Source of the DNA: Bacteroidota bacterium
Lineage (GTDB): Bacteria > Bacteroidota > Bacteroidia > UKL13-3
Reading direction: 5' to 3'
Assembly (NCBI GenBank): GCA_030680835.1
Contig: JAUXUD010000033.1
Location: forward strand, 1 to 64,000
Length of the DNA stretch: 64,000 nt
The notes below the pieces were generated by a model. The model searched no databases, was not told where the DNA came from, and saw only the letters and a program-made list of their open reading frames with translations. This document shows positions 1 through 64,000 of the stretch, in pieces. The translations under genes and the position numbers were made by a program. Within the stretch, counting starts at the first letter, position 1; every line of letters starts with the position of its first letter.

Positions 1-1721
1 TTGATCCAAACGCCTTTGTTTGCAAATGTTGAAAAGGCACCTACCATTTCATACACCGAAATATCAGCAGTACCTAAGGCCGATGAAGGGTAGGGTTCAA
101 CCTTACTGGTGACTCCCATTTTTTTTGCGAGTTCAATTACATTTTCTATTCCTCCTGCTCCCAGCATCTTTAATACATTTAAACATATCAGGTTAAACGA
201 AAACTGTAAACCCCGGTACATGGTCATTTCCGGGGTGCTGAATTTTTCGTCGGCATTACCCGGATTATAGTCGGGGTATCCTTCAAAACTAACCGGCTTA
301 TTAGGGATCATCGTACAGGGCGAAAATCCATTATCAACGGCAACCGTATAAACAAAAGGTTTAAAGGTTGAACCCACCTGTCTTTTTGCGGTGATGTTTA
401 CATGGTCGTACTGAAAATATTTATAGTTATGTCCGCCAACCCAGGCTTTAATTCTTCCTGTTTGCGGATCCATGCTCATAAAACCACACTGCATGAAATA
501 TTTGTAATATTTAATACTGTCCATCGGGGTCATGATGGTATCAATTTCACCACGGGTATAACTAAACACACGCATTTTTACAGGGGTATCAAATTCTTTT
601 TTTATCTGTGCATCTGTTTTCCCGGCTTTTTTGGCGTTGTGATAACGGTCGCTTCTTTTCATGCCCGATATCAAAACCTCTTTAAATTCACCCCAGGGTG
701 CTCTTCCTTTCCAATGGGCATTAAATATTTTTTGCTGAATTTTTAATTGCTCCTGAACCACACTTTCAGCAATGCTTTGCATCTTGGGATTAATGGTTGT
801 ATAAATTTTCAGCCCGTCTTTATACAAATTATATCCATTCTCTTCGCACCAGTCTTTTAATTCAACCCTTAAAGTTTCCCTGAAATAAGTCGCCAAACCT
901 TCAATATGACTTTCTTCTGTGTATATTAATTCAATCGGCTGGGTTTTAAATAATTTGCATGAATCTTCACTTATAAAACGTTCTTTGGCCATTTGGTTCA
1001 GCACAATATTTCTTCGGTTTATAGCATTTTCGTAATTTAAAATCGGACTGTATAATGTAGGTCCTTTTAGCATCCCAATTAATAATGCAGCCTCTTTGGC
1101 ATTAAGTTCTTTTGGCGTTTTTCCAAAAAATGTTTTCGATGCACTTCTGATTCCAAAAGAGTTGCTACCAAAATCAACCGTATTAAAATACATTGTTAAT
1201 ATTTCATCTTTAGTATAACGTTGTTCAATATATACAGCCGTTATCCATTCCTGTATTTTGGTAATAGCTTTTTCTACAATTCCCTTGAACCGTTTTCTCG
1301 GAAACAGGTTTTTTGCCAGTTGTTGTGATATGGTGCTGCCTCCTTGTCTCTTGCCGATTAAATTATAAATGATAATGGTAAACAACCTGCTGTTATCAAT
1401 TCCACTGTGTTCGTAGAAGCGAATATCTTCGGTTGCTATTAAGGCATTAATCAATTGCGGACTCAGATCCTGATAATTTGCATTGCTCCTGTTCTGAAAA
1501 TAATATTTACCCAAAGTTGAACCGTCATCAGCATAAATTTCACTTGCCAGATACGTTTTGGGATTCTCGAGTTCTTCAATGGGCGGCAATTGTCCAAACC
1601 AGCCCATTGCGATAATCCAAACCAGTCCGGTAAGTAGTATAATACCGCCAAAGGCACCTATCCATAACCATTTAATTAATTTCCAGTAGGGGCTTTTAAA
1701 AAAGTAATCTTTTAGTTTCAT
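1..1721 (-). CDS. Class A penicillin-binding protein (PBP1A-like), 3' part missing
   Basis: Bifunctional peptidoglycan glycosyltransferase/transpeptidase, read by translating the minus strand to the window edge. About 573 residues are visible and the C-terminus lies outside. A membrane anchor spans about residues 14-38. The GT51 domain shows TEDIRFYEHSGID and GGSTISQQLAKNLF (about 92-135). The transpeptidase SxxK box is GSTFKPF near residue 450; the SxN and KTG boxes would follow or lie beyond the edge. The ATG overlaps the stop of the upstream lipoprotein gene in an ATGA junction, so the two are probably translationally coupled. It acts at the cytoplasmic membrane on lipid II and glycan strands. 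The family is certain; the exact PBP1 subtype is inferred. Confidence 0.93.
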   Translation of the reverse strand, partial: MKLKDYFFKSPYWKLIKWLWIGAFGGIILLTGLVWIIAMGWFGQLPPIEELENPKTYLASEIYADDGSTLGKYYFQNRSNANYQDLSPQLINALIATEDIRFYEHSGIDNSRLFTIIIYNLIGKRQGGSTISQQLAKNLFPRKRFKGIVEKAITKIQEWITAVYIEQRYTKDEILTMYFNTVDFGSNSFGIRSASKTFFGKTPKELNAKEAALLIGMLKGPTLYSPILNYENAINRRNIVLNQMAKERFISEDSCKLFKTQPIELIYTEESHIEGLATYFRETLRVELKDWCEENGYNLYKDGLKIYTTINPKMQSIAESVVQEQLKIQQKIFNAHWKGRAPWGEFKEVLISGMKRSDRYHNAKKAGKTDAQIKKEFDTPVKMRVFSYTRGEIDTIMTPMDSIKYYKYFMQCGFMSMDPQTGRIKAWVGGHNYKYFQYDHVNITAKRQVGSTFKPFVYTVAVDNGFSPCTMIPNKPVSFEGYPDYNPGNADEKFSTPEMTMYRGLQFSFNLICLNVLKMLGAGGIENVIELAKKMGVTSKVEPYPSSALGTADISVYEMVGAFSTFANKGVWI

Positions 1722-4372
1722 TTTTTTTGGTTAAAACTTTCTGCTTGTTTTTTATAAAAGAGTGCAAACTTTTCAAGTTTTTTCTCCTTAAGCACATTCA
1801 ATAAATTGGTTTTTGAAATTACATATTCCAGGTAGTTTTCATCCACCTTTAATTGTTTGTTTATAAAATCGTTTGCCTTTATTCCTTTTAAGTATTCGTT
1901 TGCCTGTTTAAAATTTGGAAATTCCCTGATCACTAAATACTGGTATCCCTCATTGCTCAGGTTGGCATTTACCCTTAAGTTATTTTCAGAGGCATAAGCT
2001 TCATTATAGGTTGTGAACTTTGAAACAAACTCAGTAAAATCTACCTTTTCATTTTTTATCGCCATTAAATAATAAAATGGAGTTTCTGTTTCAATGTCAA
2101 AATTCAACTCATTCAATACACTGTCTTTACCAATAATGCTTTCTTTTTTTTCGTTAACGTTTAAAACTGCAAGGTATTCTGTTGCCGTTTTTGCCACATC
2201 GGTTTCTTTAAAATTAACCGTTATTTCTAAAAGTGCTTTTTTAAAAGCTTCTTTATCCTGAGTTCGGCCAATGCAAAGCGCATACAGGAACTCATATTTG
2301 GGTCTGAAGTTATTACCCGGATATAATTTATCGAGCTCGGTTTTTAACGACATGGCTTTCGAATAGTCTCCGGCGGTATAAGCTTCGTACATGCTTTCAT
2401 ACAGTTTTACAAGCGCTTTGTTCTGGTCGTTCTCCGCCGATTTAATAACGATGTTCTGCAACAATAAACTGAAAGGATGTTCGGGATATTCTTTGAGTAA
2501 AAGATCTTTAAAAGGTGCTGCTTTTGCGGGTTGTTTTAAATCAGAATAGCTTTTATATGTATAATAATAAGCGTCAGGTTCATATTCGTTTTTTGGAAAT
2601 TTATTTTCCATTAAGTCAAAATAGCGGATACTTTCCGTATAGTTTTTCAGGCGTTCATAATAAATCAAACCAAGGTTATGCAGCGCTTCCAGCATTTTTA
2701 AATTGGAAGTAAGTTTTTGTGATTTTGTGAAAGGTACATTTTTAACCCAACTATCTTTTTGCTGGCTAAACAAAGTATCTGTATTCGTGGGTTCTATTTC
2801 TTTTTTCAGCGGTTCAACTTTTTTATTCTTATCCTCAGCAGTATCCTTTGCCGTTACCGATTCCTCATCTTTAGGCTTTTCTTTTGCTGCAATGCGCCAA
2901 TAATCTTCATTGGCCCGCTGACCCCATTTTCTCAGGCTAAAAAATTCTGCAGCCCCGCTGGCAATTAATGTGGGATTATAAAAATACCATTCGTTACTTC
3001 CTGCACCCGCAATGGCCAGGTTGGGTGGAGGTATATAATTTTGATTTTGTTTGGCTCCGGCATTTTCCTTTGCCCTTTTTTTTGCCAGTTTTGCGTTCAG
3101 TTCATTTCTTCGTTTTTCTTCAGCAATCCATCCGTCAATTTTACGTTCCAGGGCATCCTTGCTCAGGTTGGCCAGTTTTTGTAATGAGTCCTGTGTTTCG
3201 TATAAAACCAGATTATTAATTAAATCTGAAAGTACAATTTTGGTTTGATTGATGGATTCAAAGTTCTTGTCTTTTGGATCCATGGTTTGAACCGTACTGT
3301 CGTAATACGCCTGTGCAGGTTTAAAGTCTTTTTGTTCAAAAAACAATTTTGCCAGCGCATAATAACTCATCGCTTTCTGGTTTCTGTTTTTTGTGCTGCT
3401 AGCTACTGATATTTGAAAATATTTAATCGCCAAAGTATGGTTTTTCTGAGACAGTTCGAGTTTCCCCAATTCGAAATAAATCTGATCCAGATAATCCAGG
3501 TTTTTTTCATCTCCGGCCATCCGTTTCAGGTATTTTCTTACCCGGGCCACCGAGCGTTTGTCGTTTACATCATAAATCTGGGTTAAATTAATGTTCGCAT
3601 TAAACGCAAAATCATAAGATGGCAAATATTTAAGCACCCGGGTAAAATGATAAGTTGCCTCAGGTTTTCTGTGGGCTTGTAAACACAACTGCCCGAGTAT
3701 ATAATTGTAACGAACTTTCTGGTCCTTTGGGAGTGGCACGGTTAATACCTTTTTTAAATTGTCAATGGCAGGAGCAAATTTTTCAAGCTTTATATTAATA
3801 TCAGCAGCAGTAGCATATATGAGTGCGATTTCACGCTTGTTAAAAGTTTTATTGGCCATTAATAAGCCCATCAATGCTTCGGCTTCCCCAATTTTATCCA
3901 AACCCACATAACAGCGTGCAATCCAGCAAGTACTTAAATTGCTGTAATCACCCCTGCTGTATTTCCCAATAATATATTGAAAGGTTTCCATTGCAGCAAA
4001 ATAGTCCTGCTTATAAAAACGACAAACGCCAAGTTGGTAATATGCATCATCTGTATAGCTGCCAATGGTATGCAATTGTACGGCACCCGAAAACTTTTTA
4101 ATGGCTTCATCCAGCAAATTTCCTGCATTTTTTGCCGACTCAGGCGTACCCAGCGGAAATACGTGCAAAGTTTTACTGAAGTCATTCTGATGACTGCCTT
4201 CAATTTGTTTTACCGCATCAATGAGTTTTTGTTCGCCATTGAAGTATATATTGTAATGACCCGTTAATGTATGATATTTTCTGTTTAACCATTTGTTTTT
4301 AGTTGGACTGCATGAACCCAAAACAAAAAATGCAATAATTAGGGTGATGGATATGTTTTTGAGTGTATACAA
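1718..4372 (-). CDS. porW: Gliding motility / type IX secretion TPR lipoprotein, PorW/SprE-like
   Basis: Large lipoprotein of 884 residues. The signal peptide ends in a lipobox with Cys21 (FFVLGSC). The start of the mature protein (NRKYHTLTGHYNIYFNGEQK) is the recognisable signature of the SprE/PorW family, which is needed for T9SS secretion and gliding. TPR-like helical repeats run from about 95 to 400 and again at about 590-720, separated by a charged, low-complexity stretch (about 430-560). The C-terminal region resembles the SprE tail. It overlaps the downstream PBP1A gene by 4 nt (ATGA) and is divergent from an M23 peptidase gene, so the context is cell wall and envelope. I recognise the family by sequence memory; function in this organism is inferred. 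Confidence 0.8.
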   Translation of the reverse strand: MYTLKNISITLIIAFFVLGSCSPTKNKWLNRKYHTLTGHYNIYFNGEQKLIDAVKQIEGSHQNDFSKTLHVFPLGTPESAKNAGNLLDEAIKKFSGAVQLHTIGSYTDDAYYQLGVCRFYKQDYFAAMETFQYIIGKYSRGDYSNLSTCWIARCYVGLDKIGEAEALMGLLMANKTFNKREIALIYATAADINIKLEKFAPAIDNLKKVLTVPLPKDQKVRYNYILGQLCLQAHRKPEATYHFTRVLKYLPSYDFAFNANINLTQIYDVNDKRSVARVRKYLKRMAGDEKNLDYLDQIYFELGKLELSQKNHTLAIKYFQISVASSTKNRNQKAMSYYALAKLFFEQKDFKPAQAYYDSTVQTMDPKDKNFESINQTKIVLSDLINNLVLYETQDSLQKLANLSKDALERKIDGWIAEEKRRNELNAKLAKKRAKENAGAKQNQNYIPPPNLAIAGAGSNEWYFYNPTLIASGAAEFFSLRKWGQRANEDYWRIAAKEKPKDEESVTAKDTAEDKNKKVEPLKKEIEPTNTDTLFSQQKDSWVKNVPFTKSQKLTSNLKMLEALHNLGLIYYERLKNYTESIRYFDLMENKFPKNEYEPDAYYYTYKSYSDLKQPAKAAPFKDLLLKEYPEHPFSLLLQNIVIKSAENDQNKALVKLYESMYEAYTAGDYSKAMSLKTELDKLYPGNNFRPKYEFLYALCIGRTQDKEAFKKALLEITVNFKETDVAKTATEYLAVLNVNEKKESIIGKDSVLNELNFDIETETPFYYLMAIKNEKVDFTEFVSKFTTYNEAYASENNLRVNANLSNEGYQYLVIREFPNFKQANEYLKGIKANDFINKQLKVDENYLEYVISKTNLLNVLKEKKLEKFALFYKKQAESFNQKK

Positions 4373-4390
4373 TGAGCTTAAGTTTTTACC

Positions 4391-4398
4391 TATCTTTG
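4391..4398 (+). promoter_or_regulatory. Putative -7 promoter box for the M23 gene
   Basis: TATCTTTG matches the Bacteroidota -7 consensus TAnnTTTG in the divergent gap between the PorW-like gene and the M23 peptidase, about 50 nt before the ATG. No clear -33 TTG at the right distance was seen. Confidence 0.4.
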
Positions 4399-4448
4399 AA
4401 TTTTTAATCTTACAATTTTAACCAAACTTTTAAAATAAAGGTAGAAGG

Positions 4449-5321
4449 ATGGACCAACCTAAGAAAAAATTAATTCATAAACTGCGGTTTAAGTACCGTT
4501 TGGTGCTCATAAATGATGAAACTTTTGAAGAGAAGATATCGTTTAAGCTTACTCCTATGAACGTCTTCGCAGGTTTCAGCTCTTCGTTGGTATTATATGC
4601 CATTTTAATAATTATGTTGATATTTTTTACGCCCATGCGTGAATATGTTCCCGGATACACCGACACAAAGACCAAACGTAACTTGCAACAGCTTTTGTAT
4701 AAAACAGATTCGCTTGAAGAGTCATTAAGGGCTAAAGAGCTTTACTATCAAAACATTGTAAATATAATAAATGGAGGTGAAGGACTTAAGGATTCTACCA
4801 CAAGATCTGTAAAGCCATTAGGTTCAGGCAATAACGATAATACCTTTGAAAAAGAAGCTGCGTTTAACAAAAACTATGAAATACAACAAAGGGCAAAAAG
4901 TTCATCAGATTGGATTGATCCCTCCACCATAAAAGAACAAAGCATGGTCGGGTTGAACCTGATTAATCCAACCAAAGGACTTATAACCAGAGGATTTGAT
5001 GCAAATGAAGAGCATTATGCAATAGATATTGTTGCTGAACCCAATGCCCTGGTAAAGGCAGTTCAACAGGGAACCATCATTTTTGCAGAATGGACTCCGC
5101 AAGCCGGAAACACCATTGCCATTCAGCATCGCAATAATTTAGTAAGTATTTATAAGCATAATTCGTCTATTTTAAAAAAAGTTGGTACTTTTGTTGAGTT
5201 GGGTGAGGTAATTGCGGTGGTTGGCAATACGGGTGAACTGAGCAATGGCCCTCATCTTCATTTTGAAATTTGGGAAAATGGCACGGCCATCAACCCAAAT
5301 GATTTGTTAAACTATAACTAG
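4449..5321 (+). CDS. M23-family (LytM) peptidase, membrane-anchored
   Basis: 290 residues with a short basic cytoplasmic N-terminus, one transmembrane helix at about 38-60, a coiled or linker region (about 75-150), and a C-terminal LytM domain. The zinc motifs are present: HYAID (H-x3-D, about residue 190), YKH, and HLH in GPHLHFEIW (about 267-275). It is expected to act as a periplasmic DD-endopeptidase on peptidoglycan, facing the cell wall. The bactofilin gene follows, a pairing common in bacteria where bactofilins scaffold M23 enzymes. The stop codon TAG overlaps the first bases of a 124-bp palindromic repeat. Confidence 0.9.
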   Translation: MDQPKKKLIHKLRFKYRLVLINDETFEEKISFKLTPMNVFAGFSSSLVLYAILIIMLIFFTPMREYVPGYTDTKTKRNLQQLLYKTDSLEESLRAKELYYQNIVNIINGGEGLKDSTTRSVKPLGSGNNDNTFEKEAAFNKNYEIQQRAKSSSDWIDPSTIKEQSMVGLNLINPTKGLITRGFDANEEHYAIDIVAEPNALVKAVQQGTIIFAEWTPQAGNTIAIQHRNNLVSIYKHNSSILKKVGTFVELGEVIAVVGNTGELSNGPHLHFEIWENGTAINPNDLLNYN

Positions 5322-5443
5322 AGTCTGTCTATAATGTCCTCTGGCTGCGTTATGCTCATTCCCAAAAATGCTCATGTACACCAGCACACTGCGCTTTTTG
5401 GTAACTTCGCATGCCTTGCCAGAGAACACTATAGCTCAGACTC
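5320..5443. repeat. Palindromic repeat, copy 1 (about 124 bp)
   Basis: A long imperfect inverted repeat that starts AGAGTCTG and ends CAGACTC. The arms fold on each other almost over the whole length (CTCTGGC pairs with GCCAGAG; GCTTTTTGG with the CCAAAAATGC side). A second copy at 7996-8120 shares most positions. Both copies begin inside the TAG stop of the preceding gene. It could be a non-autonomous element or a transcript-end/processing hairpin; no transposase is seen. Confidence 0.85.
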
Positions 5444-5477
5444 ATGACTAATTGTACAACCATTAACTAAAACTAAA

Positions 5478-5942
5478 ATGGCAATCTTTAACCAATCAAA
5501 AAAGGCGGCATTTAACCCGCAGGAAATCAATATTATCAATGCCGGCACCAAAATATCAGGCGACCTAAGCTCTGAAGGAGATTTGCGGATTGATGGATGT
5601 GTTACCGGAAATATATCGGTAAAAACCAAGCTTGTTTTAGGTCCTTCGGCTAGTGTAGAGGGAAATATTTCGGCCCAAAACTGTGATATTTCGGGTACCT
5701 TGAAAGGCAATATTAGTGTAAGCGAGTTGCTTACCATTAAAGCTACTTCAAAAACTACCGGTGATATAAGCTCCTCCAAGCTGATTATTGAAGCAGGTGC
5801 CGAGTTTAACGGGAAAAGCTCTATGAATGCAGGGAATTCCATAAACTTCAATGATTATAGAAACGGACAAAGAAATAACAAACCGCTTGAAACCAAAGCA
5901 CCTGTAATCAGTGAATCCATCGCCGAAAAAGCCTCCATATAG
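5478..5942 (+). CDS. Bactofilin (polymer-forming cytoskeletal protein)
   Basis: 154 residues with a central right-handed beta-helix of short hydrophobic-glycine repeats (SGDLSSEGDLRIDG, TGNISVKTKLVLG, EGNISAQNCDISG, KGNISVSELLTI). Unstructured ends flank it, the usual bactofilin architecture and length. Bactofilins self-assemble into membrane-associated filaments without nucleotide and localise cell-wall enzymes; the neighbouring M23 peptidase is the likely client. The next gene, atpZ, starts inside its 3' end, so it is probably co-transcribed with the head of the ATP synthase operon. Confidence 0.93.
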   Translation: MAIFNQSKKAAFNPQEINIINAGTKISGDLSSEGDLRIDGCVTGNISVKTKLVLGPSASVEGNISAQNCDISGTLKGNISVSELLTIKATSKTTGDISSSKLIIEAGAEFNGKSSMNAGNSINFNDYRNGQRNNKPLETKAPVISESIAEKASI

Positions 5943-6126
5943 CCAATTTTTAAAATACAGCAGCCAGGCTATTCAAATGATTATGATTATCGTGCTGGGT
6001 AGTTTGGGGGGTAAATACCTGGATGGTAAGTTACTTACGCACTTTCCGGTATTTACACTTTTAGGAGTTATTCTTTCTGTTTTTGCGGCTTTATACCTCT
6101 CAATTAAAGATTTTTTAAAGAAATAA
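5911..6126 (+). CDS. atpZ: AtpZ/AtpI-family ATP synthase accessory protein
   Basis: 71 residues with two hydrophobic helices (about 20-35 and 45-65) separated by GGKYLDGKLLTHFP, the signature of the AtpZ/AtpI family. These proteins are linked to c-ring assembly or Mg/Ca transport beside ATP synthase operons. The start is GTG at 5911 and lies 32 nt inside the bactofilin gene. The stop directly abuts the next ORF. Position as first gene before the F0 subunits supports the call. Confidence 0.8.
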   Translation: MNPSPKKPPYSQFLKYSSQAIQMIMIIVLGSLGGKYLDGKLLTHFPVFTLLGVILSVFAALYLSIKDFLKK

Positions 6127-6513
6127 ATGAAAAAAAACAATTTTTATACAAGCTTAACGCTCTTTACTTTAATTATTGCCGTCGTTTTGTTTATCGTCAA
6201 AAACATCCAGCAAAAATTTGTGATTGACTATTTAACCTGGGGTGCATTAATTTATTTTTTGCTGCTTACCATCGTCATTTATAAAATATCCTATTCAGCC
6301 CTTTCAAAGAAAAACGAAATCTTCTTAGGTCGTATCTACAGTGCCATCGGCCTTCGTTTTGTGTTCTCAATTTTCCCGCTTATTATCTATATGATATTTG
6401 TAAGCGAGCGGCAAATCCCCTTTATTATTGTGTACCTTTTATTGTATTTCTTTTACACGGCTTTTGAAATTTATTTCTTAGTTGTTAACTTGCGCCCCGA
6501 TTCAAAAAAATAA
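6127..6513 (+). CDS. Small four-helix membrane protein at head of atp operon (AtpI-like)
   Basis: 128 residues with four predicted transmembrane helices (about 9-25, 35-52, 72-90, 96-116). It starts one base after the atpZ stop and ends 8 nt before atpB, so it is clearly part of the operon. A polytopic protein at this position is typical of Bacteroidota ATP synthase operons and corresponds to the atpI slot. Sequence similarity to classic AtpI is not obvious to me, so function is inferred from position. Confidence 0.7.
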   Translation: MKKNNFYTSLTLFTLIIAVVLFIVKNIQQKFVIDYLTWGALIYFLLLTIVIYKISYSALSKKNEIFLGRIYSAIGLRFVFSIFPLIIYMIFVSERQIPFIIVYLLLYFFYTAFEIYFLVVNLRPDSKK

Positions 6514-6521
6514 AATCGTAG

Positions 6522-7706
6522 ATGCAGGCCAATAACAAAAAGATTACCAGATACTTAATTCCCGCTTTTTTAATTATTTTTTATGTTGCTTATGCCAGCT
6601 TTAAAGTATTGGGGCAGGAGCATGGCCATGATTCAACATCAAATGTAAGCCAAACTTCAAATCAGCACACCGACGAAAAAGGTATACATGCATCGCATGA
6701 AAATCTTCCTGCAAATGAAGAATCCCATGCTAAAGAAGAAAAAATAGATGCAGGTAAAATTATCATGGAACATATTGGTGATGCGTACGATTGGCATATT
6801 GCAACCATTGGGCATTCACATGTTTCTATACCATTGCCTGTTATATTAAAGGATAATAATGGCGTTAAAATATTTTTATCCTCTAAATTTCAGCATGGAC
6901 ATGCAGTTTATCAGGGATATAAACTGGAAAAAGGGAAAATTGTTGCTGTAAATGCCGATGGATCGATAAACACACAAGCTCAGTTTTTTGATATATCCAT
7001 CACTAAAAACGTAGCAAGTCTGCTCATGTCGGTAATTTTGCTTTGCTGGCTGATGCTGTCGGTTGCCCGACAATACAAAACCAATAAGGGAAGAGCCCCT
7101 AAAGGCATTGCCAACGTAATTGAGCAACTGGTTTTATTTGTCAGAGACGAAGTTGCCCGGCCTTCTATTGGTCCGAAATATGCCAAATTCCTACCGTATT
7201 TATTAACCATCTTCTTTTTTATCTTTATCAATAACCTATTCGGTTTGATCCCATTTTTTCCGGGGGGTGCCAATGTAACCGGCAATATTGCCATAACCAT
7301 GGTGCTGGCCATATTTACTTTTGTTATTACAACCTATAACGGAAATAAAAGCTATTGGGGCCATATTTTACTGCCTCCCGGAGTACCCAAAGCATTATGG
7401 GTTTTATTAATCCCAATCGAAATCATCGGAATGTTTAATAAGCCCATTGTATTAATGATACGTTTGTTTGCAAACATTACTGCAGGCCATATTATCATTT
7501 TAGGTTTTTTCAGCCTGATTTTCATTTTCGGGGCTATGAACCAATATCTGGGTTACGGAGTATCTGTTGTATCCGTGGCGTTTACCGTTTTCATGAACTT
7601 CATCGAATTACTGGTAGCCTTTTTACAGGCATATGTGTTCACATTACTATCGGCCCTTTACTTTGGTACTGCCGTTGAAGAACACCACACAAAAGAACAT
7701 CATTAA
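6522..7706 (+). CDS. atpB: F-type ATP synthase subunit a
   Basis: 394 residues, longer than the enterobacterial protein (about 270). The extra N-terminus carries a hydrophobic segment (about 9-28) and a His/Asp/Glu-rich extracytoplasmic region (about 32-75), as commonly seen in Bacteroidota. The membrane core holds the proton channel. The essential arginine is Arg314 in IRLFANITAGH, equivalent to E. coli Arg210. It forms the stator half-channel against the c-ring. Confidence 0.95.
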   Translation: MQANNKKITRYLIPAFLIIFYVAYASFKVLGQEHGHDSTSNVSQTSNQHTDEKGIHASHENLPANEESHAKEEKIDAGKIIMEHIGDAYDWHIATIGHSHVSIPLPVILKDNNGVKIFLSSKFQHGHAVYQGYKLEKGKIVAVNADGSINTQAQFFDISITKNVASLLMSVILLCWLMLSVARQYKTNKGRAPKGIANVIEQLVLFVRDEVARPSIGPKYAKFLPYLLTIFFFIFINNLFGLIPFFPGGANVTGNIAITMVLAIFTFVITTYNGNKSYWGHILLPPGVPKALWVLLIPIEIIGMFNKPIVLMIRLFANITAGHIIILGFFSLIFIFGAMNQYLGYGVSVVSVAFTVFMNFIELLVAFLQAYVFTLLSALYFGTAVEEHHTKEHH

Positions 7707-7739
7707 TCATCATATAAATTAAATTAAAACTCAAAAATT

Positions 7740-7997
7740 ATGACACTTTTAAACATCATCCTGCAAGCAGCAGCTGACAAAGGAATCGGAAACATGGGCG
7801 CAGGTATTGGAGCAGGTTTAGCAGCAATCGGTGCAGGTATTGGTATTGGCCGAATCGGTGGCAGCGCTTTGGAATCAATTGCCCGTCAACCTGAATCATT
7901 GGGCGATATCCGCGCAAACATGATTGTTGCCGCAGCACTTGTAGAAGGTGCCGCGTTCTTTGGCATCGTGGTTTGTCTTTTGATCGTATTATTGTAG
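7740..7997 (+). CDS. atpE: F-type ATP synthase subunit c
   Basis: 85 residues: two transmembrane helices joined by the polar loop ARQPE, and a glycine-rich first helix (GAGIGAGLAAIGAGIGIG). The ion-binding carboxylate is Glu69 in VEGAAFF. The Gln and Ser/Thr ligands of Na+-type c subunits are not evident, so proton use is inferred. Its stop codon TAG overlaps the first bases of the second 125-bp palindrome, which separates it from atpF. Confidence 0.95.
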   Translation: MTLLNIILQAAADKGIGNMGAGIGAGLAAIGAGIGIGRIGGSALESIARQPESLGDIRANMIVAAALVEGAAFFGIVVCLLIVLL

Positions 7998-8120
7998 AGT
8001 CTGTCTATAATGTCCTCTGGCTGCGTTATGCGAATTCCTTAAAAAGCTCATGTACAATAGTACACTACGCTTTTTAAGAAATTCGCATGCCTTGCCAGAG
8101 AACATTCTAGTCCAGACTCT
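7996..8120. repeat. Palindromic repeat, copy 2, between atpE and atpF (125 bp)
   Basis: Nearly perfect long hairpin from AGAGTCTG to CAGACTCT. Paired arms include CCTCTGGC/GCCAGAG, ATGCGAATT/AATTCGCAT and TTAAAAAGC/GCTTTTTAA, with a short central loop. It is the same element as at 5320-5443. In a polycistronic transcript it would form a strong stem right after the c-subunit gene. Confidence 0.88.
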
Positions 8121-8186
8121 GGATTAGATTGGATAGACATTAATTTACAGATTACAAACAAATACAATAACAAATAAATAAAAAGC

Positions 8187-8681
8187 ATGGAATTAGTAAA
8201 ACCGGGTTTAGGGCTTATTTTCTGGATGACCATCACGTTTAGTATCGTGTTGTACATCCTGTCTAAATTTGCCTGGAAACCAATCCTGAATGCAATCAGG
8301 GAAAGAGAAGATTCGATAAACAATGCACTCAATGCTGCCGAAGAAGCACGCATACAAATGAGCGCATTGAAAGCGGATAATGAAAAATTGCTGAATCAGG
8401 CCCGGGTTGAACGCGACCAGATGCTGAAAGAAGCAAATGAAATAAAGGAAAGCATTATTGCGCAGGCAAAAAAATCGGCCGATGAAGAAGGTCGGAAAAT
8501 TATTGCCAAGGCAAGTGAAACCATTGAAGCAGCTAAATTAAATGCCATGAACCAGTTGAAAACGCAGGTAGCGGTTTTATCGGTTGATCTGGCTGAAAAA
8601 GTGCTTCGTAAAAAAATGGAAGACCGTGCCCAGCAGGAAGCATTTGTGAACGAAAATTTAAAATCAATCAGCTTAAACTAA
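8187..8681 (+). CDS. atpF: F-type ATP synthase subunit b
   Basis: 164 residues: one N-terminal transmembrane helix (about 8-26), then a long charged helix (about 35-150) typical of the dimeric peripheral stalk. The start codon follows a purine-rich leader after the palindrome. It links the membrane a subunit to delta and alpha. It sits between atpE and atpH in the standard order. Confidence 0.95.
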   Translation: MELVKPGLGLIFWMTITFSIVLYILSKFAWKPILNAIREREDSINNALNAAEEARIQMSALKADNEKLLNQARVERDQMLKEANEIKESIIAQAKKSADEEGRKIIAKASETIEAAKLNAMNQLKTQVAVLSVDLAEKVLRKKMEDRAQQEAFVNENLKSISLN

Positions 8682-8682
8682 C

Positions 8683-9234
8683 ATGTCTGAATACAGAGTA
8701 TCCGGCAGGTATGCAAAGTCGCTCATTGATCTTTCGGTGGAAAAAAATATCCTCGAAACCATCCATGGCGATATTGTGTCGTTTAAAGAAGTAGTTGTGC
8801 ATACACCGGCTTTAATGATTATGATGAAAAGCCCCATCATCAATGGCGATAAAAAAATGGCCGTGATTAAACAGATTTTCGAAAAAACATTTAATCCGTT
8901 AACCATCTCATTTTTTGATATTGTGATCAGAAAAAAACGCGAATATTATTTACTGGATGTTGCCAATGCTTTTATTGAGCAATACAACCAGATCAATAAA
9001 ATTACTACTGCCAAAATTAAAACAGCAACCATCATCAGCGAGCAGGTTGTAAAAGAGGTAAGTGCTTTTATTGAAAAACAAACGGGTAAAAAGGTAATTC
9101 TTGAAACTTCCGTGGATCCATCCCTCATTGGAGGTCTGGTTATTCAAATGGAAGATAAACTCTATGATGCCAGCATATCCGGGAAATTGAAAAAAGCAAA
9201 ACACGATTTATTAAATACTTACATTTCAAAATAA
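8683..9234 (+). CDS. atpH: F-type ATP synthase subunit delta
   Basis: 183 residues; begins one base after the atpF stop. The N-terminal helical domain starts SEYRVSGRYAKSLIDL, the family signature. The C-terminus contains the conserved GGLVIQMEDKLYDASISGKL. It caps the alpha/beta hexamer and binds the b stalk. Start and length fit the family (about 175-185). Confidence 0.95.
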   Translation: MSEYRVSGRYAKSLIDLSVEKNILETIHGDIVSFKEVVVHTPALMIMMKSPIINGDKKMAVIKQIFEKTFNPLTISFFDIVIRKKREYYLLDVANAFIEQYNQINKITTAKIKTATIISEQVVKEVSAFIEKQTGKKVILETSVDPSLIGGLVIQMEDKLYDASISGKLKKAKHDLLNTYISK

Positions 9235-9243
9235 CATTTCATT

Positions 9244-10824
9244 ATGGTAGAAATAAGGCCTGATGAGGTATCAGCAATTATAAGAGAGCAACTCAGCAAT
9301 TTTAAATCTGAAACCGAACTTGAAGAAGTGGGTACTGTGCTCCAGGTGGGCGACGGTATTGCACGGATCTATGGATTGACAAAGGTACAGTCGGGAGAAT
9401 TGATTGAGTTCTCAAACGGAGTAGAAGGAATTGTGCTGAACCTGGAAGAAGACAACGTGGGAGCGGTGTTATTGGGTTCATCCGAACAAATATTAGAAGG
9501 AGATATCGTTAAACGAACAGGCAGAATCGCTTCCATCAATGTGGGAGAAGGAATGATTGGACGTGTTATCAATACTTTGGGACAACCTATTGATGGCAAA
9601 GGTCCGTTAACCGGCGATTTGTACGAAATGCCCCTGGAGCGCAAAGCACCCGGAGTAATTTTCCGTGAACCGGTAAAAGAACCTTTGCAAACAGGCATCA
9701 AGGCTATTGATGCCATGATTCCGATTGGCCGTGGGCAGCGTGAGCTGGTAATTGGCGATCGTCAAACGGGTAAGTCTGCTGTTTGTATCGATACCATCAT
9801 CAACCAAAAAGAATTTTTTGATGCAGGAAATCCTGTATTTTGTATCTATGTAGCCTGCGGTCAAAAAGCATCAACGGTTGCTCAGGTATATAAAACTTTG
9901 GAAGAACGCGGTGCCATGTCGTATACCGTTATCGTATCGGCAACTTCTGCCGATCCGGCTCCTTTGCAGTTTTTTGCCCCGATGGCGGGTGCCGCAATTG
10001 GCGAATTCTTTCGCGATACCGGTCGCCCTGCACTGATTGTTTATGATGATTTATCAAAACAGGCAGTTGCCTACCGTGAGGTTTCTTTATTGTTGCGTCG
10101 TCCGCCGGGCCGCGAGGCATACCCGGGTGATGTATTTTATTTGCACAGCCGTTTGCTCGAAAGAGCTGCTAAAATTATTGGTTCAGACGCCATTGCAAGC
10201 CAGATGAATGATCTTCCAAACTCAATCAGACATATGGTTAAAGGCAATGGTTCATTAACCGCTTTGCCTATTATCGAAACCCAGGCCGGCGACGTTTCCG
10301 CTTATATTCCCACAAATGTAATTTCAATTACCGATGGTCAGATATTTTTGGAAGCCAACTTGTTTAACTCTGGTATCAGACCCGCAATTAACGTAGGTAT
10401 CTCTGTATCCCGTGTAGGTGGAAATGCACAAATCAAGTCGATGAAAAAAGTAGCAGGTACTTTAAAATTGGATCAGGCGCAGTACCGCGAATTGGAGGCA
10501 TTCTCTAAATTCGGTTCCGACCTCGATGCAGCTACCAAATCGGTATTGGCAAAAGGAGCCCGTAATGTTGAAATTTTAAAGCAGGGACAATTTGCACCGT
10601 TTCGTGTTGAACAACAGGTTGCCATTATTTATTTGGGAACCAAAGGAATGTTATCACATGTACCGGTAAATAAAATTCTCGATTTTCAGGGTGAGTATTT
10701 AAACTATCTTGAAAACAAACACAAAGATGTGCTCGATAAAATTAAAAAAGGCGGAATCGGCGACGATGTAACCACTGTTCTTGAAACCGTTGCCAAAGAA
10801 TTATCAGCAAAATATAGTAGCTAA
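9244..10824 (+). CDS. atpA: F-type ATP synthase subunit alpha
   Basis: 526 residues. The Walker A motif GDRQTGKSA lies at about 171-179 and [16 protein letters not shown] is the Walker B region. The arginine-finger loop [10 protein letters not shown] is intact. It is the non-catalytic nucleotide-binding subunit of F1. Its final base A overlaps the atpG start (ATGG after TAA), so translation is coupled. Confidence 0.97.
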
Positions 10825-11693
10825 TGGCTAATTTAAAAGAAGTACGAATTCGGATTGCATCGGTTAATTCAACCCAGCAAATTACCAAGGCCATGAAACT
10901 GGTAAGTGCAACCAAGTTGAGAAGGGCCCAAAATGCCATTATACAAATGCGTCCGTATGCACAAAAGTTAAATGGAATACTTTCCAATCTAACCGATTCC
11001 ATTGATGTAGATTCGTTAAAAGTATATTTCGACCAGCGCCCGATAAACCATGTGTTATTGGTTGTAATTACATCCGACAGAGGCTTATGCGGTTCATTCA
11101 ATGCGAATGTAATTAAGCTCGCCAACCGTTTGATGAAAGAGGAATATGCAGGCAAGAAAATTACCATTTTGCCCATTGGTAAAAAAGCATTCGAATATTT
11201 TACCCGTCAAAATGCAAATCTAATTCCCGATTTTAGAGAAAGTCTGCAGGCATTAAGTGCAAAATCAGGCTTCACTATAGGCGAATTTGTTTTGAACCAA
11301 TACAAGGCAGGCAAATTTGATAAGGTTGAAGTAGTTTATAACCAGTTTAAAAATGCAGCAACCCAGATTTTGAGTAACGACCATTTTTTACCGATTGTAA
11401 AACAAATTGTAAGTATCAAAGCTGCAAAAAACGATTATATTTTTGAACCGGGTAAAGAAGAAATACTGGAGGAACTGATTCCGCGTATTTTAAAGACGCA
11501 GATCTATCGCAGCATGCTGGATTCTTTGGCTTCAGAGCATGGAGCCCGTATGATTGCAATGGACAAAGCTACCGACAATGCGGGGGAACTCATTAAATCA
11601 TTAAAGCTCGAATACAACCGTGCACGCCAATCGGCCATTACCACCGAAATTTCGGAAATTGTAGGTGGAGCAGCCGCGTTAAGTGGTTCTTAA
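10824..11693 (+). CDS. atpG: F-type ATP synthase subunit gamma
   Basis: 289 residues. The N-terminal helix RIASVNSTQQITKAMKLVSA and C-terminal NRARQSAITTEISEIVGGA are the two halves of the rotor coiled coil and are family signatures. It is the last gene of this operon; a hairpin terminator follows. The beta and epsilon genes (atpD, atpC) are not here and must lie elsewhere, a split known in Bacteroidota. Confidence 0.96.
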   Translation: MANLKEVRIRIASVNSTQQITKAMKLVSATKLRRAQNAIIQMRPYAQKLNGILSNLTDSIDVDSLKVYFDQRPINHVLLVVITSDRGLCGSFNANVIKLANRLMKEEYAGKKITILPIGKKAFEYFTRQNANLIPDFRESLQALSAKSGFTIGEFVLNQYKAGKFDKVEVVYNQFKNAATQILSNDHFLPIVKQIVSIKAAKNDYIFEPGKEEILEELIPRILKTQIYRSMLDSLASEHGARMIAMDKATDNAGELIKSLKLEYNRARQSAITTEISEIVGGAAALSGS

Positions 11694-11713
11694 AAAATAC
11701 TAAAATTTTATGT

Positions 11714-11749
11714 AAAAGGGTGGTTCGTTTATTCGTACCACCTTTTTTT
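11714..11749 (+). terminator. Rho-independent terminator after atpG
   Basis: Stem GGTGGT/ACCACC, extended by an A-tract pairing with a run of seven T, 20 nt after the atpG stop. Confidence 0.8.
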
Positions 11750-11758
11750 GTATTGCAA

Positions 11759-11791
11759 TTGACATATTAATTAACAAATTTTATATATTTG
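11759..11791 (+). promoter_or_regulatory. Putative promoter of short sensor kinase
   Basis: TTG at 11759-11761 and TATATTTG at 11784-11791 (spacing 22) match the Bacteroidota -33/-7 pattern, 28 nt before the ATG. Confidence 0.5.
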
Positions 11792-11819
11792 ACTGCTACT
11801 TTATAAATAAAAGTGATTA

Positions 11820-12980
11820 ATGAAAAATGAACTCAAAGCATTTGTTAAGTTTACTTTTGGGTTCATATTAATGACTTGTCTGTTGATTACTGAAGAAGTA
11901 TATGCACAACATTTTGATCTGGACGGATTCAGGCAAAAGTTGTCTCAATGCGATTTATCAGACAGTTCCCGCGTTAATCTTAACAATGAAATTGCAAGTG
12001 CTTATCATTTTGTTGAAACAGATTCAAGAGCATCCAATAAAAAAATAGCAGAGTCACAATTTAATTTTGAGCTTGAAAAGAAACAAAAGGAAATAGAGTT
12101 ATTGGAGAAAGACAGCTCGCTTAAGGACAGTTCCAATAATATGCACCAATTGATTTCATTGGCTTTAACAGCTTTTTTATTACTTTTTATCAGTATGTCA
12201 GTTATTTTTTTCAGAAGTAAACAAAAAGAAAAAAAAGCCCGTCAACTTATAGGTAAACAAAAAGATGAAATTCAGGCACAATCGGAAAAACTGGATGAAT
12301 TAAATAAAGTTAAAGACAAAATATTTACCGTTCTGTCGCATGATATTAAAACGCCATTGGCCCAGTTAAGCAATGTCATTAATTTACTGGAATTAAATAT
12401 CCTTTCGAATGAAGATTTTTTATTTGTTAAACGTTCTCTGGATAAACAGCTTATTGGCTTAAATATATTCCTTGATAATTTATTGCAATGGTCAAAAAGT
12501 CAAATGGATGGGAATGCTCCCTTCAGGAAAGAGAATTTTTTCCTCGCTCAAATGATTGACCAGGTTTTTTCATTGTTTCATGAAAATGCAGCTCAAAAAG
12601 AAGTGAAACTGGTGAATAAAGTACCGCACAGTATCATGCTCTTTTCCGATAAAAATCAATTGGAGATTGTTTTCAGAAACTTAATTATTAATGGAATTAA
12701 ATTTTCGGAAATGGGCGGAGAAGTAATAGTAGATGCAAAACAGGAGGGGGATAAGATTTGCATTGAAGTTATTGATGCAGGAATCGGGATTCATCCGGAT
12801 AAACTAAAAAAGCTGCTGTGCGGCTTTACAAATTTAAGCAGTATGGGAACTTTTGGTGAAAAGGGCACCGGACTTGGTTTATTATTATGTAAGGAATTTG
12901 TTGAGAAAAATAATGGCACTATAACTGTAAACAGCGAATTGGGTATAGGTACCACTTTTAGTGTTTGTTTAGCAGTATAG
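11820..12980 (+). CDS. Sensor histidine kinase, short form lacking the TPR sensor domain
   Basis: 386 residues. An N-terminal hydrophobic segment/signal (about 12-29) is followed by only about 80 extracytoplasmic residues, a transmembrane helix (about 111-128), a coiled coil (about 135-168) and a kinase core. His174 lies in LSHDIKTPLAQL. The N box is LIINGIKF, G1 is DAGIGI and G2 is GEKGTGLGLLLCKEF. The region from NKKIAESQFNFEL onward is closely similar to the TPR kinase at 15934-18123, which carries about 400 more residues of TPR in front. This gene therefore looks like a paralogue that lost the TPRs. No response regulator is adjacent, so the partner is unknown. Confidence 0.9.
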   Translation: MKNELKAFVKFTFGFILMTCLLITEEVYAQHFDLDGFRQKLSQCDLSDSSRVNLNNEIASAYHFVETDSRASNKKIAESQFNFELEKKQKEIELLEKDSSLKDSSNNMHQLISLALTAFLLLFISMSVIFFRSKQKEKKARQLIGKQKDEIQAQSEKLDELNKVKDKIFTVLSHDIKTPLAQLSNVINLLELNILSNEDFLFVKRSLDKQLIGLNIFLDNLLQWSKSQMDGNAPFRKENFFLAQMIDQVFSLFHENAAQKEVKLVNKVPHSIMLFSDKNQLEIVFRNLIINGIKFSEMGGEVIVDAKQEGDKICIEVIDAGIGIHPDKLKKLLCGFTNLSSMGTFGEKGTGLGLLLCKEFVEKNNGTITVNSELGIGTTFSVCLAV

Positions 12981-13028
12981 ATGGGAAGGGGCGTAGGTAG
13001 GGTATAGAGTGTTAATTTCTAATTTTGT

Positions 13029-13036
13029 TATATTTG
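13029..13036 (+). promoter_or_regulatory. Putative -7 box of the CocE-type hydrolase gene
   Basis: TATATTTG matches TAnnTTTG 22 nt before the ATG at 13059. No strong -33 element was seen. Confidence 0.45.
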
Positions 13037-13058
13037 AGAAATTAAACAAATAAATCGT

Positions 13059-14891
13059 ATGAGATTATTCCTGTTGTTGTTACTGTTCCTGCTGATAAAC
13101 CCCAACCATTTATTTTCACAAATTTTTGATGTGAAGGCAAATTATGTGAAGCGTGAGGTTTATATCCCAATGCGTGATGGGGTCAAATTATTTACTGCTA
13201 TTTATTTGCCAAAAGATTCTTCTGTTAAATATCCTGTATTGCTGAACCGAACGCCTTATAGTGTAGGTCCGTATGGTGCGGATGCATTTCCGGAAAGACT
13301 AAGACCTTCTGATTTGTTTGCCAGAGATGGTTATATTTTTGTTTTTCAGGATGTACGTGGAAAATCCATGTCGGAGGGCGAATTTGTAAACATGACACCA
13401 CAAAAAACAAGTAAAAAATCGAAACTCGATGTGGATGAAAGTACCGATACCTACGATTGCATTGAGTGGCTACTTAAAAATATAAATTATCACAATGGCA
13501 AAGTGGGTCAATGGGGCATTTCCTATCCCGGTTTTTATACTTCAGCAGGCATGATTGATGCCCATCCGGCATTAATAGCATCATCTCCCCAGGCACCCAT
13601 TTGCGACTGGTTTACAGGTGATGATTTCCATCACAACGGTGCCGTTTATCTGCCGCATTTTTTCGGTTTCTTTTATGGGTTTGGCCAGGCCCGTTTAAAA
13701 CCCGGTCCAGGCTCCTGGAAAAGTATTGATTACAAAACAACTGATGGATATAAATTTTATCTGGAACTGGGTGGTTTGAAAAACATCAACAATTATTACA
13801 ATCATAGTGTGGCATTTTGGGATGAGATGACCCAACATGAAACTTATGATAGTTTCTGGCAGGCACGAAATTTACGTCCGCATTTTAAGAACATTAAACC
13901 TGCAGTATTGGTTGTTGGGGGCTGGTTTGATGCGGAGAATTTGTACGGAGCTTTGCAAACGTATAAAACCATCGAGAAGCAATCTTCCAAAACCACCAAT
14001 TCACTGGTAATGGGACCCTGGGTGCATGGAGGCTGGGGCAGAGGCACAGGCGAGTATTTGGGCGATATAAACTTCAGGCATAAAACAAGCTGGTATTACC
14101 GCGACAGCATTGAATATCCATTTTTCAGTTACTATTTAAAAGGCAAAGGCGACTGGAAATTACCAGAGGCCATTATGTTTGAAACAGGCAGTAATTTATG
14201 GCGTAAGTATGAACAATGGCCACCTAAAAATATTGAAGAAAAAAAGTATTATTTAAATGAGCAGGGAAATATGAACCTGAGTAGCTCGGGAAATAATTAT
14301 GATGAATTTATAAGCGACCCCAATAAACCTGTTCCGTATATGGTTAATTGTGATTTGGGTATGACCCGCGAATACATGGTTGCAGATCAGCGTTACGGGG
14401 CACGCAGACCCGATGTATTGGTTTATCAAACATCCATTTCCACCCAGGACCAAACCTTTGCCGGTCCGGTAAAAGTTAATTTAAAAGTATCAACCAGCAG
14501 TACCGATGCCGACTGGATTGTGAAAATTATAGATGTATACCCTGATAAAATGCCCAATGATACTATTAATGGAAAAGCAATAAATATGGATGCATATCAG
14601 ATGCTCATTCGTGGTGAGGTAATGCGGGGCAAATTCAGAAACAGTTTCGAAAAACCCGAGCCGTTCGTACCCAATCAAATAACCGATGTAAATTTTGAAA
14701 TCAACGATATCAACCATACTATCAAAAAGGGCCATCGTTTAATGATACAAATTCAAAGCACCTGGTTCCCATTGGTTGACCGCAATCCGCAAAAGTTCAT
14801 CAATATTTTTGAAGCCGAAGCAAATGATTTCGTAAAAGCTACGCACAGGGTATACAGGGGTTCAACGGTAACCTTTTTGCAAATTAAATAG
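13059..14891 (+). CDS. CocE/NonD-family hydrolase (X-Pro dipeptidyl-peptidase S15 type)
   Basis: 610 residues with a Sec signal peptide (about 1-20), so exported. The alpha/beta-hydrolase fold carries the triad Ser156 (GISYPGFY), Asp291 (GGWFDAEN) and His323 (PWVHGGWG). The C-terminal jelly-roll domain (about 380-610; KVNLKVSTSSTDADWIVKI) is typical of the S15/CocE family. Members cleave X-Pro dipeptides, glutaryl-7-ACA-type amides or esters; the substrate cannot be read from sequence. An NTF2-like gene follows 8 nt later, perhaps co-transcribed. Confidence 0.9.
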   Translation: MRLFLLLLLFLLINPNHLFSQIFDVKANYVKREVYIPMRDGVKLFTAIYLPKDSSVKYPVLLNRTPYSVGPYGADAFPERLRPSDLFARDGYIFVFQDVRGKSMSEGEFVNMTPQKTSKKSKLDVDESTDTYDCIEWLLKNINYHNGKVGQWGISYPGFYTSAGMIDAHPALIASSPQAPICDWFTGDDFHHNGAVYLPHFFGFFYGFGQARLKPGPGSWKSIDYKTTDGYKFYLELGGLKNINNYYNHSVAFWDEMTQHETYDSFWQARNLRPHFKNIKPAVLVVGGWFDAENLYGALQTYKTIEKQSSKTTNSLVMGPWVHGGWGRGTGEYLGDINFRHKTSWYYRDSIEYPFFSYYLKGKGDWKLPEAIMFETGSNLWRKYEQWPPKNIEEKKYYLNEQGNMNLSSSGNNYDEFISDPNKPVPYMVNCDLGMTREYMVADQRYGARRPDVLVYQTSISTQDQTFAGPVKVNLKVSTSSTDADWIVKIIDVYPDKMPNDTINGKAINMDAYQMLIRGEVMRGKFRNSFEKPEPFVPNQITDVNFEINDINHTIKKGHRLMIQIQSTWFPLVDRNPQKFINIFEAEANDFVKATHRVYRGSTVTFLQIK

Positions 14892-14899
14892 TCTGGACT

Positions 14900-15382
14900 A
14901 TGATTTATGTGATTAGTTTGAAAAAATTTATCCTGCTGTTAGCACTCTTTGCAACCCTGCAACTAAACGCGCAAATAAGTGAAGAAACAGCTATTAAAAA
15001 AGTGATTGCGGAACTCTTTTCCGGTATGCAGAAATTCGATACTGCCAGCATCCGGCCCTTGTTTCATCATGATGTGCGACTGCAAACAGCATTGATGAAT
15101 CCAAAAACATCAATGACAAGATTACAAACCGAAAGTATTGATTCCTTCCTGTTTCAAATTGCCAGATTGAAAAGTGATACGCTAAAAATTGAAGAACGTG
15201 TTATCGGCTATGAGATAAAAATAGATTTCCCGATGGCAAGCGTTTGGGCTCCCTATGAATTCTTTATTAATGATAAATTATCACATACCGGAACAGATGC
15301 TTTTCAATTGTTCAAATCAACCGAAGGATGGATTATTATTCAGATATGTGACACCAGGAAAAAAGTAAAACGTTTGAAGTAA
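14900..15382 (+). CDS. Exported NTF2-like (SnoaL/DUF4440-type) protein
   Basis: 160 residues with an N-terminal signal peptide ending near LNAQ (about residue 25). The remainder (EETAIKKVIAELFSGMQKFDTASIRPLFH and later ASVWAPYEFFINDKLSHTGTDAFQLFKSTEGWIIIQICDT) has the helix-then-beta-sheet pattern of nuclear transport factor 2-like folds. These have varied roles, many as small-molecule binding or accessory domains. It follows the CocE-type hydrolase by 8 nt, suggesting a shared transcript. Function unknown. Confidence 0.75.
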   Translation: MIYVISLKKFILLLALFATLQLNAQISEETAIKKVIAELFSGMQKFDTASIRPLFHHDVRLQTALMNPKTSMTRLQTESIDSFLFQIARLKSDTLKIEERVIGYEIKIDFPMASVWAPYEFFINDKLSHTGTDAFQLFKSTEGWIIIQICDTRKKVKRLK

Positions 15383-15402
15383 GGTAGCCTTAATAATTTT
15401 CT

Positions 15403-15771
15403 TTAATCATCAAGAGAAGTACTATCGCGCATTTCCCCTTTTTTATCCATCATACCTTTGTGTTTGTGCATTTTGCCTTCCATTTCATCACAGCATTCCA
15501 TTTCTTCACCTTCACAATGCATTTCTTTCATCATCATTTTATGGTGCCCCATGCCTTCCATTTTGCATTCGGTTTTGCATTCACCCCTGTGGCAGGCCAT
15601 TCTACCAATACCGCGGGCTAACTGACAAATAAGAATCAATAAAGCAACAGCGATTACTATATAGGTAATCCATTTAAAGAATGAGCCAAGATTTTGATTA
15701 TTAACCTTAGTCAAAAAATACATTGCCGCCAATAATGTGAGCAATGTGATACAAATTGATAAGTACATCAT
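15403..15771 (-). CDS. Two-helix membrane protein with Cys/Met/His-rich tail
   Basis: 122 residues. Two transmembrane helices (about 3-22 and 32-54) are followed by a tail of about 65 residues very rich in Met, Cys, His, Glu and Lys (CHRGECKTECKMEGMGHH and MKEMHCEGEEMECC). Such composition suggests binding of soft metals such as Cu(I) or Ag(I), or transient Zn/Ni. I do not recognise a named family. It lies convergent to the NTF2-like gene and divergent from the TPR sensor kinase. The tail's side of the membrane is not determined. Confidence 0.65.
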   Translation of the reverse strand: MMYLSICITLLTLLAAMYFLTKVNNQNLGSFFKWITYIVIAVALLILICQLARGIGRMACHRGECKTECKMEGMGHHKMMMKEMHCEGEEMECCDEMEGKMHKHKGMMDKKGEMRDSTSLDD

Positions 15772-15933
15772 AATTTATTTTTGTTTAGGGAAACGAAGTT
15801 ATAAATATTTATTATAATTCACTATATTTATTGCCAATACAATCAGGGTTGAATAAATTGTTTGAATGGGGGTTTTATTTTTATAAATTGCGGGGTAACC
15901 CTGTATACTCAACGCAAACTTTATATAATTTGA

Positions 15934-18123
15934 ATGTTTGATATTAATAATAATAATAGAATTCGGGTATTGGGAACATATTGGTTTTTATCAATAAGTT
16001 TATTGTGTTTAGCAATAAATATATCGGCACAAAACAGGCAGGTAGACAGCTTACTGAATCTGATAAAAAAGCACCAAAATCAGAATACTGCCCTCGTTAA
16101 TTTGTACTGTAATCTGGCAGAAAATTACAGATATTTTAATCCCGAAAAGATGGAACCCATGGCCATGAAAGGATTGAAATTGGCAGAAAAAATAGGCTAT
16201 AAGAAAGGCATGGGTGATTGTATCCTGGCTTTGGGGGTTTATTGTTCATTTATAGGTGAGCATGAAAAGGCATTGCGTTACGATAATATTGCAATTGGAA
16301 AATATAAGGAGATAAATGATAAAAAGGGGTTGGGTGCCGCATATAATAATATCGCAAATATTTACAGTGATCAGGCAAGATACTATGAATCAATCGGCTT
16401 TTATAAAAAAAGCCTCGCAATCAGGGAGCTGATTGCTGATAGTGAAGGAATCGCTTCAAGCTATAATAATATGGGCAATTCCTGGCTGAACCTTGGAAAT
16501 TATTCTGAGGCGTTAACCAACTTATTGAAAGGATTGAGCATTCGTGAAAAGTTGGGTAAAAGTCAGCCCATTGTAAACAGTTTAAACAATCTGGCGGGAG
16601 TATATAATACCATTGGAAATCCCAGAAAAGGATTGCATTATTCTCTAAAAGCAATTAAATTAAGTGAAAAGGACAGCAATATTTTAGGTTGTCTCTGGTC
16701 ATATAACACAGCAGCATTGTCATACGCAGGTTTAAAGAAATATGAAAGGTCGCTCTATTATTATTACAAGGGACTTAATCTGGCAATTAAAAACGAATTC
16801 GAAGGGGAAGCACGGGTTTATGAGATTGGTATTGCCGAAGTATATGTGTTTTTAAAAGATTATACCCGGGCAACCGAACACTATCAAAAGTCGCTTAAAA
16901 TGGGTGAAAATTTGAATAATCCGGACGAAGATGCAACGATTTATATAGGTTTAGGTTCAATATATGCTAAATCGGGAGATGTAAAGAAAGGTCTGGAATA
17001 TTTATTAAAAGGGTATCAGTTGGCTGAGCGTATTCATTTTAGGCCACCCATGCTGCAAGTAACGAATGAAATTGCCAATGCCTATGCTCTGATGAATGAT
17101 TACAAAAAAGCGTTTCATTACAAACAACTTAATTCAGCATATGCAGATAGTTTACTGAATGATGAAACGAATAAAAAAATTGCGGAGGCACAATTTGATT
17201 TTGAATTGGCGAAGAAGCAAAATGCTATAGAATTACTGGAAAAGGATAAATCTATTCAACAGAAAGAATCAGATAAACAAAAGTATATTTCAATGGGTTT
17301 ACTGGGGTTCCTGATTTTGTCGTTTATCATTCTGTTGGGAGTTGTTGTAAATATCAGAAAAGAACGAAAATCAACAGCCTTAATTCGAAAACAAAAAGAT
17401 GAAATTGAGAAACAAAGAGTAACACTGGAATCGCTGAACCAGTTGAAAGATAAAACGTTTTCAATTTTATCTCATGATTTGAGATCTCCTGTGGGCTCAC
17501 TTACTCAAATATTAATTATGCTGGAAGATCAAAGCATTACACCTGAAGAGTTTCTTATTCTTAAGAAGCATCTGGACCAGCAATTGGTAGCCCTCAACCG
17601 CTTCCTCGATAATCTGCTGCACTGGTCGAAAAGCCATATGGAGGGGAATGTGAGCAGTTTAAAGGTTCCGCTCAATCTTTTGGATTTGGTGCAGCATAAT
17701 TTTCAATTGATGCACGAAAATGCAAAACAGAAACAAATTGAAATGATTAATGAACTGAGTGATGATGTTATCATAACAGCAGACAAGGATCAGATAGATT
17801 TGGTATTAAGAAATTTAATAGCCAATGCCATTAAGTTTACAACTAAAAATGGAACCATCAAAGTCTCATCAAAAGAAGAAAACAACAGGTTAATTATTGC
17901 TGTTAGTGATAATGGAATTGGAATGTCGGCCGAACGCAGTGCAAACCTGTTTGGTGATTTTGCAAACAGAAGTCTTGATGGCACCATTGGTGAAAAAGGT
18001 ACCGGATTGGGACTCTTGCTATGCAAAGAATTTGTGGAATTACATCAAGGAACCATATGGGTTGAAAGTGAATTGAAAAAAGGAAGTACCTTTTTTGTTA
18101 GCTTTCCCGTAAGAGAGGTATGA
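15934..18123 (+). CDS. TPR-containing sensor histidine kinase
   Basis: 729 residues. A signal peptide or anchor (about 14-32) is followed by tandem TPRs from about 45 to 400 (for example GLGAAYNNIANIYSDQARYY and GIASSYNNMGNSWLNLGNYS), a transmembrane helix (about 448-470), a coiled coil, then HisKA and HATPase. The H box is ILSHDLRSPVGSL (about 512), with NLIANAIKF, DNGIGM and GEKGTGLGLLLCKEF. This is the Bacteroidota layout of periplasmic TPR sensors fused to kinases. It is paralogous to the kinase at 11820-12980. Its last codon and stop (TGA at 18121) already belong to the heptamer array downstream, hinting that the array trimmed or replaced the original 3' end. Confidence 0.92.
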   Translation: MFDINNNNRIRVLGTYWFLSISLLCLAINISAQNRQVDSLLNLIKKHQNQNTALVNLYCNLAENYRYFNPEKMEPMAMKGLKLAEKIGYKKGMGDCILALGVYCSFIGEHEKALRYDNIAIGKYKEINDKKGLGAAYNNIANIYSDQARYYESIGFYKKSLAIRELIADSEGIASSYNNMGNSWLNLGNYSEALTNLLKGLSIREKLGKSQPIVNSLNNLAGVYNTIGNPRKGLHYSLKAIKLSEKDSNILGCLWSYNTAALSYAGLKKYERSLYYYYKGLNLAIKNEFEGEARVYEIGIAEVYVFLKDYTRATEHYQKSLKMGENLNNPDEDATIYIGLGSIYAKSGDVKKGLEYLLKGYQLAERIHFRPPMLQVTNEIANAYALMNDYKKAFHYKQLNSAYADSLLNDETNKKIAEAQFDFELAKKQNAIELLEKDKSIQQKESDKQKYISMGLLGFLILSFIILLGVVVNIRKERKSTALIRKQKDEIEKQRVTLESLNQLKDKTFSILSHDLRSPVGSLTQILIMLEDQSITPEEFLILKKHLDQQLVALNRFLDNLLHWSKSHMEGNVSSLKVPLNLLDLVQHNFQLMHENAKQKQIEMINELSDDVIITADKDQIDLVLRNLIANAIKFTTKNGTIKVSSKEENNRLIIAVSDNGIGMSAERSANLFGDFANRSLDGTIGEKGTGLGLLLCKEFVELHQGTIWVESELKKGSTFFVSFPVREV

Positions 18124-18238
18124 GGTATTAGGTATGAGGTATGAGGTATTAGGTATGAGGTAATAGGTATTAGGTATTAGGTATTAGGTATGAGGTGTGA
18201 GTTATTAGGTATGAGGTATGAGTTAAGGGTATGAGTTG
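18114..18238 (+). repeat. Degenerate heptamer tandem array (about 18 units)
   Basis: Head-to-tail 7-mers, mainly TGAGGTA and TTAGGTA, with variants ATAGGTA, TGAGGTG and TGAGTTA and one 6-mer (AGGGTA). The first units overlap the end and stop codon of the TPR kinase gene. The array points toward a four-helix-bundle gene; complementary 7-mers lie on its other side at 18702-18734. Confidence 0.95.
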
Positions 18239-18272
18239 AAAACTTTATACCAATTATATGATAAAATGTAAC

Positions 18273-18317
18273 CTAAAACACGGACATAAGTGAAGAATTA
18301 TGTGGTATGTGTTTTAG
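18273..18317 (+). other. Hairpin upstream of the four-helix-bundle gene
   Basis: CTAAAACAC (18273-18281) pairs perfectly with GTGTTTTAG (18309-18317). An inner stem ACATAA/TTATGT is separated from it by a small bulge, with loop GTGAAGAA. A TAnnTTTG-like box, TAGATTTG, overlaps the right arm (18315-18322), directly before the ATG. It could be an RNA structure or an operator. Confidence 0.6.
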
Positions 18318-18326
18318 ATTTGTATT

Positions 18327-18692
18327 ATGATAACATATAATAGTATCTCTCAATTACCTATTAGAGAAAGAAGTTTTAAATTTGCTGTTGAAATTGTAAA
18401 ATTTTGTACCTTGTTAAAAGAAGAACGTCAATATGAAATCGCAAAACAGTTAATTAGATCCGGAACTTCTATAGGCGCAAATATCCGGGAATCAAATAAT
18501 GGGTTTACAAAAAAAGATTTTATTTTTAAAGTAAACATTGCTCAAAAAGAAACAGATGAAACAATTTATTGGTTAGAAATTATAAAAGAAGTTTCCGACC
18601 TAAAAGAAGAGACAAATCATTTATTACATGAAGCAATGCAATTGCTAAAAATAATCCGAACCATATCAATTAACGCAAAAAACAAACAATAA
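18327..18692 (+). CDS. Four-helix bundle protein (S23/23S-rRNA-intervening-sequence family)
   Basis: 121 residues, all helical. Hallmark segment is LIRSGTSIGANIRESNNGFT (about 47-66), followed by FKVNIAQKETDETIYWLEII. The family includes proteins encoded inside 23S rRNA intervening sequences and is structurally related to the bAvd accessory protein of diversity-generating retroelements. Its usual role is unknown; a pentameric, nucleic-acid-binding barrel is known for some members. Here it stands alone between two convergent housekeeping genes, enclosed by inverted heptamer arrays, which suggests a small acquired cassette. No reverse transcriptase or rRNA is nearby. Confidence 0.9.
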   Translation: MITYNSISQLPIRERSFKFAVEIVKFCTLLKEERQYEIAKQLIRSGTSIGANIRESNNGFTKKDFIFKVNIAQKETDETIYWLEIIKEVSDLKEETNHLLHEAMQLLKIIRTISINAKNKQ

Positions 18693-18701
18693 CCCATCTA
18701 A

Positions 18702-18734
18702 AACTCATACCTCATAACTCATACCTCATACCTC
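18702..18734 (-). repeat. Inverted heptamer array (about 5 units)
   Basis: Read on the minus strand it is GAGGTATGAGGTATGAGTTA and onward, the same TGAGGTA/TGAGTTA units as in 18114-18238 but inverted. It ends 2 nt before the stop codon of the icmF gene. Confidence 0.92.
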
Positions 18735-18736
18735 TG

Positions 18737-21700
18737 CTACATATTCCTCCTATACTGCCCACCAACCTCAAACAAGGCATTTGTAATTTGCCCCAGCGAA
18801 CAATACTTAACGGTTTCCATCAGGGCATCAAAAATATTTTCATTGTGTATGGCAACCTTTTGAAGTTTTACAAGCATCTCTTTCCCTTTTTCCTCATTCG
18901 CTTTTTTCAATTGGTTCAGCATTTGTATCTGAAATTCTTTTTCTTCGGTAGTGGAGCGGATTACTTCTTTGGGTAAAATTGTGGGTGATCCTTTTGAGCT
19001 TAGGAACGTATTTACCCCAATAATCGGGTATTCTCCGCTATGTTTCTGCATCTCATAATACATACTTTCTTCCTGTATTTTATTGCGCTGGTACATGGTT
19101 TCCATGGCGCCCAGTACCCCTCCTCTTTCCGATATTTTATCAAACTCGGTTAATACCGCTTCTTCAACCAAATCTGTTAACTCTTCGATAATAAATGAAC
19201 CCTGTAATGGATTTTCGTTTTTGGCCAAGCCCAGTTCCCGGTTAATAATTAACTGAATTGCCATGGCTCTTCGCACCGATTCTTCAGTGGGTGTAGTTAT
19301 GGCTTCATCATATGCATTTGTATGCAGCGAATTACAATTATCATAAATAGCATATAAGGCTTGTAAGGTAGTCCGAATATCATTGAAGTCGATCTCCTGG
19401 GCATGCAGGCTTCTTCCGCTTGTTTGTATATGATATTTTAACATCTGACTGCGCTCATTGGCACCGTATTTTAACTTCATTGCTTTGGCCCATATCCTTC
19501 TGCTTACCCTGCCTATAACTGAATATTCGGGGTCGATTCCGTTGCTGAAAAAGAAGGACAGATTGGGCGCAAAATCATCAATATTCATGCCCCTGCTCAA
19601 ATAGTATTCAACAAAGGTGAATCCATTGGAGAGGGTTAATGCCAATTGGGTTATTGGATTTGCTCCGGCTTCGGCAATATGATATCCACTGATGGAAACG
19701 GAGTAAAAATTGCGAACTGCATTGTCGATAAAATATTGCTGCACATCACCCATCACACGAAGGCTGAATTCGGTAGAAAAAATGCAGGTATTCTGTGCCT
19801 GGTCTTCTTTTAATATATCGGCCTGAACCGTACCACGTACCTGTTTTAAAGTATCTTTTTTTATTTTAGAATACACATCTGCAGGCAATACCATATCGCC
19901 GGTAACGCCCAACAACATAAGCCCCAGGCCATTGTTCCCCTCCGGCATGGTTTCATTATAAACCGGACGGGCAACTCCTTTTGCTTTAAAAATAGCATCT
20001 ATTTTATTGTTGATTTCTGCTTCCAGTCCGTGTTTTTTTATATAAAGTTCGCATTGCTGATCAATGGCTGCATTCATAAAGAAGGCACAAATAATGGCAG
20101 CCGGACCATTAATCGTCATCGACACGGATGTTTTTGGGTCAGCCAGATTAAAACCTGAGTATAATTTTTTGGCGGCATCCAAACTCCATACACTCACTCC
20201 CGAGTTACCAATCTTTCCATAAATATCAGGCCTGTGGTCGGGGTCGTTTCCATATAAGGTAACCGAATCGAAAGCAGTACTTAAACGGGCTGCAGGCATG
20301 CCTAAACTTACATAGTGAAAACGTTTGTTGGTGCGCTCGGGTCCGCCTTCTCCGGCAAACATTCGGGTTGGATCTTCGCCCTCCCGTTTAAAGGGATAGA
20401 TACCTGCAGTATAGGGGAAATCTCCAGGGAAACTTTCCTGCAATGCCCAGCGCAGTATGTCTCCCCAGGATTTAAACCGGGGTACAGCAACTTTAGGAAT
20501 CTGTGAATGTGAAAGCGATTCACTATGGGTTTTAATCTTTAACTCTTTATCACGCACTTTATACAGATAGTATTCGCTTTTATAAGTGCTTATTTTCTCA
20601 TCCCAGTTTTCAATAATAATCTTGTTTCTTGGGTCAAGGTTTAATTCAATTTCTTTATAGGCTGCTTCAAGATGAGGAAGCATTTCTTTGAATGAATCGC
20701 TGGATTTTAATTTTTTATCGTTTAAGGTGTTAATGGTTGTTCTGATGCTGTATAATTTATCTGCAATTTCACCTTGCTTCAATACCCATTTATCATATGC
20801 CCGGTTGTTTTCAGAAATCTCTGAGAGGTACCGGATGCGGGCAGGTGGGATGATGTATATCTTCTCACTCATTTCTTCGCTGATATGGTAATTGGATTTT
20901 AAATCTGCACCCGATTTTTCAACAATTTTATCCATCACAGCCTTGTATAAACTGTTCATTCCGGGGTCATTAAACTGCGATGCGATGGTTCCGTAAACCG
21001 GCATGGTTTCGGGGTCTTTGTCGAATAAATTATGATTGCGCTGATATTGTTTTTTTACGTCACGCAAAGCATCTAAAGCCCCTTTTTTATCAAATTTATT
21101 AATGGCAATGATATCAGCAAAGTCAAGCATGTCAATCTTCTCCAGCTGTGTGGCAGCACCATACTCAGGTGTCATTACATATAAACTGGTATTGCTGTGT
21201 TCAATAATTTCCGTATCGCTTTGCCCGATACCGGATGTTTCCAGTATAATCAAATCAAAATGAGCTGCTTTTATGATATCAATGGCTTCTTTTACATATT
21301 TTGATAAGGCCAGGTTACTTTGGCGTGTTGCCAGTGACCGCATATAAACTCTGGGATTCTTTATAGAATTCATCCGGATCCGATCGCCCAATAATGCCCC
21401 GCCTGTCTTGCGTTTGCTGGGATCAACCGAAACAATGGCAACTGTTTTTGTTTCAAAATCGGATAAAAACCGTCTAACCAATTCATCAACAAGCGAAGAT
21501 TTACCCGAGCCCCCGGTTCCTGTAATCCCCAGCACCGGCGCTGTACCGATGCGATTTATTGCTTCTCCGGCAATTTTATTATGAACCCCAACAAATTCTT
21601 CGGGAAAATTTTCTGCCGCAGAAATTAAGCGTGCAATCGATTTATAGTCTTTATCTTTTAGATGGGATACCTCTCCATTTAAATTGGAACCGGTTGCAAA

Positions 21701-22132
21701 ATCACATTTTTCAAGCATATCATTAATCATGCCCTGTAATCCCATGGTACGGCCGTCATCGGGATGGTAAAGCCGGGTAATGCCATAGGCTTGTAGTTCA
21801 GCAATTTCCTCAGGTAAAATGGTTCCGCCGCCACCTCCAAATATTTGAATATGTGCACATCCCTTCTGAACCAACAAATCACGCATATATTTAAAGTACT
21901 CCACATGTCCACCCTGGTAGCTGGTCATTGCAATTGCATTGGCATCTTCCTGTATGGCGGTATCCACAACTTCTTCAGCACTTCTGTCGTGACCCAAATG
22001 AATTACCTCGGCACCACTGGCCTGAATAATTCGGCGCATAATATTAATGGCAGCATCATGGCCATCAAATAAAGCAGCTGCTGTTACGATCCTGATTTTA
22101 TTTTTAGGAATATATTTTTCAATGATTTCCAT
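18737..22132 (-). CDS. icmF: Fused isobutyryl-CoA mutase IcmF (B12 domain, G-protein chaperone, mutase)
   Basis: 1131 residues in IcmF order. The N-terminal cobalamin-binding domain shows DGHDAA, HLGHDRS and FGGGGGT (about 20-150). A MeaI/ArgK-type GTPase follows with Walker [13 protein letters not shown] (about 202-213), [21 protein letters not shown] and [12 protein letters not shown] linker then leads to the TIM-barrel mutase domain (about 540-1131), with [20 protein letters not shown] near its start. IcmF interconverts isobutyryl-CoA and n-butyryl-CoA using adenosylcobalamin; the G domain gates cofactor loading. The Phe in YPF is the position where methylmalonyl-CoA mutases carry Tyr (from memory), which favours the ICM assignment. 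Confidence 0.92.
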
Positions 22133-22264
22133 ACGGAATTGATATTACAATTAGAACGGGCAAAAATAGCAGTTTCGGCCGTAAAAAGAAGGCTTTAGAT
22201 TTTTCTAAAAAGCTTGTTAAAAGATTCCTGCTTAATTTTAAAAAATAGCTAAAATAAAAATTAT

Positions 22265-22272
22265 TACATTTG
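22265..22272 (+). promoter_or_regulatory. Putative -7 box of the DUF5606 gene
   Basis: TACATTTG fits TAnnTTTG. It places the transcript start near 22279, which rules out the in-frame TTG at 22270 as a start and supports ATG 22294. Confidence 0.5.
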
Positions 22273-22293
22273 CGCTCCCTAAAAACGCAAAAT

Positions 22294-22893
22294 ATGGAAT
22301 TAAAAGATGTAGTTGCTATTGCAGGCCAAAGTGGTTTGCATAAAATTGTTGGCAGAACAAAAAACGGTTTAATTGTTGAAACCATTGGCACTGGCAGACG
22401 TTTTGCCACAGGTTTTCAGGATAAAGTTTCGGTATTGGAAGACATTTCAATATATACGGTCGACGAAGATATGCGTTTGAATAAGGTTTTACTGAAATTA
22501 AAAGCCAGTGCAGAAGTTCCTGCGCCTAAAGACGATATGAAAAAAGTACGTCAGTTTTTAATAGAAACCATACAATTGGACAGCGAACGGGTATATGACA
22601 ATGATATCAAAAAACTAATGAACTGGTTTCATATTTTGAAGGATGTGTTGGATTTTAGCAAATTAGAAGAACCTGCTGAAGAGCAAGTTGCAGAAAATAT
22701 AGAAGCCACAGCGGATGAGGTAAATAAGAATGAAAGCATTTCAGAAACTGCGTCGGATGAAATAAAACCCAGGAAAGTAGCCGCAAAAAAAGTGACTGTA
22801 CCAAAGATTGCAGCTCCCAAAAATGTGGCAATTAAGGCAAATTCAAAAGGTGCCGGCGGGTCAAAAACCACTTACCGTTCAAAAACAGTATAA
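22294..22893 (+). CDS. DUF5606 domain protein
   Basis: 199 residues from ATG 22294. The N-terminal about 140 residues (MELKDVVAIAGQSGLHKIVG, then FATGFQDKVSVLEDISIYT) are the conserved Bacteroidota DUF5606 domain of unknown function. The C-terminus is a variable tail: an acidic stretch (about 140-165), then Lys/Ala/Pro-rich sequence (about 165-199). It lies divergent from icmF and is followed by its own terminator, so it is a single-gene transcript. Confidence 0.8.
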   Translation: MELKDVVAIAGQSGLHKIVGRTKNGLIVETIGTGRRFATGFQDKVSVLEDISIYTVDEDMRLNKVLLKLKASAEVPAPKDDMKKVRQFLIETIQLDSERVYDNDIKKLMNWFHILKDVLDFSKLEEPAEEQVAENIEATADEVNKNESISETASDEIKPRKVAAKKVTVPKIAAPKNVAIKANSKGAGGSKTTYRSKTV

Positions 22894-22939
22894 ATTTACA
22901 TGCACGGCAGCGGACGTTTCAATGTCGGTATATGAACTT

Positions 22940-22977
22940 AAAAAAAGGCGTTCAACACAAAGTGGAGCGCCTTTTTT
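22940..22977 (+). terminator. Terminator after DUF5606 gene
   Basis: AAAAAAGGCGTTC pairs with GAGCGCCTTTTTT around an 11-nt loop, about 47 nt after the stop. The A and T tracts make it usable on either strand. Confidence 0.85.
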
Positions 22978-23069
22978 GCAAACCGAATTTGAGTATTCGA
23001 AATATATTTTATGATATTGTGAAAACAAATTATTAATTCGTTTCCTTATAAAAACAAAAAACACACAAA

Positions 23070-24770
23070 ATGATTACCATAATAAAACGCAGATTTTTAC
23101 CCGACAAAATCAAAGTGAGCAGTTGGGATATTCTTGAACCCTATTTTAATAAACTGAAAGAACGTGAAATTCTTTCAAAAGAAGATCTTGAAAATTGGTT
23201 GAAAGACCGGAGCGAACTGGAAGCTTTTGTAAGTGAAGATCTGGCCTGGCGTTATGTGCGCATGACCTGTGATACCACAAATAAGGATTTAGAGAAGGCA
23301 TACCTGTTTTTTGTTACCGAAATTGAACCTAAAATTGCGCCCTTGCAAAATCAATTAAACCAAAAGCTGATTGCCTGTAGTTTTTTAGATCAGTTGGATC
23401 ACGACAAATATTATATTTATTTACGTGGAATTAAAAAAGACATTGAGATATTCAGGCAGGAAAATGTTCCCTTACAAGCCGAAATAGCTACTGAAGCTCA
23501 AAAATATGGCACTATCGTTGGCAGCATGAGTGTGCTTATTGATGGGAAGGAACTAACCCTGCAACAGGCTGCAAATTTTTTAAAGAACCCGGATAGAAGC
23601 AAGCGCGAAGAAGCCTTTAGAAAGATCAATGAAAAACGTGCAGCGCATACAAAAGAACTGGATGATTTGTTTGACAAACTGATTGCATTGCGACACAAAG
23701 TTGCACTGAATGCAGGATTTGAAAACTTCCGTGATTACATGTTTGCAGCCATGGGACGTTTTGATTATAAACCTGAAGATTGTTTTGCATTTCACGATGC
23801 GATACAAAAAGAAGTGATGCCTTTAGTAAAAGCATTTACCGAAAAACGAAAAGCCGAACTGGGTCATGATTTAAGGCCCTGGGATATGGAGGTAGATACC
23901 AAAAACAGGGAAGCACTGGAGCCTTTTACCAGCGGAGCCGATTTGCTCGATAAAACGATTAATTGTTTTAAAAAAGTAGATGATTATTTTGCCTGGTGTA
24001 TTCAAACCATGGATAATATGGAGCGACTGGATTTGGAAAGCAGGAAAGGGAAAGCGCCGGGAGGCTATAATTATCCGATGGCAGAAACCAGCGTACCTTT
24101 TATTTTCATGAATTCGGCCAGTTCAACACGCGATGTGGAAACCATGGTACATGAAGGCGGACATGCAGTTCATTCATTCTTAAGTAAAGATCTGGAACTG
24201 GCGGGGTTTAAAAGTTGTCCGAGCGAAGTTGCCGAACTGGCAAGTATGAGTATGGAACTAATCAGCTATGAGGGCCAGGATGAATTTTATAAAAACAAGG
24301 AAGACTTTAACCGGGCTAAAACAGAACACCTGGAAGGAATTATTAAAATACTTCCCTGGATTGCAACCATTGATAAATTTCAGCACTGGATTTACAGCAA
24401 TCCAACACATACGGCCGAAGAACGTAAAACATATTGGGTTCAGTTAAGTAAAGAGTTTGGAACCGGATTGGTTGACTGGACTGGTTTGGAAGCCATACAG
24501 GCTTATACCTGGCAAAAGCAGTTGCATTTGTATGAAGTGCCCTTTTATTATATCGAATATGGAATGGCTCAATTGGGGGCATTGGCAGTATGGAGAAACT
24601 ACAACAATAATAAACAAAAGGCTCTGGAGCAGTATAAGGCAGCCTTAAGTCTGGGTTATACCAAAACCATTGGTGAGATATACAAAACCGCAGGAATTGA
24701 ATTTAATTTTTCTCAAAATTACATCAGGGAATTGATGTTGTTTGTAAAAGAAGAACTGACTAAGTGCTAG
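23070..24770 (+). CDS. pepF: M3-family oligoendopeptidase F
   Basis: 566 residues, cytoplasmic with no signal peptide. The zinc motif HEGGH is at 361-365 (METMVHEGGHAVHSF), with the downstream glutamate ligand in the ASMSMELISYEG region (about 390-400). The sequence is typical of the M3B oligoendopeptidase F clade, which degrades short peptides of roughly 6-18 residues. It is a single gene. The perfect inverted repeat 22 nt after its stop may act as its transcript end. Confidence 0.92.
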   Translation: MITIIKRRFLPDKIKVSSWDILEPYFNKLKEREILSKEDLENWLKDRSELEAFVSEDLAWRYVRMTCDTTNKDLEKAYLFFVTEIEPKIAPLQNQLNQKLIACSFLDQLDHDKYYIYLRGIKKDIEIFRQENVPLQAEIATEAQKYGTIVGSMSVLIDGKELTLQQAANFLKNPDRSKREEAFRKINEKRAAHTKELDDLFDKLIALRHKVALNAGFENFRDYMFAAMGRFDYKPEDCFAFHDAIQKEVMPLVKAFTEKRKAELGHDLRPWDMEVDTKNREALEPFTSGADLLDKTINCFKKVDDYFAWCIQTMDNMERLDLESRKGKAPGGYNYPMAETSVPFIFMNSASSTRDVETMVHEGGHAVHSFLSKDLELAGFKSCPSEVAELASMSMELISYEGQDEFYKNKEDFNRAKTEHLEGIIKILPWIATIDKFQHWIYSNPTHTAEERKTYWVQLSKEFGTGLVDWTGLEAIQAYTWQKQLHLYEVPFYYIEYGMAQLGALAVWRNYNNNKQKALEQYKAALSLGYTKTIGEIYKTAGIEFNFSQNYIRELMLFVKEELTKC

Positions 24771-24792
24771 TGTTTATTGAGTATGGCAAACT

Positions 24793-24834
24793 AACCAAAT
24801 AGTAACTAACTACATAGTTAGTTACTATTTGGTT
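24793..24834. promoter_or_regulatory. Perfect 20-bp inverted repeat over a promoter (operator or bidirectional terminator)
   Basis: AACCAAATAGTAACTAACTA and its exact reverse complement are separated by CA. The right arm contains TTTG (24828-24831), which lies 19 nt before TATATTTG (24851-24858), the ideal Bacteroidota -33/-7 spacing. The dyad thus covers the -33 element of the ATPase gene at 24877. No T tract follows, making a standard terminator less likely. Confidence 0.75.
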
Positions 24835-24858
24835 AATTAATTGATTAAATTATATTTG
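24828..24858 (+). promoter_or_regulatory. Promoter of the ATPase gene
   Basis: -33 TTTG at 24828-24831, spacer 19 nt, -7 TATATTTG at 24851-24858, with the ATG 18 nt further. Confidence 0.65.
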
Positions 24859-24876
24859 TAGCCATAAACAAATTAA

Positions 24877-26049
24877 ATGATGGATTTATCTTTTTTAGAA
24901 GATGTTAGTTCTCCTTTTGCTTTTGGACGGATAGCTGTTGGTAATACATTCGTAAACAGGGACAAGGAAAAAAAAAGACTGGCACTAAATTTTGCAAATA
25001 AAGTGAATACCATTTTGATCTCTCCGAGAAGATGGGGGAAATCGAGTTTGGTAAAAGAAATAGGTACAGGCATGAACCAGATACATAAGCAATATCGTTT
25101 TGCTTACATTGATTTGTTCAGCATCAGAACGGAATCTGAATTCTATGAAGCTTATGCCAAAGAAGTGATCAAATGCACTGCAACTAAATTTGACGAATGG
25201 ATAAGCAATACCAAATTATTTCTGCAAAATGTGACTCCTAAAGTGAGTATAGGTGGAGATGCTACACATGAGTTTGATTTAAGTTTTGATGTAAAAGACA
25301 TCAAAAAAAGTTATGAGACTATTTTAAATTTGCCTGAAAAAATCGCGATCAGTAAAAAGCTTAAAATAATAATTTGTATTGATGAATTTCAAAATATTGA
25401 TGGGTTTACAGATAGTCTTTCTTTCCAAAAGAGATTGAGAAGCTTTTGGCAACAGCACCAAAATGTTACTTATTGTTTATATGGCAGCAAAAGAAGTTTG
25501 TTAATTCAGTTATTTGAAAAAAGAAGTATGCCTTTTTATCGTTTTGGTGATATGATGTTTCTGGGAAAAATTGCACCTAAACACTGGGAACCATTTATTA
25601 CAGGTACTTTTTTAAAAGCTAAAAAGAAAATTAAAACCGAACAGGTCACTAAAATTATTGAATTGATGCAGTGTCATCCCTATTATATCCAGCAATTGTG
25701 TTACCTGATTTGGATCAGAGCGGGCAGGATGGTGAAGGATTCAGATTTAAACGCCTCCATTGAAGATCTTATTAACCAGAATTCGAATCTGTTTGAACGC
25801 GAAGCAGAAAGTTTGAGCAACTCAAAAATAGCCATTATCAAAGCGATAGCCAAAGGTTATCATTCGGGTTTGAGTTCGGGGGCAGTAATCAGCGAATTTA
25901 AATTAGGCTCATCGGCCAATGTTACAAAAACATTAAAAGCATTAGATTTGGACGAGATTATTGATATACGCAAAGGCGAATATTTTTTGATTGACCCAAG
26001 TTTTGAATTATGGTTCAGAAAGCGTTTTTTAGGGAAGAAAATTACTTGA
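24877..26049 (+). CDS. P-loop ATPase of the archaeal-ATPase-like (AAA, STAND-related) family
   Basis: 390 residues. The N-terminus FGRIAVGNTFVNRDKE is the typical lead-in. Walker A is SPRRWGKSSLV (about 49-59, Lys55) and the Walker B-like strand is IIICIDEFQNID (about 167-178). A winged-helix-like region occupies the C-terminus (about 310-385; SGAVISEFKLGSSANVTKTLKALD). This family of stand-alone ATPases is abundant and often laterally transferred; roles are mostly unknown, some DNA-related. The unusual 20-bp dyad on its promoter suggests tight regulation, possibly by its own winged helix. Function not assigned. Confidence 0.8.
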   Translation: MMDLSFLEDVSSPFAFGRIAVGNTFVNRDKEKKRLALNFANKVNTILISPRRWGKSSLVKEIGTGMNQIHKQYRFAYIDLFSIRTESEFYEAYAKEVIKCTATKFDEWISNTKLFLQNVTPKVSIGGDATHEFDLSFDVKDIKKSYETILNLPEKIAISKKLKIIICIDEFQNIDGFTDSLSFQKRLRSFWQQHQNVTYCLYGSKRSLLIQLFEKRSMPFYRFGDMMFLGKIAPKHWEPFITGTFLKAKKKIKTEQVTKIIELMQCHPYYIQQLCYLIWIRAGRMVKDSDLNASIEDLINQNSNLFEREAESLSNSKIAIIKAIAKGYHSGLSSGAVISEFKLGSSANVTKTLKALDLDEIIDIRKGEYFLIDPSFELWFRKRFLGKKIT

Positions 26050-26123
26050 AGGCGATAATTATGACATGTAGAATAAAATTAAACAGGTTTAACTTTTTAA
26101 GAACCAAATAAATTGTTTGATAT

Positions 26124-26732
26124 ATGAAAATATTTTGTGTAGGAAGAAATTACAGCGAACATGCAAAAGAACTTGGGAATGCAGTACCCGAAAATCCTGT
26201 TATATTCAGTAAACCCGATACGGCTTTACTTAAAAACGGGGAACCTTTTTATTTGCCTGATTTTAGTAATGATGTGCATCATGAGGTTGAACTGGTTATA
26301 AAAATCAGTAAGGTTGGAAAAAAAATTCAGGAACAGTTTGCAGGCAATTATTTTAATGAAATCGGAATTGGAATAGATTTTACCGCACGTGATTTGCAGA
26401 ACAGTTTAAAAACAAAAGGCCTGCCGTGGGAACTGGCCAAAGGTTTTGATGGTTCTGCTCCCCTCGGGGAATTTATAAATGTGAAAGAGCTTGACCTGAG
26501 AAAAATCCACTTTAGTTTAAAAAAGAATGGCGGTTTGGTTCAAAGCGGAAACGCAGAACAAATGATTTTTACATTCGAAAAAATTATTTCATTTGTTTCT
26601 CAATATTTTACTTTAAAAGTGGGAGACTTAATTTATACAGGAACACCCGCAGGAGTTGGCAGGGTTGAAGCCGGAGATAAGCTGGAAGGTTTTATAGAAG
26701 ATAAATTAATGTTAACTTGCGAAGTGAAGTAA
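26124..26732 (+). CDS. Fumarylacetoacetate hydrolase family protein
   Basis: 202 residues. The start MKIFCVGRNYSEHAKELGN and the motifs KPDTALL, HHEVELVI, GIDFTARDLQ and YTGTPAGVG are FAH-superfamily hallmarks. Metal ligands would be the glutamates and aspartate around HHEVEL and GIDFTARD. Members hydrolyse or decarboxylate 2-oxo acids, such as acylpyruvases and oxaloacetate decarboxylases. The short form typical of Bacteroidota fits acylpyruvase or oxaloacetate tautomerase types. It precedes an M23 peptidase gene by 10 nt. Confidence 0.88.
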   Translation: MKIFCVGRNYSEHAKELGNAVPENPVIFSKPDTALLKNGEPFYLPDFSNDVHHEVELVIKISKVGKKIQEQFAGNYFNEIGIGIDFTARDLQNSLKTKGLPWELAKGFDGSAPLGEFINVKELDLRKIHFSLKKNGGLVQSGNAEQMIFTFEKIISFVSQYFTLKVGDLIYTGTPAGVGRVEAGDKLEGFIEDKLMLTCEVK

Positions 26733-26742
26733 TAACCTGCAT

Positions 26743-28572
26743 GTGGGAAAACTGAAAAATCACAATTACAAAAAGTATCAATTATTAAAGGTATTTGTTG
26801 CACTGATTATACAGTTTTCTTTTGATTCTGTTTCCAGCTTATCCGCTCAAAATTACCCGCAGAATTACTTTCGTTACCCATTGGATTCATTACCCAATTT
26901 TATATCGCCTTTTGGGGTTTTGCGCGATAACCATTTTCACAGCGGAGCCGACTTAAGAACAAATCAAATGGAAGGATTGCCTGTATATGCTGCAGCTGAT
27001 GGGTATATAACCCGGATAAAAGTTCAAAGTATCGGATATGGAAAAGCCTTGTATATTGATCACCCGAATGATTATACAACCGTATACGGACATTTGCAGC
27101 AATACTATGGTGCCATTGCCGAATGGGTTCATAAATACCAGTATATAAACCAAACATTTGAGTTTGATAAAATTTTTTCGCGTCAGGTTTTATTGGTGAA
27201 AAAAGGAGATACCATTGGCTTTAGCGGAAACAGCGGAGGAAGTACGGGCCCGCATTTGCACTATGAAATAAGAGATACCAAAACCGAAAAAATACTCAAT
27301 CCGCTTTTTTTTGGAATGCCTTTGCACGACACCTTACCGCCTACAATAAAAAGCGTGCACATATACAAGTTTGTAACAGAAGGTTTGTTACTCAAAAAAC
27401 GTATATTACCTGTTGCAAAGCGACTCATTGTTTGTGATTCCTTTTGTGAATACAAAGATACTTTGTTGCTGGAACCCGACACTTATGGTATTGGAATAGA
27501 GGCATACGACTATATCCACAATGCCGAAGACGAAAAAGGAATTTACCAATACCAGTTGTGGCTGGATGGAAAGTTTGCCTTTCAGCATCAGATGGGGAAA
27601 TTTGCCTTTAATGAAAGTAAATTCATCAATGCACATATTGATTATCCTTATTATAAGCTTGAAAAATTACGAATACAAAAATGTTTTATTGACGATGGAA
27701 ATGAATTCAGGACCTATAAAACGGATGGGAATAAGGGCAGACTTATTTTGGATTCAAAACAAACCGGTTTTATAGAATTAGTTGTTACAGATTATAATAA
27801 AAACAAGTATACACTTAAAATACCTTACAGGTTAATACCGGCAAAAACAGATGAAGATATTGAAAAGTATAAATACGGAATCGTTGGAAAAAGAACGTTT
27901 TACCCTTTAAGGGCAAATTCAATCCGGAATGAAAATTTTCAGTTGTATATGGAGCCAAAATCCATTTACGATACCATCTATTATGATTTTGTAGAATTAG
28001 CTCCTGTTAAAAATGCATTATCACCCGTTTTTCGCATCCATCAATCTTCATCTCCGGTTCATAAACCTTTTGATATAGCCATTAAACCTGATGAATCTGC
28101 AAAAGTTTGGAAGGAAAAACTGTTGCTGGCATACTTTGATAAAAACGAAAAATATTTCCGTTCGGCCGGGGGTAGTTTTGAAAATGGTTTTGTTAGGGGA
28201 AAGGCATCGGTTTTTGGTTCCTATTTTGTTTGTATGGATACAGTTGCTCCCACAATAGAACAGATTTATATGGCCTGGGAAAATGGTATGCTTGATACCT
28301 TAAACTGGTATTTTGAAATTAAAGATAATTTTTCGGGCATTGCCAAATATGAGGGCTTTTATAACAACCAATGGATTTTACTGGATTTTGATGCGAAAAA
28401 TAACTTGTTAACCTATAAATTAGATGAAGTGTATTATGATGCACAAGAGGATTTAGATATTGCCTTAAAGCAAAATTTATCAATAGTTTTTCCTGAACTC
28501 ACAATACGTGTAACTGACAGAAAAGGAAATATAAATATCAATACCTTTCAACCCCTGAATTTTAAGAAATAA
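26743..28572 (+). CDS. Large exported M23-family peptidase
   Basis: 609 residues; GTG start at 26743. A signal peptide (about 13-36) precedes the LytM domain directly. Zinc ligands are His66 and Asp70 in FHSGADLR and HLH at about 171-173 (GPHLHYEI); YGHLQQYY is also present. The remaining about 400 residues form beta-rich domains that I do not recognise, a layout common in Bacteroidota M23 proteins. It likely cuts peptidoglycan stems in the periplasm. It probably shares a transcript with the FAH gene before and the peroxiredoxin gene after. Confidence 0.87.
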   Translation: MGKLKNHNYKKYQLLKVFVALIIQFSFDSVSSLSAQNYPQNYFRYPLDSLPNFISPFGVLRDNHFHSGADLRTNQMEGLPVYAAADGYITRIKVQSIGYGKALYIDHPNDYTTVYGHLQQYYGAIAEWVHKYQYINQTFEFDKIFSRQVLLVKKGDTIGFSGNSGGSTGPHLHYEIRDTKTEKILNPLFFGMPLHDTLPPTIKSVHIYKFVTEGLLLKKRILPVAKRLIVCDSFCEYKDTLLLEPDTYGIGIEAYDYIHNAEDEKGIYQYQLWLDGKFAFQHQMGKFAFNESKFINAHIDYPYYKLEKLRIQKCFIDDGNEFRTYKTDGNKGRLILDSKQTGFIELVVTDYNKNKYTLKIPYRLIPAKTDEDIEKYKYGIVGKRTFYPLRANSIRNENFQLYMEPKSIYDTIYYDFVELAPVKNALSPVFRIHQSSSPVHKPFDIAIKPDESAKVWKEKLLLAYFDKNEKYFRSAGGSFENGFVRGKASVFGSYFVCMDTVAPTIEQIYMAWENGMLDTLNWYFEIKDNFSGIAKYEGFYNNQWILLDFDAKNNLLTYKLDEVYYDAQEDLDIALKQNLSIVFPELTIRVTDRKGNININTFQPLNFKK

Positions 28573-28592
28573 GAAGTAGAAAAATAGAGATT

Positions 28593-29045
28593 ATGGCAAT
28601 AACATTAAAACCGGGCATGAAAGCACCCGCATTTCATGGGTATAATGAAAAAGGAGAAAAAATAAATCTGGCAGATTTTAAAGGGAAAAAACTGGTATTG
28701 TATTTTTATCCCAAAGACAATACACCCACATGCACTGAAGAAGCATGTAACTTGAGAGATAATTATCATTTATTTATCAAAAATGGATATTCAGTTTTGG
28801 GCATCAGCACCGACAGTATGAAGAAGCATCAAAACTTTATCAAAAAATTTAAACTGCCTTTTTCTTTAATCGCAGATGAGGATCACAGTATTTGTGACTT
28901 GTATGGAGTTTGGGATGAAAAAACACTTTTTGGCAGAAAATATATGGGCATTTTAAGAACTACTTTCGTAATAAATGAAAAAGGTAAAATTGAAAAGGTT
29001 ATTGAAAAGGTAACCTCTAAAACACATACCGCCCAATTAATATAA
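28593..29045 (+). CDS. bcp: Thioredoxin-dependent peroxiredoxin, BCP/PrxQ type
   Basis: 150 residues. The peroxidatic cysteine is Cys47 in PTCTEEAC and the second cysteine Cys52 follows five residues later, the atypical 2-Cys PrxQ arrangement. The length matches E. coli BCP (156). It reduces hydrogen peroxide and organic peroxides with thioredoxin in the cytoplasm. It lies 20 nt after the M23 gene and ends before a small hairpin-repeat cluster. Confidence 0.95.
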   Translation: MAITLKPGMKAPAFHGYNEKGEKINLADFKGKKLVLYFYPKDNTPTCTEEACNLRDNYHLFIKNGYSVLGISTDSMKKHQNFIKKFKLPFSLIADEDHSICDLYGVWDEKTLFGRKYMGILRTTFVINEKGKIEKVIEKVTSKTHTAQLI

Positions 29046-29057
29046 AACCACCCGTAA

Positions 29058-29116
29058 AGACGCGATTTATCGCGTCTCTACCGCGTCTTCCAATTTATCG
29101 CGTCTCTATATTTGAA
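29058..29116. repeat. Short GACGCG hairpin repeat cluster
   Basis: AGACGCGAT-TT-ATCGCGTCT forms a perfect hairpin (29058-29077). Partial copies follow (CCGCGTCTTC, then ATTTATCGCGTCTCTA). A diverged relative GCAGAGACGT/ACGTCTCTGC serves as a terminator at 31011-31043. It may end bcp and/or GT9 transcripts, which converge here. Confidence 0.75.
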
Positions 29117-29136
29117 CAATAGCTTTAAACAATTAA

Positions 29137-30207
29137 TTAAAAATGTCTGCCAACTGCATCCGCTATTTTTAACGCAGGCAATTCTTCCATGCAACTAATA
29201 CCATCAACACAGCTGCCTCTGTAAAAGCATTTGCATATTTTGTCGGGCATTACAATTTCACCTTTATTAAACAAGTCAAATTCATAGGGGTTAAAAATAT
29301 TATTCATCAAAATAATTTTTTTGCCAAGCGCCAGGGTAATATGCATTCCCATAGTAACCTGGGTAATTATTAAATGACATTGATTTACCAGATTGATAAA
29401 TTCAAACAGACTGTAATATCCCGGATAAAGTGCTCCGGAACGCTTTTGTATTTCTTTGTTACGGGCATCTTCTGCCTCACCACCAAGCAACAAAACAATC
29501 GCATCGGGATGTTGCAATTTAACCAGGGCAACCAGTTCCACCCATTTGTCAATGCTCCACAAGCGCGTGGTCCAGCGCCCGCCACAACCGGTATTCATGC
29601 CAATTATTTTTTTATCCTTTGGCAAATTCCAATGGTATCCTTTATCATCGTGGGTATCCATTAAATAAGGTTCGCCCTGATGTTCAAAGCCGCATATTTC
29701 AAATATTTCCTTTAAATAACTTTTGGTATTAGCCTGGCTGATATCATCAAACATTCCGGTTAAAAATTTGTGTAAGGCCAATTCATTGATGGGTTGAATT
29801 TCATTATCCTTCAAAACAAAACCAAACTTTTCTTTGGCATCCACAACTTTTAATAAAGCCCCTGCTTCCTTTTCCTTATCGAGGTTAATGGCAATGTCCC
29901 ACGAAGCATTTTGGGCGTACATGATTGAATTATGATCCCATTTCAATATTTCATCTATCTGTGAAGAAGGCAAAATATCAGGTGTCCAGGTGAGCCAGGT
30001 AATTTTACAATTTGGGTAAAGGGCTTTATATTTTACTACCAGAGGGGTTGTTCTGATTACATCTCCAATAGCGCCGAGTTTAATAATCAGAATGCGTTTT
30101 GAAACCTTTTCGTAAGCCGGACAATCATCACAGTGATAACCGAATTGTTTGTGGGGTTTGCAAGGAATATGTCCTTTAAAAAAGAGGCAATCAGCTTTAT
30201 AATTCAT
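29137..30207 (-). CDS. Glycosyltransferase family 9 protein (heptosyltransferase-like) with Cys motifs
   Basis: 356 residues. The GT9 core begins RILIIKLGAIGDVIRTTPLV (about 38-57). The donor-site region has GMNTGCGGRWTTRLW (about 201-215) and ITQVTMGMHIALALG-like sequence near 285. Extra cysteine clusters occur at the N-terminus (C7, C16, C26, C29; CDDCPAYE) and C-terminus (CKCFYRGSC then SCMEEL), which could bind a metal. GT9 enzymes add heptose to LPS, but the Cys-bearing subgroup is uncharacterised to my knowledge. It is a single minus-strand gene. Confidence 0.85.
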   Translation of the reverse strand: MNYKADCLFFKGHIPCKPHKQFGYHCDDCPAYEKVSKRILIIKLGAIGDVIRTTPLVVKYKALYPNCKITWLTWTPDILPSSQIDEILKWDHNSIMYAQNASWDIAINLDKEKEAGALLKVVDAKEKFGFVLKDNEIQPINELALHKFLTGMFDDISQANTKSYLKEIFEICGFEHQGEPYLMDTHDDKGYHWNLPKDKKIIGMNTGCGGRWTTRLWSIDKWVELVALVKLQHPDAIVLLLGGEAEDARNKEIQKRSGALYPGYYSLFEFINLVNQCHLIITQVTMGMHITLALGKKIILMNNIFNPYEFDLFNKGEIVMPDKICKCFYRGSCVDGISCMEELPALKIADAVGRHF

Positions 30208-30406
30208 GTCTTTTTAATGGTGGTTTTAACAGATTTGTCAAAACTTAAATCTGTCAGCTAAAAAGGCAAACCTAAGTTTTAGATACTAAAAAGGCAATTT
30301 TACAATAAAATAACCCCATTTTTGCAAACGCATGTACATTTTGTCAGTCTCAAAAACTTTGGATGTTTATTTGTATCTTGCATCAAACATAAATTAAAAA
30401 ATAACA

Positions 30407-30997
30407 ATGAAAAAAGGAACAATTATTCTTTTAGCAGTAGTAGGTGTTTTATTATTGCTGGCGTTCAATGGTTGTGGTGGTTACAATAACATGGTTTCAA
30501 AACAGGAAGCAGTTAGCTCTTCGTGGGCACAGGTAGAAAACGTATACCAAAGACGTTCTGACCTGATACCCAACCTGGTTGCCACAGTTAAGGGAGTTGC
30601 AAATTTTGAACAAAAAACATTAACCGATGTAATTCAGGCGCGTGCAAATGCTTCCCAAATTAAAGTAGATGCCAGCAAACTAAATCCTGAGCAAATTCAA
30701 AAGTTTCAGGCTTCGCAAGGAGAACTGAGCCAGGCTTTGGGCCGTTTAATGGTTGTAGCCGAGCAATATCCACAGTTAAAAGCTACACAGAATTTTCTGG
30801 AATTACAATCACAACTGGAAGGTACTGAGAACCGCATTACAGTTGAACGTCAGAAATTTAACGATATCGTGAAAGACTATAATGCGTATATCAGAAAATT
30901 CCCACAAGTACTTTATGCAGGAATATTCGGCTTTGAGAAAAAAGGTTATTTTGAAGCAACTGCGGGTTCTGATAAGGCACCTGAAGTTAAATTTTAA
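30407..30997 (+). CDS. lemA: LemA family protein
   Basis: 196 residues. An N-terminal hydrophobic helix (about 4-22) is followed by a long helical domain with the family pattern VSKQEAVSSSWAQVENVYQR and RRSDLIPNLVATVKG. A Cys in the helix (FNGCGGYN) could be a lipobox. LemA proteins are membrane-anchored coiled-coil proteins of uncertain role. They very often sit beside TPM-domain proteins, as here, which suggests they work together at the envelope. Confidence 0.93.
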   Translation: MKKGTIILLAVVGVLLLLAFNGCGGYNNMVSKQEAVSSSWAQVENVYQRRSDLIPNLVATVKGVANFEQKTLTDVIQARANASQIKVDASKLNPEQIQKFQASQGELSQALGRLMVVAEQYPQLKATQNFLELQSQLEGTENRITVERQKFNDIVKDYNAYIRKFPQVLYAGIFGFEKKGYFEATAGSDKAPEVKF

Positions 30998-31010
30998 TAT
31001 TGTCAATATT

Positions 31011-31043
31011 GCAGAGACGTAATGTTCACGTCTCTGCTTTTTT
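31011..31043 (+). terminator. Terminator after lemA
   Basis: GCAGAGACGT and ACGTCTCTGC form a perfect 10-bp stem with a 7-nt loop followed by six T, 13 nt after the stop. Read-through to the TPM genes may be partial. Confidence 0.8.
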
Positions 31044-31076
31044 ATTTCGATACAGGTTTCCGAAATTACAAATCGC

Positions 31077-31523
31077 ATGTCAAAAGATTTATTTTCTGTT
31101 GAGGACCAGGCCCAAATTATAGAAGCCATAAAATTGGCGGAAATGCAAACCTCGGGTGAGATCAGGGTACATATTGAGCCCAATTGCAAAGGTGAACCGA
31201 TGGACAGGGCATTGGAGGTTTTTGCCGAATTGAATATGCACTCAACTGCACTTAAAAACGGAGTTTTGATTTATCTGGCAACAGCCGACAAAAAATTTGC
31301 CATTATTGGAGATAAAGGCATTCATGAAAAGGTGCACGATTCATTTTGGAATGAGGAAAAAGAATTGTTAAAAGAACATTTTTCAAAAGGTGAATTTACC
31401 TTGGGATTGACAAAAGCAATTTATAAAGTTGGAGAAAAATTAAAGTTGCATTTCCTCTATCAGTCTGATGATACCGACGAATTAAGCAATGATATTTCTT
31501 TTGGAGGGAAAGCTGATGCGTAA
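31077..31523 (+). CDS. TPM domain protein, cytoplasmic short form
   Basis: 148 residues. The TPM (TLP18.3/Psb32/MOLO-1) domain begins with ETSGEIRVHIEP-like sequence (about 23-35) and continues with KNGVLIYLATADKKFAIIGDKGIHEKV. No signal peptide. TPM domains occur in photosystem repair proteins and in bacterial membrane stress loci; the biochemical role is unclear. Its stop overlaps the start of the second TPM gene by 8 nt. Confidence 0.85.
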   Translation: MSKDLFSVEDQAQIIEAIKLAEMQTSGEIRVHIEPNCKGEPMDRALEVFAELNMHSTALKNGVLIYLATADKKFAIIGDKGIHEKVHDSFWNEEKELLKEHFSKGEFTLGLTKAIYKVGEKLKLHFLYQSDDTDELSNDISFGGKADA

Positions 31524-32256
31524 ACTATTCTTACTGTTATTAACCGTTTTTACGGTTCTGAATGCTTCTGCCAAAGAACTGCCTGCAGCACCCAATCCCC
31601 CTAAGCTTGTAAATGATTTTACAGGCACGTTATCTGCACAGGAAATCCAGATGCTTGAGTCAAAATTATTGGCTTACAGTGATTCAACCTCAACCCAGAT
31701 TGCAATTGTAATTGAAAGCAGTTTGGAAGGCGAAGTTGCTTTTGACTATAGTCAGCGTTTGGCCCAGAGCTGGCAAATTGGACAAAAAGGAAAAAACAAT
31801 GGTCTGCTTATTTACATTGCCATTGATGACCATAAAATTTGGATTCAGAGCGGTTATGGTATGGAGGGGACTATTACGGATGCATTATCAAAACGTATTA
31901 TTGAAGAAAACATAAAACCGTATTTCAAACAAAAACAATACTATCAGGGATTGGATGAAGCCACAGGCATTATTATGAGGGCGGCTTCGGGTGAATACAT
32001 TAACGACCAGCCCCGTAAAAAAGGCAAAAAGGACACTTCAATCGGGACCATCATTTTTTTTATTATCATTGTTGTAATTGTAGGTTTGTTCAGCAATAAG
32101 GGAGGCGGAAGAGGGCGACGCGTTCATGGAGGAATGAGTCCGTTTTTCGGTACATTTGGCAGTGGTGGATTTAGCAGCGGCGGCGGTGGCGGAGGTGGAT
32201 TTGGCGGCTTTGGCGGGGGTGGATTTGGCGGTGGCGGTGCAGGAGGCAGCTGGTAA
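31516..32256 (+). CDS. Exported TPM domain protein with Gly-rich tail (YgcG family)
   Basis: 246 residues from ATG 31516, chosen because a strong GGAGGG Shine-Dalgarno-like sequence sits 7 nt upstream and a signal peptide follows at once (MRKLFLLLLTVFTVLNASA). The TPM domain spans about 30-150, a transmembrane helix about 175-193, and a Gly/Ser-rich tail about 195-246 (GGFGGFGGGGFGG). The orientation places TPM in the periplasm. It is part of the lemA-TPM-TPM cluster. Confidence 0.88.
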   Translation: MRKLFLLLLTVFTVLNASAKELPAAPNPPKLVNDFTGTLSAQEIQMLESKLLAYSDSTSTQIAIVIESSLEGEVAFDYSQRLAQSWQIGQKGKNNGLLIYIAIDDHKIWIQSGYGMEGTITDALSKRIIEENIKPYFKQKQYYQGLDEATGIIMRAASGEYINDQPRKKGKKDTSIGTIIFFIIIVVIVGLFSNKGGGRGRRVHGGMSPFFGTFGSGGFSSGGGGGGGFGGFGGGGFGGGGAGGSW

Positions 32257-32266
32257 AGAGTCTGGC

Positions 32267-33559
32267 TTATTTATGTTCCGCTTTCAGGTAAGCTCTCAGA
32301 AATTCATTCGGCTTCAACCCATATTTTATTACGAGCCTTCTTTTGTTAAGCCATAAACTTTGCGGCACACTGTTTATTCCCATCTTTATACTCAATTCTT
32401 TTCCTCCGTATGCCAGTAAATAATTGGGCTTTGCATCGGTTCCAAAAATCCTTAACTCGTAACTCTTGTTTACATACAAAACGCAGATTACTTTTAATTT
32501 ATTGGTATCCAAATCTGCAATCTGCCTTAACAATAAAGTGTCTGATTTAAAATTTTTGCTGGTTTTGCTCCCGAAATAAATATACACCTGCTTTCTGCGG
32601 TATTTGTTCAGTTTAAATTTTTCACCCCTGGCCAAAGTAAATTTAATTTTTGGAACCTTTTTCCCCACTTTAATCCGCCCAAATTGAACCTCATCATTAC
32701 TGGCTTTTATCTTAATAAATTTACCAAAAGGATCGGCTTCAATGATTTGGTATAACCTGCCGTTCTTCTCAAAATAATTATTCTTGCCTTTTTTATTGAA
32801 TACAACAAAATTTAAAGGGTTGGTAGCATCCAATACCGTGTCATTTGTGTTCACAAAAATTACCTTATCGGTATCTGCATCATTATATAATCCATTTGAA
32901 TTTGCATCATAAAGTGCAATTTTAAACGACTCTTCATTAAGTTTTACATGACCCACCCGTGCGATATATCTTTGTTCCCGGTAAGTATATTCAAGTCCTA
33001 CAAATTTACGGCCTTTATACACCATGTGATAATACTCATCCATTTGCTTTTTAAATTCAAACTTTTGACCAAAAAGCCTATTTCTTGAAAGCACTACTTT
33101 AATTTTACCTTCCGGAAAACTGATATTTGAAAATTCAATTTCTACTCCGGGTTCATCAAAGTACGGGAGACTATATTTAGGGTCATCGGTAAAATCGAAG
33201 TTTTGGTTAAAATCAATATAAAGCTGCGGTTGTTTGTGGTAGGGATTACAAACCAATACAGTTACATAACCGGGATTAAATTGGTTTTTGGAGCCGGTAA
33301 AAAAAATATTCCCATAGGTATAGTCTTTATAACCATGAGGTTTTTTTATAATAATGGGTAAGGCAGGCCGGGTCCCTTCAAAATCCATACTCAGAATAGT
33401 ATCTTTTTGTACATGAAAAAGAGGTAAAGTAATCTGGTATTTGTCAAAGCGGTCGTCTTTGGCATAATTTAATAAAGGTATAGTTAAAACACTATCGGTT
33501 TGAGCCAACAGGTGTATTGAAAAAAAAATGAATCCAATAATCAGGAATGCTTTTTTCAT
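32267..33559 (-). CDS. Exported protein with cysteine-less thioredoxin-like C-terminal domain
   Basis: 430 residues from ATG 33559 (MKKAFLIIGFIFFSIHLLAQ is a clear signal peptide). Longer in-frame starts would run through the terminator upstream and are rejected. The N-terminal about 250 residues are beta-rich and unfamiliar. The C-terminal about 125 residues resemble a TlpA-like thioredoxin fold (VPKIKFTLARGEKFKLNKYR, QVYIYFGSKTSKNF, SVPQSLWLNKRRLVIKYGLK), including a VPQS segment in place of cis-Pro. The CxxC position reads SKTS with no cysteine, so redox activity is not expected. Function unknown. Confidence 0.75.
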   Translation of the reverse strand: MKKAFLIIGFIFFSIHLLAQTDSVLTIPLLNYAKDDRFDKYQITLPLFHVQKDTILSMDFEGTRPALPIIIKKPHGYKDYTYGNIFFTGSKNQFNPGYVTVLVCNPYHKQPQLYIDFNQNFDFTDDPKYSLPYFDEPGVEIEFSNISFPEGKIKVVLSRNRLFGQKFEFKKQMDEYYHMVYKGRKFVGLEYTYREQRYIARVGHVKLNEESFKIALYDANSNGLYNDADTDKVIFVNTNDTVLDATNPLNFVVFNKKGKNNYFEKNGRLYQIIEADPFGKFIKIKASNDEVQFGRIKVGKKVPKIKFTLARGEKFKLNKYRRKQVYIYFGSKTSKNFKSDTLLLRQIADLDTNKLKVICVLYVNKSYELRIFGTDAKPNYLLAYGGKELSIKMGINSVPQSLWLNKRRLVIKYGLKPNEFLRAYLKAEHK

Positions 33560-33565
33560 AAAAAT

Positions 33566-33602
33566 AAAAAAATCCCGGTGCATAAAACCGACCGGGATTT
33601 TT
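33566..33602 (-). terminator. Terminator between peroxiredoxin gene and downstream gene
   Basis: AAAAATCCCGGT pairs with ACCGGGATTTTT, with A and T tracts on both sides. On the minus strand it lies just after the stop of the 2-Cys peroxiredoxin gene. Confidence 0.88.
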
Positions 33603-33617
33603 AATGTATAATGATGG

Positions 33618-34262
33618 TTAATGTGTACCCAGATAATGTGCAACTCCTTCGGCTGTTGCCGACATGGCTTCTTTTCCCTTTTCCCAGTTTGCAGGGCACA
33701 CTTCGCCTTTGTCTTCGTAAAACTGCAAAGCATCAATCATGCGCAAAGCCTCGTCAATATTTCTTCCCAGAGGCATATCATTCACAACCTGATGACGAAC
33801 GATTCCTTCTTTATCGATCAGAAACAAACCGCGATATGCCACTGCATTTTCTCCCAAATCGCCAATCCAAATGAGCTCGTTTGATTCGTTATAATCATAA
33901 CGGCCGGCCAAAACGCCAAAGTTTGTTGCAATGGTTTTATTTACATCGGCAACCATCGGATAGGCTACACCCTGTATGCCTCCGTCGTTTTTAGGCGTAT
34001 TTAACCACGCCCAGTGCGAAAATTTACTATCGATGGAACAGGCAACTACCTGAACATTTCTTGCTTCAAAATCGGCAATACGATCCTGAAATGCGATGAT
34101 TTCTGTTGGACATACAAAGGTAAAATCCAATGGATAAAAATAGAACAATACATGCTTTTTGCCTATGTACTGATTTAAAGAAAAGTTCTCTTCAAACTCA
34201 CCACCGTTTACCACGGCGTCAGCGCTGAACAGAGGCGCTTTTTTTCCTACTAACATTGTCAT
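33618..34262 (-). CDS. Typical 2-Cys peroxiredoxin (AhpC/TSA family)
   Basis: 214 residues from ATG 34262 (MTMLVGKKAPLF); ATG 34256 is also possible. The peroxidatic Cys51 is in DFTFVCPTE and the resolving Cys near 189 is in GEVCPANW. The C-terminal tail after it is the typical dimer-swapping part. A slightly long insert (YDYNESNELIWIGDLGEN) sits before YRGLFLID. It reduces peroxides with thioredoxin or AhpF-like partners. Followed by its own terminator. Confidence 0.93.
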   Translation of the reverse strand: MTMLVGKKAPLFSADAVVNGGEFEENFSLNQYIGKKHVLFYFYPLDFTFVCPTEIIAFQDRIADFEARNVQVVACSIDSKFSHWAWLNTPKNDGGIQGVAYPMVADVNKTIATNFGVLAGRYDYNESNELIWIGDLGENAVAYRGLFLIDKEGIVRHQVVNDMPLGRNIDEALRMIDALQFYEDKGEVCPANWEKGKEAMSATAEGVAHYLGTH

Positions 34263-34391
34263 ACTGATAATTTTTATTTTTTTAAATTTTTGTTTTTTTA
34301 GAGCCAGGCTCTGCAACATTTATAATTTGAACCTGTGAAATTAATTATTTTAAGGTCAATAACACAAATAGAGTCAAGAATCATGATAATT

Positions 34392-35612
34392 TTATGTTTT
34401 AAATAAAATACTGCTATCTCCAAAGCTTAAAAACCTGTAGCTGTTCCCGAGTGCATGGGCATATATTTGAGTCCAGTCATTTCCTGCCCATGCAGCAATC
34501 AGAAGCAACAAAGTGCTGTTGGGTTGATGAAAATTAGTAATTAATATATCTGAAACTTTAAAATCATATCCGGGGGCAATTAAAATTTGAGTTTGTCCGG
34601 TTAGTTCCTGTTTTTCGTTTTCAATCAGGTTAATGATCACAGCATTAAATGCATCAATAGCTAAATAGTTACCGGGTAACTGGTAAACCTCCCATTGTTT
34701 TAATTGCAGTATGGGTTCAGTTTGTATTTTGCTTAGCAATTTTACGCCATGCCAGTATATGCTTTCCAGTGTTCTTAATGATGTAGTTCCTACCGGAATA
34801 ACTTTTCTCTTTTTCTCTAAAGCTTTTTTAATATTAACGAGTGTTTCAATACTTACAAAAACAGTTTCACTATGCATTTCATGGTGTTCCAAAATTTGAG
34901 ATTTCACGGGTTTAAATGTACCCGCTCCCACATGAAGTGTAAGTCCGGTTGACTTGATTTTTTTCATTTTGAGTTGTTCAAGAACCGTATCGGTAAAGTG
35001 CAAACCTGCCGTGGGGGAAGCCACTGAACCTTCTTTTTTTGCAAATATAGTTTGATAATTGATTTCGTCAGCTTCTGTAACATCCCGGTTCAGATAGGGT
35101 GGAATTGGTAAAAGCCCTGCTATACTCAATACTTCTGCAAAATGCAGGGTTTCATCATCCCACGAAAAACGAACCGTAAAATTCTCCTGACTTTGAGCTG
35201 TCAACTCAGCGTTTAAAATGAAGGTTTTATCATGAAAGAAAATTTCTTTCTGCAAAATCTCGCCTTTCCATCTTTTTGCATTTCCAACCATACAGTTCCA
35301 GTTGCAGGTACGGGTTGAACCTAAGGCTTGCTTATAATTGCCCGAAACAGGTTCAAGGCAGAATATTTCTATCTGTGTTCCGCTAATTTTTTGAAAGACA
35401 ATGCGGGCATGAATCACTTTGCTATTGTTAAACACCAATAGCGATTTTTCAGGCAAAATTCGGGGTAAATCATAAAAATGTTTATCGCTGATACTGCCAT
35501 TTTTATATAGTAATAACTTACTTTGGTCGCGTTGATCTAATGGAAACTTTGCAATTTTATCCTCAGGTAAGTGATAAGAATAATCACTTATTGAAATATT
35601 TTTTGGGTTCAT
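34392..35612 (-). CDS. queA: tRNA preQ1(34) S-adenosylmethionine ribosyltransferase-isomerase QueA
   Basis: 406 residues. Family signatures: YHLPEDKIAKFPLDQRDQSK at the start, GSVASPTAGLHFT and LHVGAGTFKPV in the core, and TNFHQPNSTLLLLIAAW near the end. QueA transfers ribose from SAM to preQ1 in tRNA anticodons, the penultimate step to queuosine. The length is at the long end of the family, as usual in Bacteroidota. No other queuosine genes are nearby. Confidence 0.96.
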   Translation of the reverse strand: MNPKNISISDYSYHLPEDKIAKFPLDQRDQSKLLLYKNGSISDKHFYDLPRILPEKSLLVFNNSKVIHARIVFQKISGTQIEIFCLEPVSGNYKQALGSTRTCNWNCMVGNAKRWKGEILQKEIFFHDKTFILNAELTAQSQENFTVRFSWDDETLHFAEVLSIAGLLPIPPYLNRDVTEADEINYQTIFAKKEGSVASPTAGLHFTDTVLEQLKMKKIKSTGLTLHVGAGTFKPVKSQILEHHEMHSETVFVSIETLVNIKKALEKKRKVIPVGTTSLRTLESIYWHGVKLLSKIQTEPILQLKQWEVYQLPGNYLAIDAFNAVIINLIENEKQELTGQTQILIAPGYDFKVSDILITNFHQPNSTLLLLIAAWAGNDWTQIYAHALGNSYRFLSFGDSSILFKT

Positions 35613-35668
35613 TTTATTCAGGCTTGCGTAAATTAGTAAAGGTTTTTGTTTTATCTGAATAATAAGGA

Positions 35669-36448
35669 TTAATAACCTTTAAAATCGGGTTTTCTTTTTT
35701 CAACAAAGGCCTTCATTCCTTCTTTTTGGTCTTCACTCGCAAAGCACAAATAAAAATTTTTGCGTTCAAAATGCAAGCCTTCCTGCAGGCTGCATTCATA
35801 AGTTTTTAAAACAGATTCTTTCGCCAATCGAACCGCTATGGGACTCATAAGGGCAATTTCGCCGGCCAGTTTTACTGCTTCATCCAAATAAACTTCATCG
35901 GGAACCACTTTATTTACCAAACCTGCTTTTTGAGCTCCTTCGGCCGATAAAAATCTTCCGGTTAAAACCATTTCCATAGCCAAAGCCTTGCCCACGGCTC
36001 TTGTTAGACGTTGTGTACCGCCGGCTCCCGGCATAATACCTAGTTTTATCTCAGGCTGACCAAATTTTGCGCTTTCTGAGGCAATAATCATATCACAGGT
36101 CATTGCGAGTTCGCAGCCACCACCCAGGCAAAAGCCCGAAACGGCTGCAATGATCGGTTTTTTTGTTTTTCTAATCTGGTCCCAGGTTTCAAACTGATCA
36201 ATTTTAAGCAAATCAACCGGTGTACGGCTTTCCATCTGTTTAATATCAGCACCTGCCGCAAAAGCCTGTTCATTGCCCGTAATAATAATGCAGCGAACCG
36301 ATTCATTTTCATCCAAAGCGGATAATGCCTGCTTCAATTCAAGCATCAATTGCAAGTTTAGCGCATTCAATTCCTTGGGTCGGTACAGGCGAACCAAAGC
36401 AATATGAGGTTGAAAATCAGGTTCAACAATTATAAATTGAAATTCCAT
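35669..36448 (-). CDS. Enoyl-CoA hydratase/isomerase family protein
   Basis: 259 residues. The oxyanion-hole and catalytic regions are intact: AFAAGADIKQM, VSGFCLGGGCELAMTCD and LGIMPGAGGTQRLTRAVG (about 100-150), with both glutamates of classical crotonases present (Glu in GGGCELA and the PEIKLGIMPG region). It hydrates trans-2-enoyl-CoA in beta-oxidation or butyrate-type routes. Together with IcmF this points to short-chain acyl-CoA metabolism, but they are not in one operon. Confidence 0.93.
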   Translation of the reverse strand: MEFQFIIVEPDFQPHIALVRLYRPKELNALNLQLMLELKQALSALDENESVRCIIITGNEQAFAAGADIKQMESRTPVDLLKIDQFETWDQIRKTKKPIIAAVSGFCLGGGCELAMTCDMIIASESAKFGQPEIKLGIMPGAGGTQRLTRAVGKALAMEMVLTGRFLSAEGAQKAGLVNKVVPDEVYLDEAVKLAGEIALMSPIAVRLAKESVLKTYECSLQEGLHFERKNFYLCFASEDQKEGMKAFVEKRKPDFKGY

Positions 36449-36633
36449 TTCATAAAATTAAGTAAGCGCAAAAAACGCAAAATATTACAAACTTTACAAT
36501 TTAGTTCAGTTTAATCATGTGAACCGGACTTTATTCATTAGATTCGCAGGGTGAATGCAGCATTTCTATATTTATTCAAATCGAAGAAATTGCCCGGATA
36601 ACCAATAAATTTTGAAAACTTTCCATAATACTG

Positions 36634-36664
36634 TTGCTATTTACAAAATAAAACAAGATATTTG
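36634..36664 (+). promoter_or_regulatory. Putative promoter of the rpmB operon
   Basis: TTG at 36634-36636 and GATATTTG at 36657-36664 (one mismatch to TAnnTTTG), spacing 20, 26 nt before the rpmB ATG. Confidence 0.45.
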
Positions 36665-36690
36665 CAGTCCTTTTTGAAGAAAATAACGTC

Positions 36691-36921
36691 ATGAGAGTAT
36701 GTGATTTAACCGGCAAGCGTCCGATGGTAGGTAATAATGTGTCCCACTCTAACAGGAGGACCAAAAGACGCTTTTACCCAAATTTACAGGAAAAGAAATT
36801 CTTTATACCTGAAGAAAACAGATGGATTACCCTGAAGGTTTCCACCAAGGCTATTAAAACAATCAATAAAAAGGGTATCGCAGCCGTTTTAACTGATTAT
36901 GTACGTAACGGAAAAATATAA
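36691..36921 (+). CDS. rpmB: 50S ribosomal protein L28
   Basis: 76 residues. [20 protein letters not shown], then [14 protein letters not shown], are L28 hallmarks. It is first in the order rpmB-rpmG-DUF4295-ftsY-rimO, which is conserved in Bacteroidota. A clear AGGAGG-like site precedes rpmG downstream. Confidence 0.97.
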
Positions 36922-36936
36922 TTAGGAGGAAAAGAA

Positions 36937-37119
36937 ATGGCAAGAAAAGGCAATCGTATACAGGTAATTTTAGAGTGTACCGAACATAAGAATACTGATA
37001 AACCGGGTACATCCAGGTATATTACTACTAAAAATCGTAAAAATACAACCGAAAGAATCGAGTTAAAAAAATACAACCCGGTTTTGAAAAAGGTAACTGT
37101 TCATAAAGAAATTAAATAA
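36937..37119 (+). CDS. rpmG: 50S ribosomal protein L33
   Basis: 60 residues. [13 protein letters not shown], then [12 protein letters not shown], identify L33. Only one cysteine remains (LECTEH) and the second CxxC pair is absent, so this is a zinc-free form. It lies 15 nt after rpmB with TTAGGAGG upstream. Confidence 0.96.
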
Positions 37120-37125
37120 TTAACC

Positions 37126-37278
37126 ATGGCTAAGAAAGTAGTTGCAACATTAAAAACTGCGCAAGGCAAAGACTTTGCAAAAGTTTACAGAGCTGTTAAA
37201 ACCGAAAAAGGTTCATATTCGTTCAAATCGGAAATTGTTCCAAACGAATTCATAAAAAGTTACTTTTCAAAAAAGTAA
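37126..37278 (+). CDS. DUF4295 small ribosome-linked protein
   Basis: 50 residues, found by direct translation: starts MAKKVVATLKTAQGKDFAKV and ends with FIKSYFSKK. This tiny basic protein is conserved behind rpmG in Bacteroidota. The gene context suggests a role on the ribosome. It starts 6 nt after the rpmG stop. Confidence 0.92.
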   Translation: MAKKVVATLKTAQGKDFAKVYRAVKTEKGSYSFKSEIVPNEFIKSYFSKK

Positions 37279-37301
37279 TTTTAATTAATAATGATCGAAT
37301 T

Positions 37302-37335
37302 AAAAGCATTCTGTTACAAGCAGAGTGCTTTTTTT
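37302..37335 (+). terminator. Terminator after the DUF4295 gene
   Basis: AAAAGCATTCTG pairs with CAGAGTGCTTTT around a 7-nt loop and ends in seven T. It lies just before ftsY, so ftsY may need its own promoter or read-through. Confidence 0.82.
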
Positions 37336-37357
37336 GTTTAATAATAAAAGTCTCTTT

Positions 37358-38311
37358 ATGGGAATCTTTAGTTTTTTTAGCAAGGAAAAAAAGGAAAAGC
37401 TTGACCAGGGTTTAGAAAAAACCAAAAGCGGTTTATTTGATAAAATAAGCAAGGCAATGCTTGGCAAAAGTGTTGTGGATGATTATTTTTTGGATGAACT
37501 TGAGGAGATTCTGGTAGGCAGTGATGTGGGGATTGAAACTACATTAAAAATTATTGGGCGTTTGCAACAGCGTGTTGCAAAAGATAAATATATTGGAATA
37601 AGCGAACTGAACGCGGTTTTGCGAAATGAAATTATCAAATTACTGGAAGAGAATACTTCCGGAATTCTATCTTCATTTGATGACCTGGCAGGTAAGAAAC
37701 CCTATGTGATTATGGTAGTTGGCGTAAACGGAGTGGGCAAAACAACTACCATTGGTAAAATGGCTAATCAATATAAAAAAGCAGGCAAAAAAGTTGTACT
37801 GGGCGCAGCCGATACATTTAGGGCTGCGGCAGTTGAGCAGCTTAAAATATGGGGAAGCAGAAACGATGTTCAGGTAATTGCTCACGGAATGAACACAGAT
37901 CCGGCTTCGGTTGCCTTTGATACGGTTAAACAGGCTGTAGAACTCAATGCCGATGTGGTAATTATAGATACTGCCGGCAGATTGCATAACAAGATTGGTT
38001 TAATGAATGAGCTCACCAAAATAAAAAGAGTTATGCAAAAAGTAATTGAAGATGCGCCTCATGAAATTTTATTGGTATTGGATGCAAGTACAGGCCAGAA
38101 TGCGTTTGAACAGGCCAAACATTTTACTGCTGCTACAGAAGTGAATGCACTGGCCTTAACCAAACTTGACGGAACAGCAAAAGGGGGGGTTGTTATCGGG
38201 GTTGCCGATCAGTTTAAAATTCCGGTTAAATATATTGGAGTGGGTGAGGGTATTGATGATTTGCAGTTGTTTGACAAAACCGAATTTGTGGATTCGCTGT
38301 TTAAAAAATAA
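37358..38311 (+). CDS. ftsY: Signal recognition particle receptor FtsY
   Basis: 317 residues from ATG 37358 (MGIFSFFSKEKKEKLDQGLE); an earlier in-frame start falls in the terminator T tract and is rejected. The NG domain shows G1 GVNGVGKTTTIGKMA, DTFRAAAVEQL, G3 DTAGRLHNK and G4 TKLDGTAKGG. It binds Ffh/SRP at the membrane and targets membrane proteins. It lacks the long acidic A domain of E. coli, as usual in Bacteroidota. Confidence 0.97.
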   Translation: MGIFSFFSKEKKEKLDQGLEKTKSGLFDKISKAMLGKSVVDDYFLDELEEILVGSDVGIETTLKIIGRLQQRVAKDKYIGISELNAVLRNEIIKLLEENTSGILSSFDDLAGKKPYVIMVVGVNGVGKTTTIGKMANQYKKAGKKVVLGAADTFRAAAVEQLKIWGSRNDVQVIAHGMNTDPASVAFDTVKQAVELNADVVIIDTAGRLHNKIGLMNELTKIKRVMQKVIEDAPHEILLVLDASTGQNAFEQAKHFTAATEVNALALTKLDGTAKGGVVIGVADQFKIPVKYIGVGEGIDDLQLFDKTEFVDSLFKK

Positions 38312-38316
38312 AAAGA

Positions 38317-39630
38317 TTGAAAACAAAAACGCTTAAAAAAGATAAAGTAAACATCATTACTTTAGGTTGCTCAAAAAACATTGTTGACAGTGAAGTTTTA
38401 TATGGTCAGTTAAAGGCAAGTGATATTGAAGTGACACATGAAGCGACAGGAGATGATGCCAATATTGTAATCATCAATACATGTGGTTTTATAGATAATG
38501 CCAAAGAGGAAAGCATCAACACGATTATTCGCTGGGCCGAAGCCAAGCAAGCAGGCATCATCGAAAAACTTTATGTAACCGGTTGCCTTTCGCAACGTTA
38601 TATGCCCGAGCTGCAAAAGGAAATTCCCGAAGTAGATAAATATTTTGGCACCACCCATCTACCTCAGTTGTTAAAAACAATTGGTGCAGATTACAAACAC
38701 GAGTTAATTGGGGAACGCATAATTACTACTCCAAGTCATTATGCATACTTAAAAATTTCGGAAGGTTGCGACCGGCCCTGTTCATTTTGTGCCATTCCGA
38801 TTATGCGTGGGAAACATATTTCAAAATCGTTTGAACAAATTGAAACGGAAGTAAAAAGCCTGGTAAAACAAGGTACCAAAGAGTTTTTGTTAATTGCCCA
38901 GGACAGTACATTTTATGGTTTGGATTTATATGGTGAACGCAAGTTAGCAGAATTGCTACAACGCATTTCAGATATTCCCGGGGTTGAATGGATTCGTTTG
39001 CATTATGCTTATCCCTCTCAATTTCCAATGGATGCTTTGGATGTGATGGCTGAAAGAAAAAATATATGTAATTATATTGATATTCCATTGCAGCATGTGA
39101 GTGATAATATGCTGAAGATTATGCGCAGGGGAATCACGCGCCAAAGAACAGAAGAATTGGTTCAAACCATTCGGGAAAAGGTGCCGGGTATATCAATCAG
39201 AACCACACTGATTGCAGGCCATCCGGGTGAAACGGAGCAGGACTTTTTGGACTTATGTGATTTTGTTCGCAGAAACCGGTTCGACCGTTTGGGAATTTTT
39301 ACTTATAGTCATGAAGAAGGAACGTATGCAGGCACACTCCCGGATGATGTACCTCAGGAAATAAAGGAAGAAAGAGCCGCCATCATTATGGAAATTCAAC
39401 AGGAAATTTCAACTGAGCTCAACAAGTTAAAAGTGGGAAAAGTTATGCGGGTATTGTTTGACCGGAAAGAAGGAGGATTTTATATTGGCAGAACAGAATT
39501 TGACAGTGTGGAAGTTGATAATGAGGTTTTGGTTGATGCAAAAACAAATTTTGTGAGAATCGGTGATTTTGCCAATGTACTGATAGAATCTGCCGAAGAT
39601 TTTGATTTATATGGAAAGGTAATATCTTAA
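38317..39630 (+). CDS. rimO: Ribosomal protein S12 methylthiotransferase RimO
   Basis: 437 residues; the start is TTG at 38317, since no ATG occurs before the conserved NIITLGCSKNIVDSE. The N-terminal MTTase domain has three cysteines for the second cluster (LGCSKN, NTCGF, TGCLSQRY). The radical-SAM motif is CDRPCSFCAIP (about 150) and the TRAM domain occupies the C-terminus. It methylthiolates an aspartate of ribosomal protein S12. It sits 5 nt after ftsY. Confidence 0.95.
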   Translation: MKTKTLKKDKVNIITLGCSKNIVDSEVLYGQLKASDIEVTHEATGDDANIVIINTCGFIDNAKEESINTIIRWAEAKQAGIIEKLYVTGCLSQRYMPELQKEIPEVDKYFGTTHLPQLLKTIGADYKHELIGERIITTPSHYAYLKISEGCDRPCSFCAIPIMRGKHISKSFEQIETEVKSLVKQGTKEFLLIAQDSTFYGLDLYGERKLAELLQRISDIPGVEWIRLHYAYPSQFPMDALDVMAERKNICNYIDIPLQHVSDNMLKIMRRGITRQRTEELVQTIREKVPGISIRTTLIAGHPGETEQDFLDLCDFVRRNRFDRLGIFTYSHEEGTYAGTLPDDVPQEIKEERAAIIMEIQQEISTELNKLKVGKVMRVLFDRKEGGFYIGRTEFDSVEVDNEVLVDAKTNFVRIGDFANVLIESAEDFDLYGKVIS

Positions 39631-39643
39631 TTTAATTAATAAG

Positions 39644-41242
39644 ATGAAACATTCAAAAATTCTACTGTCTGAAACCGGTTTGGTTCCTCCTATTGTTTTA
39701 GATTATTTAGCAGGTAATGAATTTTTAAAACCATTTTATGCTGAACCCAATACGATTGGTGCATATAAAAAATTAATAGATGCAAGAAATTTTGATGAAA
39801 AGAAAAGGCAGGTCCTATATGATTCATTAATCAATCAGTTTCATAAAATTAAACTACCTCTCGAAAATTATCCCATCCTTTATTCAAATATAAAATTACT
39901 TCTTGATTCCAATACGTATACTATATGCACGGGACATCAGCTCTGTTTATATGGCGGGCCCATGTTTGTAACTTACAAGATATTAACAGCCATAAAATTG
40001 TGTTCAGAATTACGCAATGCATACCCCGAAATCAATTTTGTGCCGGTATTGTGGCTGGCCAGCGAAGACCATGATTTTGAAGAAATAAGCAATACGCATT
40101 TATATGGCAGGGATTTTAAGTGGCATAAAGATAGCGGAAACAAACCTGTTGGAACACTCGATTTGGAAGGACTTTCGGAAGACATCGAAACTATTTCAAA
40201 ATTAATTGGTACGAATGAAACAGGACAAAGATGGATAAAATTAATTGAGGATTCTTATTTAAAAAGTAATGATTTATCTGAAGCGACTATTAAATTGTAT
40301 ACCGATATTTTTAAAGATTACGGTTTAATTGTATTAGAGCCAAATCAAAAGATATTTAAGGAAGAATTAATACCTGTTATCAAATCAGATTTATTAGATC
40401 AAAGTAATTTTTCGGTGCAAACTAAATCTGATAAATTATTGGCTGAAAAATACAAACTACAGATAAATGCCAGAGAAACAAATTTCTTTTACCTGAGTGA
40501 AACGTCAGGAAGAAGGCAGATTAAAAAGGAAGGGGAAGCGTTTGTAATAGCAGGTACTGAAACCAGGTTTTCGGTTCAGCAATTAGCAGTTGAAATAAAT
40601 AATTACCCTGAGCGCTTTAGTCCGAATGTTAATTTACGACCGGTTTATCAGGAACTCATATTGCCCAATCTGGCTTATATAGGAGGGCCTGCAGAAATTG
40701 CCTATTGGTTGCAGTTAAAGGCAATTTTTGACGTAAACAAAATCAAGTTTCCGTCAGTGGTACTGCGTTCAATGAATTTAATAACGGGAAGTCAACTGAT
40801 TGAAAAAGTTGAAAAATACGGATTAACGGTTTCTGATTTGGTAGGCAATGAACTTAAGCTGACCCAGGCTTACCTGCAGAAGGGAAGAAAATTTGATTTT
40901 CAGAAAAGCTTTGACATTATTTTAAATGAATTTCAAATTTTGATAGACGCCAGTAAAGATTTGAATAAAGAGGTGTCGAAAAACTTTTTAGAAACCAAGT
41001 TAAGCTTAAAAAACTTGTTTCATGAAAAGCAACGGGATATAAAACGAAGTATCGGTGAAGCTGAAACTGAACAAATTGAAAAACTGATGAAATTGCGTTC
41101 AAAGCTATATCCGAAAGGGATTTTTCAGGAGCGTACGGATACACTTTTTCAACATGAATCAAATTTAAACAGGATATTAATTCCTGAGATACTGGAACAA
41201 ATAGATATTTTTCATCCTGCACTAAATGTTTTCAGTTTATAG
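39644..41242 (+). CDS. bshC: Bacillithiol biosynthesis cysteine-adding enzyme BshC
   Basis: 532 residues, matching the family length (about 530-540). Motifs: ICTGHQLCLYGGPMFVTYKI (about 90-110), PVLWLASEDHDFEEI (about 130-145) and YIGGPAEIAYWLQLKAIF (about 345-362). BshC joins cysteine to GlcN-malate to complete bacillithiol, the low-molecular-weight thiol used by many Bacteroidota. BshA and BshB are not in this window. It follows rimO by 13 nt. Confidence 0.94.
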   Translation: MKHSKILLSETGLVPPIVLDYLAGNEFLKPFYAEPNTIGAYKKLIDARNFDEKKRQVLYDSLINQFHKIKLPLENYPILYSNIKLLLDSNTYTICTGHQLCLYGGPMFVTYKILTAIKLCSELRNAYPEINFVPVLWLASEDHDFEEISNTHLYGRDFKWHKDSGNKPVGTLDLEGLSEDIETISKLIGTNETGQRWIKLIEDSYLKSNDLSEATIKLYTDIFKDYGLIVLEPNQKIFKEELIPVIKSDLLDQSNFSVQTKSDKLLAEKYKLQINARETNFFYLSETSGRRQIKKEGEAFVIAGTETRFSVQQLAVEINNYPERFSPNVNLRPVYQELILPNLAYIGGPAEIAYWLQLKAIFDVNKIKFPSVVLRSMNLITGSQLIEKVEKYGLTVSDLVGNELKLTQAYLQKGRKFDFQKSFDIILNEFQILIDASKDLNKEVSKNFLETKLSLKNLFHEKQRDIKRSIGEAETEQIEKLMKLRSKLYPKGIFQERTDTLFQHESNLNRILIPEILEQIDIFHPALNVFSL

Positions 41243-41244
41243 AA

Positions 41245-41799
41245 TCATTTTAGATTTTCATTTTTCTGTAAAATTTGATTCATAAAATGCCAAAGTACAA
41301 TTCCTGTGCTTACAGCAACATTAAGTGAATGTTTGGTGCCAAATTGAGGAATTTCAATGCTTCCATCGCATAGGTCAATGAGGTTCTGATCAACCCCATC
41401 AACTTCGTTACCCATAATAATTGTAATAATACTTTCAGAATTATAGGTAAAGTCTTGCAGTAAAATGCTATTGCTGGTTTGTTCAATGGCGTATATTTTC
41501 TCCCCTTTCGATTTAAGAGTTTGTATTAATAAAACTGCATTTTCATGGTACTCCCATACCACAGATTCTGTAGCACCAAGGGCTGTTTTGAGTATTTCCT
41601 TATGCGGAGGGATTGCTGAAATGCCCGTTATAAAAATCTTTTTAACATTAAAAGCATCGGCTGTTCTAAATATTGAACCGATGTTTTGAGCACTCCTGAT
41701 ATTATTCAAAATGATATGAACGCCTGTTTTTTCAGCCAGTTTGAAGGCTTCGAGGCTTGGCCGGTTTAACTGAGAGCTACTTGTTTTGGTATTTTGCAT
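41245..41799 (-). CDS. TrmH/SpoU family RNA 2'-O-methyltransferase
   Basis: 184 residues from ATG 41799 (MQNTKTSSSQLN); the in-frame TTG at 41814 is less likely. The SPOUT fold shows motif 1 NNIRSAQNIGSIFRTADAF, motif 2 IIMGNEVDGVD and motif 3 IPQFGTKHSLNVAVSTGI, which form the SAM-binding trefoil knot. It methylates ribose in tRNA or rRNA; the target cannot be told. It is convergent with bshC, with stops 3 nt apart. Confidence 0.92.
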   Translation of the reverse strand: MQNTKTSSSQLNRPSLEAFKLAEKTGVHIILNNIRSAQNIGSIFRTADAFNVKKIFITGISAIPPHKEILKTALGATESVVWEYHENAVLLIQTLKSKGEKIYAIEQTSNSILLQDFTYNSESIITIIMGNEVDGVDQNLIDLCDGSIEIPQFGTKHSLNVAVSTGIVLWHFMNQILQKNENLK

Positions 41800-41851
41800 G
41801 GTTTTTTCGCACAATTAAACGGTAAATTAACATAAATCAGCAAATATTTGC

Positions 41852-41881
41852 TTTGTTCACATTAAAAAACTATTACTTTTG
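41852..41881 (+). promoter_or_regulatory. Promoter of the SPOR-barrel gene
   Basis: TTTG at 41852-41855, spacer 18, TACTTTTG at 41874-41881 (TAnnTTTG), 17 nt before the ATG. Confidence 0.6.
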
Positions 41882-41898
41882 TATTCAAAACTATACTT

Positions 41899-43854
41899 AT
41901 GAAGCCTCTAACTAACATTACTCAATTGAAAAAAGGAATTAGTTTTCTTTTTCTAATAGCATTTTCATTTTACTCATTTGGCCAGGGAGCCGAAAAAAAA
42001 TTATCTGGGGGAGTTGGGTTAGGTATTCCCATAACCTTTTTTACGGTTAACTCCAGTCTGGTTGGACTCTATATGGGTAATGTAAGATACTCATTTAATA
42101 AAACCTGGTCATTAGAAGCCCGGTTAACTTCAAATGTTTTTTATAACACACCCAAACCGCCAAATCCACCTAAAGCGGTACTTGATGGAAGTGCATCTGA
42201 TTTGGTGAGTTACCGAACTGCCATGTACGGCTTTCATGCGATGGGTTATTATAATTTACCTAATATTTTTGGCTTGGTAACTCCCGAAAGCAATTGGTTG
42301 CCCTATTTAAACGCAGGTATTGGCATGCATATATACAAACCCAGAGCTACTTATGTAAATGGAGCCAGTATGCAGTCATTAACCTTTGGAAAACCCTGCC
42401 GTGATTACCAGGTTGGCGTCGGTACGCGTTATTTTATAAATTCAAACATAGATTTACATGGAGGTATGGAGTATCATTTTGTTGAGAGCTATTGGCTGGA
42501 TGCATTGGGTACTAATAAAAAGCTGGATAACTTCTTAAACCTTTATGCAGGTGTTAGTATAAAATTGGGAGCCAAACCCTGGGATAATCTGGTTGACTGG
42601 TCGCATAAAAATATTGAAAATCCAAAAGAGTCTGCAAAAAATTATTCGAAATGGGCTGCAGATGTAACCTTGGGTATTCCGTATATGTTTACACCGGTCG
42701 GATATAGTTTTACTGGTATGTTTGGTTTGGGTATCAGACATTCATTTTCTAAATCTATGGGATTACAATTGGCTTATCATCATGGCAATCTTTCAGGAGG
42801 GCAAGATTTAGTTCCGGTTGTTGTTATCCCATATACTGAGGCGGAATCTGTAAAGACTTTTTCAACCAAAATCAATCAATTTACTGTAAGAGCGTATTTT
42901 AATTTAAGGAACTTATCGTCAGAATCAACTTCCAGAACCGAATGGAATCATTATGCAGTACTTGGTGGTGGATTTATTTATGGAAACCAGGATGTAACTT
43001 TTTCAAATAATACCAGTGTATCTAAAGTTAAAGTTTATAACAAAAGTGGAGTTCAAAATATAGTGGTAGGTTACGAAGCCCGGAAATATTTAATGCATAA
43101 TTTGGACCTGATTGCCGGAGCTGATTTTAGTTTAAACCAAAGTAAATATTTTGATGCTGCTCCAATAAAACCCAATTTAAATTCGCATTTATATTTCCAT
43201 ACCGGAGTTACCTATAAAATTGGAACCAGTAAAGATAAAGAACATATAGACTGGTCATATGTATCATATAATAATTACAAAGACAAATCCATACAGATTG
43301 AACAGGTACCTATTATAGAGAAACCAGTAACTGAAGAGGCTCCTAAGATTGATACCAGTATAGCTGTAGCCCCTCCTGTTGTTGAGCCAACACCTGTAAC
43401 ACCTCCTGTTGTTGAACCCACCCCTGTAACACCTCCACCTGTTGAGCCCGTTGTACCTGAGCCCGTTGTTGTAGCTCCAACTCCTACTCCGGTTCCAACT
43501 CCGGCTCCTGCACCCAGAGCAGTGAGAAGAGCCAGACCTGCACCAGGAACCCCAACAAGTCCATCTGCACCGTCAACTTATGTTGCAACCGATGAGGTTA
43601 CCCCTCCACCAACACGGTATAATGTTATTGTTGCCTGCTATAGTGTAAATAAATTACATATTGCAAAGGCATATAAAGTGAAGCTGGAAAAGAGTGGCTA
43701 CAGTCCTAGTATTTACAGGAGTTCAACAAATTCCAGAATGTTGAGAATGTCGGTTATTTCAACCAGTGACAGAAGCGAAGCACTGAATACTTTAAGAAGG
43801 GCCCGCAAAGAACTGGAACCGGAATCCTGGATATATATATACAATAAACAATAG
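41899..43854 (+). CDS. Outer-membrane protein: two beta-barrel modules, Pro-rich linker, SPOR domain
   Basis: 651 residues. A signal peptide (about 10-29) precedes two similar barrel-like modules (about 30-230 and 250-450). The alignable openings are GGVGLGIPITFF and DVTLGIPYMFTP, and each module ends in a DWS signature (NLVDWSHKNIE and EHIDWSYVSYN). A Pro/Val-rich linker follows (about 475-560), then a C-terminal SPOR-type domain (YNVIVACYSVNKLHIAKAYK to the end). SPOR domains bind denuded glycan, so the protein likely ties the outer membrane to the septal or remodelled wall. The next gene is a related one-barrel protein with an OmpA tail. Confidence 0.82.
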   Translation: MKPLTNITQLKKGISFLFLIAFSFYSFGQGAEKKLSGGVGLGIPITFFTVNSSLVGLYMGNVRYSFNKTWSLEARLTSNVFYNTPKPPNPPKAVLDGSASDLVSYRTAMYGFHAMGYYNLPNIFGLVTPESNWLPYLNAGIGMHIYKPRATYVNGASMQSLTFGKPCRDYQVGVGTRYFINSNIDLHGGMEYHFVESYWLDALGTNKKLDNFLNLYAGVSIKLGAKPWDNLVDWSHKNIENPKESAKNYSKWAADVTLGIPYMFTPVGYSFTGMFGLGIRHSFSKSMGLQLAYHHGNLSGGQDLVPVVVIPYTEAESVKTFSTKINQFTVRAYFNLRNLSSESTSRTEWNHYAVLGGGFIYGNQDVTFSNNTSVSKVKVYNKSGVQNIVVGYEARKYLMHNLDLIAGADFSLNQSKYFDAAPIKPNLNSHLYFHTGVTYKIGTSKDKEHIDWSYVSYNNYKDKSIQIEQVPIIEKPVTEEAPKIDTSIAVAPPVVEPTPVTPPVVEPTPVTPPPVEPVVPEPVVVAPTPTPVPTPAPAPRAVRRARPAPGTPTSPSAPSTYVATDEVTPPPTRYNVIVACYSVNKLHIAKAYKVKLEKSGYSPSIYRSSTNSRMLRMSVISTSDRSEALNTLRRARKELEPESWIYIYNKQ

Positions 43855-43940
43855 ATTGTAGATAACTGAAAGGCTTAAAATTCTTAGTTCTCATACAATG
43901 GTGTACCTTAGCAGACAAATTGACTGTTAAGTCCCATTAT

Positions 43941-45389
43941 ATGAGAACTAATTTTTTTATAGTACTGCTAGTCATTCTATCAAATTCTATTTATGCTCAG
44001 AATAATGGCGGGAAAGTTAAAAAGCCCGAAAAGTATAAAAGTGAAAAGTTGAAATCTCCGGATATGAGTGTTGTGGATGGCAGCACTGCAACAAAAGTTA
44101 CCAAACCCCTTAAGAAGGCCAGCGATACAAGCAATATTATTCCACCGGTAAGTTATTCGAAATTATCTTTCGGACTCAATTATGGAATTGCTTTTTATGC
44201 AGGAGACGTAACCATGGATGCTGCCTATCCGGGATACGGCGGCTTTGTGAAATATTCTTTTAACCATGTAATGGGTGTAAGAGCTCAATATTTATATGGT
44301 AAATTATCAGGCGGGCATTCAAGGCTTGATAGTACCGCTTTCCAGAACAGGACTACCAATATCAATTTACAACTCATATTTAACGTGGGCAGTGTAGATT
44401 ACAGAAACAGTTTTCCAAGAAATAATTTTTATTTTGGTGTGGGTGCCGGTATGCAGTTAAATAATGCCCAAAAGGATAGCAGTCCTTATGGAACATATAC
44501 TGCCAATAATTTCACAATTCCTTTAACCTTTGGTTTTAAAAGAAAAATCAGCAAGAATATTGATTTGGGAATTGAGGCAAACTTAATGTTAAATGGAAAT
44601 GACATGATTGACATGAAAAATACCGGAAATAACTTACCTGATTTAAACGGGTATTGTGTAGCCAGTATTGTATATAATCTCACAACTGCCAACAAACCAA
44701 AACATATAGATTGGAGTAATCCGATTAATAAAATTTACATGGATTTAATGGAAGCCAATGAGAATGCTGCAGCCATGAAAAGCGATGGGGATGGGGATGG
44801 TGTTCCGGATGCAATTGACAAGGAGCCCAATACCAAGGCAGGCTATAAAGTAGATTCAAAAGGCATTACGCTGGATAGTGATGGTGATGGAATTCCCGAC
44901 TCAGAGGATTCGGATCCGTTTGGTTTTGACAAAACATTAGGCAAGTATTTCCCAGGATTTAACGGGGGACGGGACTCTGCAGAAAGAATTTATAAAATAA
45001 ACGATTCAATTCCGCAAATTGATTTTGTTACGGTTTCAATGAGCGGTTTGGGATTGCCTTTTATTAATTTCCCACCAAACGGGTATACCATGCATGTAGA
45101 ACAATATGGATTATTACAGGTTATTGCCCGGATATTGATGATGGATACTTCGGCTGCATTGGTAATCATCGGACATGCAGATAACAACAAGCCCAATTTA
45201 ACCCAACTTACTTTGGCAGAACGCAGGGCGCTTGAAGTAAAACGCAAACTGTTTAAAATTTATGAAATTGAGCAGCACAGATTGCTGGTATTTTCAGAGA
45301 AGGATCCCTATATACAAAAATACCAGCTGAGTTCGGAAGGATTAAACAGAAAGGTTGAATTTAAAATTATCAGACCCCGTAAAAAATAA
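43941..45389 (+). CDS. OmpA-family outer-membrane protein with TSP3 repeats
   Basis: 482 residues from ATG 43941 (MRTNFFIVLLVILSNSIYAQ signal peptide); the upstream TTG is rejected. A barrel module (about 60-260) ends in the same KHIDWS signature as its neighbour. Two calcium-binding thrombospondin type-3-like segments follow (DGDGDGVPDAID and DSDGDGIPDSEDSDP; about 280-320). The C-terminal OmpA/MotB-like peptidoglycan-binding domain includes VIIGHADNNKP and LAERRALEVKRKL (about 395-430). It anchors the outer membrane to the wall. Confidence 0.88.
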   Translation: MRTNFFIVLLVILSNSIYAQNNGGKVKKPEKYKSEKLKSPDMSVVDGSTATKVTKPLKKASDTSNIIPPVSYSKLSFGLNYGIAFYAGDVTMDAAYPGYGGFVKYSFNHVMGVRAQYLYGKLSGGHSRLDSTAFQNRTTNINLQLIFNVGSVDYRNSFPRNNFYFGVGAGMQLNNAQKDSSPYGTYTANNFTIPLTFGFKRKISKNIDLGIEANLMLNGNDMIDMKNTGNNLPDLNGYCVASIVYNLTTANKPKHIDWSNPINKIYMDLMEANENAAAMKSDGDGDGVPDAIDKEPNTKAGYKVDSKGITLDSDGDGIPDSEDSDPFGFDKTLGKYFPGFNGGRDSAERIYKINDSIPQIDFVTVSMSGLGLPFINFPPNGYTMHVEQYGLLQVIARILMMDTSAALVIIGHADNNKPNLTQLTLAERRALEVKRKLFKIYEIEQHRLLVFSEKDPYIQKYQLSSEGLNRKVEFKIIRPRKK

Positions 45390-45391
45390 TT

Positions 45392-46108
45392 TTAGTCCCA
45401 GGGAAGCTTGCCAATTTTGTGCATATAACGGTTAATCAGGTTTTGTTTTCTTCTGATGTATTTCGAAGGTTTGTTTGCCTTCCATCTTCTCGGGTTTGGA
45501 TAGCAGGCAGCAATTGCCGCTGCCTCAGATGAAGATAACTTATAGGCAGGTTTGTTAAAATAATAAAGTGACGCTGCTTCAGCGCCATATACTCCATTTC
45601 CCATTTCAATAATATTGAGGTATACTTCGAGAATCCGCTTTTTTGTCCACAGCACTTCAATACATACGGTAACATATACTTCTAGTCCTTTACGCAACCA
45701 GCTTCGCGTTGGAGTGAAAAAGAGATTCTTTGCCGTTTGCTGACTGATGGTGCTTGCGCCTCTTGGTTTTTTTCCGCGGCTAAAACTTTTTTTTACCGAT
45801 TCATATATTTGTTCAAAGTCGAAACCATAATGCTGAAAGAATTTGGGGTCTTCGGCAGTAAGACTGGCAAGACATATATTGGATCCCAGATTTTCAATAG
45901 ATTCCCAATCTTTTTTTAATCGTACAGGATCATCACCAAAAACCTGCTCAAAAAGCCTGATTACAGGTAAAGGGGTAATAGGAACGGGTATAATACGGTA
46001 GATAACAATAAAAAACAGACTTACCTGAAAAGCCAGTAATAAAACTTTAATTGCAAACTCCTTGAGTTGCATCAGTTTTTTACCTAAGGCCCTGGTGGTT
46101 TTTCCCAT
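45392..46108 (-). CDS. mtgA: Monofunctional peptidoglycan glycosyltransferase MtgA
   Basis: 238 residues with one N-terminal transmembrane helix (about 18-42). GT51 motifs: EDPKFFQHYGFD (about 82-93) and GASTISQQTAKNLF (about 117-130), followed by RKGLEVYVTVCIEVLWTKKRILEVYLN. It polymerises lipid II without transpeptidation. Convergent with the OmpA gene, stops 3 nt apart. Confidence 0.95.
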   Translation of the reverse strand: MGKTTRALGKKLMQLKEFAIKVLLLAFQVSLFFIVIYRIIPVPITPLPVIRLFEQVFGDDPVRLKKDWESIENLGSNICLASLTAEDPKFFQHYGFDFEQIYESVKKSFSRGKKPRGASTISQQTAKNLFFTPTRSWLRKGLEVYVTVCIEVLWTKKRILEVYLNIIEMGNGVYGAEAASLYYFNKPAYKLSSSEAAAIAACYPNPRRWKANKPSKYIRRKQNLINRYMHKIGKLPWD

Positions 46109-46204
46109 AATTATTAATGTGCAAGTTTACTAAAGTTATTGAATTAACCATATATGAAACTTATTTCGTTTCTTTGAAATATAAATTTTTTATTCCACTC
46201 ATTC

Positions 46205-47509
46205 ATGCTGTTGTTTAAGATTAAAATGATTGTAGGTACGCTTGTTTTTACCTTGTTGGTAGATATGTATGTGTGGCAGGCAATAAAAGTACTCATCAAA
46301 GATAAACCCACCTGGTATCGAAAAATTATTACCTTTTCATTTTGGGCAGTGCCTGCAATACTTTTGCTGACATTTGGAGCGAACCAGATTTTTGCATTTT
46401 TTGATACCTATAAAAACATACGAACTTATTTTTTGGGCACATTTGTAATTATTTATGCGTCAAAATTAATTACGTTTTTGTTTTTGATTGTAGATGATAT
46501 TAAAAGGTTATTCATATGGGCGTGGCGTTTGATAGAGCGCAATTTTTTGCACCAGAAAGCGCTTGCAGAAGAAGAGGAAATGGAAGAAGCGATAGAACCC
46601 CAGTCAAAAAAAATTTCGCGCTCAGAGTTTATCGCCCGGGCAGGTATTTTAGCTGGAGCAGTTCCTTTTATTATGTTGAGCCGGGGAATGATAACCGGTG
46701 CATACAATTTCCAGGTGCGCCGGGTAAATCTGGTTTTACCCAATCTCCCCGAATCTTTTGATGGCTTAAAAATAGTACAGATATCAGATATTCACAGTGG
46801 TAGTTTTACCAACAAAGATGCGGTATACCGGGGCATCAATATGATTAAGGAACAAAAAGGAAATATTGTTTTTTTTACAGGGGATATGGTAAATAACCGA
46901 ACCAATGAAGTATATGAATGGATGGATATGTTTTCCGAAATAAAAGCACCGATGGGTGTGTTTTCGATACTTGGCAATCATGATTATGGTGATTATGTAA
47001 CAGATTGGAAAAGCCCTGAAGAAAAATCTAAAAACATGCAGGATTTGGTTGATGTGCATAAAAATCTGGGATGGAACCTGATGCGAAACGAACATGTTTT
47101 GCTGGAAAGAGAAAACAAAAGCATTGGTTTAATTGGGGTTGAAAACTGGGGTGACAAAGGCCGGTTTCAAAAATTTGGAGATATAACAAGGGCAAAAGCA
47201 GGTATGCCTGATGTTCCTGTTAAAATATTGTTATCACATGATCCCAGTCATTTTGATACCATTGTTAGCAAGAGCCATACCGACATTGATTTAACGCTTT
47301 CGGGACATACACATGGATTTCAGTTTGGGGTTGAATTGGGAGATTTTAAATGGAGTCCTTCACAATATATTTACCCGCATTGGGCCGATTTATATAAAGT
47401 AGATAAGCAAATGATTTATGTAAACCGGGGCTTTGGTTTTATTGGTTATCCGGGAAGAGTTGGGATTATGCCTGAGATAACGGTTATCACACTGAACAAA
47501 ACTGCATAA
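46205..47509 (+). CDS. Membrane-anchored metallophosphoesterase (YaeI-like)
   Basis: 434 residues. Three to four N-terminal transmembrane helices (about 5-20, 35-57, 70-95 and a later one near 145) precede the calcineurin-like phosphoesterase domain. The dinuclear metal motifs are complete: DIHSG, GDMVNN, GNHDYG, LSHDP and GHTHG. Relatives include YaeI-type UDP-2,3-diacylglucosamine or phospholipid phosphodiesterases; substrate uncertain. It ends exactly where the convergent nadE ends (adjacent stop codons). Confidence 0.9.
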   Translation: MLLFKIKMIVGTLVFTLLVDMYVWQAIKVLIKDKPTWYRKIITFSFWAVPAILLLTFGANQIFAFFDTYKNIRTYFLGTFVIIYASKLITFLFLIVDDIKRLFIWAWRLIERNFLHQKALAEEEEMEEAIEPQSKKISRSEFIARAGILAGAVPFIMLSRGMITGAYNFQVRRVNLVLPNLPESFDGLKIVQISDIHSGSFTNKDAVYRGINMIKEQKGNIVFFTGDMVNNRTNEVYEWMDMFSEIKAPMGVFSILGNHDYGDYVTDWKSPEEKSKNMQDLVDVHKNLGWNLMRNEHVLLERENKSIGLIGVENWGDKGRFQKFGDITRAKAGMPDVPVKILLSHDPSHFDTIVSKSHTDIDLTLSGHTHGFQFGVELGDFKWSPSQYIYPHWADLYKVDKQMIYVNRGFGFIGYPGRVGIMPEITVITLNKTA

Positions 47510-49162
47510 TCAACTCAGGTATTTGCCGGAAATAGGGACCCTTCTGCCGGGTCCGAATGCTTTTTGTGATACCCGCAAAACAGGTGGAGCCTGCCATCGC
47601 TTCCATTCACTTGTATTCACCATTTTTAAAATTCGCTTCACCAAAGCAGGTTCAAAACCCATGTTTACAATTTGCTGAATCCCCATGGTTTCTTCAATAT
47701 AATGGTAAAGAATTTTATCTAAAACCTCATAAGGAGGAAGGCTATCACTATCTTTTTGTTCGGGCCGAAGTTCTGCGGAAGGTTCTTTGTTGATTATATT
47801 AACAGGTATAATTTCATCTTTTTTATTGATGTGTTTTGACAGTTCATAAATTTCTGTTTTATATAAATCTCCGATAATGGAAAGTCCGCCACACATGTCT
47901 CCATAAAGAGTTCCATAGCCAACAGCCAGCTCACTTTTATTGCTTGTGTTCAGTAAAATATAACCAAATTTATTGGCAAGAGCCATTAAAATTAAGGCAC
48001 GTGAACGCGACTGCATATTTTCTTCAGTCAGTCCAAAAGGAGTTTCATTAAAATAAGGTTTGAGAGTCTCGGTTAGCGTGTTAAAGGTGTCTTCAATAGA
48101 TATGATGTTTTGCCTGATTCCAAGCCGGGCTGCCAATAATAAACTATCATCAATAGAATGGTCGCTGCTGTATTGTGAAGGGAGCATTACCGCCCAGATA
48201 TTTTCAGAACCCAGTGCCTTCGATGCCAAGTACAATACAACCGCCGAATCAATTCCTCCTGATAAACCTAAAATGGCCTTTTTAAATCCTAATTTATCAA
48301 AGTACTGTTTAATTCCTAATGTAAGTGCACTTTCAATATCCGCATATTTATTTCTGATTCCTGTGAGCGTGCTGATCGAATTAACCAGGTCAATACCTTT
48401 ATCACCCTCATTTATTTTGTAGGTTTTCTGGTCTTCGTTAAAGTACTGCAGTTCATCAAAAACATTTCCGTTTGCATCTATTGCGCAACTGCCTCCGTCA
48501 AAAATAAGATGAGTTTGTGCACCTACATGATTCACGTAAAAAACAGGAAGCTGATATTTGCGGGCATTGTTTTTTAATACCGTTTGCCGGGTTTGTATTT
48601 GTGTGGTTGAATAGGGGGAAGCAGCAATGTTTATTACAAAATCAGGATTTTGATGTATTAACTCTGCCATGGGTGTTTTAACATACATGGGATTGTCGTT
48701 AATATTCCACAAATCTTCGCATATGGTTAACGCAATTCTGAAACCTTTGTAATGTATAATTTCAAAATGGGTATTGGGTTCAAAATACCTGTATTCATCA
48801 AAAATATCATAATTTGGCAACAAGGTTTTATGCACAATTTTTTGAACCTTGCCATCTTCAATAAAATATGCAGAGTTAAACAGGTCTTTTCCATGTACAA
48901 CCGGATTAATACTGGGTGAACCTACAATTGCTGCAATACCTGTACAATGTTGTGCAATTTCATCAATACTGTTCTGAGCCAGTAAAATAAAGTCATGAAA
49001 TTCTAGGAAATCCCTGGCCGGATAGCCACAGGTGGCCAGTTCGGCAAAAACGATTAAATCAGATCCGCCCGACTTAGCCAGTTGAATTGATTCTATAATT
49101 TTTTGGGTATTGCTGTTAAAATTCCCTGTATGAAAACTTTTTTGAGAAAGGGTTATTTTCAC
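47510..49162 (-). CDS. nadE: Glutamine-dependent NAD+ synthetase
   Basis: 550 residues with two domains. The N-terminal nitrilase-type glutaminase has its Glu-Lys-Cys triad in VIFAELATCGYP, KTLLPNYDIFDE and ALTICEDLWN. The C-terminal synthetase has the PP-loop LGLSGGIDSAVVLYLA (about 297-312). It amidates NaAD to NAD+ with ammonia from glutamine. In flavobacteria nadE sits near gldB/gldC, and a gldB homologue indeed follows here beyond one gene. Confidence 0.96.
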   Translation of the reverse strand: MKITLSQKSFHTGNFNSNTQKIIESIQLAKSGGSDLIVFAELATCGYPARDFLEFHDFILLAQNSIDEIAQHCTGIAAIVGSPSINPVVHGKDLFNSAYFIEDGKVQKIVHKTLLPNYDIFDEYRYFEPNTHFEIIHYKGFRIALTICEDLWNINDNPMYVKTPMAELIHQNPDFVINIAASPYSTTQIQTRQTVLKNNARKYQLPVFYVNHVGAQTHLIFDGGSCAIDANGNVFDELQYFNEDQKTYKINEGDKGIDLVNSISTLTGIRNKYADIESALTLGIKQYFDKLGFKKAILGLSGGIDSAVVLYLASKALGSENIWAVMLPSQYSSDHSIDDSLLLAARLGIRQNIISIEDTFNTLTETLKPYFNETPFGLTEENMQSRSRALILMALANKFGYILLNTSNKSELAVGYGTLYGDMCGGLSIIGDLYKTEIYELSKHINKKDEIIPVNIINKEPSAELRPEQKDSDSLPPYEVLDKILYHYIEETMGIQQIVNMGFEPALVKRILKMVNTSEWKRWQAPPVLRVSQKAFGPGRRVPISGKYLS

Positions 49163-49174
49163 CTTATTTTTAGT

Positions 49175-49906
49175 TTAAAAGAAAAATCCTGCATTCAAAG
49201 ATAAATAGCTATTGGCAGCATTCCATTTACTTTCATCTAAAAAATCGCTAAGTCCCATATTGTATCTTAATCCTAAATCAACCCGTGAATCATTGAGTAT
49301 GTATAGTTGCGTTCCCGCACCAAATACCAGACCAACCCTTAAACTATTAATGGCATATGTATACTTTGAACCGTCGGCGTTTTGCAATTCAAATTTATCT
49401 CCATCATCCGGTGTTCCGGTATTTACATCCTCAAGGTTTAGCTGGGGGGAACGGATATCGGCCCTTTGTTTTAAAAGAAACCCGGGAGCGAAACCAAATT
49501 CACCGTAAAAACTCAGGTTATTTTTGTTTTGGGTATGCATTTTTAACAAGCAGGGTACTTCCACATATCTTAACCTATAGTCAATATTAAAATCTGTTGA
49601 AGTTGTTAAAATTCCGTTTTGTGGTTTTACGTCAATTAAATCAAAGTGTATATTGGAGGCTATATTTTGCAGGTTTACTTCAAATCCAAAAGCATATTTT
49701 TCGCTAAGTTTATAGTTAATCCGTGCACCAAACCCCCAGTTAATCTCGCTGCCATTGCTTTTAATTATTTTCGAATTTGAAGTAACCCAGCTCACTGAGG
49801 GTGAAAGCCCGAGACCAAATTCAAGTTTTTCTCCTATTATCTGTGCACTACTTTTAAAAGTAATGACGATGAGCAGCAGGGTAAAAATTTTACTTGTCTT
49901 TTCCAT
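49175..49906 (-). CDS. PorT-family outer-membrane beta-barrel protein
   Basis: 243 residues. A signal peptide (about 1-21) is followed by alternating beta strands of an eight-stranded barrel (GEKLEFGLGLSPSVSWVTSN, RLRYVEVPCLLKMHT, LSFYGEFGFAPGFLL, LRVGLVFGAGTQLYI) and the C-terminal aromatic end NAGFFF. The pattern fits outer-membrane beta-barrel domain 2/PorT-like proteins. PorT itself is needed for the T9SS, but many paralogues exist, so a role in secretion is only suggested by nearby gldB. Possibly translated with nadE, 12 nt apart. Confidence 0.8.
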   Translation of the reverse strand: MEKTSKIFTLLLIVITFKSSAQIIGEKLEFGLGLSPSVSWVTSNSKIIKSNGSEINWGFGARINYKLSEKYAFGFEVNLQNIASNIHFDLIDVKPQNGILTTSTDFNIDYRLRYVEVPCLLKMHTQNKNNLSFYGEFGFAPGFLLKQRADIRSPQLNLEDVNTGTPDDGDKFELQNADGSKYTYAINSLRVGLVFGAGTQLYILNDSRVDLGLRYNMGLSDFLDESKWNAANSYLSLNAGFFF

Positions 49907-50006
49907 TGAGTCCAGATTATTTTTATATTCAATTCAATTATAGTTTCAATTTACAGATATTGCAATCCGTATTTAAATCGCTTATATAATTTAAAAAATC
50001 AAAAAT

Positions 50007-51017
50007 ATGAATGTTGTAAATAAAAACCAGCTATATTTTTTAGTCCATTTGTTAATTACTTTTGTTTTTGCCGCCTGTAAAGAAGAAGCTGTTCCCTTAA
50101 AAATAGACCGGTTTGAACAGAATTTATTTTCAGTACATGAGCCCGGCGGTGTAGAACAATTAAAAAATCTTTCAAAACAATATGGCGTTTTTTATCAAAG
50201 TTTTGCTGAAGATATGTTAAACATAAGCAATGAAGAGGCTCCTGAATATTATGCACCTTCTCTTTTGAAATTTATTAATTATCCAACGATAAAACAATTA
50301 AAAAAGGAGGTAGACAGTGTTTTTCCGGATTTACATTCAATAGAATCGGAGTTGGGTGAAGCCATGATTCTGTACAGGAAATTTTTCCACGATAAACAGG
50401 TGCCTAAATTTATCAGCTTTATTTCAGAGTTTGGCTATGCAAATGTTACCTACGACAGTATTGTTGGGATCGGATTGGACATGTATCTTGGAAACAATTA
50501 TGTGTTATACCATGCGCTGGAGTTTCCTGAATTTATGATTCATAAATTGCGGAAAGAATATATTGTTCCCAATGCAATTAAATCAATGGCGATTGGGAAA
50601 TATGAACATCAGTTAAAGGACAAAAGATTTATAGCCATGATGTTGTTTGAAGGTAAAGTTAGATATTTTATGAAGCAATTAATGCCTGAACTTAATGATA
50701 CGATATTGTTCGGATACACTGCAAAACAAATGGAATGGTGCAAAGAAAGTGAACAAATGATATGGACCCATTTGGTGGAACAAAAATTAATATATAGCAG
50801 TGATGTAAATCAATATATGCGCTACTTTAATGATGGCCCTTTTACCTCGGCAACAGGTGTTCCGCAAGATTCGGCACCGGCCATCGGTGTGTATGCGGGG
50901 TATCAGATTATATCAAAATACATGCGTGAAAACAGCAAAGTATCCCTCGAACAGTTAATGGAAAACCCGGACTGGGAACAGATTCTTAAAAAAAGCAAAT
51001 ACAGGCCTGAATTTTAA
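50007..51017 (+). CDS. gldB: Gliding motility lipoprotein GldB
   Basis: 336 residues. A signal peptide with lipobox FVFAAC precedes the Cys near residue 23. The mature protein (PLKIDRFEQNLFSVHEPGG, FYQSFAEDMLNI, GLDMYLGNNYVLY, DGPFTSATGVPQDSAPAIGVYAGYQII) has the recognisable GldB pattern, a predicted DUF2268-like (metalloprotease-like) fold with no clear HExxH. GldB is an essential lipoprotein for gliding in Flavobacterium johnsoniae, where gldB, gldC and nadE cluster. No gldC homologue lies beside it here. Confidence 0.85.
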   Translation: MNVVNKNQLYFLVHLLITFVFAACKEEAVPLKIDRFEQNLFSVHEPGGVEQLKNLSKQYGVFYQSFAEDMLNISNEEAPEYYAPSLLKFINYPTIKQLKKEVDSVFPDLHSIESELGEAMILYRKFFHDKQVPKFISFISEFGYANVTYDSIVGIGLDMYLGNNYVLYHALEFPEFMIHKLRKEYIVPNAIKSMAIGKYEHQLKDKRFIAMMLFEGKVRYFMKQLMPELNDTILFGYTAKQMEWCKESEQMIWTHLVEQKLIYSSDVNQYMRYFNDGPFTSATGVPQDSAPAIGVYAGYQIISKYMRENSKVSLEQLMENPDWEQILKKSKYRPEF

Positions 51018-51056
51018 TAAATAGCGCTTGATTATACCTGATTAAAAAAAAATTAA

Positions 51057-51089
51057 TTTGCATTTTTCATAAGCATTATAGTACCTTTA
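51057..51089 (+). promoter_or_regulatory. Putative promoter of the susC-like gene
   Basis: TTTG at 51057-51060, spacer 21, TACCTTTA at 51082-51089 (one mismatch to TAnnTTTG), 16 nt before the first ATG. Confidence 0.45.
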
Positions 51090-51105
51090 AAATTGTAAAT
51101 GTAAA

Positions 51106-54100
51106 ATGCTCATGAGAAAAAAATTATTAACTATGCTGCTGGCGTGGATGGTTTCTACGTTGGCAGGCTGGTCTCAAACCAGACAAATTACCGGAGTTGT
51201 CTCCGACGGAAAATCCCCAGTAATAGGAGCCTCGGTTCATGCGAAAGGAACCAAGACGGGTACAGCAACAGATGTAAATGGAAGATATGTTTTATCTGTA
51301 CCCAACGAAACAACTGTTATTGTTATTAAGGCACTTGGATTCAAAACACAGGAAGTAAGTATTGCAGGTTTGTCGGAAATTGATGTGAAGCTGGCTCAGG
51401 AAAGTGTAGATCTTGGAGAGATGGTGGTAACAGCTTTTGGCATTGAACGCGAGCGGAAAACTTTAGGGTATTCGCAGCAAAAAGTAGGTGGAGACGAGAT
51501 CAGAAAATCCGGGGAGCAGAATGTAATACAAGGCTTGTCGGGTAAGGCAGCCGGCGTATACATAAATGGATCAGGGGGAACACCCGGAGCATCTGCAAAA
51601 ATTTTATTGAGAGGAAATGCAACTTTTACAGGAAATAACCAGCCATTGGTAGTTGTTGATGGAGTTCCCATTGATAACAGCACAGCACAATCTACTGCGG
51701 GTGATTATCCATTTAACCAAAATTTATCAGGGGTAAACAATTCGAACCGGGCGGTAGATATAAACCCCGATGATATAGAAAGTATCAATATTTTAAAAGG
51801 TCCGGCTGCTGCCGCATTATATGGGGTTCGAGCAGGAGCAGGTGCCATTATAATCACTACCAAAAAAGGCAAAAAAGGTACACGTACTTTTGGTGTTGAT
51901 TTAGGTTCATCGGTTGAAATAAGCCAGGTAAATAAATTGCCAAAATTACAAATGAAATACGGACAGGGCAGGGGAGCATTCGCTGCTGCTGCAACAGGTG
52001 GAGGTCGTTTGGTATTCGATACTGCAAGCGGAACCTATTCATCGGTTGCTGCTGGAAAATCAGAGCCGGGTCTTACTCCTCAAAGCTGGGGTTCAGAAAC
52101 TGCATCACCTACAGATAATCCAAAAGAATTTTTTAAAACTGCATATAGTTTTAATAATAATGTAGCCATCACAAATAACAGTGAAAACAGCTCGGTACGT
52201 TTTTCACTGGGAAGGTTGGATCAAAACGGAATAGTACCCAATACCCGTTTTGAAAGAACTTCTGCACGTATAACAGTAGATACACGTGTTAGCAAAAAAG
52301 TAATAATCGGAGGCACTATAAATTATATCAATTCAGGTGGTATCCGTTCGCAAAATGGCAGTAATTTATCGGGTGTAATGCTTGCATTATTACGCGCACC
52401 CAATTCATATAAACTGAATGATCCGGAAAATGGAGGATATAAAAACAAGGATGGTACCCAAAGAACTTATCTGGCACCTTATGACAATCCTTATTGGAGT
52501 GTATATGAAAATCCATTTAAAGATAATGTGAACCGCATGCTGGGTAATATGAATGTTACCATAGATCCGTTTGATTGGTTTTCGGCAACTTACAGGTTGG
52601 GAACTGATATGTATACCGACCAGAGAAAATATGTATTTGCTGTGGGTTCAAACCAACCTGATAATGCACCCGGAGGTGAAATTAATGAAAATACATTGCG
52701 TTACCATGAGGTTTATTCTGATTTACTGCTCACCTTTAAAAGAGATATCAACAAAGATATAAAAGGTACACTGCTGGTTGGAAATAATTTAAATCAACGC
52801 TTTAATAAAGATGTATATTCGAGAGGAAGGGATTTGGGCGTACCTGGAAATTATAACTTAGCCAATGCAGCAAGTTTATATGCAAGTGAGTACAATCAAA
52901 CTATTCGCACTGCCGCTTTATTTTTAGACCTGAATTTGTCCTATAAAAATTATTTATTTTTAGGGGTATCGGGCCGGAATGAGTGGGCATCCACATTTGG
53001 TGCTGCTAAAAACAATTTCTTTTATCCTGCTACCAATTTGTCGTTTGTATTTTCAGAGCTGGTTTCCATACCAAAGTTATCGTTTGGTAAAATACGCGTT
53101 GCATATGCATACGCAGGAATTAATCCGGATCCTTATGGTACAAGAACCTATTTTAGCAGATCAACCTACACCGATGGATTTACAGGCGGACTTTCATTTC
53201 CTTATGCCGGTATCAATGGTTATGGTTACGCTTCAACCATGGGAAATAATAACCTGAAACCTGAGCGGAATACAGGTAAGGAAATTGGCTTGGATCTTCG
53301 GTTTTTTGAAGGCAGACTGGGAATTGAATATACCTATTTCAACCAAACTTCAACCGATTTGCTGGTATCACGTCCAATAGCCCCTTCAACCGGATTCAAT
53401 GCGAGTTATGAAAATTTAGGATCTATGGTTAATAAAGGGCATGAACTGTTACTCAGCGGCACACCTCTTAAAATGAAAGATTTTACATGGGATATCACTT
53501 TAAATTGGTCGCGTACGGTAAATGAAGTTTTAGAACTGGCACCCAATGTTAAGGAAATTGATTTGGAAGCCGGATTCTCCTCTATTGGAAACTTTGCAAT
53601 TAAAGGCCAGCCTTATGGTGCACTATACGGTTTTAAATGGGCAAGAACCGGTGATGGTAAATTGATTATTGGTGCAAATGGACTCCCAACAGTAGAAACT
53701 ACCCGATCTAAAGTTGGAAATCCATATCCAGATTGGTTTGGTGGTATCAGAAATACATTCACCTACAAATCGGTATCACTTACTTTTTTATTTGATATTC
53801 GTAAAGGAGGTGATATATGGAATGGTACCTGGGCGCGTTTGAACCAATTGGGCCGAACTGATGAATCTGCCGACGGCAGGGATAAGGCATATTTAATTGA
53901 AGGAGTTAAAGATATAAATACAGACCCGACAAAACCGGCAAATTATGTACCAAATACCAAATATGTTTCGTCGTCTGCTTATTTCCGTACCTTTAAAGGA
54001 GATGGAGGAAACTACGCTACTGAAAATGCAATTCAGGATGGTGGCTGGGTACGGTTAAGAGATTTAGGTATTAATTATACATTTAGTCTGGGACCTAAAG

Positions 54101-54285
54101 TTACTAAGATTGTAAAAGGACTTTCTGTTGGATTTGTAGCCCGTAATCTTTGGCTTAAAACCGATTATAAAGGTGTTGATCCTGAAACCAGCTTAACAGG
54201 TGCCAGTTCAAACATCGGAGGATGGGATTACTTCAACAATCCGGGTACCAAATCATATACATTCTCTGTAAAAGCCAGTTTCTAA
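51106..54285 (+). CDS. SusC/RagA family TonB-linked outer-membrane transporter
   Basis: 1059 residues. The signal peptide ends near WSQ; the second ATG (51112) is an equally good start. The carboxypeptidase-like regulatory domain (TRQITGVVSDGKSPVIGASV to YVLSVP, about 24-95) is followed by the plug (VVTAFGIERERKTLGYSQ and VVDGVPIDN, INILKGPAAAALYG) and the 22-strand barrel. It imports an oligosaccharide or peptide with its lipoprotein partner using TonB energy. The SusD-type gene follows 28 nt later. No glycoside hydrolase or sensor/anti-sigma gene is adjacent, so the substrate is unknown. Confidence 0.95.
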   Translation: MLMRKKLLTMLLAWMVSTLAGWSQTRQITGVVSDGKSPVIGASVHAKGTKTGTATDVNGRYVLSVPNETTVIVIKALGFKTQEVSIAGLSEIDVKLAQESVDLGEMVVTAFGIERERKTLGYSQQKVGGDEIRKSGEQNVIQGLSGKAAGVYINGSGGTPGASAKILLRGNATFTGNNQPLVVVDGVPIDNSTAQSTAGDYPFNQNLSGVNNSNRAVDINPDDIESINILKGPAAAALYGVRAGAGAIIITTKKGKKGTRTFGVDLGSSVEISQVNKLPKLQMKYGQGRGAFAAAATGGGRLVFDTASGTYSSVAAGKSEPGLTPQSWGSETASPTDNPKEFFKTAYSFNNNVAITNNSENSSVRFSLGRLDQNGIVPNTRFERTSARITVDTRVSKKVIIGGTINYINSGGIRSQNGSNLSGVMLALLRAPNSYKLNDPENGGYKNKDGTQRTYLAPYDNPYWSVYENPFKDNVNRMLGNMNVTIDPFDWFSATYRLGTDMYTDQRKYVFAVGSNQPDNAPGGEINENTLRYHEVYSDLLLTFKRDINKDIKGTLLVGNNLNQRFNKDVYSRGRDLGVPGNYNLANAASLYASEYNQTIRTAALFLDLNLSYKNYLFLGVSGRNEWASTFGAAKNNFFYPATNLSFVFSELVSIPKLSFGKIRVAYAYAGINPDPYGTRTYFSRSTYTDGFTGGLSFPYAGINGYGYASTMGNNNLKPERNTGKEIGLDLRFFEGRLGIEYTYFNQTSTDLLVSRPIAPSTGFNASYENLGSMVNKGHELLLSGTPLKMKDFTWDITLNWSRTVNEVLELAPNVKEIDLEAGFSSIGNFAIKGQPYGALYGFKWARTGDGKLIIGANGLPTVETTRSKVGNPYPDWFGGIRNTFTYKSVSLTFLFDIRKGGDIWNGTWARLNQLGRTDESADGRDKAYLIEGVKDINTDPTKPANYVPNTKYVSSSAYFRTFKGDGGNYATENAIQDGGWVRLRDLGINYTFSLGPKVTKIVKGLSVGFVARNLWLKTDYKGVDPETSLTGASSNIGGWDYFNNPGTKSYTFSVKASF

Positions 54286-54313
54286 AATTATAAATGATTA
54301 AAAAAAACAGATT

Positions 54314-55714
54314 ATGAAAAAATTAATATTGATATTATTAGCAATTGGATTTATTGCAGGAACAGGCTGTAAAAAATTCATAGAGGGGTATGATAAAAAT
54401 CCAAACGACCCGGATAATGTAACGCCGGCATTATTATTATCGAATGCCGAGGTGGCCTATTTTGCAACCATGAATGGGCAGCTTTCGCGTCAGTCGGTTA
54501 TTATGGCCCAACAGGTTACCGGTGTCGATTTTCAATCAAAGGACATCAACGATTATGCGATTGATGAAGCAACCAATGTAAATGAATGGGATGTAATATA
54601 TACGAATGGTTTGGTAAACCTGAAAAAATTATATGATCAGGCAGGCGCTGAAAATCCGTATTATCAGGGAATGGCCAGGGTATTGCATGCCATGTTCTTG
54701 GGGGTAACAACCGATTTATGGGGTGATATACCAAACAGGGAAGCACTTAAAGGTTTGGATGGCCCGGCTAATTTTAATCCGGCTTACGATGCACAACAAA
54801 CTGTTATTGCCGATATCCAGTCGTATTTAACAGAAGCCATTGCATTACTTTCAAAAACACCTGCACAAAATACATTACTACCCGATGCAGATGATCTGAT
54901 ATATGCAGGTGATGCCGATGCATGGATTGCTGCAGCACATGTGTTAAAAGCACGTTACCACAATCGTTTGAGTAAAAAAGATGCCACTGCCTCGGCAACA
55001 GATGCCCTTGCATCTATAGCCCTGGCATACGCTGCCGGATTTACCAGTTCGGATGCCAATTGCAATGCAATTTTTGGAGCCAATGCCAATGAGTACAATC
55101 AATGGTATGCTTTTACTCAGGTTGAAAGACAAAACTATATAAAAATGGGAAGTGTGCTGGTTGATACTTTAAAAGCAGATGCAGATCCACGGTTAAGTTT
55201 TTATTGTATGAAAGATGACAGTGGTAAATACACAGGAACTTCGGCCAGTGATGCAAGTGCATCCGCATCCGATGTGGGCCCATATCTGGCTACTGCAAAT
55301 GCTCCATTTCCATTGGTTTCATACGCAGAGGCCAAGTTTATTGAAGCAGAAGCCAAGTTTAGAAAAGCCGATTTGGCAGGCGCAGCCACTGCACATAATG
55401 AAGGGGTTCTGGCAAGTGTATTGCAGGTAACCGGCGCAGCCGCCAGTGCAGCCTTTACAACCGCAAAAGCAAGTGAAACAGCTGCCACAATAACGTTGGC
55501 AAAAATTATGGGACAAAAGTATATTGCATTATTCGGCCAGATTGAAGTGTATTCGGATTGGAGAAGAACGGGTTTTCCAACTTTAACACCCAATTCGAAT
55601 GGAAGTGTTACCGTAATACCCAGAAGATTACCAACCGTTTTGGATGAGCGTTTATACAATACCAAGGCACCTGCAGAAAATGATATCAAGAAACCTGTAT
55701 GGTGGGATCAATAG
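54314..55714 (+). CDS. SusD/RagB-like surface lipoprotein (SusD-like group 2)
   Basis: 466 residues. Lipobox GTGC with Cys19, followed by KKFIEGYDKNPNDPDNVTPA, the hallmark lead of SusD-like_2 proteins. Helical TPR-like repeats make the body (MARVLHAMFLGVTTDLWGDIP; AAHVLKARYHNRLSKK). An Ala/Ser-rich insertion near 300-320 and 345-395 is notable. The C-terminus QIEVYSDWRRTGFP and RRLPTVLDERLYN is also typical. It lids the SusC transporter at the cell surface. A strong terminator follows. Confidence 0.94.
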   Translation: MKKLILILLAIGFIAGTGCKKFIEGYDKNPNDPDNVTPALLLSNAEVAYFATMNGQLSRQSVIMAQQVTGVDFQSKDINDYAIDEATNVNEWDVIYTNGLVNLKKLYDQAGAENPYYQGMARVLHAMFLGVTTDLWGDIPNREALKGLDGPANFNPAYDAQQTVIADIQSYLTEAIALLSKTPAQNTLLPDADDLIYAGDADAWIAAAHVLKARYHNRLSKKDATASATDALASIALAYAAGFTSSDANCNAIFGANANEYNQWYAFTQVERQNYIKMGSVLVDTLKADADPRLSFYCMKDDSGKYTGTSASDASASASDVGPYLATANAPFPLVSYAEAKFIEAEAKFRKADLAGAATAHNEGVLASVLQVTGAAASAAFTTAKASETAATITLAKIMGQKYIALFGQIEVYSDWRRTGFPTLTPNSNGSVTVIPRRLPTVLDERLYNTKAPAENDIKKPVWWDQ

Positions 55715-55735
55715 GATTCTGAAAAATGAGTAAAA

Positions 55736-55776
55736 TAAAAAACGGGCAATACATAAAGTGTTGTCCGTTTTTTTTA
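55736..55776 (+). terminator. Terminator after susCD pair
   Basis: AAAAAACGGGCAA pairs with TTGTCCGTTTTTT around an 11-nt loop, about 22 nt after the susD-type stop. Confidence 0.87.
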
Positions 55777-55786
55777 TGTTTGAACC

Positions 55787-56593
55787 ATGCGCAGGCTTTC
55801 ACAAATATTTATTTATCCCGTTAAAGGTTTAAAAGGAATTTCATTAGATGAAGCACTGATAGATAATACAGGACTGCAATACGATCGCAGGTGGATGCTG
55901 GTTGATGAAACCGGAACCTTTATGTCACAGAGAACGCATCCCATAATGGCTTCGTTTAAATTGGTTCAAACCGAAATGGGATTTGATATTTGGGAACCCA
56001 AAGCCAAAGAATGCATAGCTATCCCAAAGCTTGTTACAGGATCAAAAGTAACAGTTAAAATCTGGAACGATACCTGCGAAGTGGTTTCGTATAGCAAATT
56101 TGCCGATGCATGGTTTTCAACTTTTCTTGAGATGAAATGTAAATTGGTTTATATGCCTGATGATTGCAATAGGGCGGTGGAAACTGAATTTAACCGGGGC
56201 AGTGATACCGTTAGTTTCGCCGATGCCTATCCTATTTTACTAATCGGCGATGAATCAATGGCGGATTTAAATAATCGTTTGAACACACCCGTAAATATAG
56301 ATCGGTTCAGACCAAACCTGGTGTTTACAGGTGGTACAGCTTTTGAAGAAGATACATATTCAGAATTTAGTATAGGTTCGCATCATTTTTTAGCAGCCAG
56401 GCCTTGTGGACGTTGCAAAGTTCCGGGCGTGAACCAACAAACAGGTAAACCCGATAAGGCAGGAAAAGAACTTCTAAAAACATTAGCAAAATACAGAACC
56501 CAGAACAATAAAGTTTACTTTGGACAAAACGTATTGAGCAACGGAGGAAGCGGAATTGTAAAGCTTGGTGATGCGCTTGTAAATATTTACTGA
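55787..56593 (+). CDS. MOSC domain protein (YcbX/mARC-like)
   Basis: 268 residues. The N-terminal MOSC beta-barrel (IFIYPVKGLKGISLDEALID, YDRRWMLVDETGTFMSQR) is followed by the MOSC domain (VNIDRFRPNLVFTGG, AARPCGRCKVPGVNQQTGK). The cysteine in RPCGRC is the presumed molybdenum or sulfur ligand. Relatives reduce N-hydroxylated compounds with molybdenum cofactor. The ferredoxin domain of YcbX is absent. It follows the susD terminator, so it is its own transcript. Confidence 0.9.
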   Translation: MRRLSQIFIYPVKGLKGISLDEALIDNTGLQYDRRWMLVDETGTFMSQRTHPIMASFKLVQTEMGFDIWEPKAKECIAIPKLVTGSKVTVKIWNDTCEVVSYSKFADAWFSTFLEMKCKLVYMPDDCNRAVETEFNRGSDTVSFADAYPILLIGDESMADLNNRLNTPVNIDRFRPNLVFTGGTAFEEDTYSEFSIGSHHFLAARPCGRCKVPGVNQQTGKPDKAGKELLKTLAKYRTQNNKVYFGQNVLSNGGSGIVKLGDALVNIY

Positions 56594-56700
56594 AGAACAA
56601 TTTTTCCTGTATAGGTTTTGGTCCCATCGTAAACTTTCACGAATCACCTGTAGTACCTCCACCCTGAATAAAAGCAAAAGAATGAAAAATATTTTAAATA

Positions 56701-56723
56701 ATAGTTCCCAATGAGGGAACTAT
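56701..56723. promoter_or_regulatory. Operator-like dyad upstream of higBA
   Basis: ATAGTTCCC-AATGA-GGGAACTAT is a perfect 9-bp inverted repeat, ending 4 nt before the -7 box TATCTTTG (56728-56735). It is placed where a HigA dimer could block RNA polymerase. Confidence 0.7.
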
Positions 56724-56727
56724 TTAG

Positions 56728-56735
56728 TATCTTTG
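56728..56735 (+). promoter_or_regulatory. -7 box of higBA
   Basis: TATCTTTG fits TAnnTTTG. The transcript start would fall near 56742, so the in-frame TTG at 56733 cannot be the start; the GTG at 56751 is preferred. Confidence 0.6.
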
Positions 56736-56750
56736 TATAAAATATATTTA

Positions 56751-57044
56751 GTGAGAGTAATTGCCAGGAAAACCCTACGTGAATTTTGGATTGTGCATAA
56801 TGATTGCGAACAAGCACTGAAATCATGGTATGATGAGACAACAATTGCCAGATGGAATGGCCCAAAAGATATTAAGCAGGATTATCCAAGTGCCAGCTTT
56901 TTGGAAGGTAACAGGGTTGTGTTTAACATTAAAGGGAACAAATACCGGCTGATAGTGAAGATTAATTATAAGTTTGGCATGTTATGGATAAGGTTTATAG
57001 GAACCCATGCTGAATACGATCGTATAGATGCAACAAAAATATGA
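56751..57044 (+). CDS. higB: HigB-type toxin (RelE superfamily mRNA interferase)
   Basis: 97 residues from GTG 56751 (VRVIARKTLREFWIVHNDCE). The HigB_toxin pattern LKSWYDETTIARWNGPKDIK, then DYPSASFLEGNRVVFNIKGN and IRFIGTHAEYDRIDA, is clear, including the C-terminal His-Tyr region. It would cleave mRNA on the ribosome. The toxin precedes the antitoxin, the usual higBA order, and the genes overlap by 17 nt or sit 4 nt apart depending on the antitoxin start. The operator-like dyad upstream supports autoregulation. Confidence 0.92.
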   Translation: MRVIARKTLREFWIVHNDCEQALKSWYDETTIARWNGPKDIKQDYPSASFLEGNRVVFNIKGNKYRLIVKINYKFGMLWIRFIGTHAEYDRIDATKI

Positions 57045-57405
57045 AGATATGAAAATTAAACCTGTAAAAACAGCAAAAGATTACAAGGCAGCATTGAATC
57101 GTTTAAATCAGATTTTTGATGCCAAACCGGGAACAGCAGTAGGGGATGAATTGGATATTCTTGCTCTGTTAATTGAGAAGTATGAGGAAGAGAAATATCC
57201 GATTGAAGCACCAGACCCAATTGAAGCCATAAAATTCAGAATGGAACAGTTGGGATACAAGCAGAAAGATTTGGAAGATATTATTGGTTATAAGGGTCGG
57301 GTAAGTGAGATACTTAATAAAAAGAGAAAGCTCAGCCTTGAAATGATTCGCAAACTACATTTTGCACTGCATATTCCAACGGATGTGTTGGTGCAGGAAT
57401 ATTAA
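57028..57405 (+). CDS. higA: HigA-type antitoxin, XRE-family HTH
   Basis: 125 residues from ATG 57028; ATG 57049 (MKIKPVKTAKDYK) is an equally good start. The N-terminal half holds the acidic toxin-binding region. The HTH (about 75-120) is RMEQLGYKQKDLEDIIGYKG, then RVSEILNKKRKLSLEMIRKL. It neutralises HigB and should repress its promoter through the dyad at 56701-56723. Its 3' end overlaps the convergent lipoprotein gene by 4 nt. Confidence 0.92.
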   Translation: MQQKYEDMKIKPVKTAKDYKAALNRLNQIFDAKPGTAVGDELDILALLIEKYEEEKYPIEAPDPIEAIKFRMEQLGYKQKDLEDIIGYKGRVSEILNKKRKLSLEMIRKLHFALHIPTDVLVQEY

Positions 57406-57956
57406 TTTTTCTTAAGAGTCAGCGGTTCCTGAAATACACCTTTGGTGTCGGCATATTTTAAAACAAATTTTTGGAGCTCTTCTGTCGAAGCAGTCAGCAG
57501 AATTGTTCCGTCGGAGGATTTTATATGCGCAATATTAATTTGGTTTGACTCAATACCTTTTTCTAACCATGAAGGGTCAAACATTTCAATGGTTAATTGG
57601 TCGTTGATGATTTTTATTTTGGAAAATGTATGAACCGGAAAAAAATGTATTTGATATAAATGGTCGACAGATTTTAGCTCTTCGGGATAAAGGTCAAGGA
57701 AAAGAAATTCTCCTATCTTTACTACGTGTGCCCGAAAAGTTGCATGCTTATTATCTTCAGTGTGCGTCAGTTTGTACTCCTTGTCACTTTTCTGTTCAAA
57801 TGTCCAGCTATCTATTGACTTTGTTTCCTTCCAGGTCCCAAGAAATTCTGATTTAAAAATCAAATCCATGCTTGTGTAAAGTGGGTTTAAGGACGGAATA
57901 CATCCAGTGAGGATAGAAATAATGCCCAATGCCATTATTAGTTTTTTAGTTTTCAT
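57402..57956 (-). CDS. Hypothetical lipoprotein
   Basis: 184 residues from ATG 57956. The signal peptide ends in lipobox ISILTGC with Cys19. The mature part (FKSEFLGTWKETKSIDSWTF and HATFRAHVVKIGEFLFLDLYP) is beta-rich, lipocalin-like in rhythm. I do not recognise a named family. It is convergent with higA and starts about 50 nt after a repeat end (GTTTAAC) that recurs beside other genes of the island. Confidence 0.72.
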   Translation of the reverse strand: MKTKKLIMALGIISILTGCIPSLNPLYTSMDLIFKSEFLGTWKETKSIDSWTFEQKSDKEYKLTHTEDNKHATFRAHVVKIGEFLFLDLYPEELKSVDHLYQIHFFPVHTFSKIKIINDQLTIEMFDPSWLEKGIESNQINIAHIKSSDGTILLTASTEELQKFVLKYADTKGVFQEPLTLKKN

Positions 57957-58016
57957 AATTCTTTTGTTTGGTTTATGTTGATTATCCTTGAAGTCTGTCA
58001 TTAAATGGGGTTAAAC

Positions 58017-58088
58017 TCAGCGTATGAAAAAACCAATCAAATTACGCTTGGTAAAACTTGTGATAATAACTGGTAAATGCAAATTTAT
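58017..58088 (+). repeat. Island repeat, copy A
   Basis: TCAGCGTATGAAAAAACC, followed by a block CTTGGTAAAACTTGTGATAA to AAATTTAT. It matches copy B (59107-59176) over most of about 70 nt and copies C and D over the first about 25 nt. Confidence 0.8.
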
Positions 58089-58167
58089 TTTATAAATTTT
58101 GGCAGCGTACAGGCGAACATTCGGATGCTTCAACCCCGGACAGTTATAATCCGGTTTTCACTTGTGG

Positions 58168-59088
58168 TTATAGAGTTATTAAAGTTTTAAATACACCGTC
58201 TATTACTTTTGCCATCCTTTTTAAATCGAGCGTTTCCATTGTGTCTGATGATTGGTGATAATTTTTATTTCTATAAAATGAAGTATCAGTTATCATCAAC
58301 GCACTAATTCCAAATTTCCAATAATTCAAATGGTCTGAAAAGTCAATACCCGGTAAAGCCGGAGGTCCGGTAAATTTTTTTGTCCGGATTGCTTTAGAAG
58401 ATTTAAAGCGTCTGCAAAACTTATGCGCAAATTTTCCTGAACCGAATTTTTTTACAAGCGTGATATAGTTTCCTTTATTGCCATAAAAAAGTGAAAGCAA
58501 TCCGACAGGATAGGACTGTGATTTTTTCTCGTCTGAGAAGTAGCCAATCATTTCAATTGAAACCATGCCATAAACTTCCGCCTTAGCGTCTACAAGCGAT
58601 TTAGCGTGAATGTAGCTGCCCATAAATTCGGTTCTGAAATAGGGCGGTTCTTCTAATGAATAAGCAACCAGGTCAATCCTATAATTTAGTTTTTTTCCTT
58701 TTAATAATCTGGATAGTTCAAGGAGCCCTGCCACACCGCTTGCATTATCATCAGCACCTTCCTGATCGCCGCAAACATCATAATGCGCGCCAACAACAAT
58801 TCGTTTTTGATTCTCTGTGCCGAAGGAACAAATGACGTTTTTATAAGTCCTGCCATCCGCAAAATATTCCTGGAAAAATACACTATCGGAGTATTGACTA
58901 AAAACAGATTTGATGAAGTTGGCTGTTCTGTTAAGTTGGTCAATATTATTGTAGGTACGATGCTTTTCTGTCTTTGTTAATGCCGTTAAATGTGATTTAA
59001 TAATTGTGGTGTCTGCCAGAGTTTTTGCATTGCAATAACTTGTTATAAAAATTATTAATAATGTCACTAAGTATTTGCAGTTTGGCAT
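58168..59088 (-). CDS. Exported M28-family zinc aminopeptidase
   Basis: 306 residues with a signal peptide (about 1-22). M28 motifs: VVGAHYDVCG (His ligand, about 99), GADDNASGVAGLLELSRLL (bridging Asp, about 112), SLEEPPYF (general-base Glu and Glu ligand, about 148), and NYHQSSDTMETLD (last His, about 280). The second metal Asp is expected near VSIEMIGYF. The usual product is an aminopeptidase or a glutaminyl-cyclase-like enzyme. The gene is framed by direct repeat copies A and B, which suggests it moved in as a unit. Confidence 0.88.
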   Translation of the reverse strand: MPNCKYLVTLLIIFITSYCNAKTLADTTIIKSHLTALTKTEKHRTYNNIDQLNRTANFIKSVFSQYSDSVFFQEYFADGRTYKNVICSFGTENQKRIVVGAHYDVCGDQEGADDNASGVAGLLELSRLLKGKKLNYRIDLVAYSLEEPPYFRTEFMGSYIHAKSLVDAKAEVYGMVSIEMIGYFSDEKKSQSYPVGLLSLFYGNKGNYITLVKKFGSGKFAHKFCRRFKSSKAIRTKKFTGPPALPGIDFSDHLNYWKFGISALMITDTSFYRNKNYHQSSDTMETLDLKRMAKVIDGVFKTLITL

Positions 59089-59106
59089 AAAAAAGGGCTT
59101 ATTGGT

Positions 59107-59176
59107 GCAGAATGTGAAAACCTGTCACAAACTGCTTGGTAAAACTTGCGATAATAATTGGTAAAAGCAAATTTAT
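59107..59176 (+). repeat. Island repeat, copy B
   Basis: GCAGAATGTGAAAACC, then CTTGGTAAAACTTGCGATAA to AAATTTAT; direct repeat of copy A, 19 nt upstream of the M28 start codon. Confidence 0.8.
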
Positions 59177-59200
59177 CCTGATTAGTACAACCTATTTGTT

Positions 59201-59327
59201 GTTTAACGCCCGCAGTTTATACCCAAAGGGGGGGACAATTTGTACCCACCCTTTAACAAGTTCTTCATCATGTTGACACATACGGCGTTCTCCCACTTTA
59301 ATGCTGAACATACTGTTCAACACAGGA
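59201..59327. repeat. Structured intergenic block between M28 and Fic genes
   Basis: The gap 59089-59415 holds no gene. It contains GTTTAACGCC facing GGCGTT (59201-59210 and 59284-59289), an inner hairpin AAAGGG-to-CCCTTT (59225-59254), and a block from GTTCTCC (59287) to GTTCAACA (59315-59322) that recurs after the Fic locus at 60274-60306. The G-rich tract 59223-59241 recurs inverted at 60237-60256. Confidence 0.65.
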
Positions 59328-59415
59328 TTCATCCTTCAGTCCTTTCGAAACCCCAACTATTGCCGGCTGGCCACATGCATAAATGTCGCTGATAGTTTTA
59401 TATTTGTTGGTCAGC

Positions 59416-60003
59416 ATGAAATACAAAACACCGAATAGTCAAAGTGAGATATTACCTAATTTACTTGGTCTCAAGTCATCTGAAGATATTGCACTGTCTG
59501 AGTTTGAAGGTTTTTTAAAGGCGGAAATTATTTTGACCGAAAAGCTGTCAAGCAGAACAAGATTCGATGTTCAATACATTTTGAAAATCCACAAGCTCGC
59601 ACTTGGTCATCTTTATTCCTTTGCCGGGAAGTATCGGGATGTTAATCTCTCAAAGGGAGGCTTTCCTTTTGCTGCTGCCCGCTTTCTACCTGAAACAATG
59701 GCTTCATTCAATCAAGAGATATTGTCCAAATTAGCAAATGAATATGAAAACAGTCAGGTCTTAATTGCAGATATTGCTAAAGTACATGCTGAATTTTTAT
59801 TTATCCATCCCTTTCGTGAAGGAAATGGTCGAACGGCCCGTATTTTGGCAAATCTGATGTCGCGTAAGCAGGGTTATGATCCACTATTATTTGATAAAGT
59901 TGGGAAAACAGAATTTGAATTCTACGTATTAGCAGTACAATTGTCCGCAGAAAAAAATTACAATAAAATGGAGGAATTTATAACCTCTATTTTCCCAAAG
60001 TAA
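59416..60003 (+). CDS. Fic family protein (AMP-transferase toxin-like)
   Basis: 195 residues from ATG 59416 (MKYKTPNSQSEILPNLLGLK). The Fic core HPFREGNGRTAR (about 136-147) is fully canonical: His for catalysis, Asp/Glu for Mg2+, and GNGR for phosphate. The flap GFPFAAARFLPETM lies upstream (about 82-95). Fic enzymes usually AMPylate Tyr/Thr/Ser hydroxyls of targets such as DNA gyrase. The N-terminal helix lacks a correctly spaced (S/T)xxxE(G/N) inhibitory motif. A separate 52-residue protein carrying that motif is encoded convergently and overlaps the fic 3' end by 17 nt, so this is likely a class I, antitoxin-controlled Fic. Confidence 0.93.
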   Translation: MKYKTPNSQSEILPNLLGLKSSEDIALSEFEGFLKAEIILTEKLSSRTRFDVQYILKIHKLALGHLYSFAGKYRDVNLSKGGFPFAAARFLPETMASFNQEILSKLANEYENSQVLIADIAKVHAEFLFIHPFREGNGRTARILANLMSRKQGYDPLLFDKVGKTEFEFYVLAVQLSAEKNYNKMEEFITSIFPK

Positions 60004-60145
60004 GTTCGACTTTTTTAAGTGTCGCTAAAGCCGAATTCGATGAAATATTAATTCCTTCAATTTTGAAAGAAGCTATCATTGATCGAAGGATTTCTTCTCT
60101 TAAATTTCTGCCTGATTTAGCTGGCTTTTTTGCTTTGTTTTTCAC
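59987..60145 (-). CDS. VbhA-like antitoxin candidate for Fic, antisense and overlapping
   Basis: 52 residues found by reading the minus strand: GTG at 60145, stop TAG at 59987. The key segment is SMIASFKIEGINISSNSAL. ASFKIEG matches the class I inhibition motif (S/T)xxxE(G/N), Ser26 and Glu30-Gly31, and the spacing and context resemble ASQRLEG of VbhA (from memory). The tail LATLKKVELTLGK also fits the VbhA-type antitoxin domain. A basic N-terminus (KNKAKKPAKSGRN) is unusual. TTG and TATATTTA on the minus strand, 20 nt apart, could be its promoter, giving a nearly leaderless mRNA. Known class I antitoxins are usually encoded upstream on the same strand as fic; here the gene is convergent. Confidence 0.75.
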   Translation of the reverse strand: MKNKAKKPAKSGRNLREEILRSMIASFKIEGINISSNSALATLKKVELTLGK

Positions 60146-60205
60146 GTTGTAAATATAGTCATTTTATTCCTTATGTCCAATTTTATTCACTTGTTATGGC
60201 CTTCC

Positions 60206-60239
60206 CTATAACGTCAGAATATGAAAAAACCAACCGCAA
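60206..60239 (+). repeat. Island repeat, copy C
   Basis: CTATAACGTCAGAATATGAA, then AAAACCAACCGCAA; shares the TCAGAATRTGAAAAAACC core with copies A, B and D. Confidence 0.75.
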
Positions 60240-60310
60240 TTGTCCCCCCCCTTTGGCCCCATGCGATAGCAGAGTTCTCCAGTTTTACGGGAACAGGTGT
60301 TCAACAAATG
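60237..60310. repeat. Block repeated from the other side of the Fic locus
   Basis: CAATTGTCCCCCCCCTTTGG (60237-60256) is the inverted copy of 59223-59241. GTTCTCC to GTTCAACA (60274-60306) is a direct, diverged copy of 59287-59322. The rest of the gap 60146-60312 shows no gene. Confidence 0.6.
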
Positions 60311-60312
60311 GT

Positions 60313-61398
60313 TCATTCTTGGTCCTTCGGTTGCAACGAACCTTTGCCTGTTAGCTTTAGTTTTTTCATTTCTTGCGCATATTCATAAGCAATTATTCCA
60401 ATTGGAAAAATTACAAACACAAGCCAAACTGCAATATTTCTTGGCAAAAATTGATGGTTATAATTTAACCAAAAAAATGTCCCAACAACAAAAAGACAAA
60501 TCAATGAATATGTAGTTTTTACTTGTTCTTGAGAATATCTCTTTACATGATCCTTTTTCAGTTCTTCTAATTCCTTAAAATACTGCCTGTTAAAAAAGGT
60601 ACCTTTTCCAGGTAAAAATCCAATTAGCATAATTAGGTTTTGAATAATATATATACAACAAACTCCAAGTAAAAAGTATTGCAAGCTAATGTAAAACCCA
60701 CTTGTTATATCTTCTGAGTTCTCAATTTGGCCATTTTGATAGACTCGATAAATATTGTCAATTGCAAAAAGCATCATGATTATCGAACTCCAAATACTTA
60801 ATGAAAGTCTGCTTGACCTTGTTATTTCAGCCCTTGTGAATGCGTGATAAAAAGCAAAAATTGTAAAACATAATCCAATAAACATCAATATATTCAAGAA
60901 TAGATTTATGTCTGTTAGAAAGCCGTAGTCAAAAACCCAATAAATAATTGCTATTGATTGTATAAGCGTAATACCTTCTGTTAATTTAACTGTTACCCGT
61001 TCTTTATTAAATGCTATAATTAGAAGAGAAAATATTCCGATAAACCAATAAGGCCATTCTTCTATGTGGTTTTCGATACCATAACCATGCTCACCTTTCC
61101 CTGGCAAAAAAGCCAGATAGCTTAAAATAAAAGATGCCAAAGACAAGAAAAAAACTGTCTTCCACTTTTCTATGATTCGCTTACCTTCAAATATTGCTCC
61201 AATAATGATTGCTAAAATGCTAATTGGAATTAACCGCCTTTCAGACAAGTGTAGTTTAAAGCCAACAAAAATTGTCAGTACGAGTAACAAACCACCTAGT
61301 ACATACAAATATGGTTTAAGGTCAAACCCCGCTGATTTTTTTCTTTTTGTTGAAGTTTTCTTTCTTGCCAATTTTCCTTTGATTATTCCTGTCTCCAA
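60313..61398 (-). CDS. Polytopic membrane protein of unknown function
   Basis: 361 residues. A Lys/Arg-rich cytoplasmic N-terminus (about 8-24) is followed by about nine to ten hydrophobic helices between residues 28 and 335, with a soluble loop at about 265-300. The start is TTG at 61398, because no ATG occurs before the basic N-terminus; it lies 10 nt after a putative repeat core GTTAGGT. No transporter or enzyme signature recognised. It is a likely single-gene cassette. Confidence 0.7.
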   Translation of the reverse strand: METGIIKGKLARKKTSTKRKKSAGFDLKPYLYVLGGLLLVLTIFVGFKLHLSERRLIPISILAIIIGAIFEGKRIIEKWKTVFFLSLASFILSYLAFLPGKGEHGYGIENHIEEWPYWFIGIFSLLIIAFNKERVTVKLTEGITLIQSIAIIYWVFDYGFLTDINLFLNILMFIGLCFTIFAFYHAFTRAEITRSSRLSLSIWSSIIMMLFAIDNIYRVYQNGQIENSEDITSGFYISLQYFLLGVCCIYIIQNLIMLIGFLPGKGTFFNRQYFKELEELKKDHVKRYSQEQVKTTYSLICLFVVGTFFWLNYNHQFLPRNIAVWLVFVIFPIGIIAYEYAQEMKKLKLTGKGSLQPKDQE

Positions 61399-61407
61399 TT
61401 AAATTAC

Positions 61408-61513
61408 ACCTAACGTCAGAATGTGAAAAAACCTATCCACAAATTGCTTCGTAATGAGGAAATAAACACGAGGAAAAATAATAATTTCAAATTGCTTCTC
61501 AACATTGTTATGA
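61408..61513. repeat. Island repeat copy D with attC-like ends
   Basis: ACCTAACGTCAGAATGTGAA begins the block (RYYYAAC-type end at 61408-61414) and GTTATGA closes it at 61507-61513, 11 nt from the stop of the lipoprotein gene on the right. Two CAAATTGCTTC copies lie inside. It fills the gap between two minus-strand genes. Confidence 0.55.
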
Positions 61514-61523
61514 CTTGTTTTTC

Positions 61524-62093
61524 TTATTTCAGTTTTATTGTTCCGCTTTCTTTTAATTCTTTCTTATCGTTATTCCAACCATATGTTCGGATAAATTTTA
61601 GTTTGTTAATGTCCATATTGTTTGTTAATGAAATATTATTAACAGAACTTTTAAACACATCATATTGAAGTGGTAGTTCCCCCCATTCCAATGTGTATTG
61701 ATATGCATCAATGATTTTATTTTCCTTATCTGTTTTGATGATTAAAATGTCGTGAAACTCTTTGAACAAACGTGGCCCGCCAGAATTATAGGCTTCGCCT
61801 ACAAATGTCGAGAGGAATTGATAATATTTATACTGTCCATTTACGGGTTCAAAGACTGGCATTAGGTTTTCAATATTAATTGTTTTGAAATTATTACCAT
61901 CAATGTCGTCAAGTTTTGAATAGTTAAAATCTGAATTCTCTTTCTCCTTTTGAAGAATATAAATTTTTGTTTCATTCGGTATAGTAAGAGTGTCCATTTG
62001 AGGTAATTCTGATATGGTCTTAACGGGTTTGTTCTGGCAAGAAGCAAGTCCAGTTAATAGTATTGAAAATGTAATGAAAGTCAAATTTTTCAT
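61524..62093 (-). CDS. Hypothetical lipoprotein
   Basis: 189 residues from ATG 62093. The signal peptide ends in lipobox GLASC with Cys19. The mature part begins QNKPVKTISELPQMDTLTIP and is beta-rich later (YQFLSTFVGEAYNSGGPRLF, IDAYQYTLEWGELPLQYDVF). Family not recognised. An upstream in-frame ATG would precede the signal peptide and is rejected. Confidence 0.72.
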   Translation of the reverse strand: MKNLTFITFSILLTGLASCQNKPVKTISELPQMDTLTIPNETKIYILQKEKENSDFNYSKLDDIDGNNFKTINIENLMPVFEPVNGQYKYYQFLSTFVGEAYNSGGPRLFKEFHDILIIKTDKENKIIDAYQYTLEWGELPLQYDVFKSSVNNISLTNNMDINKLKFIRTYGWNNDKKELKESGTIKLK

Positions 62094-62299
62094 TAATTGT
62101 CTATTGTCGTTTTTCTTTAAAGAGTAGCGGTGGCAAATATATTCAAAAGGCGACATTTTGCCAATGCGGTTAGATTTTCGTGTCATCTTCTCTGATTTGA
62201 CGTACTTCCCCGTAAGTTATCCCTGTTGTGTCAGGTCGAGGACCGAACATAGTTTTATCTGGTACTGACATAATATTGCGCTGAACAAGTATTTCTGTG

Positions 62300-62740
62300 T
62301 TATTTTCTAGATATTATTTCTGCTAACCCTTCAAGATTCTCTTTAAGCTGCCACGCATATTCATTATAAGTGACTACATCGGAATCAAGGAGGTTGTTTC
62401 TTGGCAGTAACTCTTCATTAACCAATTCAATGAATAGTGAATATAGGTTATGCATAAACTCGTTTCTTTGTTTTTTGGATTGTTTAAATGCGATTAATAA
62501 GTTACTGTCAAATACACCTTCATTCTCTCCGATCCTAATTAAAGTTCCAAGAGTTGCTTTCTTATGCTCAAACTTCAAATCCTTCCTTTTAAAATACAGA
62601 ATAATTTCTGCTTCGAGTTGACCAGATGCGAGCGCAACTTTTCCCAATTCGGATGTGAACTCTGTCGATTGCAGAAGCAGGGAATAAAAGTCTTTCCCAT
62701 TTGAAGGTTCACCTTTGTAAGTTTCCATATAATTGCCCAT
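62300..62740 (-). CDS. HEPN-like protein
   Basis: 146 residues from ATG 62740, chosen because it lies in the GTTATGG end of the palindromic block upstream; ATG 62728 and ATG 62755 are alternatives. The sequence is all-helical. It shows GQLEAEIILYFKRKDL, then KKATLGTLIRIGEN, then KQRNEFMHNLYSLF. RNEFMH is the Rx4H motif of HEPN ribonuclease folds (Arg and His about residues 97-102). HEPN proteins act in toxin-antitoxin, abortive infection and RNA processing. No MNT-type nucleotidyltransferase antitoxin is adjacent. Activity inferred from one motif. Confidence 0.6.
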   Translation of the reverse strand: MGNYMETYKGEPSNGKDFYSLLLQSTEFTSELGKVALASGQLEAEIILYFKRKDLKFEHKKATLGTLIRIGENEGVFDSNLLIAFKQSKKQRNEFMHNLYSLFIELVNEELLPRNNLLDSDVVTYNEYAWQLKENLEGLAEIISRK

Positions 62741-62877
62741 AACGGTTGAGGGCATGAGTTGTTTTGGATGTGATACCGCAAATCTGTCGCCCGAAACCGC
62801 ACTAACGAAAGTAGATAATTTACCTGGAACCACAAATACCAAAATAACTTATGCCCTTTGTTAACGCACGGGCTGTT
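62735..62877. repeat. Long imperfect palindrome, attC-like
   Basis: GGGCATGAGTTGTTTTGG (62750-62767) and CCAAAATAACTTATGCCC (62839-62856) pair at 16 of 18 positions, with further pairing inward. The outer ends are CCATAAC (62737-62743) and GTTAACG (62860-62866). Size and the AAC/GTT ends resemble an integron attC. GTTAACGCAC, then GGGCTGTT, at 62860-62877 recurs inverted at 63825-63842. Confidence 0.6.
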
Positions 62878-63079
62878 GCGCAAATGGGTCCGGTCACTAT
62901 TGTATGTAACTAAAGAGTCTTGTCGGCATTACGAATGCTAAAGAGAGGGTGCGTTTATAGATTTAAAACGTCATGGAGCAGGCATTGCAAATTGATTTAG
63001 TTACAATCAATTATCTGGTGTTTAGTTAATAAATTACGCTACCTTGCACATAATTACATTAATTAAAAATGTCGGGTTT

Positions 63080-63646
63080 ATGAGAATTGCTATAGTTGCC
63101 GAGCTAATCGCTCTGGCGGTAATTTTAATTGGCTGTCAAAAATGCGAAACGTATACTTATAATTATTCCATGGTCGATTCAACGTTTTTTGCGATGATGC
63201 CTTACACCGGAACAGACACACTGTATTTCCTTCATAATAATAGTCATTCGGACACTTTCCTGGGACAAGGATTAGTAAAAGTTGACTATGACATACAACC
63301 TCTTAATTCACAAGGCTCGTGTCCAGATATATACCACGTAGAAAAAATAACCTGCAATTATAAAAATATATCACACAAAGGAATGGATATTTTATTTTCA
63401 ATTCACTATGCATTTTATCAGGATCATGGTCAGCCCGACAAGCATTTTTCCATCAATTATGCTGAAGCTTGGATGGATGAAACGCAATACACAATTATCG
63501 AAAAGATGAGAAATCAATTAGATTCCATTGTAGTTAATGGAGATCGCTACTCATGTATATATTTGAATGTTGGCTTGTATTATAGTACGAAACATGGTAT
63601 AATTAAGTGGACGTCCACTAAAAATTCATTACAAAAAATCAATTAA
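63080..63646 (+). CDS. Hypothetical lipoprotein, Cys-rich
   Basis: 188 residues from ATG 63080 (MRIAIVAELIALAVILIGCQ); the lipobox Cys is near residue 19. The mature part contains several further Cys (QKCETYTY, GSCPDIYH, ITCNYKN, YSCIYLN) and a YTGTDTLYFLHNNSHSDTF segment. No family recognised. It is flanked at both sides by inverted copies of an 18-nt repeat (62860-62877 and 63825-63842), so it may be another mobile unit. Confidence 0.68.
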   Translation: MRIAIVAELIALAVILIGCQKCETYTYNYSMVDSTFFAMMPYTGTDTLYFLHNNSHSDTFLGQGLVKVDYDIQPLNSQGSCPDIYHVEKITCNYKNISHKGMDILFSIHYAFYQDHGQPDKHFSINYAEAWMDETQYTIIEKMRNQLDSIVVNGDRYSCIYLNVGLYYSTKHGIIKWTSTKNSLQKIN

Positions 63647-64000
63647 CCAATCAGTCTTTTTCAACGGTATGGCAATGAGTCCAAGGATACCACCTTGACT
63701 CAATTTCTCCGAGATAATTCTCTGCTTTCATTGAAACTAGCCAAGAACATTTAGTTTAATTCATTGGTTTAAATCGTCCTCAAAAGCACATAAACGTATA
63801 AGTAAAAGTGTCGCGGGAACAGAAAACAGACTGTGCGTTAACTTCTTTATAGCAGCCAAAAATTCACATGCAACAAACAAATGCTTGTTGGCTTGCGTTG
63901 ACTAAGTAGCTGCCTTCTGTGTTCAAAACTATGGTATTTTAATAAGTTACCAAACGGATAATAAACTGAATTGGCAATTCGGTTCAGATATGTGGCAAAA
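63647..64000. other. Gene-free end of window with a repeat copy
   Basis: No convincing coding frame. AACAGACTGTGCGTTAAC (63825-63842) is the inverted copy of 62860-62877. Two TGCGTT-AAC/GAC segments (63834 and 63894) with nearby CAGCC/CTGCC suggest a further folded repeat. A gene may begin beyond the edge. Confidence 0.45.

Follow-up and report, generated by a model that had tools for sequence, protein, structure and literature searches.

S23 four-helix-bundle genes lie between gene-specific inverted heptamer arrays and are probably part of a mobile element

We analyzed a 64-kb stretch of DNA from a Bacteroidota bacterium (the window; 64,000 nucleotides), in which one small gene is enclosed by two arrays of heptamers. 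The left arm, on the forward strand at 18114 to 18235, is made of about 17 tandem copies of TGAGGTA/TTAGGTA that become degenerate toward the gene. An array-free spacer (18236 to 18326), about 90 bp of ordinary sequence, leads to the start codon, and the gene itself (18327 to 18692, forward strand) encodes a protein of 121 aa. The right arm follows on the reverse strand at 18704 to 18734, with 4 to 5 inverted heptamers (CTCATAC) that are the complement of the left arm. Outside the unit lie a gene for a TPR protein with a histidine-kinase-type ATPase (15934 to 18123, forward strand) and icmF, which encodes a fused B12-dependent mutase (18737 to 22132, reverse strand). A first-pass annotation, made from the sequence alone, had described about 18 heptamers before the gene, 5 inverted heptamers after it, and a snug fit between two convergent genes. 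Indeed, TRF reports period 7 with 17.4 copies at 18115 to 18235 (score, 151) and with 4.4 copies at 18704 to 18734 (score, 55), the latter with the inverted unit CTCATAC. The stop codon of the kinase gene, at 18123, falls within the left array, and 2 nt separate the right array from the end of icmF at 18737.

The left array can be written as a heptamer variable at two letters, T[G/T]AGGTA, with degenerate ends. The arms of the inverted repeat, at 18109 to 18145 and 18704 to 18740, are 89% complementary, and the predicted RNA fold has a z score of −6.1. In a lag-7 scan of all 64 kb, the left array scored 66.5 and the right array 19.0, and nothing beyond these two arrays scored above 10; ten Markov-1 copies of the window peaked at 7 to 12. 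On the evidence of TRF and the Markov copies, we rejected the view that the arrays arose by chance or from coding periodicity, in agreement with the earlier argument that period 7 is not coding drift.

The enclosed gene had been read as a lone S23-type four-helix-bundle gene, and the profiles confirm it. It scores 83 bits against PF05635 (23S_rRNA_IVP; E, 2e-23) and 93.9 against TIGR02436 (four helix bundle protein; E, 7e-27), profile matches that exceed the curated cut-offs of 33.8 and 24. The proposed kinship to bAvd is borne out by cross-matches of PF22296 on S23 units. The family profile also matches PDB entries 2rld and 2gsc, with five chains in each deposit; 2gsc is XCC0516, the S23 protein of Xanthomonas campestris.

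PF05635 genes are present in 55 of 60 related genomes. On either side they are flanked by period-7 arrays in inverted orientation, and almost every gene has a heptamer of its own (for example, ATGTACG/GTACATT, TTCGTTG/CGAACAA, and AGGTTTC/AACCTGA). We therefore rejected a pairing of S23 with GAGGTAT in particular, because the conserved features are the period and the inversion, not the heptamer. From the matches listed, we took 64 S23 genes at 60 loci of about 17 kb, spread across the genomes and chosen regardless of arrays. Lag 7 was above threshold upstream of 28% of the genes and downstream of 28%, versus 1.2% of 904 control windows from the same loci; the first-pass annotation had proposed this check, and period-7 arrays are indeed commoner near S23 genes. 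At these 64 genes, the remaining lags between 3 and 13 stayed at or below 5%, and lag 14 is a harmonic. When the upstream flank was compared with the reverse-complemented downstream flank, the median score was 16.5 for pairs from the same gene and 8.0 for pairs from different genes. The match between a gene's own arms passed the 99th percentile of mismatched pairs for 42 of the 64 genes in inverted orientation and for 5 of the 64 in direct orientation (permutation P = 5e-5).

A scan of GTDB, limited to the best 80 matches rather than a random sample, gave 78 usable loci. Of these, 44 were over the 99th-percentile bar, including 23 of the 39 outside Bacteroidota and the nearest groups. The taxa included Bacteroidota, Clostridia, Planctomycetota, Nitrospirota, CPR, proteobacterial and other groups, and one Methanophagales archaeon; a phage collection gave no S23 match. 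We then pooled the genes and counted as bracketed by an inverted repeat those with an inverted flank score of at least 12. This held for 104 of 138 S23 genes (75%), counts that are not fully independent because some of the genes share ancestry, versus 63 of 1,272 other ORFs at the same loci (5%). Lag 7 was seen at 45% of the pooled S23 genes versus 8% of other ORFs, and lag 8 more weakly at 12% versus 1%; lags 5, 6, 9, and 10 showed no enrichment at pooled S23 genes. Under an identical procedure, none of 29 ParE toxin genes was flanked by inverted arms, versus 23 of the 30 top S23 loci, and we rejected the idea that such arms are a general trait of small accessory genes. About one in ten S23 units has direct arms in place of inverted ones, and some have octamers, other periods, or no clear period. 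The pairing of arrays with the gene is a general property of the S23 family; the arms match within one unit and differ among units. The inverted-arm architecture is specific to this family plus one other gene family, and it spans many phyla. A PD-(D/E)XK (GxxExxY-like) gene family has a parallel architecture, with inverted short repeats of its own.

The junction between the two halves of metH lets different states of one site be compared. In three genomes from outside the genus of the window (G024, G035, and G051), the junction is only 32 to 48 bp and has no insert, and in G000 it holds a short hairpin. Eight species carry an S23 gene of clade A there with GTCCATA/CTATGGA arms, and six genomes carry an S23 gene of clade B with GCCTCTG/GCCAGAA arms. 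In G011 and G013, a clade-B unit lies beside leftover clade-A arrays. At a second locus, compared in two genomes, the upstream flanks are 96.6% identical, the S23 genes are only 68% identical, and the heptamers are different. The arms thus travel with the S23 gene rather than with the site. Several units are nonetheless old and vertically inherited, as at the metH locus in eight species. S23 is not the cause of the metH split, since several insert-free genomes share it. Among nonsyntenic pairs, arm similarity was found in 2.4 to 9.7% at S23 identities of about 55% or more, versus about 0.3% below that. Heptamer similarity did not track protein identity across the whole range (Spearman, −0.01). 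Because arm similarity is limited to close S23 relatives, the heptamers turn over faster than the protein.

Arrays are also found on their own. With up to 3 mismatches, the heptamer of the window unit had 225 plus 285 matches in G000, the genome from which the window comes, versus 6 plus 2 for a read-backwards control, and among the matches listed the gene-free arrays occupy at least about 30 separate places. Strict matches to the GAGGTAT array numbered 159 in G000, which has the cognate S23 gene, and 0 to 1 in each of 59 relatives. The first-pass annotation would have counted arrays equally frequent without the gene against its own reading. Such arrays do exist, but they are nearly all confined to the genome with the cognate S23 gene, as expected of nonautonomous derivatives. 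We inspected 20 array regions, and at least 7 were array pairs in plus-then-minus order, mostly with a short spacer; four dispersed pairs fold as RNA with z scores of −5 to −12. GTCCATA arrays that lie close together on opposite strands in G015 and G007 all have the polarity of the arms, in a by-eye count of the matches listed that left out overlapping palindromic matches. Furthermore, clade-A arrays are more abundant in clade-A genomes (P = 0.014) and clade-B arrays in clade-B genomes (P = 0.008), with read-backwards controls near zero; these tests are supportive rather than decisive, because the genomes compared are 13 relatives and the metH locus had guided the choice of heptamers. Some arrays change from one heptamer to another within a single array. 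Paired arrays that share one heptamer and the polarity of the arms, but have no S23 gene, are thus dispersed in these genomes.

Plasmids of cyanobacteria provided empty and filled sites. In a Trichormus plasmid, two genes of a conjugative-plasmid operon are separated by a unit whose heptamers are CAGAATT/CAGGAGT. The unit is missing from Fremyella, Nostoc, Tolypothrix, and Aulosira plasmids that are about 98% identical around this site. The empty form reads ...GTTAAAAAGTAATTAACAAATA..., and the filled form reads ...GTTAAAAAGTAAT-AAATCAG...S23...TTCTTCTTT-GTAATTAACAAATA..., with a 5-bp direct repeat, GTAAT, the one unambiguous 5-bp repeat that we found. The insertion recurs in Scytonema with fewer heptamers, Nostoc C052 has a decayed copy at this place, and heptamer copy number differs among close relatives. 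Other Nostoc plasmids carry the same S23 subfamily at different positions, and further plasmids have array-only derivatives that retain both ends. In a second empty/filled pair, from a Nostoc plasmid, TTCTA stands on both sides and is ambiguous as a direct repeat because it resembles the heptamer. Units are also present or absent at nrd, integrase, and cmr sites, which are too diverged for direct repeats to be read. Units therefore appear and disappear as a block at near-identical sites. For the window unit, the comparison with relatives that had been suggested gave a mixed answer. A sister species is without the unit, but the same gap there holds a different insertion, possibly a RAYT remnant with 16-nt inverted ends, and no clean empty site was obtained. 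The window unit is itself probably mobile.

For most pairs in two sets, the dN/dS of S23 was 0.04 to 0.15; the ratio is uninformative for near-identical pairs. The protein is therefore in use and is kept by purifying selection. With neighbors taken from an ORF caller rather than from annotation, both lie in the direction of S23 for 110 of 132 units (83%), versus 583 of 1,044 other ORFs, and both lie opposite for 4 S23 units versus 111 other ORFs. The window unit, which has convergent neighbors, belongs to the rarer kind. Recurrent hosts are sufB/sufC-like, sdh-like (sdhA/sdhB-type), and thiolase genes and the metH halves; in cyanobacterial plasmids, they are cas6/cas4 and cmr2/cmr3. The neighbors of S23 include no recurrent enzyme gene (186 clusters among 266 neighbors), and a motif scan of the surroundings of the sampled S23 units detected no 23S rRNA. 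The arms can provide the last codons and stop of the upstream gene and the start of the downstream gene, so insertion would be tolerable.

Taken together, these data suggest that the locus is probably one copy of a mobile element in which an S23 gene lies between complementary, family-specific heptamer arms. S23, likely a pentamer, would recognize hairpins formed by arms of its own family, either as cruciform DNA or as folded RNA. Acting in cis, it could promote the insertion of its own unit into gaps between genes and, acting in trans, that of S23-less hairpins. The unit seems to depend on read-through transcription, and the sense bias would follow from this. Insertion as DNA is a reading to which we give not quite even weight; it is based on the one clean 5-bp direct repeat, which favors a staggered DNA cut. 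More tentatively, an RNA intermediate may be involved, with a reverse transcriptase in trans, as the kinship to bAvd, the sense bias, and the location of intervening sequences (IVSs) in rRNA would suggest. The first-pass annotation had proposed a small, self-contained mobile element. Mobility agrees with the block presence and absence and the clean direct repeat, but self-sufficiency does not fare as well: we know of no catalytic domain in S23, and its autonomy is therefore doubtful.

Several of these observations would also suit a host module for RNA processing, in which the arms fold in the mRNA, RNase III cuts the stem, and the expression of neighboring operon genes is decoupled. S23 would bind or protect the stem, and the host would keep the unit for regulation, with spread being incidental. 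The sense bias between codirectional genes, the recurrent neighbors (metH halves, sufB/sufC, and sdhA/sdhB-type), the stable predicted RNA folds, the vertical retention at metH in eight species, and the excision of the Coxiella IVS stem by RNase III (PMC4990558) all fit. We nevertheless consider this module unlikely. Plasmids that are 98% identical and entirely without the unit, the swap of heptamers and S23 clades at one locus, and dozens of S23-less hairpins throughout a genome look like spread and not like regulation alone, and the window unit sits between convergent genes. It is similarly improbable, in our judgment, that S23 is a passenger or control protein of nonautonomous units, with the hairpins mobilized in trans by a host HUH/RAYT-type enzyme or reverse transcriptase. 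This would explain why S23 has no catalytic fold, and it would agree with the separate reverse transcriptase used by the bAvd relatives (PF22296 cross-matches) and with the possible RAYT remnant, with 16-nt inverted ends, in the same gap of the sister species. However, S23 is under purifying selection, its clade tracks the dispersed array family, and no enzyme gene recurs beside it.

The least credible explanation is that two unrelated processes meet, with replication slippage producing the arrays and S23 inserting into, or surviving beside, array-rich gaps. Such a coincidence would account for array copy number varying between close relatives, for heptamer drift inside one array, and for the G011/G013 unit lying beside leftover arrays of another family. 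It gives no reason to expect complementary arms at both ends of the gene (75% versus 5%), gene-specific arms with a fixed hairpin polarity, the constancy of period 7 across many heptamers, or the absence of such arms at all 29 ParE genes in the same genomes. We give it very little weight, and it is already disfavored.

To our knowledge, structures of S23/IVP proteins have been solved with no function assigned, and the mobility of IVSs into rRNA genes was proposed in the 1990s without a mechanism. The purpose of S23/IVP proteins, the entry of IVSs into rRNA genes, and the origin of dispersed heptamers are three loose ends that perhaps have one answer. The IVS of 23S rRNA, an S23 ORF with terminal inverted repeats, has been proposed to be mobile and is sporadic and horizontally acquired; in Coxiella, tandem GACAGAT heptamers precede the S23 ORF and were not linked to other genomes by the authors (PMC4990558). 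TAACTGA heptamers are known from Beggiatoaceae, cyanobacteria, and Bacteroidetes, and the 2015 report found no evident mechanism of transfer (PMC4679880). GGGAATC occurs in Xanthomonas, with 70 to 75 close inverted pairs per genome, and GGGGA(C/T)T occurs in Nostoc (PMC4692102). Neither of the latter two papers mentions S23, and our search of an open-access library turned up no prior account of the S23-heptamer link. The link predicts that every heptamer family has, or once had, an S23 unit to itself. IVSs of rRNA may be S23 elements resident in rRNA. The broadest reading, a pan-bacterial mobile class, is one that we hold only tentatively. S23, as the sole protein, would be an arm-specific mobilizer of a new mechanistic kind and the source of heptamer families in cyanobacteria, Bacteroidota, and proteobacteria; IVSs would be the copies inserted in rRNA, with the PD-(D/E)XK genes as a second class.

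Like insertion sequences and MITEs, S23 units have terminal inverted repeats, short S23-less derivatives, and, at one site, a 5-bp direct repeat. They differ in that S23 has no transposase fold and in that tandem arrays take the place of a fixed terminal sequence; the window unit contains no transposase or recombinase gene. The resemblance to REPIN/RAYT systems lies in a single-gene source and many short, dispersed, gene-free inverted pairs that are family specific and mostly intergenic. RAYT, however, belongs to the HUH/Y1 tyrosine transposases, and a REP is a palindrome of about 20 nt, whereas here we see a four-helix bundle and ends made of heptamer arrays; PF05635 is the sole gene of the window unit, which has no HUH/Y1 tyrosine transposase. 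The bAvd protein of diversity-generating retroelements (DGRs) is a homologous four-helix bundle (PF22296 matches on S23 units) and likewise linked to nucleic acid. It works with a separate reverse transcriptase, and none adjoins the window unit, whose neighbors are the kinase gene and icmF; heptamer arms are not known for DGRs. The 23S rRNA IVSs of Leptospira and Coxiella share with the window unit both the protein family and an ORF within terminal inverted repeats, and that of Coxiella also has tandem heptamers before the S23 ORF. Unlike the window unit, which lies between the kinase gene and icmF, the IVSs are located in rRNA helices and are excised by RNase III, and the units described here have locus-specific heptamer arms and dispersed S23-less hairpins. 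Finally, dispersed, intergenic, clade-specific heptamers also characterize the known heptamer repeat families (PMC4679880, PMC4692102) and the cyanobacterial STRRs. No mobile source gene was proposed in those two papers, and S23 units offer a source for these previously unexplained repeats.

The arms of S23 units (heptamer arrays on either side of an S23 four-helix-bundle gene) can supply coding sequence to the genes next to them. The last codons and the stop of the preceding gene (metH-N, one half of a methionine synthase gene, or cas6) and the start codons of the following gene (metH-C, the other half) come from heptamer arms (L113:8415-8900, L107:8444-8960, L339:2100-2500).

Among plasmids of cyanobacteria, some carry S23 units within CRISPR operons of types I-D and III-B, in the order cas6/S23/cas4 in L339 and L341 and cmr2/S23/cmr3 in L362. 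Related plasmids are without the units of these operons, and the units look like insertions rather than CRISPR parts.

Both arms are direct, not inverted, in the units of L341 (a Pseudanabaena plasmid), L119, L137, L205, and L279; some have long arrays, such as at least 13 AAAGCTA copies upstream in L341. Octamer arrays adjoin S23 genes at L063:1362-1429 and L057:1436-1466 (CAAATGGG, GTGATTAG). Relative to other ORFs of the same loci, period 8 is weakly but significantly enriched beside S23 genes. Within the window's genome, the heptamer shifts along single arrays (L196:2485-2600, L203:2430-2510, L197:2407-2515), from GAGTTAC to GATGTAC and from GATGTAC through GATGTAT to GAGGTAT, mixing heptamers of two S23 units found in that genome.

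The kinase/icmF gap, where the window has its S23 unit, is occupied differently in the sister species G018: it contains an ORF that has decayed but carries a PNHVHGII motif, enclosed by perfect 16-nt inverted repeats (L155:1194-1484). By eye, this ORF appears RAYT-like; a Pfam search with a 45-aa piece of it returned no matches.

In L298/L386 (genome G012), L302 (G022), and L309 (G027), the metH gap, which S23 units occupy in other genomes, holds PD-(D/E)XK genes (PF13366, GxxExxY-like), flanked on both sides by inverted short repeats of the CACAGAG type that lack period 7. The inverted-flank score was at least 12 in 21 of 30 PF13366 loci (L387-L416), versus 0 of 29 ParE toxin genes taken through the same procedure. 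These genes and their repeats are possibly a second class of the S23-unit architecture, with a nuclease fold.
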